In this document: positions 1 to 57,186 of the stretch, in pieces
How the letters are laid out: every line of letters starts with the position of its first letter
Numbering within the stretch: the stretch's first letter is position 1
DNA from: Spirochaetaceae bacterium
GTDB lineage: Bacteria; Spirochaetota; Spirochaetia; Treponematales; Treponemataceae
Length of the DNA stretch: 57,186 nucleotides
Assembly (NCBI GenBank): GCA_017614995.1
Contig: JAGAAX010000013.1
Coordinates: forward strand, 1 to 57,186
Direction: 5' to 3'
Program-made: the position numbers and the translations under genes
The notes under the pieces: generated by a model
What the model was told of the DNA's origin: nothing
What the model saw: only the letters and a program-made list of their open reading frames with translations
Database searches by the model: none

Positions 1-75
1 AAAAATTGAAAAAAATTGAAATTTTTTGGAGAAAATCTTTTTAAGCGGGTTCTTCATGCCTGTAGAATAGTGTGG

Positions 76-89
76 TATAATCAGCGTTA
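76..89 (+). promoter_or_regulatory. Extended -10 promoter close to the GNAT start
   Basis: TATAAT lies at 76-81 and is preceded by TGG (73-75), giving an extended -10 element. It ends only 8 nt before the ATG at 90, and no purine-rich ribosome-binding site lies between. Transcription would start at or next to the start codon, so the mRNA may be leaderless. No good -35 is visible. The remaining bases 1-75 hold A/T runs and no gene. Confidence 0.5.
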
Positions 90-491
90 ATGAATCTTAA
101 CTATCGAATTCTTGATTGTGACATTTTTGAATCATATATGATGCTTGAAGGCTGGGATAATTTTCCGCTTTTAAAGTCTTATACAAAAAACGGAGAGTTT
201 TCTTTTATTTTGCAGGACTGCTCGTATATGGTTTTTGATTACACGCCCTCAACAGATTTTCTAAAGGCGGTCTGCATTTACCGGCTCTTGGGCGATACGC
301 TTTCAATTGAACTTTTTGAAGTAAACAAGAATTTCCGCGGTCTTGGCATCGGCACCTGCGCAATGGAACGTCTCATGATTGAGACCGGCGCAAAAAAGGT
401 TTTTCTTGACGCCAAAAACGCCAATGCCGAAATTTTCTGGAAAAGCCTCGGAATGCAGCAGATTGACAACCAGACTTTCTGCTTTATGTAG
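90..491 (+). CDS. GNAT-family N-acetyltransferase
   Basis: The 133-residue product is a small GNAT-fold acyltransferase, expected to move an acetyl group from acetyl-CoA to an amine on an unknown substrate. The acetyl-CoA pyrophosphate-binding motif A is clear as FRGLGIGTCAMERLM, with R83-G-L-G-I-G88 matching R/Q-x-x-G-x-G/A. A motif B-like AEIFWKSLGM follows at about 113-122. The length fits a single GNAT domain. It stands alone upstream of a WYL regulator on the same strand. The start is the first ATG and follows a TATAAT box with no visible ribosome-binding site. The substrate (protein, small molecule or antibiotic) cannot be told from sequence. Confidence 0.8.
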   Translation: MNLNYRILDCDIFESYMMLEGWDNFPLLKSYTKNGEFSFILQDCSYMVFDYTPSTDFLKAVCIYRLLGDTLSIELFEVNKNFRGLGIGTCAMERLMIETGAKKVFLDAKNANAEIFWKSLGMQQIDNQTFCFM

Positions 492-575
492 AAGAAGGTT
501 AGCATAGCAGGGTGCTGTTATTGCTCTGAAATCATTCTAATATTTTAGAAAAAAAGCTTTTGCAAGGAGTTTTTC

Positions 576-1565
576 ATGCCTGTTGACAAGCACGAGTCGC
601 CGCACATTCTTTCGTATGTAATTGAAATTGACAAAGCAATCCGCAACGGAGAGTTTCCGAATGCAAACAAGATGAACAAAAAAAAGGGCTGGACGATAAG
701 CCGCAGCACTTTTTTGCGCTATATGGACATTCTGCGCGACTCTTACAACGCGCCTGCGGAGTTTGACTACAAGAAAAACGGCTACTATTACACAGACAAT
801 ACGTATTTTCTTCAGCAGGTAATGCTAAAAGAGGGCGAGCTGCTTTCGCTTTCTACGATTCTGCCTTTAATGGAACAGTACAAAAATACGCCGCTTGAGG
901 CTTCTTTTAGAAACCTTATGCAGAAACTTGTGGAAATGCTTCCCGACACCATTTCGGTTGACTCGGCTTTTATAAATAACGAGGTGCATTTTATTTCTGC
1001 GCCGGTTACAAAAATTCAGGACGGTGTTTTTGAGGCTGTTCTGCGCGCCACAAAACTGCACCGCACTTTGCAGATTGAATACAAGACGGCTACCGCACTT
1101 GAGTTTAATCTGCGCGAATTTGACCCGTACCACATAATCTGTCAGAAGGGAAGCTGGTATGTCCTCGGTTTTTCATATCATTCAAATGCGGTGCGCCTTT
1201 ATGCAATGTCAAGAATCCGCACCTGCACTTTAACTGAAAAGTCTTTTCAAATTCCTGCTGACTTTAAGCTTGAAGAGCATATAGACCCCGAAATGGGCGT
1301 GTGGAGCAACAGCGGCGAGCATTTTACTGTAGAGATTGAATTTGCCAAATGGCTTAAGACTTATGTAATGGAGCGCGTCTGGCACAAAACTCAGACTATC
1401 CGCGAGAATGCCGACGGCACTGTGTACCTTTCTTTTGAGACAAACCAGATTGACCAGACTGTAAACTGGATTCTGAGCTTTGCCGGCGGCGCAAAAGTGC
1501 TTTCTCCGCAAGTGCTTAAAGACAGCGTAAAAGCCGCCGCCCAGAAGATTCTAAGCGAAAATTGA
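576..1565 (+). CDS. WYL-domain transcriptional regulator (YafY-like)
   Basis: The 329-residue protein has the layout of WYL/YafY regulators: an N-terminal winged helix (about residues 1-75), a middle WYL ligand-sensing domain (about 150-220, with GSWYVLGF at 192-199 and the Arg-containing RLYAMSRI at 207-214) and a C-terminal WCX extension to the end. Such proteins bind DNA and usually repress or activate neighbouring genes in response to nucleic acid or nucleotide ligands. AAGGAG lies about 7 nt before the ATG. The gene faces a convergent membrane-protein gene 37 bp away. Its targets are unknown. No phage or defence operon sits directly beside it, so a housekeeping stress role is as likely as a defence role. 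Confidence 0.85.
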   Translation: MPVDKHESPHILSYVIEIDKAIRNGEFPNANKMNKKKGWTISRSTFLRYMDILRDSYNAPAEFDYKKNGYYYTDNTYFLQQVMLKEGELLSLSTILPLMEQYKNTPLEASFRNLMQKLVEMLPDTISVDSAFINNEVHFISAPVTKIQDGVFEAVLRATKLHRTLQIEYKTATALEFNLREFDPYHIICQKGSWYVLGFSYHSNAVRLYAMSRIRTCTLTEKSFQIPADFKLEEHIDPEMGVWSNSGEHFTVEIEFAKWLKTYVMERVWHKTQTIRENADGTVYLSFETNQIDQTVNWILSFAGGAKVLSPQVLKDSVKAAAQKILSEN

Positions 1566-1602
1566 GCTTGCCTATTGTATAAGCCACGTTTTGCTTTTGT
1601 GC

Positions 1603-2859
1603 TTATTGAAACTTGAAGGCAAACGGAAAGATGAACACAACTATAAACGCCAGCACTGCATAAGCCGGAAGATACACAACAATTTTCTCGGCAGGCACTT
1701 TGAAGCTTTTCTCTTTGAAACAGCGGAAAAGAACAAAGACAAGATTGCCGAGCATTGTTATGTTTGTAACAAGCAGCGTCAGTTTGTTTGCGCTGATTCC
1801 GAATGAGCTTATTCTGTATATTGTTGCCGAGAGCGTGTACAAATCAAGAAGCACAGTGATTACGGCAAGGGCAAGCGAGCAGATATTGATAAAGCGGTTT
1901 TCTGTGCTGCCGAGGCTGCTGTAAGTAAGAAAGCAGATAACAAACACAAGAAGCACATTGAACAGAATAAACGTATCTCTGTCAGAATACGGCTTTGTTT
2001 CAGAAAACAAAGACATAACGGCAAAAACTGCTAGCCCGGCTAAGAACACCGGCAGAAAAATGTTCGCAAGAATCGCCGTAAACTGGTACTTTGTTTTTTC
2101 AATAAAATAAATGGAAGCATATGGCAGAATGCAGCAGGCATAGGGAAGAAGATTCTCTGCCCATTTATCATAAAAGTCGATTTCTATTGCTTCAAAGAGT
2201 CCGCATATAATAAATAAAACTGCCAGAAAACCTAAAAAGAAAATCGTATACCAGACAATAAGCTCACCGCATATTTTGACAAAAGCTGCAAGCGAAGCCT
2301 TTTCCTTAAAGTTCCTGCCGCTGTAGCAGAGATATGCGGCAAACCAGAACAGAATAAACATAAAATAAAAGGCATTGTTAAAACTTTGAGTTTCATCATT
2401 CTTTTTGTATAAAAAACAAATGTATAAAAAACAAAGATAAAAAAATGCGCAGATATGAAACGCTGCCGAAACGGCAAAAGCTTTTATCGGAAATCCTTTT
2501 TTCAAAAAGAAGTACAGAGAAATCATTAATGAAAATACAACTGAAAAAAGATAAATAATAATTTGCTCAAAGGAATAATCATAATCACCAAAATAGTAAT
2601 GTACAGGAAGCCACGCGATAAAAGCCAGAAGCACCATAATGCCTATGTCTTTAAGCAAGTCCACGTTCTTTGGTTTTTCTTTCTGCTCTTTGTAAAAAAG
2701 CCTTGAATACCAGATAGCCGCAGTCTTGTTTGCCACATCTTCTTCGTGCAGCTCCTTTATGGCGTTGCGGAAGCCGTCCTTGTCCGCGCGGTAAAGCCGC
2801 TCAAGCTCGTCAAAGTTTTCAGTGTTTGTAATAATTGTCTGTTTAAGCTCTTCTTTCAT
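1603..2859 (-). CDS. Polytopic membrane protein, DUF4153-like
   Basis: The 418-residue product has a charged cytoplasmic N-terminus (about residues 1-68, rich in Glu and Lys) followed by roughly ten or more hydrophobic segments from residue 70 to the C-terminus. The overall pattern resembles DUF4153 membrane proteins, but I recognise no catalytic motif and the family call is tentative. The N-terminal part could be a small helical domain that contacts a cytoplasmic partner. It is transcribed alone, convergent with the WYL regulator and downstream of the tmk operon terminator. A TATACT box (2867-2872) ends 7 nt before the ATG with no ribosome-binding site. Confidence 0.6.
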   Translation of the reverse strand: MKEELKQTIITNTENFDELERLYRADKDGFRNAIKELHEEDVANKTAAIWYSRLFYKEQKEKPKNVDLLKDIGIMVLLAFIAWLPVHYYFGDYDYSFEQIIIYLFSVVFSLMISLYFFLKKGFPIKAFAVSAAFHICAFFYLCFLYICFLYKKNDETQSFNNAFYFMFILFWFAAYLCYSGRNFKEKASLAAFVKICGELIVWYTIFFLGFLAVLFIICGLFEAIEIDFYDKWAENLLPYACCILPYASIYFIEKTKYQFTAILANIFLPVFLAGLAVFAVMSLFSETKPYSDRDTFILFNVLLVFVICFLTYSSLGSTENRFINICSLALAVITVLLDLYTLSATIYRISSFGISANKLTLLVTNITMLGNLVFVLFRCFKEKSFKVPAEKIVVYLPAYAVLAFIVVFIFPFAFKFQ

Positions 2860-2866
2860 AGCAGAA

Positions 2867-2872
2867 AGTATA
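2867..2872 (-). promoter_or_regulatory. -10 box 7 nt before a start codon
   Basis: On the minus strand TATACT ends 7 nt before the ATG of the membrane-protein gene, and the gap holds no ribosome-binding site. A weak -35 (TTGCGG, 2891-2896) lies 18 nt upstream. The geometry repeats that of rex and mutS in this window and suggests a leaderless transcript. Confidence 0.4.
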
Positions 2873-2912
2873 CACTATAAATAGAAATGCCCGCAAGATT
2901 GTGCAGACGCAT

Positions 2913-2945
2913 AAAAAAAGCCGCACTTTGATGTGCAGCTTTTTG
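2913..2945 (-). terminator. Rho-independent terminator of the tmk operon
   Basis: A stem pairs 2915-2926 with 2933-2944 (one C/A mismatch, loop of six bases). Read on the minus strand it ends in a run of seven T, just downstream of the tmk-2968 gene pair. The plus strand also ends in TTTTT, so it may work in both directions. Confidence 0.75.
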
Positions 2946-2967
2946 AAACGCTTTGCTTGATGCAGGC

Positions 2968-3573
2968 TTAGTAGGTGTTTTCGTCCATTGCCTCAAAATC
3001 GGCGATTACGCCGTTAAGCCGTTCAAGCTCGCGGTTGATTGTCTTTTCGTAGTCAAGCTTGCCGTTTGCTATGCGCTCACGCTCGTCTTCCCAATTCTGA
3101 AGGTCTGTAAGAAACAGAAACTTGAATTTGCCCTGGTTTGCTTTTTCTGCCCAAAGCTTGGCTTCTTTCCAATAATGAAGCCCGGCTTTATAAGCTGTTT
3201 CTGCTGTCTTTAGGTCGTTGAGATACTGCTCTTTCCATGGCGCGTCGTAAAAATACGCTACGTTTTTGTCCCATGTTCTTCCAAGACGCAGATGCTGTTC
3301 AATCAGTTTAAGATTGATGTGCATCATAAAAAGATAGCGGTATTTTTCCCAGTCGGTTTTGTCATTGATTTTTGCCATGGCATACTGCGGATTGCAGAAA
3401 TCTGCCGCCGCGGCTCTTTCAAGCCAGTAAATGTTCTCAATAACATCGTCCGGGTACTGCTGATAATGAATGTGATAAAGCCTATAGTATTGCTCTTTGT
3501 AAGAGATAAGATAAGCCGAAGCAGGCAGAATTCCTATAAAAACTATAAGCAGAATAAATGCAATCTTTTTCAC
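2968..3573 (-). CDS. Exported protein of unknown function
   Basis: The 201-residue product starts with a typical signal peptide (KK then a hydrophobic stretch, likely cleaved after PASA near residue 20), so it should be periplasmic or secreted. The mature part is helical and rich in Tyr, Trp, Glu and Lys, with several paired aromatic/charged segments that could form TPR-like helices. No catalytic motif is recognised. It starts with GTG, and that codon overlaps the tmk stop by 4 nt (GTGA), so it is translationally coupled to tmk and shares its terminator. The coupling says nothing clear about function. Likely a lineage-restricted protein. Confidence 0.6.
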   Translation of the reverse strand: MKKIAFILLIVFIGILPASAYLISYKEQYYRLYHIHYQQYPDDVIENIYWLERAAAADFCNPQYAMAKINDKTDWEKYRYLFMMHINLKLIEQHLRLGRTWDKNVAYFYDAPWKEQYLNDLKTAETAYKAGLHYWKEAKLWAEKANQGKFKFLFLTDLQNWEDERERIANGKLDYEKTINRELERLNGVIADFEAMDENTY

Positions 3574-4181
3574 TTTTTTATCATCGGCAGATTTTCTATT
3601 GCACTCCAGATTTTTTCAGAAATGCTTTCAATACTTTCTGTCGCATCAAGATAGATAATCTTTGTTCTGGCTTCATATTCTTTCATTATGCGGATATAAT
3701 TGGCTCTGGTTTTTTCAAGGAATTCTTTTTTTTCATATATTTCCGTAACCCCGCGCCCTGTAATTCTGTTAATTGATATATCAGGTGAAATGTCAAAATA
3801 GAAGACAATCTCCGGAAGGGGAAACGACTTATTGAGTTCTTCTGGAAGAGAAGCGCCGCATTCACTTGATTGGTATGCCAGATTAGAGAACAGGTATCTG
3901 TCGCAGACTACAAGCTCTCCTTTTTGTGCATGTTCAAGAATGCCGTCTTTGCCATAAAGATGTTCGCATCTGTCTGCTGCAAAAAGACGTGCCGTTGTAT
4001 CGGGGTGAAGCACAATGTCGCCTTTTAAGACTTTGCGCAAAAAGACTCCGGTTTCTTTTATAGTAGGTTCAGTTGTGAACCAGGATGGTTTGCTTTTGAG
4101 TTTATCTTTTAGTATATTTAATTGGGTTGTTGTTCCGGCACCGTCGATGCCTTCAAATACAATAAAGTTAGAAACTGTCAT
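3570..4181 (-). CDS. tmk: Thymidylate kinase
   Basis: The 203-residue protein phosphorylates dTMP to dTDP with ATP in the cytoplasm. It matches the family in length and motifs: the P-loop region FEGIDGAGTTT (9-19), the DRY motif in VVCDRYLFSNLAYQ and an Arg-rich lid (RITGRGV). The P-loop has Thr17 where the Walker A lysine is normally found (GxxGxGK[ST]), an unusual substitution in an otherwise well-kept enzyme. AGAAGGAC lies upstream of the ATG with about 7 nt spacing. It is divergent from tamB, with only 37 bp between the two starts, and leads a two-gene operon with the exported protein. Confidence 0.9.
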   Translation of the reverse strand: MTVSNFIVFEGIDGAGTTTQLNILKDKLKSKPSWFTTEPTIKETGVFLRKVLKGDIVLHPDTTARLFAADRCEHLYGKDGILEHAQKGELVVCDRYLFSNLAYQSSECGASLPEELNKSFPLPEIVFYFDISPDISINRITGRGVTEIYEKKEFLEKTRANYIRIMKEYEARTKIIYLDATESIESISEKIWSAIENLPMIKK

Positions 4182-4218
4182 GAGAGTCCTTCTGTTAGTG
4201 GTTTAACGAGTAATCGGC

Positions 4219-7200
4219 ATGAAATCGTCATCTCTGAAATATATCATAATAAGCTTACTCTTTCTGCTGATTATTGTTCTTGCAACGGTTTTTGTCCAGC
4301 CTTTGTACAGACAGCTTACATCGCGGTTTGACCTTTTCTCTGATTATATTCTTAAAACGGTTTCTGACTCTCTCGGCGTAGACATAACTTACGAGAAGCT
4401 TTCACCTTCAGTTTTTTCAAGTATTGAAATAGAGGGCGTAAAGCTTAAAAACAGAGACACCGGTCAGATTCTGGCTGAACTTGATAAAGCTTCTATTAAA
4501 TACAATCTGCTTTCTCTTTTAAAAGGCGATTTTGTAAACGCCGTAAAAGAGGTTGTCTTTAAAGGCGGAAAAATCGAATTTCAGAAGCAGAGCGACATGC
4601 CGCTTGTTATCCGCATCAGGGACTACTTTAAAGAGAAAAAGACTGCCGCCGCGCAGAATGCTGCTGTTGACGCGGCTCAGACTGCGGCGCAGGAAACTGT
4701 ACAGGTTCCGGGCGAAGAGAAAGTAATCGAAATAAAAGATGAATCTGATATTGAGGCTCTTATAAAAAAGGCGCAGAACCTGCTTGAGGGGCTTCCGTTC
4801 ATTATTTCGCTCCGCGATTTTGTGCTGCATTACCGCGACGACAACTTTGACGCAAAGTATAAGCTTAATTCAGTTTCACTTGTGCCAGAAAAGCAGAACA
4901 AATTGAGCCGTCTGCTTGTTGACAGCAGCCTTAATATAGAGCTGATTAATCCGAAACGCCCAAAGCTTTTGCGCGGCGCAAACAGCTATTTTTCTTGCAA
5001 AATAGACGTACAGGGCACTTGTGCTTCAGACTTAACTGAAGCATCAGCTACGCTGACTTTTGACAATATTAAGGCAGGCTCTTATTCAATAAACAAATCA
5101 GCATTTCTTGCCACGCTTGACGACAGAACTATTACAGTTGATATGATTCAAAACCTGCTGCCTTACGATATTCAGGCTAAATGGGAGCTTGTAACAGGCG
5201 AGATGGAAGCCAAATTTGAGGCTGAAAAGCTTGACTTGTACGACCTAATGCCTGTGCAGATTTATTCGCTTGCGCTGCGCCGTTTTGCAAAATCGACGAT
5301 TGACGGCTCTTATAAGGTTACGTTCAACACAAAAGAAAAGCGTCTTTTCTACGATGTTGCAGGCGAAGTTTCTTTGACGGAAAAGCTTCTGGACGGCGGT
5401 TTAAAGGCAGAATACGCTTTTACCGGTACGCAGGAAAAGATGGAGCTTAAGAAGTGCAGGGTAGACTCAAAATATGCGGCTTTTGCCTTGCAGGGCTCGT
5501 GCATTTTTCAGGGCTTGAGAATTGACGGCTTTGCCGACATACGCTCGGTTCTGCTGCCGAACGGACAGAGTCTTGCAGCCGGCGTTTATTTAAAGCCGCT
5601 GGCAAACGGTACTAACGCCGTTATTCCGCGACTTAGTTTGGGCGCACAGCAGTTTAAAGACGTCAGCATGACAATTGTTCCGGCTCAAAACGAGATAAAC
5701 TTTACAATATCGGCTTTAGACGCAAAGCGCGACAAGGGCGAGCTGCTTGTTGACGGCTACTATACTTTTGAAAAAGACGCGCTGCTTGAAATTCATGCCA
5801 CGACAAAGCTTTTGTCAATTGGCTCTGTGACGCGCGCCGCGGCTTTTTTTGCAAAACCTAAGGCACAGAAAAATCTCAAAAAGTGGGCGGATACACTTAC
5901 GCCTTATGTAATTTCAAGCGAAATATTCTTTTCGACAGATTTAAAGTCTTATACGCTCAATGCGCCGCGCGTCGGCATTATGAATACAGCCGGAAAGCGT
6001 CAGATGATTTTCTGCAGCATAAGCGGCAGCGAAATGCTCTTTTCGATTAACAACATTCTTGCAAGCTGGTCAGGTCAGAGACTTCAGGGCAATATTCAGG
6101 TTGATATAGCCCAAGACTTTCAGGACATTATCTTTTCTTCAGAACTTAACTTTAACGACATTCCGTATTCTATAGGCGGAACTTATGTACCAGATTCGTA
6201 TGTTTCTGTTGTCGGAGATTATGGGCTTGAAGTTTCTGTCGATTTGGCGGGCGACGAAAAGCTCGGTACTGTGTTCTTTGAGAATTTTCCATTGAGGCTT
6301 TCAGGCAAAATGTTTACGGCTTCGGCAGAAGCTTCTGTCGCTTATGAATCAGCCGAAAACTGGCAGGTTCATGTCTCTTCATTTAACTTGCAGGACGTTT
6401 CGGGCTTTTTGAGCGCAAAACCGAACATCAATCTTTCTTTTGTAGCTAATCCGGGCAGCGTGCTTATTGAGTCGCTTACATACTCTGATTCTGTCGGAAC
6501 TCTTGCGGGCACAGGCTCGCTTTCATGGCTGCTTGAAGATGATATTCTTGATGCTATGGCGATGAACATTCAGTTTATCAATACTTTTTCAACCGAAAGC
6601 ATTACGTTAAGCGGAACGGCATCAAATCCTGAACGTGTAAAATACAGCGAGGCTGACTGGAAGAAAGATTATTATTTTACGTTTGAAGGTGCTATCGAGG
6701 ATTTTGCTTTTGCAAGAATAATGAACCGTCAGCATTCTTCGGATACGCTTTCTGCTACGCTGACCGCTTCAGGCACTTTTGACGATCCTCTGATGACACT
6801 TGCTGTTTCTAATGCAAAGTGCTCTATAAAGGGCTGGCCTTTTGAAGCTCATGGTTCTTTTATGCTTGCTGACGGTACTGCAACCGCAGAGGACGTTGAC
6901 ATAAAATTCCGCGACCAGGAAGTGACAAACTTTGTGCTTGATTTTAAGCCGAAGAGCTTTACAGGCAAGCTTACGCTTGACTATTTGGGTTCGCTCTTTG
7001 CCAGAACTGATTCTTATCACGCTTTTAAGGTGCCGCTTGCAATTTCGCTTGACAGCAAAAAAACTGCGGAAGATTCATTTGTGCCGAAAGAGTTTTCTGT
7101 TTCGGTTGCAATCGCAGGTGTTACAGGCGATTTGATAAACATAAAAGACACATACAATTATTTGATTTCTAAAAAAGACGGCCGCGTAGAATTGTCAGGC

Positions 7201-8775
7201 GGCATAAAGAACGAAGCCAAAGGCTTTTATGAATTTGATACTGGCAAGACAAGTTTTGCACTTTCAGAGCCTTCGCCGCTCAAGGTCAATATTTCAGGTG
7301 AAATTCAGAAGAAAGAGAATAAGATAAATCTTGCAGTCCGGGGCTTGCAGGCTGATTTGCTCCGCATGAAGGGCGTTTTGTCCTATCCGGTCTTTAAAGT
7401 TGAAACAGGACTTATTGTCGGCTACGGCTCAATAACAGGTATGCTTTCAGACCCTGATTTTAACGGCGAGATAACGCTTATTCAGTTTGAGGCAGGCATT
7501 CCTAAATTCTTGTCGGATACATTCTATATAGACCATACGCCTATAAAAATAGAGCAGAGCTCCATACGCGTTGAGCCTATGATCGTGAGCATCGGAAAAG
7601 GCGAAATGCTGTTTGACGCTTTTGCATATTTTGACAGATGGAAATTCGACACATTGTCGATGAATGCAAAAACGCTTCAGAATACAAAGCTTAACGGAAG
7701 CATTGACCTCGGCTGGATGAATGTAAACGGAAAGGCTTCTGGACAGATGCTTATAGAAATGACACAGGGCGAAGTTTCTATGTCCGGTGATGTGCTTCTC
7801 GATAATGGTTCGGCTGAAATTACATTGGGCTCAAAAACGAACCAGAAGAATAAACCGAAATCGAAAATGGAAACCAAGCTTAATCTCAACATCGAGATTG
7901 GCGAAAAGACCGAAATCGTTTATCCAAACCGGCGTGCGCCTGTTTTCTGGGCACAGGTTGTGCCTCATGCAAAGTTTCTTATAACTGCTGATACTGCAAT
8001 GGATGAATTTGAATTCAAAGGCAGTCTTGATCTCCGTGGCGGAGAGATTATGTATGTAGGCAGAAACTTCTATTTGAAAGAAGGCCGCCTTGTATTTAAC
8101 GCCACTGAAGATAATATTGACCCGCTTGTTTCTTTTAAGGCTGAAATACGTGAACGTGATACAGACGGCAGACAGGTTAAGATTATCTTGTCTGCTGAAA
8201 ACCAGCTTTTAAGCCAGTTGTCTCCGTCTATATCAGCTTCTCCTGCAAAGAGCGAGGCTGAAATTATGGAGCTTCTCGGTCAGGCTCTTCTTGCAGACTC
8301 AGGCGACTCTGATATGCCGATGGCGCAGATTGCCATCAGCCTTATGGACTACGGAATGCAGATGGCTTTTTTCAGACAGGTCGAAAGACGGTTGCGCAAT
8401 ATTCTAAAATTTGATATTTTTTCATTTAGGACTACTGTTGTTCAGAATACAATGCTGCAGATGTTTAATCTGAATAAGGGACGCCAGATTTCAATCGGTA
8501 ACTTTTTGGATAATTCAACTGTTTATGTAGGTAAGTACTTCGGTGATGCTATTTATGCAGATGCAATGCTGCAGATTGTTTATGATGAAACTAAATTTGA
8601 TAAAGACAGATTCTTAAGCGGATTAAAGCTTCAGCCGGAGATTGGTTTTGAAATGAACAGCCCTTATGCGACAATACGCTGGAGTATTTCGCCGGATGTT
8701 ACGAACAAGTCTCCTTTTAGAAATTTGCTGGTACCGAATACGTCAATTACAATTTCTAAAAAATGGGAGTTCTGA
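4219..8775 (+). CDS. tamB: TamB-like translocation and assembly module protein (DUF490)
   Basis: The 1518-residue protein is a long TamB/AsmA-superfamily protein that spans the periplasm from an N-terminal inner-membrane anchor (residues 6-28) and is thought to carry phospholipid or help outer-membrane protein assembly. The body is a repetitive beta-strand-rich sequence expected to form a hydrophobic-grooved beta-taco. A charged Ala/Gln-rich linker sits near 140-170. The C-terminal 340 residues carry the TamB domain, and the chain ends in an aromatic residue (KKWEF). No strong ribosome-binding site is seen. bamA follows after 88 bp and then skp, so this is an outer-membrane biogenesis operon. 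No TamA gene is in the window, and BamA may be its partner, as suggested for spirochaetes. Confidence 0.9.
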   Translation: MKSSSLKYIIISLLFLLIIVLATVFVQPLYRQLTSRFDLFSDYILKTVSDSLGVDITYEKLSPSVFSSIEIEGVKLKNRDTGQILAELDKASIKYNLLSLLKGDFVNAVKEVVFKGGKIEFQKQSDMPLVIRIRDYFKEKKTAAAQNAAVDAAQTAAQETVQVPGEEKVIEIKDESDIEALIKKAQNLLEGLPFIISLRDFVLHYRDDNFDAKYKLNSVSLVPEKQNKLSRLLVDSSLNIELINPKRPKLLRGANSYFSCKIDVQGTCASDLTEASATLTFDNIKAGSYSINKSAFLATLDDRTITVDMIQNLLPYDIQAKWELVTGEMEAKFEAEKLDLYDLMPVQIYSLALRRFAKSTIDGSYKVTFNTKEKRLFYDVAGEVSLTEKLLDGGLKAEYAFTGTQEKMELKKCRVDSKYAAFALQGSCIFQGLRIDGFADIRSVLLPNGQSLAAGVYLKPLANGTNAVIPRLSLGAQQFKDVSMTIVPAQNEINFTISALDAKRDKGELLVDGYYTFEKDALLEIHATTKLLSIGSVTRAAAFFAKPKAQKNLKKWADTLTPYVISSEIFFSTDLKSYTLNAPRVGIMNTAGKRQMIFCSISGSEMLFSINNILASWSGQRLQGNIQVDIAQDFQDIIFSSELNFNDIPYSIGGTYVPDSYVSVVGDYGLEVSVDLAGDEKLGTVFFENFPLRLSGKMFTASAEASVAYESAENWQVHVSSFNLQDVSGFLSAKPNINLSFVANPGSVLIESLTYSDSVGTLAGTGSLSWLLEDDILDAMAMNIQFINTFSTESITLSGTASNPERVKYSEADWKKDYYFTFEGAIEDFAFARIMNRQHSSDTLSATLTASGTFDDPLMTLAVSNAKCSIKGWPFEAHGSFMLADGTATAEDVDIKFRDQEVTNFVLDFKPKSFTGKLTLDYLGSLFARTDSYHAFKVPLAISLDSKKTAEDSFVPKEFSVSVAIAGVTGDLINIKDTYNYLISKKDGRVELSGGIKNEAKGFYEFDTGKTSFALSEPSPLKVNISGEIQKKENKINLAVRGLQADLLRMKGVLSYPVFKVETGLIVGYGSITGMLSDPDFNGEITLIQFEAGIPKFLSDTFYIDHTPIKIEQSSIRVEPMIVSIGKGEMLFDAFAYFDRWKFDTLSMNAKTLQNTKLNGSIDLGWMNVNGKASGQMLIEMTQGEVSMSGDVLLDNGSAEITLGSKTNQKNKPKSKMETKLNLNIEIGEKTEIVYPNRRAPVFWAQVVPHAKFLITADTAMDEFEFKGSLDLRGGEIMYVGRNFYLKEGRLVFNATEDNIDPLVSFKAEIRERDTDGRQVKIILSAENQLLSQLSPSISASPAKSEAEIMELLGQALLADSGDSDMPMAQIAISLMDYGMQMAFFRQVERRLRNILKFDIFSFRTTVVQNTMLQMFNLNKGRQISIGNFLDNSTVYVGKYFGDAIYADAMLQIVYDETKFDKDRFLSGLKLQPEIGFEMNSPYATIRWSISPDVTNKSPFRNLLVPNTSITISKKWEF

Positions 8776-8813
8776 TGTCTGTGAGATTAGTCTTTTATAG
8801 ACTTTAATGATTT

Positions 8814-8842
8814 TTGAAAAGTTTCGATATTTTATATATATG
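8814..8842 (+). promoter_or_regulatory. Candidate promoter upstream of bamA
   Basis: TTGAAA (8814-8819) and TATATG (8837-8842) are separated by 17 nt in the 88-bp gap between tamB and bamA. It could give bamA-skp transcription separate from tamB. The gap is AT-rich, so a chance match is possible. Confidence 0.35.
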
Positions 8843-8863
8843 TAAATAATTAGGAGTTTTTTA

Positions 8864-11287
8864 ATGTATTTAATAAACAGATTGTGCTTGAAACGGTTTA
8901 TTCTTTTTATAGTGTTATTCTCTTTTATCTTTGTATTGCCGCTTGCTGCACAGTCTGAAGACTGGTTTTATGGAAAAAAGATTAAATCCATAAAATTCAG
9001 CGGACTTCATTATGTATCCCGTTCCGATGTTTCCGGAGTAACTAAAAGTTTTCTAGGAAAGGAATTCAGTGATGAAGTATATTTTGAGCTTTTGAGCCGT
9101 ATCGGCGCTCTTGATTATTTTGAATCTTTTGATACATCTATCAGTCCTTCAAATGAGAAATATGAAGCGGTAGAAATACTTTTCTCTGTTATAGAAAACC
9201 CTATAATTGCAAAGGTTGATTTTGTTGGAAATAAGAAGATAACAAGAACTGATTTGCTTGCCCGCATGAAAATGAAAGAAAAGGACATCTTTTCAGAAGC
9301 AGATCTTGAAAAAGAAGTTCTTAATCTTAATGAATATTATCTTTCAAAAGGTTATACAAATGTTCACATCACAACAAACTGGGAAAAAACAGAGCATAAC
9401 GAAATAAATGTCAAGTATATTATTAATGAAGGTGTTGCAACTTCTATCCGCTCAATAAAATTTGAAGGCAATCAGATTGTTTCTGACAAGACTTTACAAG
9501 GAACAATGAAACTTAAGGCAAAATCATTGTTTGCAAGAGGTGCGTTTCAAGAAACTAAGCTTGAAGCTGATAAGCAGGCTATTTTAACATATTATCTTAA
9601 CCGTGGTTATATTGATGCGGATATTATCGATGTAATCCGCGAGGATGCAGTTGATGATAAAGGTAATTCTGTTGTTGATTTGACCTTCGTTATTACAGAA
9701 GGCTATCAATATTCATTTGCCGGTGTTAAATTTGAAGGCAACTATCTGTTTTCATCAGAATACTTGGGCAGCAAATTCAAGATGGATATCGGTGATATTT
9801 TCAATTATACAAAATTTAACGAATATCTTTCAAATATGTCTGATGCATATTATGAGAATGGTTATCTGACAACTGCAATTATTCCAGAAGCATATAAGGA
9901 TGATGATTTAAGACAGATTTCATATTTAATTCATGTTCATGAACAGTCAAGAAGTCACGTTGAGAGTATAAGTGTCGTGGGAAATAAAAAAACAAAAGAT
10001 AATGTTATTCTTCGTGAAGTACCGATTGAACCAGGTGATGTTTTCTCAAGATCCAAGTTGATGAACGGTATGAAGAATCTGTATAATTTGCAGTATTTTT
10101 CAAATATAATTCCTGATGTTGTGCCAGGCTCTGAAGAAAACCTTATGAATATTGTTCTTAATGTTGAAGAGCAGTCAACAACTTCAATTGAAGGCGGTTT
10201 GACATTCACTGGAATTTCAGATCCTAACTCTTTCCCTGTTTCGTTATTCGGTACTTGGAAGGACTCAAACCTTTTCGGAACAGGCCGTGAAATTGCTGTT
10301 ACTGCTTCTCTTTCTCTCTCAGACCGTTCTCTTGGCTTTTCATATAGTGATGACTGGCTTTTTGATAAACCTATAGGTTATTCTGCTTCGTTAAAAGGTG
10401 CTTGGAATAAAGAGACTACTTTACAGAAAGTATATACACCTCGGGGACTTGATGTAACCAACTATAATATGACCTATGATGAAATAAGTATAACTTTGGA
10501 TAATGCTTTAGGAAAGCGCTGGTATCCGGATGATATGGTTGTAGCACTTACTGGTGGTTTAACAAATTCATTCTTGCGGAATAAATATGACGAAGGTTTA
10601 ATTCCTGTAGATTCTTCAATATCTGATTATAAAAATAACTGGGGCTTTAGAAACGCTATATGGACTTCTGTTTCTGTGGATAGGCGTGACAATATCTATT
10701 ATCCGTCTTCCGGTTGGTTTGCTAAACAGTCATTTACATGGACTGGGTTAATACCGAAATATGAAAATCAATTTTACCTGCAGTCTGATACTATTGCTGA
10801 AGCCTATTATACTCTTTTTGATATACAGGCGACAGAAAAATGGAATTTTAAAACTATTCTTGCGTATGTAGGCGGTATCTCTGTTCTTAGACCAAAGAAA
10901 GATACTTCTATTGCTTCTTCAAATAGACTTTCAATTGATGGTTCTGTTATTGGCCGCGGTTGGGATGAAATATATTCAACTAAGGGTGACTTTATGTGGA
11001 CGAATTCGTTTGAACTTCGTGTTCCGGTTTTGCCTAATATAATTTCCGCACAGTTTTTTCTTGATGCGGTTGCTTTAAAGGATACTAGGCCTTCTATGAC
11101 TAACATACTGAATATGGATGATTTTTACTTCAGTTTCGGTCCTGGTATCCGTTCTTTGATTCAGCAGCTGCCGTTGTCTATTTATTTGGTCAATACATTT
11201 ACGATGAAGGGCGGTAAATTCAGCTGGGGTAACGGTAAGAACCCTGAATGGAAACCAGTTCTTGCATTTACGATTACTAACCGTTAA
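8864..11287 (+). CDS. bamA: Outer membrane protein assembly factor BamA
   Basis: The 807-residue protein is the central Omp85 subunit of the BAM complex and inserts beta-barrel proteins into the outer membrane. A signal peptide (to about residue 30, cleaved near LAAQ) is followed by about five POTRA repeats (36-440), each with the typical KxVxFxGN-like strand (IKSIKFSG, AKVDFVGN, IRSIKFEGN, FAGVKFEGN, VESISVVGN). A 16-strand barrel domain fills 450-807. The VIGRGWDE segment near 703 is the conserved VRGF-like loop 6 region. The C-terminus ends FTITNR rather than in the usual aromatic residue. AGGAG precedes the ATG. It lies between tamB and skp, the expected neighbourhood. Confidence 0.95.
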   Translation: MYLINRLCLKRFILFIVLFSFIFVLPLAAQSEDWFYGKKIKSIKFSGLHYVSRSDVSGVTKSFLGKEFSDEVYFELLSRIGALDYFESFDTSISPSNEKYEAVEILFSVIENPIIAKVDFVGNKKITRTDLLARMKMKEKDIFSEADLEKEVLNLNEYYLSKGYTNVHITTNWEKTEHNEINVKYIINEGVATSIRSIKFEGNQIVSDKTLQGTMKLKAKSLFARGAFQETKLEADKQAILTYYLNRGYIDADIIDVIREDAVDDKGNSVVDLTFVITEGYQYSFAGVKFEGNYLFSSEYLGSKFKMDIGDIFNYTKFNEYLSNMSDAYYENGYLTTAIIPEAYKDDDLRQISYLIHVHEQSRSHVESISVVGNKKTKDNVILREVPIEPGDVFSRSKLMNGMKNLYNLQYFSNIIPDVVPGSEENLMNIVLNVEEQSTTSIEGGLTFTGISDPNSFPVSLFGTWKDSNLFGTGREIAVTASLSLSDRSLGFSYSDDWLFDKPIGYSASLKGAWNKETTLQKVYTPRGLDVTNYNMTYDEISITLDNALGKRWYPDDMVVALTGGLTNSFLRNKYDEGLIPVDSSISDYKNNWGFRNAIWTSVSVDRRDNIYYPSSGWFAKQSFTWTGLIPKYENQFYLQSDTIAEAYYTLFDIQATEKWNFKTILAYVGGISVLRPKKDTSIASSNRLSIDGSVIGRGWDEIYSTKGDFMWTNSFELRVPVLPNIISAQFFLDAVALKDTRPSMTNILNMDDFYFSFGPGIRSLIQQLPLSIYLVNTFTMKGGKFSWGNGKNPEWKPVLAFTITNR

Positions 11288-11316
11288 TAATACATTTTAT
11301 TTGGTGAGGAATTAAT

Positions 11317-11841
11317 ATGACTAAAAGACTAATTTTGATTATAACAATGCTTGCAGTGTTTGCTGCATTTGCTTCTGCACAGCAGATAACACGATTTGCT
11401 GTTGTTGATACAACTGTTGTTTATCAGACATATTTCCGTGAATCAGCTGCTGTCAGAAACTATGAGTCTATGAAAGCAGAATTTCAGACTGAAATTACAC
11501 GTCTGACAGACGAGCTTAAAGCATTGCAAGTAAAAAAGATAGAGGCACAGAAAGAAAATGATGCCGCAAAGGTTCAGCGTCTTGAGGGTGAAATAACCAA
11601 AAAAGCTTCTTATCTGACTGAGTATACAAGAGCCAAGAATATTAAGCTTGAAGACATGAAAAAGCGCATTGAGTCATCTGATGATTTTTATGAGCTTATG
11701 TACAATACAATTGCCCGTATTGCTGAAAGCGACGGCTACAGCATGGTTTTAAGCCTTCAGCAGGCAGATGCTGTTCTGTGGTACAGCACTTCAGTTGATA
11801 TTACAGAAAAAGTAATTAACGAAATTTCAGCACAACGCTGA
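11317..11841 (+). CDS. skp: OmpH/Skp-family periplasmic chaperone
   Basis: The 174-residue product has a signal peptide cleaved after FASA (residue 21). The mature protein has the Skp layout: a short N-terminal strand (RFAVVDTTVVYQTYF), a long charged coiled-coil hairpin (about 45-135) forming the tentacle, and a return strand near the C-terminus (YSMVLSLQQADAVLWYS). Skp trimers hold unfolded outer-membrane proteins on their way to BAM. It follows bamA by 29 bp with a GGTGAGGA ribosome-binding site and ends at a strong terminator, so it closes the tamB-bamA-skp operon. Confidence 0.9.
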   Translation: MTKRLILIITMLAVFAAFASAQQITRFAVVDTTVVYQTYFRESAAVRNYESMKAEFQTEITRLTDELKALQVKKIEAQKENDAAKVQRLEGEITKKASYLTEYTRAKNIKLEDMKKRIESSDDFYELMYNTIARIAESDGYSMVLSLQQADAVLWYSTSVDITEKVINEISAQR

Positions 11842-11870
11842 TTTTCAGTATATTGGGGTGTTAACCGAAA

Positions 11871-11902
11871 AAAAAGCTGTCCGAAATTGGGCAGCTTTTT
11901 TT
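11871..11902 (+). terminator. Rho-independent terminator after skp
   Basis: A 9-bp stem (11874-11882 with 11889-11897, one G-T pair) around a 6-nt loop is followed by a T-run. It ends the tamB-bamA-skp operon before mutS. Confidence 0.9.
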
Positions 11903-11945
11903 GTTTAAGACTGCACTTTTTTGTCTTTTCCCTTAGCATAAAAAT

Positions 11946-11960
11946 TGATATACTGAAGCC
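11946..11960 (+). promoter_or_regulatory. Extended -10 promoter of mutS
   Basis: TGA followed by TATACT (11949-11954) is an extended -10. Only 6 nt separate it from the ATG at 11961, so the predicted start of transcription falls on the start codon. No ribosome-binding site is present, and no -35 at standard spacing is clear. Confidence 0.5.
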
Positions 11961-14600
11961 ATGAGTAATGAAAAACAGCAGACGCCGATGATGGCTCAAT
12001 ATTTGTCAATAAAAAGTAAATACCCTGATACAATATTGTTTTTCCGTTTAGGTGATTTTTATGAGATGTTCGACGAACAGGCTGTTGAAGTTTCAAGACT
12101 TTTGAATTTGACGCTGACGAAAAGGGTTTCTGTACCGATGTGCGGAATCCCTTTTCATGCTTCTAAAATATACATTGCAAGATTACTGCGCTTAGGAAAA
12201 AAAATAGCAATTTGCGAGCAGATTGCTGTGCCGAATGGGCGGGGGCTTTTTGAACGGCGCGTTACAGAAATTATTACGCCGGGAACAACCTTTGAAGAAG
12301 ACTATCTTGACCGCGGCTCAAACAATTTTTTAGCCTCGCTTGTTCCGGTAAAAGCCGGAAAAGAAACCGTGTATGCATTTGCATGGCTTGATGTATCTAC
12401 TGCTGTTTTCGAAGCCTGCTCTTGGAAAAAAGACCAGCATGCAGAAGCTGCACCCAAAAATATCAGCAGAGTTGCACCCTGCGAATTATTGCTGCCAAAA
12501 GCTTTAGAGAATGAGCCTGTAATTTCTGGGATTTTGTCTGCCATGCCGGGTACGATAGTTTCATATTATCAGGATTGGCAGTTTAACGCTGAGATTGCCT
12601 ATAAAAAGCTTGTTTCTCAATTTAAGACAATTAACCTGCGTTCGTTTTCACTTACAGAGAATTCGCCTGAAATAATACCGGCCGGTTTTTTGCTGGAATA
12701 TGCAGCCAAAAATGCCGGAACAGATTTGACCCATATAAGCGGCATATCTTTATACAAGGAATCTGAATACCTTAATCTTGATGAATCTTCAAGGAAAAAC
12801 CTTGAGCTGACGGTAAATCTGCGCGACGGTTCAAGCCGTTTCACCTTATTTGAGGTTATTAACCACACCTGCACACCGATGGGAAGCCGCCTGCTACGCC
12901 AGCGCATTTCTTCGCCGCTGACTGACGTAAAGCAGATAAAGCACAGACAGAATGAAGTTCAGATACTGGCAGATAATGCAACTTGTGCGGACAATCTGCG
13001 CAGAATTCTGCAGGAAACTTCTGACGTTGAACGCCTTGCAAGCCGCATCGCAATGGACAGAGCCCATGCAAAAGATCTGCTTGCATTGAAAAAAAGCCTT
13101 GAATGCTATGTCGCCATGAAAAAAGAGACAGCTAGATTCAATCTTTTTTCAAATGACACAGAGCAGGCAGAAAATGTTTCAGAAATAATCGGAAAAGCAA
13201 TAAAAGAAGATCCGTCAATTTTCTTGACAGAAGGAAACATGATAGCCCGCGGCTGGTCTGAAGAATTGGACCACCTTCACGATATACAGACGAATTTTTC
13301 AGCAATTTTGGATAACTATCTTGAAGAAGAAAAGCAGAGAACCGGAATTTCAAGCCTGAAAATCAGGTATAACAGACAAAACGGCTATTATATCGAAGTT
13401 ACCAAATCGAATCTTGCTTCAGTTCCTGAAGATTACATAAGAAAACGTTCTTTTGTAAACGGCGAGCGCTTTACTACAGAAAAATTGGAAGAACTTGAAA
13501 ATGAGCTTCTTTCATCGTCTGAAAAGATTATCGATTTAGAAAAAAGACTGTTTATTGCACTGAGAGATAAACTGAAAGAATTTGTTCAGTATTTTTTTGT
13601 CTGTGCAGAAGAGATTGCCGAGCTTGATGTTACAGCTTCTAATGCATGGTGTGCAAAGCATTTCCATTGGGTCTGCCCGGAAGTTGATGATTCTGATGCA
13701 TTTCAGATAGAGCAGGGCAGACACCCTGTTGTTGAGTTTCATCTGCCGGAAGGTTCTTTTGTTCCGAATGATGTCTGCCTGGATAAAAAGCCGTTTGCGC
13801 TGATTACAGGCCCGAACATGGCAGGTAAAAGCACTTTTTTGCGCCAGAATGCTTTGATAGCAGTCTTGGCGCAAACCGGCTCGTTTGTGCCGGCTGAAAA
13901 GGCACACATCGGCGTTGTTGACAAAATTTTTTGCCGCGTAGGTGCTTCTGATAACCTTGCACGCGGAGAATCGACCTTTCTTGTTGAAATGACTGAAACC
14001 GCGAATATTCTGCGCTCGGCAACATCAAAAAGCCTTGTGATTATGGACGAAGTAGGACGTGGCACTTCTACCGAAGACGGACTTTCGATTGCGTGGGCTG
14101 TCTCTGAGTTTTTGCTGAACACAATAAAGGCAAAAACGCTCTTTGCCACGCATTATCATGAACTTACAAGACTGACGCATGAATCATTGCAGCTTTTGTG
14201 TCTTGAAGTGCTTGAAACTTCCGGCGAAGTCATTTTCTTAAAGCGGATAAAAGAGGGCGCTTCTGAAAACTCTTACGGTCTTCACGTAGCAAGACTTGCA
14301 GGCATTCCGCAAAAAGTTATAGACCGCGCTGCAAAGATTATTGCTGTGCTTCAAAAACATTCGCCTGCAACAGAGACGATTATCTCTGACGGAGATTCAG
14401 GAATTGATTTTGCCGCCGAAAAGCTCAATTCTACTGCGGCTGCTGCAACAGAAATACGTACAAACACCAATGCGCCGGGGCTTTTCAGCGAAGAGGAGCT
14501 TGTTCTAGAAGAGATTCTGTCAGTAAATATTGATGAGCTTACGCCTCTTGAGGCATTAAAAAATCTTGCGCGCTGGCAGAAACAGCTTTCTGGAAAATAA
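11961..14600 (+). CDS. mutS: DNA mismatch repair protein MutS
   Basis: The 879-residue protein binds base mismatches and small loops and, with MutL, starts mismatch repair. Domain I carries the mismatch-wedging Phe-x-Glu motif (F33, E35 in GDFYEMF). The ABC ATPase has Walker A GPNMAGKST (617-625), Walker B (VIMDEVGRGTST, near 692-704) and a His switch in TLFATHYHEL. The C-terminal region after 790 is low in conservation, as usual. The length is normal for MutS1. It stands alone between a terminator and the comF-like gene; mutL is 8 kb away on the other strand. The start is supported by the extended -10 box directly upstream, although there is no ribosome-binding site. Confidence 0.97.
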   Translation: MSNEKQQTPMMAQYLSIKSKYPDTILFFRLGDFYEMFDEQAVEVSRLLNLTLTKRVSVPMCGIPFHASKIYIARLLRLGKKIAICEQIAVPNGRGLFERRVTEIITPGTTFEEDYLDRGSNNFLASLVPVKAGKETVYAFAWLDVSTAVFEACSWKKDQHAEAAPKNISRVAPCELLLPKALENEPVISGILSAMPGTIVSYYQDWQFNAEIAYKKLVSQFKTINLRSFSLTENSPEIIPAGFLLEYAAKNAGTDLTHISGISLYKESEYLNLDESSRKNLELTVNLRDGSSRFTLFEVINHTCTPMGSRLLRQRISSPLTDVKQIKHRQNEVQILADNATCADNLRRILQETSDVERLASRIAMDRAHAKDLLALKKSLECYVAMKKETARFNLFSNDTEQAENVSEIIGKAIKEDPSIFLTEGNMIARGWSEELDHLHDIQTNFSAILDNYLEEEKQRTGISSLKIRYNRQNGYYIEVTKSNLASVPEDYIRKRSFVNGERFTTEKLEELENELLSSSEKIIDLEKRLFIALRDKLKEFVQYFFVCAEEIAELDVTASNAWCAKHFHWVCPEVDDSDAFQIEQGRHPVVEFHLPEGSFVPNDVCLDKKPFALITGPNMAGKSTFLRQNALIAVLAQTGSFVPAEKAHIGVVDKIFCRVGASDNLARGESTFLVEMTETANILRSATSKSLVIMDEVGRGTSTEDGLSIAWAVSEFLLNTIKAKTLFATHYHELTRLTHESLQLLCLEVLETSGEVIFLKRIKEGASENSYGLHVARLAGIPQKVIDRAAKIIAVLQKHSPATETIISDGDSGIDFAAEKLNSTAAAATEIRTNTNAPGLFSEEELVLEEILSVNIDELTPLEALKNLARWQKQLSGK

Positions 14601-14650
14601 TCGGCGTGTCTTAATACAAAAAAATAAACTTTTTTTAGATATATAAAAGC

Positions 14651-15376
14651 ATGAACAGCTTTTATATAGTTCTAATGCGTTTTGTCAAATTCCTTTTTTT
14701 AGTGTTTATGGATTTTCTTTCAGACAGTTCTGATGAAGAGAAAGAGAATCTTAAAGGCATTTTGTTCACTCCGGACGGAAATGGCATATTTGAAAGGCTA
14801 AAATCACCGTATATCTGCTTCCGCTGCGGAAGGGCGTTATCAGATGATTTTGGATTTTGTACAGACTGTCTAAGCCGCCCTGTGTTTTTTTCGCTTATAT
14901 ATGCAAGGCACATCACAGTCTATGGCAAAAAGCAGAGGCAGTTCATAACTCAATGGAAATTCAAAAGAAACCGAATTCTTGCAATTCCAGCCGCAGAGAA
15001 AATATTTCGGGCTTATAAAGAAAATTTCAGTGAATTGGCTGTAGTGCCTGTGCCGCCAAGAAAAGAGCGCATAGCTTCTGCCGGTTTTGACTGTGTGAAT
15101 GATATGGCTTTTATCTTAAAGTGGTGTTTCAGACTCAAGGTTTTGTCGCCGCTAATCCGCATAGATTCAGAAGAACAGAAATATAAAAGCTTTGCAGGGC
15201 GGACAGACAAAAACAGAAAAAGATATGCTCTGAAAAAAAACAGCAAAATCAAGCAGCAGGCGGTTGTGCTGATTGACGACATAATGACGACCGGCGGCAC
15301 GCTTGAAGAATGTGCGGCTCTATTAAAATCTGCCGGTGCAAAAGAGGTTTATGCACTTACATTGTTTTATGCCTAA
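14651..15376 (+). CDS. ComF-family phosphoribosyltransferase-like protein
   Basis: The 241-residue protein combines an N-terminal four-Cys zinc ribbon (C56, C59, C70, C73) with a C-terminal phosphoribosyltransferase fold whose PRPP loop is VVLIDDIMTTGGTLEEC (205-221). This is the ComF/GntX layout. In competent bacteria ComF acts in the cytoplasm during DNA uptake, while in others the role is unknown. The first about 35 residues (a hydrophobic stretch then an acidic one) are unusual for ComF and could be a membrane-proximal extension. There is no ribosome-binding site; an AT-rich TATATA sits just upstream of the ATG. The gene converges on the FliG-N-like gene with 1 nt between stops. Confidence 0.85.
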   Translation: MNSFYIVLMRFVKFLFLVFMDFLSDSSDEEKENLKGILFTPDGNGIFERLKSPYICFRCGRALSDDFGFCTDCLSRPVFFSLIYARHITVYGKKQRQFITQWKFKRNRILAIPAAEKIFRAYKENFSELAVVPVPPRKERIASAGFDCVNDMAFILKWCFRLKVLSPLIRIDSEEQKYKSFAGRTDKNRKRYALKKNSKIKQQAVVLIDDIMTTGGTLEECAALLKSAGAKEVYALTLFYA

Positions 15377-15377
15377 G

Positions 15378-15734
15378 TTATTTATCGTCCTGCATCCAGG
15401 TTGCGATTACATCGGCAATTGTTTCTGCATTCTGGTTTACGCCGTATGTCTTTTTTGCGTATTTTTTCGGATTTGTCTGAAGTGCGTCTGCGGGTGCAAT
15501 GCCCCTGAGCATTCCGCGTTTTAAAGCTTCTGAAAGCACTGCAATTTCATTCTGAATATTGATTGAAGTGCCTATTTTTTTCATGGACTTTCTGACTTTT
15601 TTGAGCTCGTTTGTACTAAGAAAACCTGTAATTATAGAAGCTGTGCCTGGATCCATTTCGCCTAAAAAAATGGCAGCCTTTTCGTCGCCTTTTAAGCGCG
15701 TACTGACTGTTTCTTTATAAAAAAAATCGCTCAT
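15378..15734 (-). CDS. Small FliG N-domain-like protein
   Basis: Starting at the ATG at 15734 (AAGAGG four nt upstream), the product has 118 residues. A longer frame runs to 15779 but lacks a ribosome-binding site. Residues 13-55 (EKAAIFLGEMDPGTASIITGF and the following ELKKVRKSMKKIG) resemble the FliG N-terminal repeat, in which an AAIFL helix is followed by a helix ending near the flexible kink. FliG is the rotor protein of the flagellar switch, and its N-domain binds FliF. The middle and C-terminal torque domains are absent, so this is not a full FliG. It could be a rotor accessory or a regulator that mimics FliG-N. The similarity is short, so the call is tentative. Confidence 0.5.
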   Translation of the reverse strand: MSDFFYKETVSTRLKGDEKAAIFLGEMDPGTASIITGFLSTNELKKVRKSMKKIGTSINIQNEIAVLSEALKRGMLRGIAPADALQTNPKKYAKKTYGVNQNAETIADVIATWMQDDK

Positions 15735-15784
15735 AAAACCTCTTAATAAGACTTTACTCCAGTCTTTGATAAAACGCAATCACT

Positions 15785-15812
15785 TTGATAGAAAAATGCT
15801 ATATGCTATAAT
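15785..15812 (+). promoter_or_regulatory. Sigma-70-like promoter
   Basis: TTGATA (15785-15790), 16 nt, then TATAAT (15807-15812) preceded by TGC as an extended -10. It lies just ahead of the U32-like gene and its AAAAAGGTGA ribosome-binding site. Confidence 0.65.
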
Positions 15813-15840
15813 ATGAAAAGCATATAAAAAGGTGAAAATA

Positions 15841-16809
15841 TTGCATGTCGAAAAAATGATGGAACAGAATCCCATTACAGCACATTACCATCTTCCCGGG
15901 CTCTTTGAGTTTTATGAGCTTTACAAGGTGTTTTTGCCGTTGTGGCGCGGGCACCGGGAATATTTCTATGACTGGTGTGATATTGGCTCAATTTATGGTG
16001 CGCCTTCGGACTGCCTTTGGGGCGGCGGCAGGGCTGCTTTTGTTGATGATAATGTTGCTGTAGATGACGTGATTGCGCTTATGAAAGACTATGGTATTTC
16101 GGCGCGCCTGACTTTCAGCAATTCACTTTTGACTGAAGAGCATCTGACTGACAGAAAATGTAATGAACTTTGCCGTAAGTTTGAATGTTCAAGGCTTAGC
16201 GTGGCTGAACAAGACCGCGCCGGTGCTGTAAACGCTGTGAATGGTGTTATAGTCCATTCTGATCTGCTTGCGGATTATCTTCGCCGGACGTATCCCCAGC
16301 TTTATCTTGTTTCTTCTACGACAAAAGTGCTTACTGATTTTGCGGAGCTTGAGACTGAGCTTAAACGCCCGGAGTTCCGTTATGTTGTGTCTGATTTCCG
16401 TCTGAATAAAGAATTTGACGCTCTGGGCGCGCTTCCGGCTGACTTAAAAGACAAGGTTGAATTTCTCTGCAATGAGTGCTGTAGCTTTAACTGCCGCGAG
16501 CGAGCTGTCTGCTATGAAAATGTCAGCCGCAAAAATCTTGGGCTTGATGTTGCAGACCACGTGTGCAAAGCACCGGGCGGCAGAGGCGGTTACCGCTTTT
16601 CACTAGCCATGAAGAATCCGGCTTTTATCGGTGTGCAGGACATTCAGAACACGTATTTGCCGATGGGCTTTTCAAACTTCAAGCTTGAAGGACGCGGGCT
16701 TGGCAGCGCAATTGTCCTTGAGTTTCTGCTGTACTACATGATAAAACCCGAATATCAGCTCAACGTCCGCGAGGCTGTGTACCTGGATACAATGCTTGAT
16801 TTGTTTTAA
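15841..16809 (+). CDS. Peptidase U32/UbiU-like Cys-rich protein of unknown function
   Basis: I place the start at TTG 15841 because AAGGTG ends 6 nt upstream; a GTG at 15832 in the same frame would add three residues but has no ribosome-binding site. The product has about 322 residues. FKLEGRGLGSAI near the C-terminus resembles the FKIEGR signature of U32-family TIM-barrel proteins. A Cys cluster (C213, C216, C217, C221, C227 and C245 counted from the GTG) resembles iron-sulfur ligands of UbiU/UbiV and RlhA. The AHYHLPGLFEFYELYKVF segment and a WGGGR motif are highly conserved-looking but I cannot name their role. U32 relatives modify rRNA, tRNA or quinone precursors by hydroxylation or act as proteases. 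The substrate here is unknown. A small P-loop kinase follows after 19 bp and is probably co-transcribed. Confidence 0.55.
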   Translation: MHVEKMMEQNPITAHYHLPGLFEFYELYKVFLPLWRGHREYFYDWCDIGSIYGAPSDCLWGGGRAAFVDDNVAVDDVIALMKDYGISARLTFSNSLLTEEHLTDRKCNELCRKFECSRLSVAEQDRAGAVNAVNGVIVHSDLLADYLRRTYPQLYLVSSTTKVLTDFAELETELKRPEFRYVVSDFRLNKEFDALGALPADLKDKVEFLCNECCSFNCRERAVCYENVSRKNLGLDVADHVCKAPGGRGGYRFSLAMKNPAFIGVQDIQNTYLPMGFSNFKLEGRGLGSAIVLEFLLYYMIKPEYQLNVREAVYLDTMLDLF

Positions 16810-16828
16810 TATGGAGTATAGATAAGCT

Positions 16829-17320
16829 ATGAAAGTAATTATAATCAACGGACCTATGGGAGTTGGCAAGACCACAGTTGGAAAATATATTGCGGATAAC
16901 ACGCCGGGCACTGCTTTTATTGACGGTGACTGGTGCCTTGATATTCATCCGTTTGTCGGAAACCGCGAGACTAAAACTATGGCGGTAGACAATATTCTTC
17001 ACATGATTAAGAACTATAAGAATTGTTCTGAATGTACACAGATTGTGCTGGTCTGGCTTATGGATAATGACTGGGTCTGCAAAGCAATAGAGAACGGTGT
17101 GACTGGTCTTGGTTTAGAGCTAAAATCTGTGACACTGACCTGTGACAAAGCTTCTCTAACCGCGCGCTGGAAAAATGACAAAACCTGTGAGTGGCGCACA
17201 GATGAATGGCTTAAAGTGAGTACAGCTTCTCTTGAGCATTTTTCGTCCCTTGATAATGTTATTGATACAAGCGGTCTTTCGATAGAACAGATAGCTCAAA
17301 TACTTCAGGGAAAAGACTAG
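16829..17320 (+). CDS. Small P-loop kinase-like protein
   Basis: The 163-residue protein opens with a Walker A GPMGVGKTT (8-16) and a following D-G-D motif (FIDGDW) typical of small nucleoside, shikimate or gluconate kinase-like NTPases. The C-terminal part (TARWKNDKTCEWRTDEWLKVS) has the Arg-containing lid typical of these enzymes. It likely phosphorylates a small molecule with ATP in the cytoplasm, but the acceptor cannot be told. GGAG lies 13 nt upstream, rather far. It follows the U32-like gene and precedes nadE, which has its own promoter. A link with nicotinamide riboside phosphorylation is possible but not shown. Confidence 0.65.
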   Translation: MKVIIINGPMGVGKTTVGKYIADNTPGTAFIDGDWCLDIHPFVGNRETKTMAVDNILHMIKNYKNCSECTQIVLVWLMDNDWVCKAIENGVTGLGLELKSVTLTCDKASLTARWKNDKTCEWRTDEWLKVSTASLEHFSSLDNVIDTSGLSIEQIAQILQGKD

Positions 17321-17340
17321 CAGAACAAAGTTTTGATTCG

Positions 17341-17349
17341 TGCTATAAT
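17341..17349 (+). promoter_or_regulatory. Extended -10 promoter of nadE
   Basis: TGC directly before TATAAT (17344-17349) forms an extended -10, 23 nt before the nadE ATG, leaving room for a normal leader with AGAAGGTG as the ribosome-binding site. No good -35 is seen at 16-18 nt. Confidence 0.5.
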
Positions 17350-17372
17350 GAATGTGTTGAGAAGGTGTAAAT

Positions 17373-19316
17373 ATGGCTTATGGTTTTGTTAAGACTGCTT
17401 GTGTCAGTCCGCGCTTAAAAGTTGCAGACTGCTGTTTTAATGCTGAAAAAATCGTAGAAGCGGCTGAGACTGCCGCCGGAAAGGGAGCGGCTGTTATTGT
17501 GTTCCCGGAACTTTCTATAACGGCTTATACTTGCGGCGATTTGTTTTTTCAGCAGGCTCTGCTAAAGTCGGCAGAGGAACAGCTTGCCTTGATTATCAAA
17601 AAAACTTCAAAGCTTGGTTCGCTGATTTTTGTGGGGCTTCCTGTTGCTAGAACTGAAGGCATTTACAATTGTGCGGCTGCAATTTGCGGCGGTCAGCTTC
17701 TTGCCCTTTATGCTAAGTCATATCTTCCAAACTACGGTGAATTTTATGAACGGCGGCAGTTTACGCCTTTTCAACAGAATATGGAAACTCAGTTTATCAG
17801 TTTTGCAGGCTTTGAGAATGTACCTTTCGGAACTGATATTCTTCTTCAGGAGCAATCTGATTCTAGCTTAACTATTGCCTGCGAAATCTGCGAAGACCTC
17901 TGGGTGCCTGTACCGCCTTCAAGCCGCCATGTGCTTGCAGGCGCAACTCTTATTGCAAACCTTTCAGCCGGAAACGAAATTATCGGAAAAGCCGAATACC
18001 GCCGGAATCTCGTAAAGTCTCAGTCGGCGCGTTCAATCTGCGCCTATCTTTATGCAAATGCAGGAATGGACGAATCTACTCAGGATATGGTTTTTGCGGG
18101 GCATAATCTTATTGTAGAAAACGGAAGCCTGCTCGCCGAGTCTGCTTTATTTTCTAATGAGGCTGTTTACGCTGATATTGATATAGAGCGCCTGTGTCAG
18201 GAGCGCCGGAGAACTACAAGCTTTAGTTTTTCAGCAAATAACAATTTTTTTGATTCGGATTATGTTACAGTGCCGTTCAGCTTAAAAGCAGAAAAGGCTT
18301 GCACAGACAGCGGATTCTTGCGCTATATCGATGCCCATCCTTTTGTTCCGAATGATGCTGAAAAGCGCTCGCAGCGCTGTCTTGAAGTTATCACACTCCA
18401 GTATCAGGGGCTGGCAAAACGCCTGCGCCATATAAACTGCCAGTCTGCGGTTATAGGGCTTTCTGGCGGATTAGACTCAACGCTTGCGCTTCTTATTACA
18501 TGCAGGGCTTTTGACAGTGTAGGTGTGAGCCGCGAAAAAATCACTGCAATCACGATGCCTTGTTTCGGCACAACAGACCGAACCTACAATAACGCCTGTG
18601 CTCTTGCCAAAGAATGCGGCGTTACTCTTAAAGAAGTCCGCATTGCCGATTCAGTGTGCCAGCATTTTAAAGATATTGGGCAGGACGAAGCGGTTCACGA
18701 CGTAACTTACGAGAACTGCCAGGCACGCGAGCGCACACAAGTGCTTATGGATTATGCGAATAAGACTAACGGAATTGTAATTGGTACGGGCGACCTTTCT
18801 GAGCTTGCTCTGGGCTGGTGTACCTACAACGGCGACCACATGTCTATGTACGGCGTAAATTCTTCTATTCCAAAGACTTTGGTGCGTTATCTTGTACAGT
18901 GGTTTGCTGATGAAAATGATTCTGCCGTTCTGCGCGACATTTTAGACACGCCGGTTTCGCCGGAGCTTCTTCCGCCGGCAGAAGGCAAAATCTCTCAAGT
19001 GACAGAAGACCTTGTAGGTCCTTACGAGCTGCACGACTTTTTCCTGTATTATCTTTTGCGCTTCGGCTTTTCACCGTCAAAGATTTTCTTTTTGGCGCAG
19101 CATTCAGAGCTTGCAAAAACTTACAGCAGCGGAATTATCTTAAAATGGCTCAAAACCTTTTACAGGCGTTTCTTCAGCCAGCAGTTTAAGCGAAGCTGTA
19201 TGCCGGACGGCGCAAAAGTGGGTACAATCAATCTTTCTCCGCGCGGTGACTGGCGCATGCCGAGCGACGCTATGGCTTCGCTCTGGCTTGAGGAAGTTGA
19301 AAAGATTCAGGCATAG
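17373..19316 (+). CDS. nadE: Glutamine-dependent NAD+ synthetase
   Basis: The 647-residue two-domain enzyme makes NAD+ from deamido-NAD+, ATP and glutamine in the last step of NAD biosynthesis. The N-terminal nitrilase-type glutaminase shows the Glu-Lys-Cys triad (E46 in FPELSITAY, K115 in YAKSYLPNYGEF, C170 in ACEICEDLW). The C-terminal ATP-pyrophosphatase domain carries the P-loop GLSGGLDS (362-369). The size fits the glutamine-dependent type. GAAGGTG precedes the ATG, and an extended -10 box lies upstream. The gene is transcribed alone and is followed by a 117-bp gap before thrC. Confidence 0.95.
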   Translation: MAYGFVKTACVSPRLKVADCCFNAEKIVEAAETAAGKGAAVIVFPELSITAYTCGDLFFQQALLKSAEEQLALIIKKTSKLGSLIFVGLPVARTEGIYNCAAAICGGQLLALYAKSYLPNYGEFYERRQFTPFQQNMETQFISFAGFENVPFGTDILLQEQSDSSLTIACEICEDLWVPVPPSSRHVLAGATLIANLSAGNEIIGKAEYRRNLVKSQSARSICAYLYANAGMDESTQDMVFAGHNLIVENGSLLAESALFSNEAVYADIDIERLCQERRRTTSFSFSANNNFFDSDYVTVPFSLKAEKACTDSGFLRYIDAHPFVPNDAEKRSQRCLEVITLQYQGLAKRLRHINCQSAVIGLSGGLDSTLALLITCRAFDSVGVSREKITAITMPCFGTTDRTYNNACALAKECGVTLKEVRIADSVCQHFKDIGQDEAVHDVTYENCQARERTQVLMDYANKTNGIVIGTGDLSELALGWCTYNGDHMSMYGVNSSIPKTLVRYLVQWFADENDSAVLRDILDTPVSPELLPPAEGKISQVTEDLVGPYELHDFFLYYLLRFGFSPSKIFFLAQHSELAKTYSSGIILKWLKTFYRRFFSQQFKRSCMPDGAKVGTINLSPRGDWRMPSDAMASLWLEEVEKIQA

Positions 19317-19433
19317 AAGAATTTGCCCTGGACAGGCGCCACTTGCTTTAGTTTCATAATTAAGTAGTGCCTGCTATCTTGTTCGTTATTGTATAATATG
19401 TTAGATTTAGAGTAAATTTAGGATACAAACAAT

Positions 19434-20846
19434 ATGATTTACAGAGATACCAGAGATTCGTCATTTGCTGTTGATTTTAGAACGGCTGTTTTAAGTGGAA
19501 TGAACGCCAAAACAGGCGGTCTTTATGTACCGGAAACTATTCCCCAGCTTCCAAAAGATCTTTTATGCCGGAGTGTTGCACCTTCTTTTAGAGATGTCGC
19601 ATTAGAAGCTGCAAAACCTTTTGTTGACGGCGAAATTCCTGATGCAGATTTGCAGGATATTATAATTGACGCATATCCTTTCAGTGCGCAGATAGTTCCA
19701 ATAGACAGAATCACTTATGTGATGGAGCTTTTTCATGGTCCGACATGCGCATTCAAAGACTTTGGCGCGCGCTTTATGGCACGCACAATGTCGTATTTTA
19801 ACCGCAATGAAAATACAGCCCTTCATATTCTTGTAGCAACTTCTGGTGATACAGGAAGCGCCGTCGGCAGCGCCTTCCATAATGTTCCGGGGCTTGATGT
19901 AACAATTCTTTACCCGCGCGGCAAAATCAGTCCGCTGCAGGAAAAGCAGCTTTCAACTTTTACAGGTAATGTAAGGGCGCTTTCAGTTGAAGGCACTTTT
20001 GACGACTGTCAGAAACTTGTAAAAACAGCTTTTGTTGATGCAGATTTACGTCAGAAATTCCGTCTTTCATCTGCAAATTCTATCAATATTTCAAGACTTC
20101 TGCCGCAAAGCTTTTATTACACTTATGCTGCTTTGTATGTTCAGCAGAGAGCCGCGCTTGACAACAAGATTGAGAATCCTTCGATTATCATGTCTGTTCC
20201 GTCCGGCAATTTCGGCAACCTTACTTCTGGTCTTATTGCACGCGAAATGGGCGCGCCAATCAAAGGCTTTATTGCCGCTACAAACGACAACCACACTGTA
20301 CCGGACTGGATTTTCTCTGGCGAATACAATGCACGTCCGTCTGTTTCGACATATTCAAATGCAATGGATGTAGGTGCGCCGAGCAATTATGAGAGAATCC
20401 GCCACATGTATACGCTTGAGCAGGTGCGCGATCTTTTTGCTTCTTATTGGGTTGACAATCAGGGCACACTCGACGGAATCGTGGAATGTTACAAGAACAC
20501 AGGCTATATTATAGACCCGCATGGAGCGGTTGCATGGGCAGCATGGAATGATATCCGTTCCGGCGCAATGGAAAAACTGCTTAAAGGCGAGAAAGGCGAC
20601 CCTGAAAAACCTGGGCTTACACCGAATGTTCCTGCATGGGCAAAAGACATTACAGACAAAAAAGCTGTCGGCGTTATTCTTGAAACAGCTCATCCTGCAA
20701 AATTCGGCGAAGTTGTCTACAAGGCAATTGCACGCGAACCGTCTATTCCAGACAGACTTCAGCGGATTATGAAACTGCCTGACATGTCTATCCCTATGAC
20801 GAACAACTACAGCGCCTTCAAAGACTGGCTTATTGATAATCTGTAA
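19434..20846 (+). CDS. thrC: Threonine synthase
   Basis: The 470-residue PLP enzyme converts O-phosphohomoserine to threonine. The PLP lysine is K108 in FHGPTCAFKDFG, followed by the phosphate-binding TSGDTGSA and the Gly-rich SVPSGNFGN. The N-terminal YVPE segment is typical of the long ThrC class found in bacteria and fungi. TTAGGA lies about 11 nt before the ATG. The 117-bp upstream gap holds a TATAAT at 19392-19397 with no clear -35, and I see no T-box or other leader regulation. Its presence suggests this organism makes its own threonine, unlike host-restricted T. pallidum. Confidence 0.95.
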   Translation: MIYRDTRDSSFAVDFRTAVLSGMNAKTGGLYVPETIPQLPKDLLCRSVAPSFRDVALEAAKPFVDGEIPDADLQDIIIDAYPFSAQIVPIDRITYVMELFHGPTCAFKDFGARFMARTMSYFNRNENTALHILVATSGDTGSAVGSAFHNVPGLDVTILYPRGKISPLQEKQLSTFTGNVRALSVEGTFDDCQKLVKTAFVDADLRQKFRLSSANSINISRLLPQSFYYTYAALYVQQRAALDNKIENPSIIMSVPSGNFGNLTSGLIAREMGAPIKGFIAATNDNHTVPDWIFSGEYNARPSVSTYSNAMDVGAPSNYERIRHMYTLEQVRDLFASYWVDNQGTLDGIVECYKNTGYIIDPHGAVAWAAWNDIRSGAMEKLLKGEKGDPEKPGLTPNVPAWAKDITDKKAVGVILETAHPAKFGEVVYKAIAREPSIPDRLQRIMKLPDMSIPMTNNYSAFKDWLIDNL

Positions 20847-20857
20847 ACATAGGCGTG

Positions 20858-20884
20858 GCTAGTTTGTGCAAAGCGCAAACTAGC
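20858..20884. repeat. Palindrome between convergent thrC and mutL
   Basis: A 12-bp inverted repeat (one G-T pair) with a 3-nt AAA loop, core AGTTTGTGC/GCGCAAACT. There is no T-run, so it is not a standard terminator, but it sits between two convergent genes and could end transcripts or protect 3' ends. Palindromes with a similar AGTTT...AAACT core recur at 51189 and 56911. Confidence 0.6.
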
Positions 20885-20905
20885 AGAGGCTACGAAGCAG
20901 ACCCG

Positions 20906-22780
20906 TCATTCCGTTCTTCTGACCATGTTGAAAAACTGCTCTTTGGAAATGGCTGTTAAAATAGGTCTGCCATGAGGGCAGTGCTTGTCTTCAAGCTGAA
21001 GCGCTTCTCTTGCAAGAGCTTCGGCAGTCTTGCTGTCAAGAACTGTGCCGTCTTTTACAGCAGCCCTGCATGATGCAGTTGCCGCAATACTGCGGATTAG
21101 CTCGTTCGGTGCGATGCGCTTTTCAAGCAGGTCTTTTTTCAAGTCTTCTTCTGTTCCGCTCCATTTTGTGCAGACAGATTCTATCTGCCAAGTTCCGCCG
21201 CCAGCGTTTTTAAGCTCAAAACCGGCTTTTTCAAGCTCATTTTTTATAGACTCTAAATAAGCGTCATCAGCTTCGCTTTCAGTTTCAATAATATACGGAA
21301 ACAGAAGCTTTTGCTTGGAGCCTATGCTTTGCATAAACTGATTGAACAGAATGCGCTCGTGCGCCGCGTGCTGGTCAATAAAATAAAGTGCATTGTCGGC
21401 TTCAACAAGCAGAAAAACGCCGAGAGCCGTTCCGATATAACGGAAATCGCTTCCGCTGTATTCAGGTTCGTTCTGCGCAACAGACGGCTCAAATTGTTCC
21501 GGCTGGTAAAAATGTTCCGCCGGTTCTTGGTGCATAAAGCTCGGTGCAAACTTTTCTGCCTGATATGTGCTTCTTGCAGCCGGTTCATGGTAAGGCGTGT
21601 AAGTCTTTTCAGAATAGGCGTGAAAATTATTTGAAAAGCTTTGCGCCGGTCTAACCGGCCTTTCAGAATAGTCTCTTTGAAAATGCTCCGGCTTTTTAAA
21701 GAAGTCTCCGTCTGCTTCAGAAAAAGACGGTGCTTCATCTGAAAGTTCGGCAGCTCCTTTTACAAGCTCCGCAATCGAAGAGTCTTTGTAGAAATTGCGC
21801 ACAGCACCGCTTATTGCATGATGAATCGGCGACAAATCCTTAAAGCGCACTTCTTTCTTTGCCGGGTGAATGTTAAAGTCCACAAGCTTTGAATCTACAT
21901 TGAGAAAAAGCGCCGCAACCGGGTATGTTCCGTTTGGAAAATAGCCCTGCGAGCCGTATTCGATTGCCTGAATTAGAGCGTATTCCCAAATCCGTCTGCC
22001 GTTTACAAAAATGTAGATATTGCGCTTGTCGCTGCGCCTTATTTCCGCGTCGCCCAAAACAAGCGTAAACTCAAAGCCCTGCTGCTTATCTTGAACCGAA
22101 ACTTCGTGAAAAAAGGTTGCAGGCTCGTCAAGTTCAAGTGCTTGTACAAAACGCTCGGCTTTGGTTTCTTCCGGCTGAAAATCAAACTTCACTTTTCCGT
22201 CTTGAATAAACTTAAAGCCGACGCCCGTCCACGCCATAGCTTTTTCAATAAAAGACTGCTTGCAGAGTTTCGCTTCTGCCTGCGGCTTTTTTAGAAAAAC
22301 GCGCCTTGCCGGAAAATTCTCGAAAAGCTGAGTAGACTCAACAACTGTACCTTTGTTCCATTGCGTTGGCACAACCTTGTGCTCGCTTGTTCCAAAAGCT
22401 TCAAGCTTGTGCGCAATTTCGCCCTGCCTTATAGACGTAATCTCCAGCCTTGAAACGGCGGCAATTGAGGCAAGTGCTTCACCGCGGAAGCCCAGCGTAT
22501 TAAGTTCCAATAAATCTTGGTCTGTGACAATTTTGCTTGTTGCGTGCGGGTAGGCGCAGGCTGCAAGGTCGTCTTTTGTCATGCCGAAGCCGTCATCTCT
22601 TACGCGGATTTTGGCGATGCCGCCTTCTTCGATTTCTACCGTCACAAATTTTGCGTTTGCGTCAATGGCATTGTCCATAAGTTCGCGTACAATTGCAGCC
22701 GGTCTGTCTATAACTTCGCCTGCTGCAATTTTTCTGGCTGTGTCCTGTGGCAGACGCTGTATCGGTTTCGGATTATTCAT
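20906..22780 (-). CDS. mutL: DNA mismatch repair protein MutL
   Basis: The 624-residue GHKL ATPase links MutS to downstream repair. ATP-binding motifs are present (E33 and N37 in RELMDNAIDA, DDGFGM, LGFRGEALASI). A Pro/Tyr/Glu-rich linker (about 355-435) joins the C-terminal dimer domain, which holds DQHAAHERILFN, ACRAAVKDG and CPHGRP. These mark the endonuclease-type MutL found in bacteria without MutH. The last Glu of the DQHA(x)2E(x)4E motif is Asn here. Its start overlaps the end of xseB by 8 nt, so xseA-xseB-mutL form one operon. Confidence 0.95.
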   Translation of the reverse strand: MNNPKPIQRLPQDTARKIAAGEVIDRPAAIVRELMDNAIDANAKFVTVEIEEGGIAKIRVRDDGFGMTKDDLAACAYPHATSKIVTDQDLLELNTLGFRGEALASIAAVSRLEITSIRQGEIAHKLEAFGTSEHKVVPTQWNKGTVVESTQLFENFPARRVFLKKPQAEAKLCKQSFIEKAMAWTGVGFKFIQDGKVKFDFQPEETKAERFVQALELDEPATFFHEVSVQDKQQGFEFTLVLGDAEIRRSDKRNIYIFVNGRRIWEYALIQAIEYGSQGYFPNGTYPVAALFLNVDSKLVDFNIHPAKKEVRFKDLSPIHHAISGAVRNFYKDSSIAELVKGAAELSDEAPSFSEADGDFFKKPEHFQRDYSERPVRPAQSFSNNFHAYSEKTYTPYHEPAARSTYQAEKFAPSFMHQEPAEHFYQPEQFEPSVAQNEPEYSGSDFRYIGTALGVFLLVEADNALYFIDQHAAHERILFNQFMQSIGSKQKLLFPYIIETESEADDAYLESIKNELEKAGFELKNAGGGTWQIESVCTKWSGTEEDLKKDLLEKRIAPNELIRSIAATASCRAAVKDGTVLDSKTAEALAREALQLEDKHCPHGRPILTAISKEQFFNMVRRTE

Positions 22781-23075
22781 GGCTTACTGATTTTGGCTCA
22801 AAGTTGAAAAGCTCAAGTTCCGGCTTCGCAGAATTTGCCTTTTTTGTCTTGCTCTTGCTTTTTGAAGCACCGGCTTTTTCAGTCTCTTCTTCGTCCGGCT
22901 GGTTCATAAGCATTTGAATCTTGCCTTCCATTGCGTCAAGGTCTTTTTCTATGCCGCGGACGAGTTTTATTCCCTCGTCAAACAACGCCATAGCTTCTTC
23001 AATGCCCAAGTCGCTGTCTTTAATTGAATCTGAAAGTTTCTCAAGTTTTTCAAGTCTTTCTTCGATTGTGTTCAT
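22773..23075 (-). CDS. xseB: Exodeoxyribonuclease VII small subunit
   Basis: From the ATG at 23075, which has GGAG six nt upstream, the product has 100 residues; an in-frame ATG at 23093 lacks a ribosome-binding site. The N-terminal half is the XseB helical hairpin (ERLEKLEKLSDSIKDSDLGIEEAMALFDEG then KLVRGIEKDL in sequence). The C-terminal 40 residues are a Lys/Ser/Glu-rich tail longer than usual. XseB binds XseA and is needed for cleavage of single-stranded DNA. It lies between xseA and mutL with overlaps on one side and close spacing on the other. Confidence 0.9.
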   Translation of the reverse strand: MNTIEERLEKLEKLSDSIKDSDLGIEEAMALFDEGIKLVRGIEKDLDAMEGKIQMLMNQPDEEETEKAGASKSKSKTKKANSAKPELELFNFEPKSVSHE

Positions 23076-23089
23076 ATTTTCTCCAGTTT

Positions 23090-24298
23090 TCATTTGCCGG
23101 AAGGCACTGCTTCTACAGAGCCTTTTGCAAGCCTAATTGCCAAAACAGTATTTGCTGAAACTTCTTCAGCATTTCTGATGATTTTTCCAGTTTTTTTGTC
23201 GCGCACAATCGCAAAGCCTCTGTCGAGAATCTTCTGCGGATTTGCGCTTTCAAGTTTGTGTTCTGCAAGAACAAGCCTGTTCTGCGCCTCTGTTATGCGG
23301 CTTTTCATTTCGCCGCATAAAGTGTCTCTTGCGCTGTCAAAACGCTGAACCAGCGGCGAGAGCATTTTGCGCAAATGCAGTTCCATTGCCTCAAGCGAAA
23401 AGCTTTGAAGCAAAAGCCTGCCATGCGCAATTCTGTTCATCAAAAGCTCGTACATTTCTGCTGCGCTGTTCTGCAAAAACTCATAAGTGTCTTCTTTTAG
23501 CGGAGTGACAAGCTCCGCGGCGGCAGAAGGCGTAGGCGCGCGCAAATCAGCGGCGTAATCGCTTAAAGCCGTATCAACTTCATGGCCGACTGCGCTTACA
23601 ATTGGAATTCTTGACGCGGCTACAGCTCTTACAACGCCTTCGTCAGAGAAGGGCAGCAAGTCTTCAAGAGAACCGCCGCCGCGCCCGACTATAAGCACGT
23701 CTGCAATATCAAATTTATTTGCGGCTTCAATCTGCCTGATTATTGTTGGCGGTGCGTCGTTGCCCTGCACAATACATGGAAGAATAACAATCGAAATAGA
23801 ATTGTTTCTGCGCTGTGTAATGTTCAGAATGTCTTGAAGCGCGGCGCCGTTCGGGCTTGTTATAACGCCGATTGTTCTTGGAAATCTTGGAAGCGGACGT
23901 TTTTTCGCCTGGTCAAAAAGCCCTTCGGCGGCAAGCTTGCGTCTAAGTTCTTCTATCGCCTTTAGAATGTCGCCTGTTCCGGCCTGTTCCATCGTGTCAA
24001 CGACAATCTGATATGCGCCGCGCTGTGCATAAACAGAAATAGAGCCTTTTACGCGCACAGTCATGCCGTCTTTCGGTATAAAATCTAGATAGCGTGCCTT
24101 TCCCTTAAAAAGAACCGCCGAAATTGCCGCGCCTTCATCTTTTAAGGTGAAATAATAATGACCGCTGCTTGACGGTTTAAAATTGGAGATTTCACCTTCA
24201 ATAATTATAGACTGAAAACATGCCTCTAACGAAGTCTTTATATATGCGGTCAGTTCAGAAACAGAAAATGTAGTATCTTTAGGAAAAAGTTCTGTCAC
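23090..24298 (-). CDS. xseA: Exodeoxyribonuclease VII large subunit
   Basis: The 402-residue subunit has an N-terminal OB-fold (about 8-105, with GEISNFKPSSSGHYYFTLKD), a catalytic domain holding IGVITSPNGAALQDI and VGRGGGSLEDLLPFSDE, and a C-terminal coiled-coil that binds XseB. ExoVII degrades single-stranded DNA in both directions and acts in mismatch repair and damage tolerance, which fits its coupling to mutL. The start codon is GTG with AAAGGA about 8 nt upstream. The promoter must lie in the 38 bp between this gene and the divergent SPASM gene. Confidence 0.95.
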   Translation of the reverse strand: MTELFPKDTTFSVSELTAYIKTSLEACFQSIIIEGEISNFKPSSSGHYYFTLKDEGAAISAVLFKGKARYLDFIPKDGMTVRVKGSISVYAQRGAYQIVVDTMEQAGTGDILKAIEELRRKLAAEGLFDQAKKRPLPRFPRTIGVITSPNGAALQDILNITQRRNNSISIVILPCIVQGNDAPPTIIRQIEAANKFDIADVLIVGRGGGSLEDLLPFSDEGVVRAVAASRIPIVSAVGHEVDTALSDYAADLRAPTPSAAAELVTPLKEDTYEFLQNSAAEMYELLMNRIAHGRLLLQSFSLEAMELHLRKMLSPLVQRFDSARDTLCGEMKSRITEAQNRLVLAEHKLESANPQKILDRGFAIVRDKKTGKIIRNAEEVSANTVLAIRLAKGSVEAVPSGK

Positions 24299-24336
24299 TA
24301 TTTAATCCTTTTATTTATGTGCCGATACTGAAAGAT

Positions 24337-25890
24337 ATGAAAACAATTGTTATCCTTTTTGCCGGAACCGCAGGCGAATATGCATTTTCTCCGGTTTTTG
24401 ACGGAAAATCTGCATCAGAGCGTGCTTTAAGTTGGGCTGAAAAAGTTCCGGGTGCAGATACTGTCGCAGTTCTTTCTTTGCAGAATCAGACACCGCTAAA
24501 TAGTTTATCAGTAGAAAAGCTCTCGTTCAAGCATATTGTACAAGAAAAATGGACTGTTTCTCTTCTGCTTAAAACTATAGCTGAAATTTCTTCCGGTTTT
24601 GATGCAATTGTTTACGGCTTTATAGACGCGCCTTTTTACAGCACCGAAATTACAGCCGGATTATTGGAAACATTCAAAAAATACGGCGCAGAATACTGTT
24701 TTGCAGACGGTTATCCGGCAGGGCTTGCTCCTGAAATAATTCACCACGACACAGCAAATATTTTGGCTGGTCTTGCAAAAGACAATGACGCCGCCGTAAG
24801 CCGCACCAGCATTTTTGACGTGCTTAAAATTGACATAAACGCTTTTGAAATAGAGACTGAAATTGCGCCGAAAGATTTGCGGAGTTTGCGCGTAAGTCTT
24901 TACTGTGGAACAAAAAGAGACGCGCTTCAATGTGAGCGGCTTTATTCACTTATGCAAAAATCAGACAAAGACATCTGTTCTATAATTGAATCATCAGCCG
25001 ATGTGCTTAGAACTTTGCCGGCTTTTTATTCAGTTCAAATAGCGTCTGCCTGCAAAGGTACATGCACATTCTGCCCGTACCCAAAAGCATACAAAGACAG
25101 ATTCAGCATAAGTGCCGAAAAATCTTGCGAGCTGATGCCTGTTGAGAAATTCAAAGAAATTGTTGATAAAATCTCTGACTTTTCAGATGATGCTGTCATT
25201 TCGCTCTCTCTTTGGGGAGAAGCGCTGCGCCATAAAGATTTGGCGAAAATCGTAGAGATTGTTCTTGAAAGGCCGGGACTTTCTGTGCTTATAGAAACTA
25301 CAGGCGAAGATTTGACGCCGGAAACAGCAGAGCAGATTGCCAAAGTTGTGGCGGGTGCAAGTCCGCGCAAAAACGGCCAGAAGCCTGTAAACTGGATTGT
25401 GGACATAGACTCGGCCGACGAAAGCATGTACCAGACTCTGCATGGCAACAACGGTTTTGCAAAAGCTGTGCAGGCTGTAGAAATGCTTCTGCCGCTTTTC
25501 CCAGATGCGGTTTATCCGCAGTTTTTGCGTATGCAGGAAAACGAGCTTCACATGGAGGCATTTTACCGCTATTGGAAAGAGAAGTGCGGCAAAGCGATAA
25601 TCCAGAAATACGATTCATTTGCAGACAGACTTGTGCAGCGCAAAGTTGCAGATTTAGCGCCTGTTCATAGAAATCCCTGCTGGCATATCCGCCGTGATAT
25701 GAGTATATTGATTAACGGTGATGTTCCGCTTTGCAGAGAACATATCTTTGACAATATTTGCGGCAACATATTCAAAGACAAGATAGAGGATATATGGCAG
25801 AAAGGTTTTGAAACCTTTAAATGTCATATCAACCAAGAATATAAAGGATTATGTAAGAACTGTGATGAATACTATACCTTTAATTTTTAA
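24337..25890 (+). CDS. Radical SAM/SPASM protein of the spirochaete type (spiro-SPASM)
   Basis: From ATG 24337 the protein has 517 residues (a GTG at 24319 would add six). Residues 1-220 look like a nucleotidyltransferase or GT-A-like fold (TIVILFAG start, then a DAIVYGFIDAPF segment). The radical SAM core has the C-x3-C-x2-C cluster C239, C243, C246, followed by SPASM-type cysteines near the C-terminus (PLCREH, ICGN, FKCH, GLCKNC). This matches a family I recall as limited to spirochaetes (spiro-SPASM). SPASM enzymes use extra Fe-S clusters to modify peptides, proteins or small molecules. It heads a cluster of four overlapping or abutting genes with sugar-modifying enzymes. The substrate is unknown. 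Confidence 0.8.
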   Translation: MKTIVILFAGTAGEYAFSPVFDGKSASERALSWAEKVPGADTVAVLSLQNQTPLNSLSVEKLSFKHIVQEKWTVSLLLKTIAEISSGFDAIVYGFIDAPFYSTEITAGLLETFKKYGAEYCFADGYPAGLAPEIIHHDTANILAGLAKDNDAAVSRTSIFDVLKIDINAFEIETEIAPKDLRSLRVSLYCGTKRDALQCERLYSLMQKSDKDICSIIESSADVLRTLPAFYSVQIASACKGTCTFCPYPKAYKDRFSISAEKSCELMPVEKFKEIVDKISDFSDDAVISLSLWGEALRHKDLAKIVEIVLERPGLSVLIETTGEDLTPETAEQIAKVVAGASPRKNGQKPVNWIVDIDSADESMYQTLHGNNGFAKAVQAVEMLLPLFPDAVYPQFLRMQENELHMEAFYRYWKEKCGKAIIQKYDSFADRLVQRKVADLAPVHRNPCWHIRRDMSILINGDVPLCREHIFDNICGNIFKDKIEDIWQKGFETFKCHINQEYKGLCKNCDEYYTFNF

Positions 25891-26830
25891 TCAGCGTCAG
25901 ATTCAGCGCACCGTTATCGGCGGTTCTGAATTTGTAGCACCGCTTGAGCAGTGTCTGCCTATTTCGATTGTTATTATAAACCGCGGTGCGCGGCAATATA
26001 GAAGCCAGATTTTTCAGCGCCTGCAGAATTTCAATTTCAGACAGATTATTTTTGTCGAGCAGGCCGGCAACGATTACGAGCTTGAAAATCTGACAAAGAC
26101 ATATCCGTTTGTGAAATTTCTTGTTCCGCTTGAGAAAGTTACTGTCGGCGACCTTGTAAATATGGCTGTAAGCGAAGTTGACACCGAATACGCACTTGTT
26201 CTGTGGAATGACACCTCAATTAAAGGCGACAATCTCTCGCGGAGGTTTGTCGAGAAGGTAATATCTGAACAGATTTTGTGTCAGGTTCCGTTTTTGTCAA
26301 CCGTAAGCCGGCAGGATCTTCCTGTTCAGATGGTGCCTTCAATGCCGGGCAATATTTTTACCGTAAATCCTTGTATGACATACAAAGACAAAGCCCCGAC
26401 ACTTTATCCGTTTGATTTTATCGGCTTGTATAACTGCGAAAAATTCAAGCAGCTCGGCGGCTTTGACTACACAATAAAGAACAGCTATTGGCAGAACATG
26501 GACTTTTCATTCAGAGCCTGGCTTTGGGGCGAAGAAATCCGGCTTGCAAGCCTTTTTAAGGTTGAATATCAGGAAGAAGTTATTCCAGAAGACACAACGA
26601 GAGATTTCTCTTATCTAAGATTTTACTTAAAGAATATTGCGCCTATTTTCAAGATGGACCACGCCGATTTGCCGCGCAAAAAGATGTTCAAATACATTTC
26701 AAAGGCACATTTCGGTCTTTTTGACGCAATCAGAGACTTTAACGATGCGCGCCAGTGGATAGAAAAGAACAAATACCGCTTTAAGAATGATTCCAAGATT
26801 TTTATTGATACGTGGGGAAGTCTTATATGA
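25865..26830 (+). CDS. GT-A-like glycosyltransferase
   Basis: I choose ATG 25865, which overlaps the end of the SPASM gene by 26 nt; the open frame extends upstream to 25808. The 321-residue product has a family-2-like glycosyltransferase layout: PISIVIINRG at the first strand, a segment ending ALVLWNDTSI where a D-x-D-like metal motif is expected, and LGGFDYTIKNSYWQNMDFSFR resembling the acceptor region GGFDE...EDxDLxxR. The C-terminal part is helical (FKYISKAHFGLFDAIRDF). It probably transfers a sugar in the cytoplasm. Its stop overlaps the next start (ATGA), giving tight coupling to the SpsF-PseG-methyltransferase fusion. Confidence 0.65.
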   Translation: MNTIPLIFNQRQIQRTVIGGSEFVAPLEQCLPISIVIINRGARQYRSQIFQRLQNFNFRQIIFVEQAGNDYELENLTKTYPFVKFLVPLEKVTVGDLVNMAVSEVDTEYALVLWNDTSIKGDNLSRRFVEKVISEQILCQVPFLSTVSRQDLPVQMVPSMPGNIFTVNPCMTYKDKAPTLYPFDFIGLYNCEKFKQLGGFDYTIKNSYWQNMDFSFRAWLWGEEIRLASLFKVEYQEEVIPEDTTRDFSYLRFYLKNIAPIFKMDHADLPRKKMFKYISKAHFGLFDAIRDFNDARQWIEKNKYRFKNDSKIFIDTWGSLI

Positions 26831-29274
26831 CAATTCTGGTTATTCAAAGCAGACTTTCTTCTACACGTTTGCCTGAAAAAGCGTTGCTTCCTCTTGGCGG
26901 AAAACCTGTACTCGCATGGGTTTTTGCTGCCATGAAAAAAGTTAAGGCTGACAGGTACTTTCTTGCTACAGATTATGATTCCGAAGCAAGGCTTAGACCC
27001 GTTGCTGAAGAAAACGGCTTTGAATGTTTTGCAGGCCCTAAAGACGATGTATTGCGGCGTTTCTGCATGTTAATTGAACAGACTGAAGCAGACACCGTCC
27101 TTAGAGTGACAGGCGACAATCCGTTTTTGTTTTACGAGGCTGCGTCTGCAACAATCTCAAGATTTTCAGAGTTGAAATGCGACTATTTCACATATTCAGG
27201 CTTGCCGCATGGAAGCGGTGTTGAAATTTTTGACGCGCACTCTTTGTTAAAGGCTGAAAAACTTACGCAAGACCCTTATGACCACGAGCATGTAGGTCCT
27301 GCGCTTTATAACCATAAAGACGTTTTTAACGCTGTTTTTGAGCAGGCGCCTGAAAAATGGTTTTATCCAGAACTTAGAACGACCATAGACACCGCAGAAG
27401 ACTACAGACGCGCCCAGTTTATGTCTGAAAAGCTCGAAAGCCCTGCCGAAGCTGAAAAAATCATAAGCGCGGCAGAAAAAGCCCAAAAGCACATTCTTTT
27501 AGTTCCGTCTGTAAAAAAAGGGCATGGCACAGGGCATTTGAGACGCTGCATAAGCCTTATGAAAGACGTTCTTGCAGATTTGTACATACCGGAAAGCGCA
27601 GATTTGCCCGGCTTAGACGAGCTTTTGCAGGATGTTCCGTCTTATGCAATTAAAAAAGACTTAGAAAACATAAAAGAGAGCTACAGTCTTGTTGTAACAG
27701 ACGCATTTTCGCTTGAAAAAGACGAAGTGCGCCGTTATTCGGCAATTGCGCCGCTTGTTTCAATTGACGAAGGCTCTTTGTACACAGAATATTGCGATTA
27801 TATTCTGGATATAATTCCTGCTTTTCAGTATAAGCGAAAGGCAAACATGACTTGCAGCGGTTTTATTCCGCTTCCTGAAAAGCGCAGAAGCTCTATGCCT
27901 AAGACAATCGAAAAAGTGCTTGTCGCTGTCGGCGGCGAAGACCCTGCCGGGCTTACAATTCCAGTGGCAAAAGCTTTTGCAGAGAACGGCTGCAACGTAA
28001 CGGCGCTTGTCGCAAGCAGAGAGAATTTAGAGCAGATACGCGGCGTGCGCTACTTGGAGTTTTCGCCGAATTTGCGCGAAAGACTTTATACATTTGATTT
28101 GGTTGTAACACATTACGGCTTTACGGCTTTTGAGGCTGTTGCAGCGCAGTGTGCTGTGCTTCTGCTCGGCACAAGCCCGCTTCATATTGATTTGGCGCGC
28201 AACTTCGGTTTTTCAGTCTTGCTAAAAAATGAGCTTAACACAGAAAAAGTGAAAAAACTGCTGCAAAACATACAGAAACTGTTTCCAAAGTCAAAAGAAA
28301 TGGTTGCTTTGCGCGAATGTGAAAATCAAAGTCTTGCAGATTTTATAAACAAGCTTGCTTCAGGCGAAAAAATCGGCTGTCCTATTTGTTCCGCTGAAAA
28401 ACATAAGCGAAAAAGCCCTGACGAAGTTGTAATCCGTCTTGAAAACAGAACTGTAAGAAAATGCTCTTCTTGCGGAATGCTTTATTTAAGCTGGTCTGTG
28501 GACGAAAAAAAGCAGTATTCGGCTTCTTATTTCTTTGATGACTATAAAAAACAATACGGAAAAACATATCTTGAAGATTTTTCTTCGATAAAGTCGCAGG
28601 GCGTAAGACGCTGCGGCATAATTGACGAGCTTTTTTGGAAGCACAGGCTTTACAGCGGCAGAAAAGCAAGGACAGTTTTTCCGTTTGTTCTTGACGTAGG
28701 CTGTGCTTACGGGCCGTTTTTGTCTGCCGCACACGACGCCGGCTGGAACGTATTCGGCACAGACATTTCGGCAGAAGCTGTAGCTTATGTTGCAGAGACC
28801 TTGCAGTACAAAGCATGTAAGGCGGCTTTTCCAGGCATAGACACAGAAAAAGCGTTTGAAACTGAAAAATTTGATGCCCTTACCATGTGGTTTGTCATTG
28901 AGCATTTTCAGAATCTTGCGCCTGTCTTGAAAAAAGTGAACAGTTTGCTTAAAAAAGGCGGGATATTCGCATTTTCAACGCCGTCTGCTTCGGGCGTTTC
29001 GGCTAAATTCAATAAAGAGAAGTTTCTGACGCAGAGCCCTGTAGATCATTATTCGTTGTGGCAGCCAGAGTTGTGCAACTCTATTCTTGGAAAATTCGGC
29101 TTTAAAGTTGAAAAAATCGTCTCGACAGGGCAGCACCCGGAGCGGTTTCCGTATTATGAGAAGCACGAATTCAAGCCGGAAGGCTTTATGTACAGGCTGC
29201 TCTCGCTTTACAGCTCTGCCGCCGCGTTGGGCGATACTTTTGAAATTTATTGCGTCAAAGTGAAGGACTTATAA
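26827..29274 (+). CDS. Three-domain fusion: SpsF-type cytidylyltransferase, PseG-like domain, methyltransferase
   Basis: The 815-residue protein has three parts. Residues 1-210 match SpsF/CMP-sugar cytidylyltransferases (VIQSRLSSTRLPEKALLPL, then VLRVTGDNPF). Residues 225-510 match SpsG/PseG, the UDP-sugar hydrolase/GT-B-like family, with the Gly/His loop GHGTGHLRR (232-240) and VVTHYGFTAFEAVA near the C-half. A zinc ribbon (C518, C521, C546, C549) then leads into a class I SAM methyltransferase (DVGCAYG, 623-629). SpsF and PseG proteins act in nonulosonic acid and related glycan synthesis. The fusion joins activation, hydrolysis or transfer, and methylation in one chain. The start ATG overlaps the stop of the upstream gene, and the next gene starts 1 nt after its stop. 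Confidence 0.8.
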   Translation: MTILVIQSRLSSTRLPEKALLPLGGKPVLAWVFAAMKKVKADRYFLATDYDSEARLRPVAEENGFECFAGPKDDVLRRFCMLIEQTEADTVLRVTGDNPFLFYEAASATISRFSELKCDYFTYSGLPHGSGVEIFDAHSLLKAEKLTQDPYDHEHVGPALYNHKDVFNAVFEQAPEKWFYPELRTTIDTAEDYRRAQFMSEKLESPAEAEKIISAAEKAQKHILLVPSVKKGHGTGHLRRCISLMKDVLADLYIPESADLPGLDELLQDVPSYAIKKDLENIKESYSLVVTDAFSLEKDEVRRYSAIAPLVSIDEGSLYTEYCDYILDIIPAFQYKRKANMTCSGFIPLPEKRRSSMPKTIEKVLVAVGGEDPAGLTIPVAKAFAENGCNVTALVASRENLEQIRGVRYLEFSPNLRERLYTFDLVVTHYGFTAFEAVAAQCAVLLLGTSPLHIDLARNFGFSVLLKNELNTEKVKKLLQNIQKLFPKSKEMVALRECENQSLADFINKLASGEKIGCPICSAEKHKRKSPDEVVIRLENRTVRKCSSCGMLYLSWSVDEKKQYSASYFFDDYKKQYGKTYLEDFSSIKSQGVRRCGIIDELFWKHRLYSGRKARTVFPFVLDVGCAYGPFLSAAHDAGWNVFGTDISAEAVAYVAETLQYKACKAAFPGIDTEKAFETEKFDALTMWFVIEHFQNLAPVLKKVNSLLKKGGIFAFSTPSASGVSAKFNKEKFLTQSPVDHYSLWQPELCNSILGKFGFKVEKIVSTGQHPERFPYYEKHEFKPEGFMYRLLSLYSSAAALGDTFEIYCVKVKDL

Positions 29275-29275
29275 A

Positions 29276-30898
29276 ATGAAAAAACATCATCTGCTTATGC
29301 TTGGAGCCGGTTTTATGCAGAAGCCGGCAATTGAAAGTGCAAAAAAATTAGGCTGGCGCGTAACTGTTGTAGACGGAAATCCAAAGGCGGTATGTGCTTC
29401 TTTGGCAGACGCTTTTGAACCGATTGATTTGAAAGATACAAAAGCTCTTATAGAATTTGCAAAAAAACTGAAAGAAACAGAAAATCTTGACTGTGTTTTT
29501 ACGGCAGGCACCGATTTTTCAGCTTCTGTTGCGGCAATTGCAGAAGCCTGCGGTTTTAACTCTCATTCACTTGAAGCGGCGCTGAACGCAACAGACAAAA
29601 GCCGCATGAGAAGCCGCTTTGCTTCTTACGGCGCACCGTCGCCAAAATTTATTGAAACTGATTCCGTTATGGCACAAAGAATTAACGACTGCGCGCTTAA
29701 AAGCGGCAAATGGCCTTTTGACGAAAAAACATTTCCTGAAAAATATCCTCTTGTTGTAAAGCCGGTTGACAATATGGGCGCGCGCGGCTGCATCACAGTG
29801 TTTTCGCTAAGGGAATTAGCCGAAGCCGTACAGACTGCTGTGCCGCTTTCAAGAACAGGTCGTGCCATTATCGAAGAATACATGGACGGTCCGGAATTTT
29901 CGATTGATTCGCTTGTTTTTGAGGATAAGCTTATAATTACAGGCTTTGCGGACAGGCACATTTATTATCCGCCTTATTTTATTGAGATGGGCCATACAAT
30001 GCCGACTGAGTTCAGTGAAGAGGACAGAAACGCTGTTATTAAGGCTTTTGCAAAGGGCGTAAAGGCTTTGGGCTTGTCGTGCGGCGCTGCAAAAGGCGAC
30101 ATGAAGCTTACATCAAACGGCGCTATGATTGGCGAAATAGCCGCGCGTCTTTCAGGCGGCTACATGTCCGGCTGGACTTTTCCCTATGCAAGCGGCTTAA
30201 ATTTGACAGAACAGGCACTTTTTTTAGCTTCTGGCGAAAAATCTCCAATTTTTGATGACGGAAATTTGAAGAAGTTGCCGAAAATTGCAAATGGAGTATG
30301 GTATCTTCCACCTGAAAAGTGGAGTGCCGAGCGTGCCTGGATTTCAATTCCGGGCAAGGTTCAGTCTGTTTCGGGTTTAAAAGAAGCTGAGAAGATAAAG
30401 TTTCTTAAAGACATTTTTCCAAGAAGCGGTGAGGGCGACACAGTCGTTTTTCCGGAGAACAATGTCGAAAAATGCGGAAACTGCATCTCAAAAGCAGATA
30501 CCAGACTTAAGGCTGTTAATGCTGCAGAAGATGCTGTCGCATCTATAGAAATACGTCTTGAGCCTTGTAACGCAGAGACTAAAGACTTTCTTGAGAGCCG
30601 GAAAACATTTCCGCCTTCAGCATTTCAGGTCAGTGCTGATGTTGCGGCAGACATAGATGCAATTGCTGATGAGCGCATCTTTGATTCAAGCATTGGATGG
30701 GAATGCCAGATTCCACATTCTTTGCGCGCTTATCTTGAGGCAAAAGACTGGAACCACCGTACGATGAAGTCGGTGCTTGACAGGTTTATAGAGCTTGAGC
30801 CTTCAGCAAAACTGAAGATGAGAACTTTCTGGCGTTATTTGATTAGGGGAAGTTTGCAGGGCGTGCTTTTTGCAGTTGATTCATGCAAAAAAAACTGA
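29276..30898 (+). CDS. ATP-grasp ligase
   Basis: The 540-residue protein starts with a Rossmann-like preATP-grasp fold (LMLGAGFMQKPAIESAKKLG) and continues as an ATP-grasp domain (about 110-330) with YPLVVKPVDNMGARG, IIEEYMDGPEFSID and the metal-binding GEIAARLSGGYMSG. It most resembles carbamoyl-phosphate synthase or D-Ala-D-Ala-type ligases that join an acid to an amine using ATP. A C-terminal extension of about 200 residues has no recognised fold. In this operon it could attach an acyl or amino acid to an aminosugar. The start is 1 nt after the previous stop. The 3' end overlaps a possible longer start of the next gene. Confidence 0.75.
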   Translation: MKKHHLLMLGAGFMQKPAIESAKKLGWRVTVVDGNPKAVCASLADAFEPIDLKDTKALIEFAKKLKETENLDCVFTAGTDFSASVAAIAEACGFNSHSLEAALNATDKSRMRSRFASYGAPSPKFIETDSVMAQRINDCALKSGKWPFDEKTFPEKYPLVVKPVDNMGARGCITVFSLRELAEAVQTAVPLSRTGRAIIEEYMDGPEFSIDSLVFEDKLIITGFADRHIYYPPYFIEMGHTMPTEFSEEDRNAVIKAFAKGVKALGLSCGAAKGDMKLTSNGAMIGEIAARLSGGYMSGWTFPYASGLNLTEQALFLASGEKSPIFDDGNLKKLPKIANGVWYLPPEKWSAERAWISIPGKVQSVSGLKEAEKIKFLKDIFPRSGEGDTVVFPENNVEKCGNCISKADTRLKAVNAAEDAVASIEIRLEPCNAETKDFLESRKTFPPSAFQVSADVAADIDAIADERIFDSSIGWECQIPHSLRAYLEAKDWNHRTMKSVLDRFIELEPSAKLKMRTFWRYLIRGSLQGVLFAVDSCKKN

Positions 30899-30921
30899 AC
30901 GCAAATATAAAGAAGGAATTG

Positions 30922-31968
30922 ATGAAACACTTAAATCGTCTGCTTGGATTTTTTATATTTTGTTCTGTATGTTTTTTTGTAAATGCACAGTCTGCAAGCT
31001 TTGTTCCTTTAATTGAAGGGGCAAATCAGATAGGGGCAAAACTTTACTGGGATTCTCTGGCCGGTATAGGTGTTCTTGAAAAAGACGGACACTCAATGCA
31101 GTTTAAGACCGAAGACCAGATTGCGCTGTTTGATTACAGAACTTTTGAGATTGTTGACGCTCCGAAAATTGTCAACGGTTCTGTGTTTGTGTCAAACAGC
31201 TTTATTACGCGGGCAGAAAACTTTTTCGGCAATTCAAAGCCGGTCGCTCCAGACTCTCTGTTTAAGATTGGCGCGATATTGATTGACCCGGGGCATGGCG
31301 GAAAAGATACAGGTGCTATCGGAAAGCACACTGTAAACGGAAAGAGTACGCAGATTTATGAAAAAGATGTTGTGCTTAAGGTTGCGGAAGATTTGTATAA
31401 GCAGCTTAAAACTGCTTATTCAGATAAAAAAATATACATGACCAGAAACGACGATACTTTTTTGTCTCTGGAAGAGCGTGTTGAAATTGCAAATAATACC
31501 CAATTGGGCGAGCATGAAGCTATTTTGTACATTTCTGTTCACGCTAATTCGGCTTTTGACAAAAAAGCTTCTGGTTTTGAGGTCTGGTATCTTAGTCCGG
31601 GATACCGCAGAACAATTCTTTCAGAAGATGCTGCTGATAAGGAAATTCTGCCGATACTGAATTCGATGCTCGAAGAAGAATTTACAACCGAAAGCATTTT
31701 GATTGCTAAATTCATTCTTGACAGTCTGAATACGGAAATCGGCAAAGAAAGTCCGAACCGCGGCTTGAAAGAAGAGGAGTGGTTTGTTGTCAGAAATGCC
31801 AACATGCCGAGCGTTTTAATTGAAATTGGCTTTGTAAGCAACCAAAAGGAGGCTCTGCTCTTAGCGGATGACAAGTACTTGCATAAAGTAGCATCAGGTA
31901 TATATAATGGACTTGCATCATTTATAACTCATTTTGAACAGTCAAGGGGTTTTACAAGCGGTCAATGA
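30922..31968 (+). CDS. N-acetylmuramoyl-L-alanine amidase (Amidase_3)
   Basis: ATG 30922 has AAGGA nearby and gives a 348-residue product with a signal peptide (KHLNRLLGFFIFCSVCFFVNAQ). The catalytic domain (about 115-340) carries the zinc ligands of the Amidase_3 family: His in ILIDPGHGGKDTGAIG, Glu in YEKDVVLKVAED, and His in YISVHANS, plus the C-terminal Glu in SVLIEIGFVSN. It cuts the amide bond between MurNAc and L-Ala in periplasmic peptidoglycan, as in daughter-cell separation or flagellar growth. The N-terminal 90 residues form a small beta-rich domain. It overlaps the next gene by 4 nt (ATGA). Confidence 0.9.
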   Translation: MKHLNRLLGFFIFCSVCFFVNAQSASFVPLIEGANQIGAKLYWDSLAGIGVLEKDGHSMQFKTEDQIALFDYRTFEIVDAPKIVNGSVFVSNSFITRAENFFGNSKPVAPDSLFKIGAILIDPGHGGKDTGAIGKHTVNGKSTQIYEKDVVLKVAEDLYKQLKTAYSDKKIYMTRNDDTFLSLEERVEIANNTQLGEHEAILYISVHANSAFDKKASGFEVWYLSPGYRRTILSEDAADKEILPILNSMLEEEFTTESILIAKFILDSLNTEIGKESPNRGLKEEEWFVVRNANMPSVLIEIGFVSNQKEALLLADDKYLHKVASGIYNGLASFITHFEQSRGFTSGQ

Positions 31969-32438
31969 TAATGTCTGATGTCGGGGCAAAACCAAAAAGT
32001 GCCGGTATTACCGTTGTATTTTTTGTTATTTTATCTTTCGTAGTTTCATTTTTTTTGTATGAAATCAATAATAAGGGAACACGAAGGGTTATTGTTTTTG
32101 AATCTAAGACAAATCCGAAAGAATTGTCTTATGAGGTAAGGTTTCTGAAGAAGCCTTTAAATAAAGATGCTGTAAACCAGTATGTCGATGAACTTTTGCT
32201 GGGGCCTATTTCGCCTCAGGGACGGCTGTTGTTTCCGTTAGGAACAAAGGTGCGGTCGTGCTTTGTTGAAGGAAATGTCCTGTATCTGGATCTTTCAGAA
32301 GATGCACTACAGATTTTTCCGACTGAAGCATCAGACAGTGTTACAGCAATAAAGATTTTGAAAAAAAATCTTTTTACAAATTTTAAAAACATTGATATAA
32401 TTAATGTGTTCATTATGGGCAAAAGGGTGGAGGCCTAG
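31965..32438 (+). CDS. Membrane-anchored GerMN-like protein
   Basis: The 157-residue protein has a membrane anchor near residues 14-33 and a periplasmic domain (45-157) that fits the GerMN fold: ELSYEVRFLKKPLNKDAVNQYVDEL, then LLFPLGTKVRSCFVEGNVLYLDLSEDAL. GerMN domains occur in germination and cell-wall-related proteins and in LpqB-like lipoproteins. In a spirochaete the natural role would be in the envelope, next to the co-transcribed amidase with which it is translationally coupled. I am fairly sure of the fold but not of the function. Confidence 0.65.
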   Translation: MIMSDVGAKPKSAGITVVFFVILSFVVSFFLYEINNKGTRRVIVFESKTNPKELSYEVRFLKKPLNKDAVNQYVDELLLGPISPQGRLLFPLGTKVRSCFVEGNVLYLDLSEDALQIFPTEASDSVTAIKILKKNLFTNFKNIDIINVFIMGKRVEA

Positions 32439-32467
32439 AATGTAAGTTTGATGCTTTGTAAAAAGCG

Positions 32468-32495
32468 TTGACAAATCAAATAAGTTACGTATACT
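32468..32495 (+). promoter_or_regulatory. Sigma-70 promoter of flaA
   Basis: TTGACA (32468-32473), 16 nt, then TATACT (32490-32495). It lies 42 nt before the flaA ATG, with AAAAAGGAGCTT as the ribosome-binding site. This near-consensus promoter fits a highly expressed gene. It is not a sigma-28 motif, consistent with flaA genes in spirochaetes using the housekeeping sigma factor. Confidence 0.85.
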
Positions 32496-32537
32496 TATAG
32501 TACAAGGCTATACTACGTGATAAAAAAGGAGCTTTGA

Positions 32538-33575
32538 ATGAAGAGAACATTCATTCTTGTCGCAATGGCTTTCCTGATGGTAGGAATGCTTGCAGCTGAA
32601 GAAGCAGTAATTATTGATTTTACTAACTTGTCAGCTGACATTATTCAGGGCGCTGATGGTCAGATGACTCAGAACCGCCACACAACAATGGACTACTCTG
32701 TAAGTGCAGGTGCTACTTTCACTGATCAGCAGAAGTCTTTGATGAAGTCTTCCCTCGCATTTAAAAACTGGGAAGTTGTTCTTAACTCTTCTGCTAGAAA
32801 TGCTGTTAGCACAGCTCTTTCACAGACAGCTGCTGCTCCTGTAAAAGCAGATGCAAGAGTACCTTTTGCAGGTAAAGAAATCTTGGGTGCACGTATCTTA
32901 TTCCCAACTTCACCTGTAAATGCTAATGCCCGCATCGTACCTCCATTCGATATTCCTGCTTTCGAAGCAGCTGCTGAAGTAAATGACAATGGTGAAGTAC
33001 AGCCAGCACAGGCTTCTATTACAACAGCTACACGTTTCGAAGGTGGCTATGGTGTTCTTAAAAATGTTGGAACAATCAAAGCCCTTTCTGTAACAACACA
33101 GGGTATGAACTATCCACACGGATTGTATGTTCTTCTTAAGGACTCAGAAGGTGTTGAAAAACGCTATTTCATGGGTTACCTCAACTTCGACGGTTGGAAA
33201 GAACTCAAATGGACAAACCCTGCATATATCCAGGAAGTAAGAGCACGTGAAATCCGCTTGCTCCCAATCTATCCAACAACAACACCTTATGTTAAGTTTG
33301 CTGGATTCCTTCTTACTCGTGATGCAGCTGACATCGGTGGCGACTTCGTTTGCTACTTCAAAGATGTAAAAGCTATCTACGACAAAGCTGTTCTTACAAC
33401 AGAACGCGATATCGCTGATGAAGACATTTGGGGTATCGTTTCTGAACGCGAAAGAGCAAAGCAGAACCTCGAAATGACTAACTTTGGTCAGAAACAGGTT
33501 TACAGATTCCTTGAAGCTGAAAAACAGGCTACTGAAAATGCTTTCAGCTCAAGCCTTGAAGGCGAAGTTAAATAA
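32538..33575 (+). CDS. flaA: Flagellar filament outer layer protein FlaA
   Basis: The 345-residue exported protein matches FlaA, the sheath protein that surrounds the FlaB core of spirochaete periplasmic flagella. The signal peptide ends near MLAAEE (residue 20), and the mature protein begins AVIIDFTNL, a known FlaA-type start. The body contains the conserved YGVLKNVGTIKALSVTTQGMNYPHG region and a WKELKWTNPAYI segment involved in the beta-sandwich. It has its own strong promoter and terminator, so it is a single-gene unit. No other flagellar genes are adjacent apart from the FliG-N-like gene 17 kb upstream. Confidence 0.9.
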   Translation: MKRTFILVAMAFLMVGMLAAEEAVIIDFTNLSADIIQGADGQMTQNRHTTMDYSVSAGATFTDQQKSLMKSSLAFKNWEVVLNSSARNAVSTALSQTAAAPVKADARVPFAGKEILGARILFPTSPVNANARIVPPFDIPAFEAAAEVNDNGEVQPAQASITTATRFEGGYGVLKNVGTIKALSVTTQGMNYPHGLYVLLKDSEGVEKRYFMGYLNFDGWKELKWTNPAYIQEVRAREIRLLPIYPTTTPYVKFAGFLLTRDAADIGGDFVCYFKDVKAIYDKAVLTTERDIADEDIWGIVSERERAKQNLEMTNFGQKQVYRFLEAEKQATENAFSSSLEGEVK

Positions 33576-33598
33576 TTAATATTTAACTGCATTCAAAA

Positions 33599-33628
33599 GT
33601 CCGGGATTTTATTCCCGGGCTTTTTTTT
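33599..33628 (+). terminator. Rho-independent terminator of flaA
   Basis: An 8-bp GC-rich stem (33599-33606 with 33613-33620, one T-G pair), a 6-nt loop and eight T residues. Confidence 0.95.
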
Positions 33629-33690
33629 GCTTTTTTAAATTAAAAATTTTATTGTTGCTTTTTAGCCAACCTGATAGTAAAGTATTTACT

Positions 33691-34944
33691 ATGGATGTTC
33701 AGCATAATTTATTGATTCCGAATAAAGAAGATTTATTAAAAGCCTATGATTCTTATTATCCAGATTTGAAAACAACTGTAAGCTTAATCGAAGAAGATTT
33801 AAAAAGAAATATAAATATAGCTTCAAGACCTACTTTCAAGTCAAGAGTAAAAAGCTTCAAGAGCTATTACAAGAAACTGCTAAGGATACGCCCTGAAACA
33901 CTTGGAAAGCAGTCACTGCCTGTTTTGACAGACATGATTGGTATAAGGGTTATCTGCGCTTTTCTTGAAGACCTGTCTGTTGTAGAAAAGCAGATTGTAG
34001 ACAATTACAAAATTGTAGAAATTGAGCGCAAGGGCGCAGACAGGACATTCTACGAATTCGGCTACGAATCTACACATATTTTGATAGAAATTCCGGAAGA
34101 ATTTAAGAAAGACAAAAAACTGCCGGAACATCTTATCTGCGAAATCCAAATCAGGACAATCTTGCAGGATGCTTGGGCAGAAGTTGAGCACGAGCTTGTC
34201 TATAAGTCAGAATTCTCGCCGTTTGACCTGCCGTTAAAGAGAAAGCTTGCTTCAATGAATGCAAGTCTGAGCCTTGCAGACATAATCTTTCAGGAAATCC
34301 GCGATTATCAGAATAAGCTTAACAGCGAATTGGATAAGCGGCGCTTTTCATTCTACGACATGGCTGACAAATTGTCTGATGAAAAGAGCGAAGAAAAATT
34401 TGATATAAAGACTATACCACAAGAAGACGCAAATATAACACCGGCTTCTCCGTATGTGCAGGGCACAATCGATGACATGATACTCGATGCCATACACGCG
34501 CATAACAACGGTCAGATGGACAAGGCTATTGAAATCTACACAAGGATTATCAAGGCAAGCCCTGCACCAAACGACATTGTTCTGGCTGTAATCTACAAGC
34601 ACAGAGGTATGGCATATTTTGCACAGAGCATATTCGACAAGGCTTTGGAAGACTTTAAGTCTAGCGTAGAGCATGACCCGAAAAATTTCAGGTCTTATTA
34701 TTATATTGGAATTGTCTACAGCGTAATGGACGACGAGCAGCACGCAATCGAATATTTTGACAAGTCGCTGGCGTTAAACCAGTATCAGGCTCATGTCTAT
34801 TACAGAAAAGCCTTGTCGCTGTATCATCTTGCAGATTATGCGGCTTCAATGGCAGAGCTTGCAAATTGTACAAGTCTCGGTCTTGAGAACGAGGAATGTA
34901 AACGCTTGAGAATAAATTTGTTGAAAAAACTTGAGATGAAGTAG
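33691..34944 (+). CDS. RelA/SpoT synthetase-domain protein with TPR repeats
   Basis: From ATG 33691 the product has 417 residues; a TTG at 33652 in frame is less likely. Residues 10-190 form a RelA/SpoT nucleotide pyrophosphokinase-like domain with LTDMIGIRVICAF, FGYESTH (G-loop Tyr) and CEIQIRTILQDAWAEVEHEL, which contains the catalytic Glu of the ExQIRT motif. Residues 265-400 hold three or four TPR repeats for protein contact. There is no HD hydrolase or TGS domain, so it is not the long Rel enzyme. It may make (p)ppGpp or a related alarmone, or pyrophosphorylate another acceptor. No ribosome-binding site is visible, and a weak -10 (TAGTAA, 33675-33680) ends 10 nt before the ATG. Confidence 0.8.
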   Translation: MDVQHNLLIPNKEDLLKAYDSYYPDLKTTVSLIEEDLKRNINIASRPTFKSRVKSFKSYYKKLLRIRPETLGKQSLPVLTDMIGIRVICAFLEDLSVVEKQIVDNYKIVEIERKGADRTFYEFGYESTHILIEIPEEFKKDKKLPEHLICEIQIRTILQDAWAEVEHELVYKSEFSPFDLPLKRKLASMNASLSLADIIFQEIRDYQNKLNSELDKRRFSFYDMADKLSDEKSEEKFDIKTIPQEDANITPASPYVQGTIDDMILDAIHAHNNGQMDKAIEIYTRIIKASPAPNDIVLAVIYKHRGMAYFAQSIFDKALEDFKSSVEHDPKNFRSYYYIGIVYSVMDDEQHAIEYFDKSLALNQYQAHVYYRKALSLYHLADYAASMAELANCTSLGLENEECKRLRINLLKKLEMK

Positions 34945-34953
34945 GCTGTCCTA

Positions 34954-34982
34954 TTGACATTTTTTTTTAATGGATGTATATT
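34954..34982 (+). promoter_or_regulatory. Promoter of tRNA-Glu
   Basis: TTGACA (34954-34959), 17 nt, TATATT (34977-34982): a near-consensus promoter placed about 30 nt before the tRNA. A small 6-bp hairpin (34993-35009) lies in the leader. Confidence 0.85.
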
Positions 34983-35013
34983 CTTTACCGTTAACAGCGC
35001 ATAGCTGTTGAAT

Positions 35014-35085
35014 GTCTCCTTCGTCTAGTGGTTAGGACATCGGGTTTTCATCCCGACAACAGGGGTTCAATTCCCCTAGGAGATG
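35014..35085 (+). tRNA. tRNA-Glu (anticodon TTC)
   Basis: The 72-nt cloverleaf has a 7-bp acceptor stem (GTCTCCT with AGGAGAT, ending in a G-T pair), a D-arm (GTCTAGTGGTTAGGAC), an anticodon stem TCGGG/CCCGA with loop TTTTCAT (anticodon TTC) and a T-arm AGGGG/CCCCT with loop TTCAATT. The D-arm and T-arm match bacterial tRNA-Glu. CCA is not encoded. It has its own promoter and terminator. Confidence 0.95.
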
Positions 35086-35115
35086 TTAAAATCGAATATA
35101 AATGTTGTGGTTAGA

Positions 35116-35151
35116 GGTTGCATTCTTTTTAGAATTGCAGCCTTTTTTTTT
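35116..35151 (+). terminator. Terminator after tRNA-Glu
   Basis: An 11-bp stem with a single bulged T (35116-35126 with 35131-35142), a TTTT loop and a T-run. It insulates the tRNA from the helicase gene. Confidence 0.85.
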
Positions 35152-35161
35152 GGAGTAATTG

Positions 35162-37594
35162 GTGTTAGCTGAAAAACGACTGTCCGAAAGCGTCTGTAAC
35201 GAATACAAGCAGATAATCGAAGAGAACGAAAATAACGAAGTCTTTGTAATAGGGCAGCTTGACAATAACGGCATTGTCGAATCAATCAAGGTTTGCGGGC
35301 GGGGTAATGAACACGCTGTTCCTGTCAGTCTTGAAGCCAAAAATGCCGCTGTTTTGATTCACAATCATCCGTCAGGCAATTTAACACCGTCAGATGAAGA
35401 TCTTGTTATAGCATCAAAAGCCGCGGAAAATGCGCAGGGCTTTTATATTGTCAACAATTCAGTTACAAAAATCAATGTTGTTGTAGAACCAATTCTGCCG
35501 AAAAAACTGAAAAAACTTAACTGCGAAACAGTCGGAAAATATTTGTCTTACGGTGGTGCGCTTGATAAGCTTTCTGAAAACTTTGAGGAAAGAAAATCTC
35601 AGATTCAGCTTACAAAATCAATTGCAGAGGCGTTCAACAAGAATCAGGTGGGTGTTTTTGAAGCCGGCACCGGCGTAGGCAAGTCTTTTGCCTATCTTAT
35701 TCCTTCGATAATTTGGGCTGTTAAAAACAAAGAGCGTGTAATTATTTCCACTGGAACAATTAATTTACAGCAGCAGTTAATCGAAAAAGACATTCCTTTT
35801 GCTGAAAAAATTTCCGGTAAAAAGATAAAAGCTGTTTTGATGAAAGGACGGCAGAATTATCTCTGCAAACGCAGGCTTGAAGAAGCCGCCAAAGACAGAG
35901 AACTCTTCGACGATGATGTAGAGCAGTTTAATTCAATAATTGAATGGAATGAGACGACTTCTAGCGGAAGCCGCTCTGATCTGCCGTTTATGCCGTCTGA
36001 GAGCGTCTGGTCGCGCGTAAACAGTGAATCTGATGTCTGCATGGGAATGCGCTGCATTTACCACGATTCCTGCTATGTAATGAAGGTCAGAAAAGAGGCG
36101 GCTTCTGCCAACTTAATTGTTGTAAATCATCATCTGCTGTTTGCAGACTTAGAAGCAAGGCTTGAAGGCGCAGGCTACGACGATACTGCGGTGCTTCCGC
36201 CTTTTAACAGGATAATCTTTGATGAAGCGCATGGAATGGAGCACGCCGCCACGAGCTTTTTTTCGGAACAGCTTAACCGCTTTAAGATTTTAAAGCAGCT
36301 TAATCTGCTTTACCGCACCAGACGCGGAAGTGTTGCAGGGCATTTGATTACGCTAGAAGCTTTGTCAAATGTCGGAGACAAGGCAGAATCTGTAATAGAG
36401 ATTTTTGAATCTTTAAGAAAGCATATTACAGACTTAGAGGACGAAGCCTTGCTGCTTATGCCAGAAGACTTTACATGGCGGCTCTGCGACAAAACCGCAA
36501 AAGATGCTGGCGGGCTTTTGTCGGCGATGAATGTGCTTCATGGAGATATTGCAAAATTTGTAGGCGTGTTTAGAACGCTTATTTCCGGCATATCAGAAAA
36601 AGATGAAGACCACCCTGCTGTCTGGGAAACAAAGCAGATTCTCGGCAGACTTGAAAATGCAGGAAATGTCTGCCAGTGGTTTACAGAATGGAATGAGCGC
36701 GAGGATACGATTTTCTGGATTGACAAAGTGCGCTACAAGGGCAAGAACGGAAGCGGAATTTATCCGCGGTTTTACGCCACGCCGCTTGATATAGCGCCAA
36801 AAATGCAGAGAGGCGTTTTTGAGCCGCTTGATACGGTTGTGTGCACGTCTGCGACACTAAAAACAGGCAGAAGCTTTGATTATTGGCTTTTCCGCACCGG
36901 TGCCGGTTTTACAGAGCATGAGCGTCTTGCAATACAGGAATTTCCTTCGCCTTTTCCGTATCATGAAAACATGATGCTGACAATTCCTTCAGATATGCCG
37001 ATGCCCGATAACAGTGCCTTTCAAGACGCTGTTGAAGATGCTGTTGTAAAGCTTATTGAAATTGCCTGCGGAAGAACTTTGGTGCTTTTTACTTCGTATG
37101 AATCGCTGCGCTCTGCCTGTGAATTTGCCCGCGAAAAGCTTGCAGATAATGGAATTGTTGTACTTCGTCAGGGCGAGGACGACAGATTCAGGCTTCTTGA
37201 GACATTCAAAAAAGACAGTTCGAGCGTGCTTTTTGCCACTGATTCATTTTGGGAGGGTGTAGACGTGCCCGGCGAGTCTCTCTCGCAGGTGATTATAGTA
37301 AAGCTGCCTTTCAGCGTGCCTTCTGACCCTGTTTTTGCAGCGCGTTCAGAAGCGGTTACCAAACGCGGCGGCAACCCGTTTATGGATTTGAGTGTGCCTG
37401 AAGCCGTAATTAAATTCCGGCAGGGCTTCGGCAGATTGATGCGCTGTTCTTCAGACAGAGGCGTTGTAACTGTTCTTGACCGTAGAATTGTTGAAAAAAG
37501 GTACGGCTCTATTTTTATGTCGAGTATTCCAGAAACAAAAATTGTACACGAGCCTTTGCAGTCAATTCTTAAATCAATTGAACGCTTTTTGTAG
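35162..37594 (+). CDS. JAMM (RadC-like) domain fused to a DinG-type helicase
   Basis: GTG 35162, with TTGGAG upstream, gives 810 residues. Residues 1-110 carry a RadC-like JAMM metallo-domain: E26 in EVFVIGQLD, then H67-N-H69-P-S-G and S77-D-E-D80, all the metal and catalytic positions. The rest is an XPD/DinG-family superfamily 2 helicase with Walker A GTGVGKS (169-175), four Fe-S cysteines (C235, C293, C298, C304), DEAH (354-357) and helicase motif VI (QGFGRLMR). DinG unwinds R-loops, D-loops and G-quadruplexes 5' to 3'. Other DinG fusions carry exonuclease domains; a JAMM domain is unusual. It could be a nuclease-like or an isopeptidase module. Confidence 0.85.
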   Translation: MLAEKRLSESVCNEYKQIIEENENNEVFVIGQLDNNGIVESIKVCGRGNEHAVPVSLEAKNAAVLIHNHPSGNLTPSDEDLVIASKAAENAQGFYIVNNSVTKINVVVEPILPKKLKKLNCETVGKYLSYGGALDKLSENFEERKSQIQLTKSIAEAFNKNQVGVFEAGTGVGKSFAYLIPSIIWAVKNKERVIISTGTINLQQQLIEKDIPFAEKISGKKIKAVLMKGRQNYLCKRRLEEAAKDRELFDDDVEQFNSIIEWNETTSSGSRSDLPFMPSESVWSRVNSESDVCMGMRCIYHDSCYVMKVRKEAASANLIVVNHHLLFADLEARLEGAGYDDTAVLPPFNRIIFDEAHGMEHAATSFFSEQLNRFKILKQLNLLYRTRRGSVAGHLITLEALSNVGDKAESVIEIFESLRKHITDLEDEALLLMPEDFTWRLCDKTAKDAGGLLSAMNVLHGDIAKFVGVFRTLISGISEKDEDHPAVWETKQILGRLENAGNVCQWFTEWNEREDTIFWIDKVRYKGKNGSGIYPRFYATPLDIAPKMQRGVFEPLDTVVCTSATLKTGRSFDYWLFRTGAGFTEHERLAIQEFPSPFPYHENMMLTIPSDMPMPDNSAFQDAVEDAVVKLIEIACGRTLVLFTSYESLRSACEFAREKLADNGIVVLRQGEDDRFRLLETFKKDSSSVLFATDSFWEGVDVPGESLSQVIIVKLPFSVPSDPVFAARSEAVTKRGGNPFMDLSVPEAVIKFRQGFGRLMRCSSDRGVVTVLDRRIVEKRYGSIFMSSIPETKIVHEPLQSILKSIERFL

Positions 37595-37614
37595 CAAGTT
37601 TTAGAGTCGGCTTT

Positions 37615-37648
37615 AAAATAAAAAAACCGGCTGAAAATTGCCGGTTTT
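37615..37648 (-). terminator. Bidirectional terminator between dinG-like and zinc-ribbon genes
   Basis: A 9-bp stem (37623-37631 with 37640-37648) around an 8-nt loop. The minus strand reads into a T-rich run (from the A-run at 37615-37622), ending the zinc-ribbon gene; the plus strand reads TTTT. Confidence 0.8.
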
Positions 37649-37694
37649 GTGTACTAACAGCGAAACAGAATCTGTTTCTGGTATGAAGTACGGT

Positions 37695-37865
37695 TTATTT
37701 GAAGTCTTTCGGACGACGCTCAACACGTTTACATTTTGTGCATTCTGCGACATTTTTAAGTTTTCCGCTTTCAAACAAAGTCTTCATTACTACTTCTCCG
37801 CCGCATGAACAGAAAAATTTATGAGTTGCAACTGTAGTACGAGAGTTTTTACTGGCTCCTGCCAT
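37695..37865 (-). CDS. Small zinc-ribbon protein
   Basis: ATG 37865, with GGAGG seven nt upstream, gives 56 residues; the open frame continues to 37925 without a ribosome-binding site. Four cysteines (C19, C21, C42, C45) form a C-x-C...C-x2-C zinc ribbon in a very basic chain (pI clearly high, with RRPKDFK at the end). It resembles small ribosome-associated or nucleic-acid-binding zinc proteins. I cannot assign it to a ribosomal protein with confidence; L33 and L36 do not match. It is next to rpsT, transcribed away from it. Confidence 0.6.
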   Translation of the reverse strand: MAGASKNSRTTVATHKFFCSCGGEVVMKTLFESGKLKNVAECTKCKRVERRPKDFK

Positions 37866-37984
37866 CAACTTGCCTCCAACAAAGGATATTAGCATAAAAA
37901 TATATAAAATAAGCGTTAATGTCAAGTGTACCTGCCTAGAAAACTTGTACTAAAATGATTTATCTGGAAAAGCGTTTAGAGCTA

Positions 37985-38013
37985 TTGACTAATCAACATA
38001 GCTTTGGTAACAT
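37985..38013 (+). promoter_or_regulatory. Promoter of rpsT
   Basis: TTGACT (37985-37990), 17 nt, TAACAT (38008-38013), about 30 nt before the TTG start codon. Confidence 0.65.
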
Positions 38014-38044
38014 TGTCTACAAGTTTTCGTTTGGAGGGTTTCCT

Positions 38045-38323
38045 TTGGCACTTAAAAGTAAGTCTGTAGAGAAAAGACACAAGCAGAGTGAAGTGCGCCG
38101 TTTGAGAAACAAGGCCGCAAAGAGTTCTGCAAGAACTTGTGCAAAAAAATTTGTTGCAGCTGTTCATGCTAAAGATGAGGCATTGGCAAAAGCTAAATTG
38201 CAGGAGTTGTGCAAAGAACTTGATACTGCAAGAGGTAAGGGTATTCTTACAAGAAATGCAGTTTCACGCAAAAAGTCACGCATGATGAAGCTTTATAATG
38301 TTTCATTTGCTGCTGCAAAGTAA
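38045..38323 (+). CDS. rpsT: 30S ribosomal protein S20
   Basis: The 92-residue product is S20, a helical bundle that binds 16S rRNA: a Lys/Arg-rich N-terminus (ALKSKSVEKRHKQSEVRRLRN) and the C-terminal GKGILTRNAVSRKKSRMM, all typical. The start is TTG 38045, with GGAGG seven nt upstream. An in-frame ATG at 37955 would add 30 residues that do not belong to the family. A UUG start is also used by E. coli rpsT, where it supports feedback control, so similar autoregulation is possible. It is followed by a strong terminator. Confidence 0.95.
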   Translation: MALKSKSVEKRHKQSEVRRLRNKAAKSSARTCAKKFVAAVHAKDEALAKAKLQELCKELDTARGKGILTRNAVSRKKSRMMKLYNVSFAAAK

Positions 38324-38336
38324 ATTAGAATTGATG

Positions 38337-38375
38337 CGGTTGATGATTTGTCATTAACCGTACATTCTTTTTTTT
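38337..38375 (+). terminator. Terminator after rpsT
   Basis: A 10-bp stem (38337-38346 with 38351-38360, one G-T pair), a TTTG loop and a T-run of eight from 38368. Confidence 0.85.
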
Positions 38376-38377
38376 GT

Positions 38378-38406
38378 TTGTCACAATTTTGTGATTAAGT
38401 CAAAAT
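38378..38406 (+). promoter_or_regulatory. Candidate promoter of the HU gene
   Basis: TTGTCA (38378-38383), 17 nt, CAAAAT (38401-38406), 20 nt before the ATG at 38426. Confidence 0.45.
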
Positions 38407-38425
38407 CGTTTTTTGTGGGGTTGAG

Positions 38426-38734
38426 ATGGCTCAGAAAAAAATAACTAAAGTTGATTTGGTGGAAGCAGTTTTTCTGGATACAAGTCTTGAAAAAAAAGAA
38501 ATCCAAGAAGTTGTAGATTCTCTCCTTGAAAAAATCAAAGATTCTCTTAAGGCGGGTTCTTCTATTGAATTACGCGGTTTTGGTTCGTTTGAAGTTCGTT
38601 TAAGAAAAGGCAGAGCAAAAGCACGCAATCCAAAGACTGGTGAACTCGTATCTGTTGAGCCGCATTCAGTTGCCATTTTCAGACCAGGAAAAGAACTTAA
38701 AGATACAGTCTGGAAAATCAAAAAACATAAATAA
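38426..38734 (+). CDS. hup: HU-family DNA-binding protein
   Basis: The 102-residue protein is a histone-like HU/IHF family member that bends and coats DNA. It shows the family signature region GFGSFEVRLRKGRAKARNPKTGE and FRPGKELKD at the C-terminus. The DNA-inserting Pro is kept within RNPKTGE. It is slightly longer than HU of E. coli (90 residues). It is a single-gene unit between rpsT and lnt, with a hairpin but no T-run downstream. Confidence 0.92.
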   Translation: MAQKKITKVDLVEAVFLDTSLEKKEIQEVVDSLLEKIKDSLKAGSSIELRGFGSFEVRLRKGRAKARNPKTGELVSVEPHSVAIFRPGKELKDTVWKIKKHK

Positions 38735-38745
38735 GTATCAACAGT

Positions 38746-38770
38746 GGATGCGCATTATAAATGTGCATCC
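38746..38770 (+). terminator. Hairpin after HU, possible weak terminator
   Basis: A 10-bp stem (38746-38755 with 38761-38770, one G-T pair) and a 5-nt loop. No T-run follows, so termination would be Rho-dependent or incomplete. Confidence 0.4.
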
Positions 38771-38888
38771 GGAGTTCTGATTTCTTCAAGTTTTCAAATA
38801 TAAAAAATAAACTATCTGCTGTTTATTTACAGCTCATGAATTTTTTAAGACATAGTTTTTCTCAAAATTCTGTCTTTAAGAGGTTCCT

Positions 38889-40571
38889 TTGAAAAATCAA
38901 ATGACAGAGATTTCCTGTAGGAAGAGTTTCCGCTTAAAAGAATTTTTCTTAAATATTCTTTTGCTTATCTCTGGTATAATTTTATTTGCTTTACCTCAAC
39001 CGAATTTTTTAACAGTAAATGGCGTTTCATTTATTGCATATTTTTCTTTAATTCCTGTTTTTCTACTTGTCCGCAGAGCTTCCTGGAAATCAGTCTGGCT
39101 TTATGGCTTTTTATACGGCTTTTGCTGCTATTGTCTTTACGCTTATTGGCTTGCGGCGTTTCATCCGATGGGAATTACTGTAATTTCTTCGATGTACGGC
39201 ATTTATCTGATGATAGCCTTTCCCTGCTTAAAAGCTGCCTTTAATTTGTTTCCTAAAAACGGCTGGATTGTTCAGTGGATTGTCTGGTGTGCTTACGAAT
39301 ACATTAAGACCTGCGGCTTTACAGGCTTTCATTATGGCGTAACCGGCTATTCTCAGTGGCAGAATTCCCTGCTTTTGCAGAATGCAGACTGGGGCAGCGT
39401 GTGGGGCATAAGCGCCATTATAACATTTCCGTCTGCAATTATTGCGCAGCTTATTTACGAAGCCGGCATGAAAAAAAGTGAAGCAGCCGAAAAGAACAGC
39501 TTTTTCAGTGGAATTAAGCAGGCGCTTTGTCTGCATAAAGTTTCATGCATTATATGGATTGCAGTTTTTATTGCAGCACTTGTTTACGGTGCATTTGCCA
39601 GAGTAGATTGTTCCGAGGCTAAAAAAGTAAAGCTTGCATTAATTCAGCCTAATAACGACCCCTGGCGCGGCGGTGTTGAGGCTTATTCTGACAATTACGA
39701 GCAGCTCAAAAAACTTTCAGATGAAGCTTTGACAGAAGATTATGGCATTCAGCTTGTAGTCTGGCCTGAAACGGCTTTTGTTCCGCGCATTGAGTATCAT
39801 TACAAATATAGGCAGAACCGAGAAATTTTCGAACTTGTTGAAAAATTATTGAAATACCTTGATAATGAAAATGTTCCGTTTCTGATTGGAAATGACCATG
39901 CTGTTTTGGGCTATGCGCGGAACGGAAAGTATGAAGCGATTGATTATAATTCGGCTCTGCTTTTTACGCCAAAAAAGAACTGTATTCCGCCTGAACCGCA
40001 GAAATACATGAAAATGCATCTTGTTCCGTTTACGGAATATTTTCCGTATGAGAAGCTTTTTCCAAAATTATATGAGCTTCTGCTTAACGGCGACACTCAC
40101 ATGTGGGAACATGGAAATACAGCGGTTGTTTTTAATGCCGCCGAAATAAAATTTGGCGTTCCTATCTGCTTTGAAGATACTTTTGGCAATATAGGACGGC
40201 GTTTTGTGAAAAACGGTGCAGAAGCTTTTATAAACATTTCTAACGATGCCTGGTCAAACAGTCTTGCATGCCAGTATCAGCACCTTTCTATGGCTGTTTT
40301 CAGATGTGTAGAGAACAGAGTGCCGGCGGCACGTGCTACGGCTTCAGGGCAGACATCATTTATTGACCCCAACGGAAAAGTTCTTGCAATGGCAGAGCCT
40401 TTCCAAAAGGCATATTTGATAGGAGAAATTCCTGTCTGTCAGAATAGAAAGCGGACAATTTATACTTGTTGCGGTGACTTTGTCGGAATTATATTTGCAA
40501 TATTAGGAATCATGTCTTTGATTCTTGGAATAATCAGAAACCTTAAAAACCACAAAAGAGAGGCTTTATGA
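38889..40571 (+). CDS. lnt: Apolipoprotein N-acyltransferase
   Basis: The 560-residue inner-membrane enzyme adds the third acyl chain to lipoproteins. About seven N-terminal transmembrane segments (20-240) are followed by a periplasmic nitrilase-fold domain with the Glu-Lys-Cys triad: E in VVWPETAFVPR, K in KMHLVPFTEYFP, C in VPICFEDTF. A final membrane segment lies near 530-550. The start is TTG with AAGAGG 5 nt upstream. The 3' end overlaps the bactofilin start (ATGA). Its presence fits a diderm with many lipoproteins. Confidence 0.92.
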   Translation: MKNQMTEISCRKSFRLKEFFLNILLLISGIILFALPQPNFLTVNGVSFIAYFSLIPVFLLVRRASWKSVWLYGFLYGFCCYCLYAYWLAAFHPMGITVISSMYGIYLMIAFPCLKAAFNLFPKNGWIVQWIVWCAYEYIKTCGFTGFHYGVTGYSQWQNSLLLQNADWGSVWGISAIITFPSAIIAQLIYEAGMKKSEAAEKNSFFSGIKQALCLHKVSCIIWIAVFIAALVYGAFARVDCSEAKKVKLALIQPNNDPWRGGVEAYSDNYEQLKKLSDEALTEDYGIQLVVWPETAFVPRIEYHYKYRQNREIFELVEKLLKYLDNENVPFLIGNDHAVLGYARNGKYEAIDYNSALLFTPKKNCIPPEPQKYMKMHLVPFTEYFPYEKLFPKLYELLLNGDTHMWEHGNTAVVFNAAEIKFGVPICFEDTFGNIGRRFVKNGAEAFINISNDAWSNSLACQYQHLSMAVFRCVENRVPAARATASGQTSFIDPNGKVLAMAEPFQKAYLIGEIPVCQNRKRTIYTCCGDFVGIIFAILGIMSLILGIIRNLKNHKREAL

Positions 40572-40999
40572 ATTTGTCATCAGATCAAACAGAAAAAAAT
40601 TATACTGTTTTTGGCGAAGAAACTGAATTTTATGGTGTGCTCAAATTTACTGATAATCTTGAAATTGCCGGAACTTTTGAAGGCACAATTGATGCTACAG
40701 GCAACCTTGAATTTGCTAAAACAGCAAAATGTGTAGTTGATAACATAAAAGCTGATTCAGTTGTTATAAACGGCTCAGTGAGCGGCAATATTTATGCAAA
40801 TACAAGCATTGATATGCAGTCAGGCAGCAAGATTGTCGGCGATGTAACTACAAAAGAGCTTAGAATTGATGACGGCGTTGATTTTACCGGAAAAGTAACA
40901 ATGCTGGATCATGAACTGAATCTTGATATTTTTTCTTATGCAGCATCTGATTTTAAGAATGTTCTTATGTCTGCATCTGATGATAATGAGGAAAACTGA
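40568..40999 (+). CDS. Bactofilin-family cytoskeletal protein
   Basis: The 143-residue protein has a bactofilin (DUF583) beta-helix core, about residues 15-115, with Gly/Val-rich repeats (FYGVLKFTDNLEIAGTFEGT, then VVINGSVSGNIYANTSIDM and GSKIVGDVTTKELRIDDG). Bactofilins polymerise without nucleotide, and in spirochaetes they influence cell-wall growth, helical shape and motility. The tail is short and acidic. It is coupled to lnt by a 4-nt overlap, linking envelope biogenesis functions. Confidence 0.88.
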   Translation: MNLSSDQTEKNYTVFGEETEFYGVLKFTDNLEIAGTFEGTIDATGNLEFAKTAKCVVDNIKADSVVINGSVSGNIYANTSIDMQSGSKIVGDVTTKELRIDDGVDFTGKVTMLDHELNLDIFSYAASDFKNVLMSASDDNEEN

Positions 41000-41009
41000 A
41001 AAAGAATTG

Positions 41010-41038
41010 TTGACATATCGGAATAGTTTTGATATGTT
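41010..41038 (+). promoter_or_regulatory. Promoter of rho
   Basis: TTGACA (41010-41015), 17 nt, TATGTT (41033-41038). It gives a leader of about 105 nt that is AT-rich, has no ORF and could hold the autoregulatory site common in rho leaders. Confidence 0.75.
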
Positions 41039-41148
41039 AAATCTATACATTTCATTTACGTCTTTTTCCTGTAAATATTTAATTTTTTAAGCAATATAAC
41101 TTATTGATATATTTTTATATGCCAATCTAAAATTTATTGGAGTGTGTA

Positions 41149-42780
41149 ATGGCACCAATTAAAAAGCGGCGTTTTATTGATACGTCAGGTGAGCAAACTG
41201 CTGATGAAACAGAGCAGACAACAGATTTGTTTACAGAATCTGCTTCAGTTCCAGCTACAGCCGCTGCTCCAGAAACAGAAAACAGTGCTGATTCAGACCA
41301 GCCGGATGCAAAGACTGTACCGGCCGAAAATGCAGCAGAATCTTCCGGCGGGTATCATCGCCGTACTTATCAAAAAAGTCCGAATGCAAAGGCCCGTATA
41401 GTAAGACCCCGCAATTCTCGTTCTAATTTCCAAAGTAAATCTGATACAACTACAAATACAGAAACATCAAACGAGCTTCCTGCTGAATTTCAAGACCGCG
41501 ATTCAAAGCCAAGACTTACAATTAACGAACTGACTTGCAAAGGTATGCAGGACTTGCGCGAGCTTGCAGAGCGCTACGGCGTGCAGAAAGAAGATATAGC
41601 TTCGATGAAAAAGCAGGAGCTTATTTTTGCTATTCTGAAGGCACATACCGAGCATGGCGGAATTATTTTTGCGTCTGGTGCGCTTGAGATTCTGCCTGAC
41701 GGCTACGGCTTCCTGCGCTCTCCGCAGAACAATTATCTGCCGGGCCCGGACGATATTTACATTTCGCCAAGCCAGATAAGGCTTTTCAACTTGAAGACAG
41801 GCGACACAATTTACGGTCAGATCCGCTCTCCAAAAGAAGGCGAGCGCTTCTTTGCTCTGCTTAGAATTGAAACCGTAAACTTTGAGGATACGCGCATTGC
41901 GCAGACTAGAATTCCGTTTGAGAATCTTACACCGCTCTATCCTAACGAGAAGCTGAACCTTGAGTATAAGCCGGACGAGCTTTCTACGCGAATTATGAAT
42001 TTGTTCTGCCCGATTGGTAAAGGACAGCGCGCTTTGATAGTTGCGCCGCCAAAAGCCGGTAAGACAATTTTGATGCAGCGCATTGCAAACGCAATTATTA
42101 CAAACCATCCAGAAGTTTATCTGATTGTGCTTTTGATTGACGAACGCCCTGAAGAAGTTACCGACATGGAGCGTTCAATTAAGGCTGAAGTTATTTCATC
42201 AACATTCGATGAGCAGGCATCGCGCCACGTTCAGGTTGCGGAGATGGTTCTTGAAAAGGCAAAGCGTCTTGTTGAGCACAAGCGCGATGTCGTAATTTTC
42301 CTTGATTCAATTACAAGACTTGCGCGCGCATATAACCAGACTGTTCCAACTTCAGGCAAGGTTTTGTCGGGCGGTGTTGACTCAAATGCACTGCATAAGC
42401 CAAAGCGCTTCTTCGGTGCTGCCCGAAATGTAGAAGAGGGCGGAAGTCTCACAATTATTTCAACAGCATTGATTGAAACAGGCAGCCGCATGGACGAGGT
42501 TATCTTTGAAGAGTTCAAAGGTACAGGCAACATGGAAATAAACCTCGACAGAAAGCTTGCCGACAGAAGACTTTTCCCTGCTATCAACGTAAAGAAGTCA
42601 GGCACAAGAAAAGAAGACCTGCTCCTGACAGAGGACGAGCTTCAGAAAGTCTGGGTACTGCGTAAAGTCATAAATCCGATGGATGATGCTGAAATTATGG
42701 AATTGCTTATTGACAGAATGAAGAAAACTAAGAATAATGAAGCATTCCTTCGTTCTATGAATACGGGTACGGGAGAATAA
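41149..42780 (+). CDS. rho: Transcription termination factor Rho
   Basis: ATG 41149, with TTGGAG upstream, gives 543 residues; a TTG at 41137 overlaps the ribosome-binding site. Residues 1-120 are a low-complexity extension rich in Ala, Glu, Thr and then Arg/Ser, longer than in E. coli. The Rho N-domain follows ([23 protein letters not shown]), then the cold-shock RNA-binding domain and the RecA-like ATPase with Walker [11 protein letters not shown]. Such N-terminal insertions can alter RNA binding or promote phase separation in some bacteria. rpmE follows after 93 bp and is probably co-transcribed. Confidence 0.95.
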
Positions 42781-42873
42781 ATCAATAGAAATGAGTATGG
42801 TTTGTGGTTGTCATTTGAGCCTTAAAGGTTCTTGATTTCAGGGCAAGCCTAATCAGAATATATGGAGGATAAT

Positions 42874-43077
42874 ATGAAACAGGGAATTCACCCTAACTAT
42901 GAAGTTACCAAAATTACATGTGTTTGCGGTAACGTAATTGAAACACGTTCAACAGTAAAGAATATCGAAGTTGAAATTTGCTCAGCTTGCCACCCATTCT
43001 TTACAGGAAAACAGAAACTGGTTGACACAGCCGGTCGTATCGAACGCTTTAACAAACGTTTCAATATCAAGAAGTAA
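42874..43077 (+). CDS. rpmE: 50S ribosomal protein L31
   Basis: ATG 42874, with GGAGG six nt upstream, gives 67 residues. The zinc-binding C+ form is clear: C-x-C in TCVCGN and C-x2-C in [13 protein letters not shown], the L31 signature. It lies on the outer face of the 50S subunit and contacts the 30S head. The last codons, stop and terminator are duplicated 1692 bp downstream. It follows rho and ends at a strong terminator. Confidence 0.95.
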
Positions 43078-43131
43078 TTCTACTGAATACTAGAAACCGT
43101 CACATTGCGTGGCGGTTTTTTTGGTTTTAAA
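43043..43131 (+). repeat. 89-bp direct repeat, copy 1 (rpmE 3' end and terminator)
   Basis: This segment covers the last codons of rpmE, its stop and its terminator. It recurs at 44735-44823 with 86 of 89 bases identical. The two copies bracket the GT-C-like membrane gene. The copy here is the original because the rpmE reading frame runs into it. Confidence 0.9.
43094..43122 (+). terminator. Terminator of rpmE
   Basis: A 10-bp stem with loop ATTGC (core ACCGTCAC with GTGGCGGT) and a T-run of seven. Confidence 0.9.
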
Positions 43132-43158
43132 TCGATAGCATCATTTATTGGAGTTTAT

Positions 43159-44736
43159 ATGAACCTATTGAATAAATTCAAATTCAGAACGAATATCAAT
43201 TCTGTAATATTGGCTGTTTATATATTTATTGTTTGGTCTGCATATATATACATAAATCGTTCTAGTAGAGCTATTGGCTTGTTTGTTTTTTTGACCATAG
43301 CATTGATAGTTTCATTGATAATTGCCGGTAAAATTATCGCTGTCGTACAAAAAGTTGAAATAAAGTGTAATGAACCGCATCCTGTAAAAAAAACTACAGT
43401 CTTTTTTTCTTTTTTTGCAATATCATTATTCGTTATGCTTTTATGGTTCTGGGGATTTTTCCCGGGTGCATATCCAATAATTGATGTTATATGGCAGTAC
43501 AAACAGGCTCTTGAAGGTTCTTACAATGATTGGCATCCTTTTTGGCATACAATAGTTTTCTATACATTTCCTGTTAAATTGACAGGAAAACTATATAGTG
43601 TTGTACTTTTCCAAATGATTTATTTTTCTCTGTTGATGGGATATATGGGAATGGTTATATACAAACATTCAAGTCTCAAAATATCTCTGATATCAATTGC
43701 ATATATTCTTCTAAATCCTTTTACAGGATGGATGCTTATATATCCTTGCAAGGATGTTGGAACTGCTATAACTGGTTGTTTGTCTATGATAATGGCCATG
43801 GAAGCTTATTTTTCAAAAGGATGGGCAAAAAAGTGGTGGCGCTTAGTTTTATTAGGAATTATGCTTGCCAATACAACATTATTTAGATATAACGCCATTT
43901 TATTTACACTTGTTCTGGCAATTGCACTCGTGTTTTTTTTAGACAAAAAACAATTTTTGATTATGTTTTCTACGTTTATTATATTTGTTTTTATCGTTAA
44001 AGTTCCGGTTTACAAGATATTAAATGTTGAAAAGCCAGAAGAAAGAGTAACTGAACTGACTGGCTTACCACTGACGATAATAGGAAATGTCGTTAAGGAA
44101 TCACCAGAAAAACTTGATCAAGAAACTTTGAATTTTGCTTATTCTATTGCTCCTAAAGAAGATTGGGAAAATTTTTACCGTTGTGGAAGTTTCAATGACT
44201 TGAAATTTCAGGGCTTTGATTCTACCAGATTTAATAAAAATGTTATTGAGGAAGCAGGAGTTGTCAAAGTGTTCTGTATGGCAGCTAAATGTTTTAAAGT
44301 TGCTCCTGAAAAATCTCTTGATGCCCTAGTTACTTTGACAGATATACTTTACAGTACGGAATATATCAAAGGCGATCAAGACCGTTATATAATGGAATTT
44401 GGAAGAGTCAATTATGATATTGTTTATAAAGGTAATGAAAAACTGGCAAGCATATTAAAAAATTATAAGAACTTGATATCTAATACTATTTTTAGGTATT
44501 TCAGAATTTTAGGAGTTGCATTGCTGTTTATGATCATTTTGATAGTTGGTAAAAGCAACTTTAAAAGCTTTGATGATTGGAAAAGAATTTTTATATGCCT
44601 TCCAATTTATGCATACGATTTTGGTACAATGCTTTTGTTATCATGGGATAATGACTCGCGGTATTTTTACATAACATTTTTAATTGTACCTTTAGTTGCT
44701 GTAATAATGTTGAGAGAAAGAAAAGAATGTTTATAA
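43159..44736 (+). CDS. Multi-pass membrane protein, GT-C-like (DUF6020-like)
   Basis: ATG 43159, with TTGGAG just upstream, gives 525 residues. There are about 11 hydrophobic segments and a large loop at 75-140 with GFFPGAYPIIDVIWQY and NDWHPFWHTI, which resembles the SPG...D...Q...HP signature of DUF6020-type GT-C glycosyltransferases that use lipid-linked donors. A larger soluble region lies near 300-430. It could add sugars to surface glycans or lipids. The gene is more AT-rich than its neighbours and lies between two copies of the rpmE 3' end, so it was probably inserted or left behind by duplication. Confidence 0.6.
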   Translation: MNLLNKFKFRTNINSVILAVYIFIVWSAYIYINRSSRAIGLFVFLTIALIVSLIIAGKIIAVVQKVEIKCNEPHPVKKTTVFFSFFAISLFVMLLWFWGFFPGAYPIIDVIWQYKQALEGSYNDWHPFWHTIVFYTFPVKLTGKLYSVVLFQMIYFSLLMGYMGMVIYKHSSLKISLISIAYILLNPFTGWMLIYPCKDVGTAITGCLSMIMAMEAYFSKGWAKKWWRLVLLGIMLANTTLFRYNAILFTLVLAIALVFFLDKKQFLIMFSTFIIFVFIVKVPVYKILNVEKPEERVTELTGLPLTIIGNVVKESPEKLDQETLNFAYSIAPKEDWENFYRCGSFNDLKFQGFDSTRFNKNVIEEAGVVKVFCMAAKCFKVAPEKSLDALVTLTDILYSTEYIKGDQDRYIMEFGRVNYDIVYKGNEKLASILKNYKNLISNTIFRYFRILGVALLFMIILIVGKSNFKSFDDWKRIFICLPIYAYDFGTMLLLSWDNDSRYFYITFLIVPLVAVIMLRERKECL

Positions 44737-44823
44737 CGCTTTAACAAACGTTTCAATATCAAGAAGTAATTCTACTGAATACCCAAAACCGTCACATTGC
44801 GTGGCGGTTTTTTTGGTTTTAAA
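44735..44823 (+). repeat. 89-bp direct repeat, copy 2
   Basis: Copy of the rpmE tail and terminator, with three adjacent mismatches to copy 1. It starts 2 nt inside the stop codon of the GT-C-like gene and supplies its terminator. Immediately after it the stop of the XRE remnant is found on the other strand. Confidence 0.9.
44786..44814 (+). terminator. Terminator, duplicated copy
   Basis: Same 10-bp stem and T-run as at 43094, now ending the GT-C-like gene. Confidence 0.9.
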
Positions 44824-44935
44824 GGCTTTTGATTATACTGTCAAAATGAGCCTGCAATTCTTTTTTTAGTTTTTCTTTTGAAATTGATGAATCCCGGACG
44901 AATAAGTCTGCCGGAGTTACATCCAGTGCTTCAAA
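44819..44935 (-). pseudogene. 3' remnant of an XRE-type regulator
   Basis: A 38-codon frame reads FEALDVTPADLF followed by a charged helix (SISKEKLKKELQAHF) and a stop that lies inside repeat copy 2. ALxVxPADLF is typical of the end of XRE-family HTH domains. The codon directly upstream in frame is TAA, so the gene's N-terminal part is lost. The match is short and no start is present, so I treat it as debris. Confidence 0.5.
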
Positions 44936-45027
44936 TTAATCTCTTTATTGTTTTTATGATTATTTTCTCTTTCTTTGTCTATACTTTTGTAGAAAAACCG
45001 ATTAGAATGAAACTATCTTTGAATTGA
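44935..45027 (+). pseudogene. 3' remnant of an acyltransferase-3 gene
   Basis: A 30-codon frame encodes one transmembrane helix (LFIVFMIIFSFFVYTF) followed by VEKPIR and a short tail with a stop. This is the common C-terminal ending of OafA-type O-acyltransferases that acylate surface sugars. The rest of the gene is missing. It abuts the XRE remnant and precedes the DUF1792-like gene by 20 nt. Confidence 0.5.
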
Positions 45028-45047
45028 ACATTGGAGAATAGTCTGTT

Positions 45048-45959
45048 TTGTTTGTTAAGACTTTTTATAAAAACATAAAATTTTTGTGTAAAAACAATTT
45101 ATGGGATATAAAGCGTGCTTCTGAATGGGCAACATTGGAAGCCGTTCCAGAAATCAGAAAATTGCGCTTGTTTAAAGAAATGCAGCAGCATAAGCTTCTG
45201 TCTTTAAATGCTAATGTTCTTAATTATGATGAATCAATTGATTATATAATCGAAAATAAGTGTTCTTTATGCCGGTTTGGTGACGGCGAATTCAATCAGA
45301 TAATGGGCGGATCTGAACCCTTTCAGAAGAATAACCCTGCTTTGACACAACGACTGAAAGAAATCTTGATGAGTTGTTTTGATTCTTCTAATTTGAATAG
45401 CAATATACGGGTTGCCATTTCCAGACTTTATTATAATTTTTCAGACTGGAACAATCTGATATTTCCGCGTTTCTTTGAAGAATTTGTTATTGCAAATGAG
45501 AATTTTCTTGCAGAGGTCTGTAATCCTAAATATACATATATATCAACAGAAATTTCACAGCTCTATCATATCTTTAAAGATTATGATTTTGCTTCTTATT
45601 TTGAGCATATCAAAAAAATTTGGAAAGACAGGGATGTTGCAATAATCTGTGGTGACAGAATTTTCAATAACATAGAAAATAATATTTTTAATTGTGCAAA
45701 ATCTGTTGAATATATTTATGCCCCGACAACAGAAGCTTTTGAGCAGTATGACGAAATTCTTGAGAAGGCGAAAAGAATTCCAAAAGAAAAGCTTGTAATT
45801 GCGATTCTTGGTCCGACAGCTACATTACTTGCTTGGGATTTGTCGCAGTGTGGATATCAGATTCTTGATTTTGGGCATATAGCTCAAGATTACGATTCGT
45901 TTTTAAAAAAAGAAAAACAGAATGTAAAAACAGTAACTGATTTTTTTGACAAAGACTAA
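45048..45959 (+). CDS. GT-D fold glycosyltransferase (DUF1792-like)
   Basis: The 303-residue protein starts at TTG, with TTGGAG about 11 nt upstream. The motif CRFGDGEF (75-82) contains the D-x-E pair (D79, E81) that defines the metal-binding site of GT-D (DUF1792, dGT1-type) glycosyltransferases, known from Streptococcus serine-rich-repeat adhesin glycosylation. Other kept parts are QKNNPALTQRLKEIL and the C-terminal AILGPTATLLAWDLSQCGYQILDFGHI. It is cytoplasmic and probably adds glucose or a related sugar. Together with the acyltransferase remnant and the GT-C-like gene it points to an eroded glycan locus. It converges on the rlmK-like gene. Confidence 0.8.
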   Translation: MFVKTFYKNIKFLCKNNLWDIKRASEWATLEAVPEIRKLRLFKEMQQHKLLSLNANVLNYDESIDYIIENKCSLCRFGDGEFNQIMGGSEPFQKNNPALTQRLKEILMSCFDSSNLNSNIRVAISRLYYNFSDWNNLIFPRFFEEFVIANENFLAEVCNPKYTYISTEISQLYHIFKDYDFASYFEHIKKIWKDRDVAIICGDRIFNNIENNIFNCAKSVEYIYAPTTEAFEQYDEILEKAKRIPKEKLVIAILGPTATLLAWDLSQCGYQILDFGHIAQDYDSFLKKEKQNVKTVTDFFDKD

Positions 45960-45974
45960 ACGCCTTGCTGCCGG

Positions 45975-47090
45975 TCAATAATAGACCACAGGCTGCTGCT
46001 CTTCTGGGCGGGGCTTCCCGGCGGTTTCTGCAAAGTTTTGGATTTGCCAGCAGCGGTGGATATGCCTGTTGCGGAAATCTTCGGGGATTGTTGAGTCTGT
46101 AATGTTGGTTACTGTGCCTGAAACAAGGCTTATGTTCATTTTAAGCTTGGCTGAATTGGTTGAGAAATAAAGCATGCCGCCCGGGTTCAGCGCTTTTAGT
46201 GCCGCGTTGACAATTTCAGGCCAGTCGCGGTTTATATCGAAAACGTCTTTAAGCCTTTTTGAATTTGAAAAAGTAGGCGGGTCTAAAATGATTATGTCCC
46301 AGCGGCACCTAAGAGCCTTGCTTGTGTCGGCAACAGCCGCGCTTTTTATAAACTTGACCGCGTCTTCTTGGATAAATCTGTATTTATCTACAGTTCTGCC
46401 GCCGCAATCAGCGTTTTGTCTTATATCAATGCCGTTTAAGCCGAAATTCACTTTTGCCCATTCAAGATATGTGTGCGAAAGGTCAACCGAATCTACAGAA
46501 GCCGCGCCACCTTTTGCAGCATAGACCGAGAAAGCGCCGGTGTAGCAGAAAAGATTGAGTACGTGCTTTCCCTGACATTCGCCCTTGACTTTTAGGCGCA
46601 AAGGTCTGTGGTCAAAGAAAAGCCCTGTATCAAGATAATCTGATAAATTGACAATAAATTTTAAGCCCTGCTCGCCAACCGTTATGCAGTGTTTTGAAGC
46701 TGAAATTTTTTCATACTGAGAGGCTTCGCCGCGCTGCTTTTTGCGCTGTTTGATAAAGACATTAGATTTTGAAATGGCGAGGACGGTGCAGACTGCATCT
46801 GCCATTGTATTAAGCCATGCTTCTTCAAGCTGACTGTCTTTTTCGTATGGACGCTCGTAAAGTGCGATATGCGCAAATGTTTCGGTCTGGTCTTTTTCAG
46901 CCTGAAATGTCTGGTAAATGTCTACGGCAAGCGGAATTTCAGGAATATCTTTGTCATAAAGTCTGAAAGCATGAACGTCTGTGCGCTTTGCCCATTTCCG
47001 AAGATGCTTGTATCTTTTCGTCAGCCTGTTTGCAAAATAAACAGCCTGACGGTCTGTAGCCTGCTCCAAAGAGACTGTGTCTTTTTCCAT
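45975..47090 (-). CDS. Class I rRNA methyltransferase, RlmK/RlmI-like
   Basis: The 371-residue SAM-dependent methyltransferase matches the C-terminal half of E. coli RlmKL (RlmK) and RlmI. Key parts are FIVNLSDYLDTGLFFDHRP, the SAM-binding VLNLFCYTGAFSVYAA and the catalytic DPPTFSNSKR (motif IV). These enzymes methylate 23S rRNA at G2069 (N7) or C1962. No PUA domain is evident at the N-terminus; instead there is a small alpha/beta domain as in RlmK. CAGGAA precedes the ATG. It lies 20 bp downstream of rex on the same strand and is probably co-transcribed. Confidence 0.88.
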   Translation of the reverse strand: MEKDTVSLEQATDRQAVYFANRLTKRYKHLRKWAKRTDVHAFRLYDKDIPEIPLAVDIYQTFQAEKDQTETFAHIALYERPYEKDSQLEEAWLNTMADAVCTVLAISKSNVFIKQRKKQRGEASQYEKISASKHCITVGEQGLKFIVNLSDYLDTGLFFDHRPLRLKVKGECQGKHVLNLFCYTGAFSVYAAKGGAASVDSVDLSHTYLEWAKVNFGLNGIDIRQNADCGGRTVDKYRFIQEDAVKFIKSAAVADTSKALRCRWDIIILDPPTFSNSKRLKDVFDINRDWPEIVNAALKALNPGGMLYFSTNSAKLKMNISLVSGTVTNITDSTIPEDFRNRHIHRCWQIQNFAETAGKPRPEEQQPVVYY

Positions 47091-47110
47091 TAGATATTCC
47101 TGAAAAGCCT

Positions 47111-47740
47111 TTAAGCAAGCTGAATAGCTGCGCAGAGCATTGCGTAGCCCGAAGTCAAATCTTCGCGCTGAACAGCAACATTGTCAGGAACATTGATTTT
47201 GGTGTTTGTAAAATTCCAGATGGCTTTAATTCCTGATTTTACGATTAAGTCGGCTACCTGCTGTGCCTGAGAAGACGGAACTGTAAGAACGGCAAGCGTT
47301 GCACCAAGATTCTTAACGTTCTCCTCAAAACTGTTGAGCGAAAGAACAGGTACGCCGTGTATATATTTGCCGATTCGATCCGGGTTTGTATCAAATGCAG
47401 CAACAAAATTCAGCCCGTGAATTGCAAACTCCTGATAGCCGGTTAATGCTGTTCCGAGATTTCCGGCTCCAATAAGAACGACATTCTTTGGGTTATCCCA
47501 GCCTAAAAAATGCTCTATTGACTTAACAAGAGGTTTAACAGGGTAACCGCGTCTTGGTCTGCCGACTATTCCAGTCATCGAAAGGTCTTTTCGTACTTGA
47601 ATCGGCTCATAGTTAAGTTCTGTTGATATTACTGTTCCGGAAAGGTATTCCAAACCGTCTGCTTCTGCCTGACGGGCAATTTGCAAATATGACGGAAGCC
47701 GTCTGATTGCCGGTGCGGCAGGAATTTTTTTTCTAATCAT
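47111..47740 (-). CDS. rex: Redox-sensing transcriptional repressor Rex
   Basis: The 209-residue protein has the Rex layout: an N-terminal winged helix (about 1-80, PAAPAIRRLPSYLQIARQ and VQVRKDL-like IQVRKDLSM), a Rossmann NAD(H) domain with VVLIGAGNLGTAL, and a C-terminal swap helix (REDLTSGYAMLCAAIQ). Rex senses the NADH/NAD+ ratio and represses fermentation and respiratory genes when NADH is low. A TATACT box ends 7 nt before the ATG with no ribosome-binding site. A Rex-box-like sequence lies in the divergent intergenic region (47952-47970). Confidence 0.93.
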   Translation of the reverse strand: MIRKKIPAAPAIRRLPSYLQIARQAEADGLEYLSGTVISTELNYEPIQVRKDLSMTGIVGRPRRGYPVKPLVKSIEHFLGWDNPKNVVLIGAGNLGTALTGYQEFAIHGLNFVAAFDTNPDRIGKYIHGVPVLSLNSFEENVKNLGATLAVLTVPSSQAQQVADLIVKSGIKAIWNFTNTKINVPDNVAVQREDLTSGYAMLCAAIQLA

Positions 47741-47747
47741 AATAGAA

Positions 47748-47753
47748 AGTATA
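47748..47753 (-). promoter_or_regulatory. -10 box 7 nt before the rex start
   Basis: TATACT on the minus strand followed by TTCTATT and ATG, nearly the same as upstream of the 1603-2859 gene. No ribosome-binding site is seen. Confidence 0.4.
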
Positions 47754-47821
47754 CATCAAAAAAATAATAGAGAAAAGCGGAAAGTCAAATAAATCGCTAT
47801 TTTTTGATTTATTCGTGCCGA

Positions 47822-47924
47822 GGGTTTGATACCCCGACGCTCTGCGTCGAAACAAAGGGTATCAAACCCGGGTGCAATTCCTTTTGAGAACAACATACCT
47901 CGTCGCTCTGCGGCGAGGTTGTTG
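47822..47924. repeat. Two nested hairpins between rex and the GntP permease gene
   Basis: First, a perfect 13-bp inverted repeat (47822-47834 with 47857-47869, GGGTTTGATACCC) encloses a 6-bp hairpin CGACGC-TCT-GCGTCG (47835-47849). Second, CCTCGTCGC-TCT-GCGGCGAGG (47898-47918) is enclosed by CAACA/TGTTG (47891-47924). Both share a CGCTCTGCG tip. They have no T-runs. The rest of the gap 47741-48026 holds a Rex-box-like site and a promoter. Confidence 0.75.
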
Positions 47925-47951
47925 ATTGATAATCATTGAAAATCATTCAGT

Positions 47952-47970
47952 TTGTTAGAAAATTATACAA
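47952..47970. promoter_or_regulatory. Rex-box-like palindrome
   Basis: TTGTTA...TATACAA (19 nt) resembles the Rex operator TTGTGA-A/T-rich-TCACAA but lacks the central G/C positions. It lies directly upstream of the GntP promoter and in the divergent region of rex, a natural place for a Rex site. Confidence 0.3.
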
Positions 47971-47974
47971 ACTA

Positions 47975-48003
47975 TTGCAAAGAATACGGTTTTTTCTTAT
48001 TAT
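47975..48003 (+). promoter_or_regulatory. Candidate promoter of the GntP-family gene
   Basis: TTGCAA (47975-47980), 17 nt, TATTAT (47998-48003), 23 nt before the ATG, with AAGAGG as ribosome-binding site. Confidence 0.5.
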
Positions 48004-48026
48004 GTGTTTTTAAGAGGTTCAAATAA

Positions 48027-49403
48027 ATGAGTTTTATCAGCACTATTGCAATTATTGCAGCAATTATCGGATTGATGTATCTGGCTTATAAAGGCTGGTC
48101 AATCATTCTTATAGCACCGCTTCTGGCTGTCGTTGCGTCAGTCGGCTGCGGTTCTTCTTTCCTTGATATTCTTGGAAATGTATATCTGGTTAAGGCTGCT
48201 GAATATATCAAAAACTATTTTCCGATTTTTCTTTTTGGTGCGGTTTTCGCTAAATTAATGGAAAAAGGCGGGCTCGCCGCAAGTATAGCAAATAAGATTG
48301 TTGAGCTGCTCGGTGCAAAGCGCGCCGTTCTTGCGGTAATTTTGGGCTGTGCTGTTTTAACATACGGCGGCTTGAGCGTTTTTGTTGTAGCTTTTGTTAT
48401 GTATCCGTTTGGTGCAGTTTTGTTCAGAAAAGCCGGTATTCCAAAGCGGCTTCTTCCTGCAACATTATGGATCGGCATTTTCACCTTTACAATGGTTGCT
48501 GTTCCAGGCACACCGCAGATTCAGAATATTATTCCTTCAACATATTTCGGCACTTCAACATGGAGCGGCATCGGCATCGGCATTTTTGCAACAGCCCTGC
48601 TTCTTGCAATAGGGCTTGTCTGGATTGGCTTCAGGGCAAAGACTTTGATGGCAAAAGGCGAGGGCTACGGCAACTATAACGACGAGAATCAGGCTGAAGA
48701 CAAAGAGCTGCCGAATTGGGGCTTGTCTTTGATTCCGCTGCTTATGGTAATTGTGCTGAACATTGTTTTGAGCAACCCGTTCAAATGGTCTTTTATCAGC
48801 TGGAAGATTTCTTCTTTGTGGGCAGTTTCTATCGCCACAATTCTTGCAACAATCGTTACAATCATTGTAGGAAGAAAGCGCATTTTTGCCGCAGAAGCAG
48901 ATGTTTCAGGCAGGCAGGTATTTCTTAAGACAGTGAACGCTTCGGCACTTTCCAGCGGAACAGCTGTGTTCAATGTTGCTTCCGGCTTTGCGTTCGGCTG
49001 TGTTGTAACAAGCGTTGTCGGTTTTGAAGTAATCAGCCGCCTTCTGCTTAAGCTCTCTGAAAACGGAAACCCGCTTTTCTCTGCTGTGCTTTCGACAAAC
49101 ATCATGTGCGGAATTACAGGCTCTGCTTCAAGCGGCATTACAATTGCACTTGCAAAATTCGGCGAAATCTGGGCTAATCTTGCAACAAGCGCAGGCATTC
49201 CGCTTGAAGTTCTGCACAGAATTGTTTCAGTTTCAGGTATCGGCATTGACCCAGTGCCTCATTGCGGCGCACTGGTTACAATGTTTGCAATCTGCGGCCT
49301 TACCCACAAAGAAAGCTACTTTGACCTTGTTATGCTCATGCTTTTCAAGTTCTTTGTTCCTTATTTGTGCGTTGTTTTCTATATGATTACAGGCATCGTC
49401 TAA
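48027..49403 (+). CDS. GntP-family permease
   Basis: The 458-residue protein has about 12 transmembrane segments and the layout of the GntP/citrate transporter group: IIALxxG-like start, FPIFLFGAVFAKLMEKGGLAASIA near 65-88, a TYGGLSVFVVAFVMYPFG motif and a C-terminal SGSGITIALAKF-like segment (ITGSASSGITIAL). It imports an organic acid such as gluconate or a related carboxylate by proton symport. The substrate is not shown by sequence. A charged cytoplasmic loop lies near 205-230. Its position divergent from rex and a Rex-box-like sequence suggest redox-linked control. Confidence 0.85.
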   Translation: MSFISTIAIIAAIIGLMYLAYKGWSIILIAPLLAVVASVGCGSSFLDILGNVYLVKAAEYIKNYFPIFLFGAVFAKLMEKGGLAASIANKIVELLGAKRAVLAVILGCAVLTYGGLSVFVVAFVMYPFGAVLFRKAGIPKRLLPATLWIGIFTFTMVAVPGTPQIQNIIPSTYFGTSTWSGIGIGIFATALLLAIGLVWIGFRAKTLMAKGEGYGNYNDENQAEDKELPNWGLSLIPLLMVIVLNIVLSNPFKWSFISWKISSLWAVSIATILATIVTIIVGRKRIFAAEADVSGRQVFLKTVNASALSSGTAVFNVASGFAFGCVVTSVVGFEVISRLLLKLSENGNPLFSAVLSTNIMCGITGSASSGITIALAKFGEIWANLATSAGIPLEVLHRIVSVSGIGIDPVPHCGALVTMFAICGLTHKESYFDLVMLMLFKFFVPYLCVVFYMITGIV

Positions 49404-49408
49404 AATTT

Positions 49409-50206
49409 ATGTCTAAACTGTCTGTTCTTGAGCGCCATTACCAGCAGCATAAAGAAGACCACCGTCTTGAAACACGGCACGGCAAGGTAGAATTTACTGT
49501 TTCCATGAAGTTTATTCATGACTATCTGCCTGCTGACAAAAACTGCAAGGTTTTGGATATAGGCGCAGGAACAGGCAGATATTCGCTTGCTTTGTGCAGT
49601 GAAGGCTACGATGTTACGGCAGTTGAGCTTGTAAAGAGCAATCTCGACGTGCTGCGTTCAAAACATTCGCCAGTGAAAACATGGCAGGGTAACGCGCTTG
49701 ACCTTCATTTCCTTGAAGATAACACATTCGACTTGACCCTGCTTTTCGGGCCGCTTTATCATCTACATGAAAATGCTGAAAAGTTAAAAGCTTTAAGCGA
49801 GGCAAAACGCGTTACAAAGTCTGGCGGCGTAATTCTTGCCGCATATCTGATGAATGAATACAGCCTTTTTTCGTTCTGCTTTAAGGAAAACCGGATAGCT
49901 GAGCTTATGAAGAACGGCGCGGTTTCAAAAGATTTTAAGGTCTGCGCTAAAAACGATGAGCTTTACGATTATATGCGTCTTGAAGACATAGACAGACTGA
50001 ACAGTGAAGCAGGGCTTGAGCGGCTTACAATTTTCTCGCCGGACGGAATGTCTGATTACATGAGAAAAGAACTTAACTCAATGACAGAAGAATCCTTCAA
50101 ATTATTTATAGACTATCAGCTTCAGGCTGCTGAACGGAAAGACCTGCTCGGCGCCGGCTCTCACACCGTAGACGTGCTGAAAGTGAACAAGCTGTTTCAC
50201 AAATAA
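49409..50206 (+). CDS. Class I SAM-dependent methyltransferase
   Basis: The 265-residue protein has the SAM-binding motif VLDIGAGTGRYSLAL near 46-60, an acidic strand-2 end (VTAVELV), and LLFGPLYHL where motif IV is expected. It resembles small-molecule methyltransferases of the Methyltransf_11/25 type. The substrate is unknown. It starts 6 nt after the GntP permease gene, so it shares its transcript, and its 3' end overlaps the convergent ankyrin gene by 10 nt. Confidence 0.8.
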   Translation: MSKLSVLERHYQQHKEDHRLETRHGKVEFTVSMKFIHDYLPADKNCKVLDIGAGTGRYSLALCSEGYDVTAVELVKSNLDVLRSKHSPVKTWQGNALDLHFLEDNTFDLTLLFGPLYHLHENAEKLKALSEAKRVTKSGGVILAAYLMNEYSLFSFCFKENRIAELMKNGAVSKDFKVCAKNDELYDYMRLEDIDRLNSEAGLERLTIFSPDGMSDYMRKELNSMTEESFKLFIDYQLQAAERKDLLGAGSHTVDVLKVNKLFHK

Positions 50207-51120
50207 GACTCAGATTGTGCGTAATAGTCGACGCCTTGATTTTTGAATTCTTCAATAATTTCAAGCTTTAATTTATACTCAATTGAATTTTCTGGAAAAT
50301 CGAGCTTTCTTAATAATTCTAGTGGCTTGGTTGGAATTCCGTCTATATAGTTTTCTTCAGTTAGAAAAAAATCATCAGTTACGTTCGCTTTATGCTGAAC
50401 AATGAGGTAATGCGCCTTTTCAATTTCGCCATAATAAAGCGCAAGAATTGCAGCTGTAATTCCGTATTTTGTTTTGTGATTAACATCTGCGTTGCCTTTT
50501 TCTACAAGCATTTTTGTCTTTTCAAGGCTTACATAATTTCTTCGTCTTTCTAAAAGTGTTTCTCCAGATTTTGTGTCGGGCAATAATGAATAAAACGGAT
50601 CTGTCGGTGACATGCTTAAAGAATTTTTTATAGACATCATCAAAGGCGTTAAAGGAACAGGACGGAGATTGCTAATGCTTTGATAAGAACACAACAATTC
50701 TGTATCAGCGCCATAATCTAACAGTGCATCGATTAGTTTAGTATTTCTATAAGAATTGTAAGAAACAATTTGTGGAAAACCAGCCGCAATATGAAGAGGT
50801 GTTTCGCCATTGAGAGTTTCAACATTTGGGTTAAACCCATTTTTAAGAAGTTTCCTTGCGGCTTCATCTCTTTCAAGCTCAACTGCAAAATGAAGGACTG
50901 AATAATAACGTGTAGAATAGCTTCTATCAATGATAGATTTATCATTTTGTAGAATTGAATCTATTTTCTTAAGATTATTATTCTTGATTGCTTTTGCAAG
51001 CTTATAGTCGCTTGGGGTATTAACAAATGGGTCAAAATATAGACTTTTTTGTTTGTCACCGTTCCGACAAGAAACAAACATTAAGCAGAGGCAAAATGGA
51101 ATTGCAAATAATCTTTTCAT
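50197..51120 (-). CDS. Ankyrin-repeat lipoprotein
   Basis: The 307-residue protein starts with a lipoprotein signal (LMFVSC, Cys18), so it should be lipid-anchored. The rest contains about five ankyrin repeats: KAIKNNNLKKIDSIL, SVLHFAVELERDEAARKLLKNG, TPLHIAAGFP...LIDALLDYGAD, LTPLMMSI..., KYGITAAILALYYGEIEKAHYLI. Ankyrin repeats mediate protein contact. GGAGG precedes the ATG. It is a single-gene unit, and no partner is obvious. Secreted ankyrin proteins in host-associated bacteria can interact with host or with periplasmic proteins. Confidence 0.8.
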   Translation of the reverse strand: MKRLFAIPFCLCLMFVSCRNGDKQKSLYFDPFVNTPSDYKLAKAIKNNNLKKIDSILQNDKSIIDRSYSTRYYSVLHFAVELERDEAARKLLKNGFNPNVETLNGETPLHIAAGFPQIVSYNSYRNTKLIDALLDYGADTELLCSYQSISNLRPVPLTPLMMSIKNSLSMSPTDPFYSLLPDTKSGETLLERRRNYVSLEKTKMLVEKGNADVNHKTKYGITAAILALYYGEIEKAHYLIVQHKANVTDDFFLTEENYIDGIPTKPLELLRKLDFPENSIEYKLKLEIIEEFKNQGVDYYAQSESYL

Positions 51121-51188
51121 TGTGTTTCCTCCTTGTCTTTTACTTTTTTCATATTATAGACTAAGTCGCCTCAATATACAAAATCTTT

Positions 51189-51213
51189 CAAGTTTTCGCG
51201 AAGCGGAAACTTG
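51189..51213. repeat. Palindrome with AGTTT...AAACT core
   Basis: An 11-bp stem (51189-51199 with 51203-51213, one T-G pair) and a GAA loop, in the 147-bp gap between the ankyrin and helicase genes. The core matches the palindrome at 20858. The remainder of the gap shows no gene. Confidence 0.6.
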
Positions 51214-51267
51214 GGCGGTTCGCAGATTAGGCTGTATCCGTTGATTAAGCTTGTGCGAAACGCCGTC

Positions 51268-53475
51268 TTACTTTGAGAAGCGTTGCTTCATACGCTCCAG
51301 TATCTGCTGCGCCATTTCGTTTGAGACTTCGGTCTGCGGTTCGTGGTATTCAACAAGATTTGCCGGAATTTCGTCTAAAAACGGCGACGGCGTGCATTCA
51401 ACCACAGTCTGCATTTTGCGGCGGTGGCGGCAGCTTGAAAGAAAGAGCTTCTGCTGTGCGCGCGTAATTGCAACATAAAAAAGCCGCCGCTCTTCTTCTA
51501 TGTTGCCGTCGCCTTCTTCAAGCGAGCGCGCATGCGGAATAATTCCGTCTTCACAGCCGATTATAAACACAACAGGAAATTCAAGGCCCTTTGAAGCGTG
51601 GATTGTCATCAAATTGACTTTGCCCTTGTCAGAATCATCGTCCATGTCGTCTCTTGAAAGCAGGGTGATTCTGTTAAGATAGGCAAAAAGCCCGGTATCA
51701 AAATTGTCCGGGTTGTTTTCCCAGACTTCAACTGAATTGATAAGGCTTTCTATGTTCAAAAACTTGTAGCGCGCCGCCTTTTCGTTTTTCTGATATTCGG
51801 AGATGAGATAACTCCAATAGTCAATTTCGTCTACCATTGTGCGGATTTTTTTTGCAAGACCTTTGCCGCTGAGCATTGACTGCCGGTGCTTTTCGATAAA
51901 ACAGACAAATGCGCTTAGCTCGGCGCGCGTCTTCGCGTTCAGCATATCGGGAACATCAAAAGGCGCATAGAACACTGGTTCAACTGTTTTTTTGCCGGAA
52001 TATTCTGCCGCGTCAAAGTCTTTGTCGTTTGCGGCAGCTTCAAACAAATCTTTTATAGAACCGTTCCAGCCTGCGTTCTCACCTGAACCGCTTGTGCTGC
52101 TTGAATCATCTGAATCAAACAGCGAATTCTGTTCATCGTCGCCGTCTTTGGCAGAAGGTTCTGCGGCAAGAAGTGCCTGAATTGCCGTCCAAAGCGAACA
52201 TTCATGCTCTTTTGCAACGGCGGAAATATCCTCGATTGCCTTGCGCCCAAGACCGCGTCGCGGCGTGTTGATAATTCTTAAAAGATTTATGTCGTCGTCA
52301 TGGTTTGCAATAACGCGGAGGTAGCTTATAACGTCTTTGATTTCCTTGCGCTGATAAAAGCTTGTGCCGCCCGACATCATGTAGGGAATATTGTTCTCAA
52401 GAAAAGATTCTTCAAGCGCGCGGCTCAGCGTGTTCGCCCTTATAAGCACGCCGAAATCATCATATTTGCGCTGTTCAGACATGCAGATAGACTGAATTGT
52501 TTCAGACACAAAATCAGCTTCGTCAGCCTCGTTTTCAGGCATGTAGATTTCAATTGGACGGCCCGAACCGTTGCCAGACCACAGCGACTTGTCTTTTCGG
52601 TTTGTGTTGTGCGAAATTACGCCGTTTGCCGCCGCAAGAATTGTCTCGGTTGAGCGGTAGTTCTGCTCAAGGCGGATTTCCTTTACATCAGGAAAGTCTT
52701 TTTCAAACATTCTGATGTTTTCGTAATTTGCGCCGCGCCACGAATAGATTGACTGGTCATCATCGCCGACGACAGCCACATTTTTGTCAGCAAGCGCGTG
52801 CATAAACTGATACTGCTGAATGCTTGTGTCCTGAAATTCGTCTACCATGATGTACTTGTACCTTTCGCGGTATTTTGCAAGCACTTCAGGGAACTCGCGG
52901 AAAAGTTTGAGTGGCAGCGTAATCAGGTCGTCAAAATCTACGGCGTTATAAAGCTTAAGCCCTGCCTGATATTCTTCGTAAAGCTTTTTGTACTGGTCGT
53001 TGGCGTGCTGCCAGTCCCAGCGCCCAATCTTGATGTTTGAAAAAAGATTCCCGATTTTATAGACATCGAGCGCGTCAGCGGAAAAACCAAGCTCGCGCCC
53101 AGTTTCTTTTATAAGCTGGTTTCTGTCGGTCTCGTCATAAATGCTGAAATTGCTCCGCCAGCCGAGCTTGTCGATGTCCTGACGCAATATTCTTACGCCA
53201 AAAGCGTGGAATGTTGATACTGTAAGATTTTGAAGCTTTCTTCCGGTCAGTTCTTTGATGCGCTCTTCCATTTCTCTTGCGGCCTTGTTCGTAAAGGTGA
53301 GCGCAAGAATCTGGCTTTGGGGAATGTTATTGTCAAGCATGTGCGCCATGCGGTAAGTAATTACGCGCGTCTTGCCCGAACCTGCTCCGGCAATTATCAG
53401 CAGCGGCCCTTCAAAAGTTGTCACCGCCTCAAACTGCTCTTTGTTAAGCTCTTTCTTCAATTTCTCAACATTCAT
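51268..53475 (-). CDS. UvrD/PcrA-family superfamily 1 DNA helicase
   Basis: The 735-residue protein is a 3'-5' SF1A helicase for repair and replication restart. Motifs are in order: Walker A GAGSGKT (30-36), Ia, II (VDEFQDTS), III (DDDQSIYSWRGA), IV (LEQNYRST), V (TIHASKGLEFPVVF) and VI (YVAITRAQQKLFLS). An acidic Ser/Gly-rich insertion (about 440-475, with FDSDDSSSTSGSGENAG) breaks domain 2. The C-terminal tail is short, without the PcrA RNA-polymerase-binding Tudor domain being evident. Its promoter is TTGAAT-17-TAAAAT, ending 8 nt before the ATG. Confidence 0.92.
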   Translation of the reverse strand: MNVEKLKKELNKEQFEAVTTFEGPLLIIAGAGSGKTRVITYRMAHMLDNNIPQSQILALTFTNKAAREMEERIKELTGRKLQNLTVSTFHAFGVRILRQDIDKLGWRSNFSIYDETDRNQLIKETGRELGFSADALDVYKIGNLFSNIKIGRWDWQHANDQYKKLYEEYQAGLKLYNAVDFDDLITLPLKLFREFPEVLAKYRERYKYIMVDEFQDTSIQQYQFMHALADKNVAVVGDDDQSIYSWRGANYENIRMFEKDFPDVKEIRLEQNYRSTETILAAANGVISHNTNRKDKSLWSGNGSGRPIEIYMPENEADEADFVSETIQSICMSEQRKYDDFGVLIRANTLSRALEESFLENNIPYMMSGGTSFYQRKEIKDVISYLRVIANHDDDINLLRIINTPRRGLGRKAIEDISAVAKEHECSLWTAIQALLAAEPSAKDGDDEQNSLFDSDDSSSTSGSGENAGWNGSIKDLFEAAANDKDFDAAEYSGKKTVEPVFYAPFDVPDMLNAKTRAELSAFVCFIEKHRQSMLSGKGLAKKIRTMVDEIDYWSYLISEYQKNEKAARYKFLNIESLINSVEVWENNPDNFDTGLFAYLNRITLLSRDDMDDDSDKGKVNLMTIHASKGLEFPVVFIIGCEDGIIPHARSLEEGDGNIEEERRLFYVAITRAQQKLFLSSCRHRRKMQTVVECTPSPFLDEIPANLVEYHEPQTEVSNEMAQQILERMKQRFSK

Positions 53476-53483
53476 AGGCGGCT

Positions 53484-53512
53484 ATTTTACGCGTTTTTGC
53501 AGATGCATTCAA
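53484..53512 (-). promoter_or_regulatory. Promoter of the UvrD/PcrA-like gene
   Basis: On the minus strand TTGAAT (53507-53512), 17 nt, TAAAAT (53484-53489), then 8 nt to the ATG. No ribosome-binding site lies between, so the transcript may be leaderless. Confidence 0.55.
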
Positions 53513-53556
53513 GCACTTGAATATGCGCGCAAAGAATAGCAGAATCAGTGTAAGCA

Positions 53557-53578
53557 TGGTATAATGAAAGTAAGGAGG
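53557..53578 (+). promoter_or_regulatory. Extended -10 and ribosome-binding site of the toxin-antitoxin operon
   Basis: TGG-TATAAT (-10 at 53560-53565) followed by TAAGGAGG (53571-53578), 8 nt before the antitoxin ATG. No -35 is evident. No clear operator palindrome is seen. Confidence 0.6.
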
Positions 53579-53586
53579 AACGGATT

Positions 53587-53814
53587 ATGTCTTATGAAGC
53601 AGTTTTAGAACAGATAAAAAATGCTCCTGAAGCTTGTCTTGACGAAATCTCGCAGATAATCAGCTATGTTGTTTACCGCTACGAGAAAGAAAACGAAGAA
53701 TTTAATGACGTTACAAAAGCTGCTCTGGAAGAAGTTGAGCAGATGAAGAAAAATCCTTCACTTGGAAAATCTTATACTGATGTTGACCAAATGATGCAGG
53801 AGCTTCTTGCATAA
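53587..53814 (+). CDS. Type II antitoxin, RelB-like
   Basis: The 75-residue acidic, helical protein is the first gene of an apparent toxin-antitoxin pair. It shows the typical short length, an N-terminal helical part that could form a ribbon-helix-helix-like dimer, and a C-terminal tail (LGKSYTDVDQMMQELLA) of the kind that wraps the toxin. It has a strong ribosome-binding site. Its stop codon overlaps the toxin start as TAATG. The antitoxin family is inferred mainly from the downstream YafQ-like gene. Confidence 0.7.
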   Translation: MSYEAVLEQIKNAPEACLDEISQIISYVVYRYEKENEEFNDVTKAALEEVEQMKKNPSLGKSYTDVDQMMQELLA

Positions 53815-54091
53815 TGTACACCGTAAAACCGACCACTCAGTTCAAAAAGACTTGAAGCTCGCTCAAAAACGGGGTTATGACATTCAGGCTATTACAGAGA
53901 TAATTAAAAAACTCGCCGCAGGAGAATCTCTTCCTGAGAAAAACCATGATCATGCTTTGGCAGGAAATTACAAAGGCTGTAGGGAATGCCATATTGCCCC
54001 AGACTGGCTTTTAATCTATGAAATTGTAGAAACAGAGCTGATTTTATATTTGACCCGTACCGGTACTCATGCAGATCTTTTTGGAAAATAG
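53814..54091 (+). pseudogene. YafQ/RelE-type mRNA interferase toxin with a -1 frameshift
   Basis: The ATG at 53814 overlaps the antitoxin stop and encodes MYTVKPTTQFKK, the usual YafQ-like start, but this frame stops at 53855. The rest of the toxin (DLKLAQKRGYDI... to RECHIAPDWLLIYEI and RTGTHADLF) continues in the -1 frame. A run of five A at 53844-53848 needs one more A to join them. The C-terminal part keeps the YafQ residues expected for catalysis (the His of RECHIAPDW and of RTGTHADLF). The frame open from TTG 53807 gives an N-terminus that is out of phase with the family. Either the toxin is inactivated, or it is made by slippage. Confidence 0.7.
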
Positions 54092-54125
54092 CGGTAAAAC
54101 AATTGCAGAGAACTATTGCGCACCC

Positions 54126-54158
54126 AGGAATCTTGGAAAAAAAGGGATATACAAAATG
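54126..54158 (+). promoter_or_regulatory. Conserved leader, copy 1
   Basis: AGGAATCTTG, then GGGATATACAAA directly before ATG. The same elements with identical spacing (30 nt to ATG) precede the gene at 54999 (leader 54969-55001). It includes the ribosome-binding site. Confidence 0.6.
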
Positions 54159-54743
54159 AAAATGAAACGGAAAATAAGTGCATTATTGTTTTTATGTATT
54201 TCAGCTTTTGCTTTCTGCAAATCGCAAAAAGAAATTAAACAACCGCAGGAACTTGAAGAAATTATAGAGCAACACCCTTTAGTTGAAAAAGCAGAAATCT
54301 ATGAAGTTTATTATCATTCGTTATTAAAAGTAATATTTTACAAGTCGAGGGGTGAAGAACCAAAATGTTCTTATAGTTTTGATTTGGATTTGACTTTGAC
54401 GAATGGGCATGAAATTACGTTCAAAATGATCAAATCAGATTTGACATTTGGAAAATGGGGCTCAATACATCATGTTAACAAAGTTTACTTTTGCTCTGCA
54501 GATAATAAGGATAACAGCCAAAACGGAATAATCAAATTTAAAGATCTTTGTAAAGCAACAGATATAAATTATTTTAATCTATATTCAGTACTGGATAATT
54601 ACAAGGACTTTTGCAAATTGTTAAATTCAATACCTTATGTTCTTGATAAAAATGCTGAAAAGTTATGTGCAAAATATTCTTATAGGGATTATGTAGATCT
54701 TTATAGATTCAATGATGCTTTTATAGAAATACCTATAGAATGA
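54156..54743 (+). CDS. Small exported protein, paralogue of the 54999 gene
   Basis: ATG 54156 gives 195 residues; the frame open from 54069 has no ribosome-binding site, and a second ATG (54162) lies just downstream. A signal peptide (KMKRKISALLFLCISAFAFC) is present; it is not a clean lipobox because Phe precedes Cys. The mature part has alternating strands and helices with no recognised motif. ELEEIIEQHPLVEKAEIYEV resembles the start of the next gene product (ENPNVESVKM). The two share a conserved leader with AAGG-GATATACAAA. The gene is AT-rich. Function unknown. Confidence 0.6.
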   Translation: MKMKRKISALLFLCISAFAFCKSQKEIKQPQELEEIIEQHPLVEKAEIYEVYYHSLLKVIFYKSRGEEPKCSYSFDLDLTLTNGHEITFKMIKSDLTFGKWGSIHHVNKVYFCSADNKDNSQNGIIKFKDLCKATDINYFNLYSVLDNYKDFCKLLNSIPYVLDKNAEKLCAKYSYRDYVDLYRFNDAFIEIPIE

Positions 54744-54998
54744 GTAAAGGTTTAATATAAGAGGGAACAATCTTTAATAGATAAATCTAAAATTCTGGCA
54801 TTGACAGTCATCTGTCCAAAAAAGCTGAATAAAAAATGTAACAAGAGAGAGGGTAATGAACAAAAACACCCAGAAAATGAAATAAAAAAAGTATTAGGTT
54901 TTGAGTAAATCTCTTGAATATGTCATTGCCGTGCTTGACACTGCGATGTTTGTAAAGCAAACTCGGTTAGGAATCTTGCCCCTAAAAGGATATACAAA
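54744..54998. other. Intergenic region without a supported gene
   Basis: This AT-rich 255-bp gap holds a stretch of about 48 open codons without a start codon, ending at a TAA near 54909, a small hairpin (GTTTG/CAAAC, 54948-54962), one copy of a short dispersed repeat (54922-54940) and the second conserved leader (54969-55001). A TTGACA at about 54803 has no clear -10. Confidence 0.5.
54922..54940 (+). repeat. 19-bp dispersed repeat, copy 1
   Basis: GTCATTGCCGTGCTTGACA. An inverted copy with 16 of 19 matches lies at 55659-55677. The two flank the 54999-55595 gene. Confidence 0.5.
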
Positions 54999-55595
54999 AT
55001 GAAAAAAGTATTAATCTGCCTTATTTTATTGTCTGCCACAGTTACGGCTTGTTTTGCTTCGGGAAATAAAGAAGAACAGAAAAAACTGGAAAACATGTTT
55101 TATGAAAATCCTAATGTTGAATCTGTGAAAATGAGACAAGACGGAAAAGCTGATTATGGTTCTTTTCTTAAACCTACTTTTCATGTAGAAATAGCATTAA
55201 AGAATGGCGGTTTTTTCTCTGCAAATTATTGTGACACAATAGATATGAACAAAGAACTTGAAGTCGAGTTGATTGGTGAATACAATGTTTCCTTTTTGTA
55301 TCGTTCAAAGAAAATTGAAGATAAAGAAAGAATAATAAGCATGGGAGTAAATGCATATATAGCAGGATCAAATTTTTTAAATTTGCCAATTAATACAATT
55401 GACGATTTTATTGATTATTATGATACAATATACAACATAGTAAAAGAATTATCAAAAGAAACATTTGAAGAACGAAAAGCAAGAAGACATATGCATTATC
55501 AAGATTCTGATTTTCTGAAGCACTATGGAAATTATGAAACAGAAGATTATTGGGGCTATATTTTTGCAAAACAGAAAGATGAGTTATGGTGGTAG
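54999..55595 (+). CDS. Small lipoprotein of unknown function
   Basis: The 198-residue product has a lipoprotein signal (SATVTAC, Cys18). The mature protein is charged, with predicted strands near 60-130 and helices near 145-175. It shows weak similarity to its neighbour in the first 60 residues (ENPNVESVKM against EQHPLVEKAEI) and the same leader sequence, so the two are likely old tandem duplicates. The C-terminal half differs. AAAAGGAT is the ribosome-binding site. It is flanked by inverted copies of a 19-bp repeat. Function unknown. Confidence 0.6.
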   Translation: MKKVLICLILLSATVTACFASGNKEEQKKLENMFYENPNVESVKMRQDGKADYGSFLKPTFHVEIALKNGGFFSANYCDTIDMNKELEVELIGEYNVSFLYRSKKIEDKERIISMGVNAYIAGSNFLNLPINTIDDFIDYYDTIYNIVKELSKETFEERKARRHMHYQDSDFLKHYGNYETEDYWGYIFAKQKDELWW

Positions 55596-55735
55596 CTTTT
55601 ATTTAAATATATGCTAAGCCTAAAACTGAAAACTCTTAGAATTACAAAGAAATTCCCATGTCAAGCCCGACATTGACTCAATTCTGCCAGAAAAATCATC
55701 TCCTAGATTAATTCCAATGCAAATTCTATATGTGA
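55596..55735. other. Intergenic region before the hairpin array
   Basis: No gene seen. It contains the second 19-bp dispersed repeat copy (55659-55677) and otherwise AT-rich sequence leading into the array. Confidence 0.5.
55659..55677 (-). repeat. 19-bp dispersed repeat, copy 2 (inverted)
   Basis: Reverse complement reads GTCAATGTCGGGCTTGACA, 16 of 19 bases identical to the copy at 54922-54940. Confidence 0.5.
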
Positions 55736-56020
55736 TTTGATCACGCATCTTGAAAGCTACTAGTCTTATCATAAGATTCTTTCACGCACAGTGAAAGAAT
55801 CTTATGATAAGGTTTGCTTCTGCACAGTGAAAGCTATGAATCTTATGATAAGGTTTACTTCCGCACAGTGAAAGTTACGAATCTTATCATAAGGTTTGCT
55901 CCTGCACAGTGAAAGCTATGAATCTTATGATAAGGTTTGTTGCCGCACGCTGAAAGCAACAAATCTTATGATAAGGTTTGCTCCTGCACAGTGAAAGCTA
56001 TGAACCTTATCATAAGGTTT
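55736..56020. repeat. Tandem 41-bp hairpin array
   Basis: Seven copies of the 11-bp palindrome CTTATSATAAG begin at 55765, 55801, 55842, 55883, 55924, 55965 and 56006; the last six are spaced exactly 41 bp apart. Flanks make it AAYCTTATSATAAGGTT. Between palindromes a second hairpin recurs with loop GCACA. In the first unit it is a perfect 10-bp stem, and with the flanking palindromes it forms a perfect 21-bp stem (55765-55785 with 55791-55811). Arms change together in other copies: GCTT/AAGC becomes ACTT/AAGT at 55857 and GTTGC/GCAAC at 55939. A degenerate unit precedes the array. It is followed by the DUF6261-like gene. Confidence 0.85.
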
Positions 56021-56070
56021 TGTAAAATCATGCTTGAAAAGCCTTTTTTTAGGTGATTTTTAGTTTCCAG

Positions 56071-56098
56071 TTGCAGAATGTTGATGTATTCTTAATAA
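56071..56098 (+). promoter_or_regulatory. Candidate promoter of the DUF6261-like gene
   Basis: TTGCAG (56071-56076), 16 nt, TAATAA (56093-56098), 24 nt before the ATG, which has AGGAG as ribosome-binding site. Confidence 0.4.
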
Positions 56099-56122
56099 AG
56101 ATTCATAAAAACAGGAGAGGCT

Positions 56123-56839
56123 ATGAATAAAGTAAAGAATATTATCCGCAACAGTGAAATTGACACGCTTTCGGATACGATTATCCGGTTTTTTAAGGCG
56201 GACAAAGAGGCGCAGAAGGACGCTTTTTTGAGTTCGGCAATCGGGGAGCTTGAGGAGCTTTCAGAGAAGATTACCACTGCCAGTCTGCAGGACAAAAGGC
56301 TTTCTACGCTTGAAACGGCTGACGGCGAAAGAAACAAGGCTATAAAAACGCTCGGAACTGTGCTTAACGGCTATGCGGCGCTTCCGATTGAGAGCAAGAA
56401 GGCGCAAGCCGTTCCGCTTAAGGCAATTTTTGACAAATACGCAAAGGGCAGAATAACAAGGGAAAGCTACGCGGCTAAATCTTCTTTGATTGAAAGCATG
56501 TTGCAGGACTTTGCCGCCGCTTCACTCTCGACGAACATCAGCGGCTTAGAAGGTGTCGCCGAATCAATCGCGCTAATCCGCACAGCTCAAGACGATTTTG
56601 CAAAAGCCAACGACGACTTTTTAGACGCAAGCGTAAACAAGGGCGCGTCTGCCACCAGCTTCAACAAGCAGATTGCGCTGCTCATAAACGAAAAGCTTGT
56701 TCCATACCTCAACGCCATGCTCCTCACCGGCAACGCCAGGTGCTCAGATTTTGCCAAAAACATAGAAGAAGAAATCCGCCGCATAAATGAGGCAATTGCC
56801 AAGCGCGGTTCTTTTCGCAACAGCTCAATCGACAAATAA
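56123..56839 (+). CDS. DUF6261-like protein of unknown function
   Basis: The 238-residue protein is almost wholly helical and soluble. Features are an IRNSE start, a charged LQDKRLSTLETADGERNKAIKTLGTVLNGY segment, an AIFDKYAKGRITRESYAAKSSLIESMLQDF segment, and a tail with EEIRRINEAIAKRGS. The D..R....L...V..Y and later N-x-x-F-x-like segments fit the DUF6261 family I know from Bacteroidetes and Treponema. No function is established. GC content rises relative to the genes just upstream. It lies about 100 bp downstream of the hairpin array, so the two may be linked. I cannot tell whether it binds DNA, RNA or protein. Confidence 0.6.
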   Translation: MNKVKNIIRNSEIDTLSDTIIRFFKADKEAQKDAFLSSAIGELEELSEKITTASLQDKRLSTLETADGERNKAIKTLGTVLNGYAALPIESKKAQAVPLKAIFDKYAKGRITRESYAAKSSLIESMLQDFAAASLSTNISGLEGVAESIALIRTAQDDFAKANDDFLDASVNKGASATSFNKQIALLINEKLVPYLNAMLLTGNARCSDFAKNIEEEIRRINEAIAKRGSFRNSSIDK

Positions 56840-57129
56840 AGCTTATTCGGCGAAATTCTTTTCGCACCAGCTTAATCTACAAATTTAGTTTACTCGGCGA
56901 AAAGTGTCGGAGTTTTTGTTTCACAAAAACTGCTACGCAAAACCGGCAGCTTGAGAACTGGCGCAAGGACAGCGGAACGTGGTTCGAAAACACTCTGCTT
57001 GTTGTCGTCGCGAAAGCGACATGTTTATAGTTTCCATACAACAAGCAGCGTGTAGCGCGTTATAACATCATCAACTTAAGACACTTTTTAAAATCTAAGA
57101 AAAAGGATAGAATTTTCCCGGGTGGGGAA
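56840..57129. other. Intergenic region with several palindromes
   Basis: No supported gene. It holds a palindrome AGTTTTTGT-TTC-ACAAAAACT (56911-56931), a cruciform-like repeat (56996-57047: TGCTTGTTGT with ACAACAAGCA, enclosing a GTCGC-GAAA-GCGAC hairpin at 57007-57020) and the inverted repeat AGAATTTTC (57109-57117) with GAAAATTCT (57134-57142). Confidence 0.6.
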
Positions 57130-57186
57130 ATGAGAAAATTCTTAAATATAAGACAGGAAAACGGGTATCAAAGAATATACGAAAGA
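57130..57186 (+). CDS. Possible gene start cut by the window edge
   Basis: ATG 57130, preceded by a GGTGGGG run, opens a 19-codon frame reading MRKFLNIRQENGYQRIYER to the end of the window with no stop. The beginning resembles the start of some IS1634- or IS4-type transposases, but 19 residues cannot support a call. The inverted repeat at 57109-57142 surrounds the start. Confidence 0.3.
   Translation, partial: MRKFLNIRQENGYQRIYER

Follow-up and report, generated by a model that had tools for sequence, protein, structure and literature searches.

In Treponema denticola, the flagellin FlaB has been described as carrying a nonulosonic acid (NulO) with a 2-methoxy-4,5,6-trihydroxyhexanoyl amide. 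The mass computed for this structure was 450.185 Da, and its methoxy-acyl amide implies that both a methyltransferase and an amide-forming enzyme are needed. To our knowledge, the extended acyl part has no gene assignment, and we know of no published assignment of the genes described below to this glycan. The T. denticola FlaBs are reported to bear a 450.2 Da glycan (Kurniyati et al. 2017, cited in PMC9481697) on which filament assembly and motility depend (PMC9481697), and two glycosite motifs, VEVS and DRIAS, were reported from them (PMC7431986). In Leptospira, putative glycans on FlaB1 have been reported from cryo-EM, located at the core-sheath interface (PMC13144727). A further related system is the pseudaminic-acid flagellin pathway of Campylobacter and Helicobacter, which consists of PseB-C-H-G-I-F together with Maf.

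The window analysed here is a 57,186-nucleotide stretch of a Spirochaetaceae genome. Four plus-strand ORFs were found to overlap or abut in it, and these encode a spiro-SPASM protein (24337-25890), a class-specific, predicted GT-A glycosyltransferase embedded in the block (25865-26830), an SpsF-PseG-like-methyltransferase fusion (26827-29274) and an ATP-grasp ligase with LAL_C2 (29276-30898). The first-pass annotation had proposed four overlapping or abutting genes, and they proved to be real ORFs with the expected kinds of domain; their order was conserved across the class, which rules out a chance arrangement. On the left, the block is bordered in most loci by the divergent xseA (23090-24298, minus strand). 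On the right, two syntenic partners follow on the plus strand, an N-acetylmuramoyl-alanine-amidase-like gene (30883-31968; named from its sequence and prior knowledge) and a gene for a GerMN-domain-like protein (31965-32438; named from its sequence), and flaA, encoding the periplasmic flagellar sheath protein (32538-33575, plus strand), begins 99 bp after the latter. A location near flaA had been claimed; this was an understatement, as the block formed a same-strand segment directly upstream of amidase-GerMN-flaA in 55 of 57 related loci. A consensus-like promoter of flaA's own lies at 32468-32495. In T. pallidum-like and T. denticola-group genomes, the ATP-grasp gene has a separate location, and at several loci outside the class spiro-SPASM and SpsF are the only two of these genes that stay together. 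A horizontally acquired island was also considered and rejected, the GC content of the block (0.42-0.44) being that of its surroundings and the synteny being ancient.

The fusion protein was assigned on its domains, conserved residues and phyletic profile. Residues 1-215 correspond to an SpsF-type cytidylyltransferase (CTP_transf_3, E 4.6e-30), for which the best solved match was the Leptospira borgpetersenii cytidylyltransferase 6OEW (E 7e-19), and the QxRxxSxRL signature (Q7, R9, S12 and R14) was at least 97% conserved over 85 rows. This is followed at about 216-510 by a PseG-like GT-B hydrolase region, whose catalytic-His motif GxGHxxR (G234, G236, H237 and R240) reached at least 97% conservation over 75 rows, and at about 518-815 by a Zn-ribbon and a SAM methyltransferase (Methyltransf_23) with conserved C518, C521, C546, C549 and D623-G625. 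The SpsF-PseG-methyltransferase fusion proposed beforehand was thus recovered, with the PseG part at 26 bits against TIGR03590, under the equivalog cut-off of 153.6. The window genome scored similarly for PseB (187 versus 408 bits), PseC (354 versus 424) and PseI (208 versus 340); since PseG, PseB, PseC and NeuB/PseI all fall under their equivalog cut-offs, the NulO may be something other than pseudaminic acid. The spirochaetes resemble Campylobacter and Helicobacter in having PseB, PseC, PseG, PseI/NeuB, CMP-transferase and Maf homologues together with flagellin, but differ from them in these low scores, in the fusion of SpsF and PseG to a methyltransferase, and in the additional ATP-grasp ligase and spiro-SPASM protein. 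The fourth ORF matched ATP-grasp_4 (50.5 bits) and LAL_C2 (53 bits, above cut-off), in agreement with the ATP-grasp label given earlier, and on these domain searches and its residue conservation the protein is a candidate amide-forming N-acyl ligase.

To relate the block to flagella, 228 genomes of the class were surveyed, comprising 144 flagellated non-Borreliaceae, 51 without flagellin and 33 Borreliaceae. Spiro-SPASM was present in 137 of the 144; occurrence of the cluster in spirochaetes without such glycans, a case raised by the first-pass annotation, was checked and not seen, with spiro-SPASM in 0/51 flagellin-negative genomes and 0/33 Borreliaceae. Among the flagellin-negative genomes, flagellin may have been lost only a few times independently. 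Across the phylum, flagellin was found in 158, spiro-SPASM in 151 and NeuB in 152 of 159, and the misses were limited to Borreliaceae and one flagellin-negative genome. Within a single family (f10), one genus (g146) had flagellin, spiro-SPASM and NeuB, and another (g45) had none of the three. No genuine counterpart of the fusion protein turned up among 2 Borreliaceae and 13 flagellin-negative genomes, and 2-5 copies of the Maf-family PF01973 were carried by 18/18 spiro-SPASM genomes, as against 0/2 Borreliaceae and 1/13 flagellin-negative genomes. PseB-like and PseC-like genes were present in the carriers, side by side in most of them, and NeuB largely tracked spiro-SPASM, a true NeuB being retained in 2 of 20 flagellin-negative genomes.

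Outside Borreliaceae, then, spiro-SPASM, the fusion, the Maf family and largely NeuB track flagellin, as flagellin-type NulO glycosylation would have it. We consider it likely that a spirochaete pathway synthesises an acidic NulO and attaches it to FlaB of the periplasmic flagella, and that spiro-SPASM, the fusion and the ATP-grasp ligase are its locus-specific components. The separately located ATP-grasp gene, the reduced loci outside the class, the scores under the equivalog cut-offs, the possibly small number of flagellin losses and the two flagellin-negative genomes with a true NeuB weigh against this. It is distinctly improbable that the NulO made by the block is destined for a surface polysaccharide or a lipid glycan instead. 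NeuB, SpsF and PseB/C-type enzymes do serve capsules and LPS as well, and the two flagellin-negative genomes with a true NeuB would be in keeping with such a use; against it stand the lack of spiro-SPASM from every flagellin-negative genome of the survey, the position of the block directly upstream of flaA, and its co-occurrence with multiple Maf-family transferases, a family that acts on flagellin in other bacteria. The block is moreover present in a T. pallidum-like genome, and T. pallidum has no LPS.

From the domains, synteny, phyletic linkage and motif loss, which were directly observed, we infer every catalytic step of the FlaB pathway, and its acceptor protein, as follows. A UDP-amino sugar would be supplied by enzymes of the PseB-like and PseC-like kinds, whose genes lie outside the block (G000:C39), its UDP would be removed by the PseG-like domain, and a NeuB-family synthase, also encoded elsewhere (G000:C46), would condense the sugar with phosphoenolpyruvate. 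The product would then be charged with CMP by the SpsF domain and transferred to FlaB by the Maf-family transferases. The methoxy-acyl group would be the task of the methyltransferase and the ligase, the former methylating the extended acyl chain to give its methoxy group and the latter forming the N-acyl amide. A close counterpart is T. denticola itself, as strain ATCC 35405 has spiro-SPASM, the GT-A gene, the fusion, PseB/PseC-like genes, NeuB and the Maf family; the FlaB glycan is known for T. denticola and has been proposed for Leptospira. The block provides specific candidate genes for this pathway across nearly the whole phylum, and its glycan genes would account for the way in which Borreliaceae stand apart.

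The second ORF of the block had no match in Pfam or NCBIfam, and its structure was predicted to be that of a GT-A glycosyltransferase of the polypeptide-GalNAc-transferase type (Foldseek E 1e-12), so the earlier label "GT-A-like" was correct. A single conserved Asp, not a clear DxD, was found at the metal site, and the loop WQNxDFxxRAWxWG was conserved. Being located inside the block in the class, and having a fold like that of enzymes that modify Ser/Thr of proteins, this protein could be thought to be the NulO/flagellin glycosyltransferase of the pathway. We regard this as highly improbable, because both of the Borreliaceae tested have the gene (E about 1e-68), as do 12/13 flagellin-negative genomes, while outside the class it had no full-length match, though spiro-SPASM is present there. 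Where the glycan genes are gone, it is paired with the amidase; the Borreliaceae loci retain GT-A-amidase-flaA, and the glycan genes are missing at that spot. Its inclusion in the glycan pathway, as first proposed, was rejected on this phyletic profile, by which it appears to be a class-wide gene unrelated to the flagellin-glycan set.

The FlaB sequences were compared at the two glycosites. At the VEVS and DRIAS sites, Ser was found in 21/22 and 19/22 FlaBs of spiro-SPASM genomes, respectively, and Glu/Asp in 6/6 Borreliaceae; as Borreliaceae FlaB diverges widely, with 41 fixed differences and with the majority of some nine further conserved Ser/Thr columns lost, the glycosite pattern is consistent with the FlaB pathway and not decisive.

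The first protein of the block matched TIGR04321 over residues 4-517 with 575 bits against a cut-off of 250. This family had already been named before our analysis, and no mention of TIGR04321 or spiro-SPASM was found in the literature searched; the present block gives this orphan family a likely role. An SpsF-like nucleotidyltransferase fold (about 1-220) is followed by a radical-SAM barrel (about 225-440) and a twitch/SPASM cluster. The model (pLDDT 93) showed a partial TIM barrel with Z scores of 18-23 to SuiB, BtrN, BlsE and DesII. The best solved sequence match was BtrN (E 1e-5; Z 21.7), a twitch-type radical SAM dehydrogenase which likewise combines the barrel with a single-cluster twitch domain, but which has no nucleotidyltransferase domain. 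For the N-domain, hhalign against the SpsF profile gave 97.7% (E 2e-12) and 6OEW was a close structural match (Z 20.4); unlike in 6OEW, the nucleotide-binding signature QxRxxSxRL was not found in it when residue conservation was checked. The N-domain is thus predicted to have an SpsF-like cytidylyltransferase fold by fold and profile relationship only. This domain also bears on a RiPP maturation cassette, a reading suggested by the SPASM and ATP-grasp proteins known from such cassettes and by SuiB and SkfB as structural neighbours. That reading is hardly credible and was rejected, since a nucleotidyltransferase fold stands in place of a peptide-recognition domain, the tightly packed ORFs leave no space for a precursor gene, and the block co-occurs with flagellin and NulO genes.

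The radical SAM/SPASM enzyme of the first-pass annotation was borne out in the window protein as regards CxxxCxxC (C239, C243 and C246, residues 239-246), the barrel and the cluster Cys; however, the four auxiliary-cluster ligands (C448, C466, C506 and C509) make it twitch-like, not a seven-Cys SPASM protein, and the SpsF-like N-domain is extra. CxxxCxxC was intact in 66 of 116 spiro-SPASM proteins and lost from 50 (43%), including that of T. denticola ATCC 35405, while the twitch-cluster Cys were retained in 116/116. At least about six separate losses are implied, and the tree calls for no fewer than 6-10 changes. This motif loss and the SpsF-like N-domain are new here. If spiro-SPASM were an active radical-SAM enzyme, with a deoxygenation or alcohol oxidation as in DesII/BtrN as the core radical step of the pathway in all carriers, this would fit the intact motif of the window protein and the majority of homologues, as well as nearest folds (among them BtrN, BlsE and DesII) that act on sugars or aminocyclitols. 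Given the repeated losses, and that ATCC 35405 still makes the glycan without the motif, we find it unlikely, and radical-SAM chemistry did not hold up as the conserved function.

Because CxxxCxxC is often lost, the twitch Cys are invariant and the N-domain has no nucleotide-binding signature, the conserved role of spiro-SPASM is probably non-radical. It would most likely be that of an SpsF partner or an Fe-S-dependent auxiliary, with radical chemistry only in some lineages, that of the window included. More tentatively, and with somewhat less than even confidence, we propose a repurposed radical-SAM protein, in which a fused cytidylyltransferase-like domain that is catalytically silent would act, together with the invariant auxiliary Fe-S cluster, as a non-radical partner of SpsF (scaffold, redox gate or regulator) for the flagellin sugar, the SAM cluster being dispensable and repeatedly discarded. 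A SAM cluster shed many times beside an auxiliary cluster that was never lost is a natural experiment on auxiliary-cluster function.

Four genes in a 57-kb contig (G000:C51) of a 3.05-Mb treponeme genome were found as single plus-strand ORFs, each overlapping or abutting the next. The first (24337-25890) encodes a full-length spiro-SPASM protein (TIGR04321, 575 bits against a cut-off of 250); by their domain matches, the third (26827-29274) is a fusion of CTP_transf_3, PseG-like and Methyltransf_23 domains, and the fourth (29276-30898) an ATP-grasp_4 protein with LAL_C2. The second ORF (25865-26830) had no match among Pfam or NCBIfam models, and was assigned as a GT-A transferase from its predicted structure (pLDDT 91), whose GT-A fold was closest to polypeptide GalNAc-transferases. 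The first-pass annotation had described these genes correctly, except that it overlooked an SpsF-like domain at the spiro-SPASM N-terminus, which was revealed by hhalign (probability 97.7%, E 2e-12) and by structure comparison with the Leptospira cytidylyltransferase 6OEW (Z 20.4).

Its main idea, nonulosonic acid (NulO) glycosylation of flagellin, was well supported at the level of the pathway by independent evidence from phyletic distribution and from synteny. Among 159 Spirochaetota genomes, flagellin was found in 158, NeuB in 152 and spiro-SPASM in 151; spiro-SPASM was missing from seven Borreliaceae (family f7), the same ones that lacked NeuB, and from G175, the sole genome without flagellin. 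Within the class Spirochaetia, 177 of 228 genomes carried flagellin and 51 did not, and spiro-SPASM rose above background in 137 of the 144 flagellated genomes outside Borreliaceae, in 0 of 33 Borreliaceae and in 0 of the 51 flagellin-negative genomes. The seven flagellated exceptions are drafts of 85-95% completeness, about the number predicted from genome incompleteness. A contrast was also seen inside a single family (f10), where flagellin, spiro-SPASM and NeuB are all present in genus g146 and all absent from genus g45. Of 20 flagellin-negative genomes, only 2 had a true NeuB (E below 1e-40). The Maf family (PF01973) was present in two to five copies in each of 18 spiro-SPASM genomes; it was absent from both Borreliaceae tested and seen in a single one of 13 flagellin-negative genomes. 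The fusion protein was matched in all 20 spiro-SPASM genomes tested, and nothing beyond background was obtained from 2 Borreliaceae and 13 flagellin-negative genomes; outside the class, its matches were weaker and to separate domains.

The GT-A gene, which had been grouped with this pathway, does not belong to it. With a profile built from 43 GT-A homologues, the two Borreliaceae tested matched strongly (E about 1e-68), as did 12 of the 13 flagellin-negative genomes; outside the class there was no match or only a weak, partial one, though spiro-SPASM occurs there. The gene order was GT-A-amidase-FlaA in Borreliaceae and GT-A-amidase-GerMN in the flagellin-negative g45, the spiro-SPASM, fusion and ATP-grasp genes being absent at both spots. 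Such loci represent a natural deletion in which the GT-A/amidase pair is set apart from those three genes. This pair (25865-26830 and 30883-31968 in the window; L189-L194 elsewhere) is class-wide, and its retention in Borreliaceae and non-flagellated spirochaetes suggests that the two share a flagellum-independent role in the envelope or peptidoglycan.

Of the 99 related loci examined, 66 showed the order spiroSPASM-GTA-SpsF-PseG-MT-ATPgrasp, many of the remainder lying on short contigs; within the class, the order was seen in families f1, f5, f6, f8, f9, f11 and f12. Among the 57 loci for which 9 kb or more of downstream sequence was available, the amidase gene and flaA followed the block on the same strand in 55, and GerMN could be recognised in 53 of those 55. 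Outside the class, locus L076 (f15) reads xseA-spiroSPASM-SpsF-PseG-MT-amidase-FlaA, indicating that the arrangement predates the class and that GT-A and ATP-grasp appear to have been added later. In the window, no strong terminator was found between the block and flaA; flaA itself comes with a promoter-like site at 32468-32495 and a good terminator at 33595-33624. The block is separate from flaA and from ATP-grasp in T. denticola (L063) and in T. pallidum-sized genomes (L060, L061). ATP-grasp is nonetheless kept at a distance in a T. pallidum-sized genome (L061:7069-8838) and a T. denticola-group genome (G021:C1:576704-578353); its match was absent in five f3 genomes (G043, G046, G049, G051, G057) and present in three others of that family.

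Radical chemistry, implied by the first-pass annotation for the SPASM enzyme, was contradicted as a general rule. Of 116 non-identical spiro-SPASM homologues, 66 have an intact CxxxCxxC motif and 50 have lost it, among them those of T. denticola ATCC 35405 (G190), T. socranskii (L102), a T. pallidum-sized genome and f20 genomes (probably Brachyspira), while C448, C466, C506 and C509 of the twitch cluster were kept in all 116. On a FastTree tree inferred with the motif region left out, the motif state requires 10 changes, at least six of them forced by well-supported branches, the exact number being soft owing to long branches. Some sequences retain two of the three cysteines, the pattern expected of decay; one or two are gone in L104, L111, L149 and L144, whose close relatives have all three. 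T. denticola FlaBs carry a 450.2 Da glycan (PMC9481697), so, its spiro-SPASM being motif-less, radical chemistry by this protein cannot be needed for that glycan. The nucleotide-binding signature is retained in the SpsF domain encoded alongside but absent from the spiro-SPASM N-domain, and spiro-SPASM and SpsF are physically paired in most loci outside the class; together, these features favour a partner or auxiliary role for spiro-SPASM. Three points are new against the searched open-licence literature, though they may have been described elsewhere: the placing of TIGR04321 and its neighbours in the flagellin NulO pathway, the exclusion of GT-A and the recurrent motif loss.

The T. denticola glycan is reportedly a mono-acetylated NulO with an N7 2-methoxy-4,5,6-trihydroxyhexanoyl group; the residue mass computed from this structure (450.185 Da) agrees with the published 450.2. 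To build such a structure, an O-methylation is needed and a polyhydroxy acid must be joined through an amide bond; the natural candidates would be, for the first step, the methyltransferase of the fusion (Zn-ribbon C518/521/546/549, SAM motif D623-G625) and, for the second, the ATP-grasp protein with LAL_C2. Both the catalytic-His motif of the PseG-like domain and the signature of the SpsF domain are retained; the putative roles of all four are assigned from family membership. Among the FlaBs compared (L169-L188, L051-L054), every one from Borreliaceae has acidic residues (E, D) at the two reported glycosites, as though these stood in for the acidic sugar that was lost, which is only suggestive because these FlaBs changed at other positions too.

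Other pathway genes were located elsewhere in the genome of the window. A NeuB-family synthase with a SAF domain stands alone on another contig (G000:C46, L059), and adjacent PseB-like and PseC-like genes on a third (G000:C39) have a xanthine-dehydrogenase-like trio after them (a Mo-binding large subunit with 2Fe-2S and FAD subunits). None of these homologues of Pse enzymes, the NeuB-family synthase included, reached the curated pseudaminic-pathway cut-offs, and the claim is thus of a NulO pathway, not of pseudaminic acid as such. This second block (L159, 5964-12006, in the genome of the window) recurs in most flagellated Spirochaetia examined, its order being conserved, though partly recognised in some, in T. 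pallidum-sized (L160, 6264-12592), f6, f9, f8, f11 and f10 genomes; the PseB-like gene of T. denticola is set about 14 kb apart. The block may contribute an oxidation step to the same pathway. In the T. pallidum-sized genome, the Cys motif of the first cluster is gone from the 2Fe-2S subunit (L160:11270-11734; GSHGHGENGAST), in which only Fer2_2 was recognised, paralleling the cofactor loss in spiro-SPASM.
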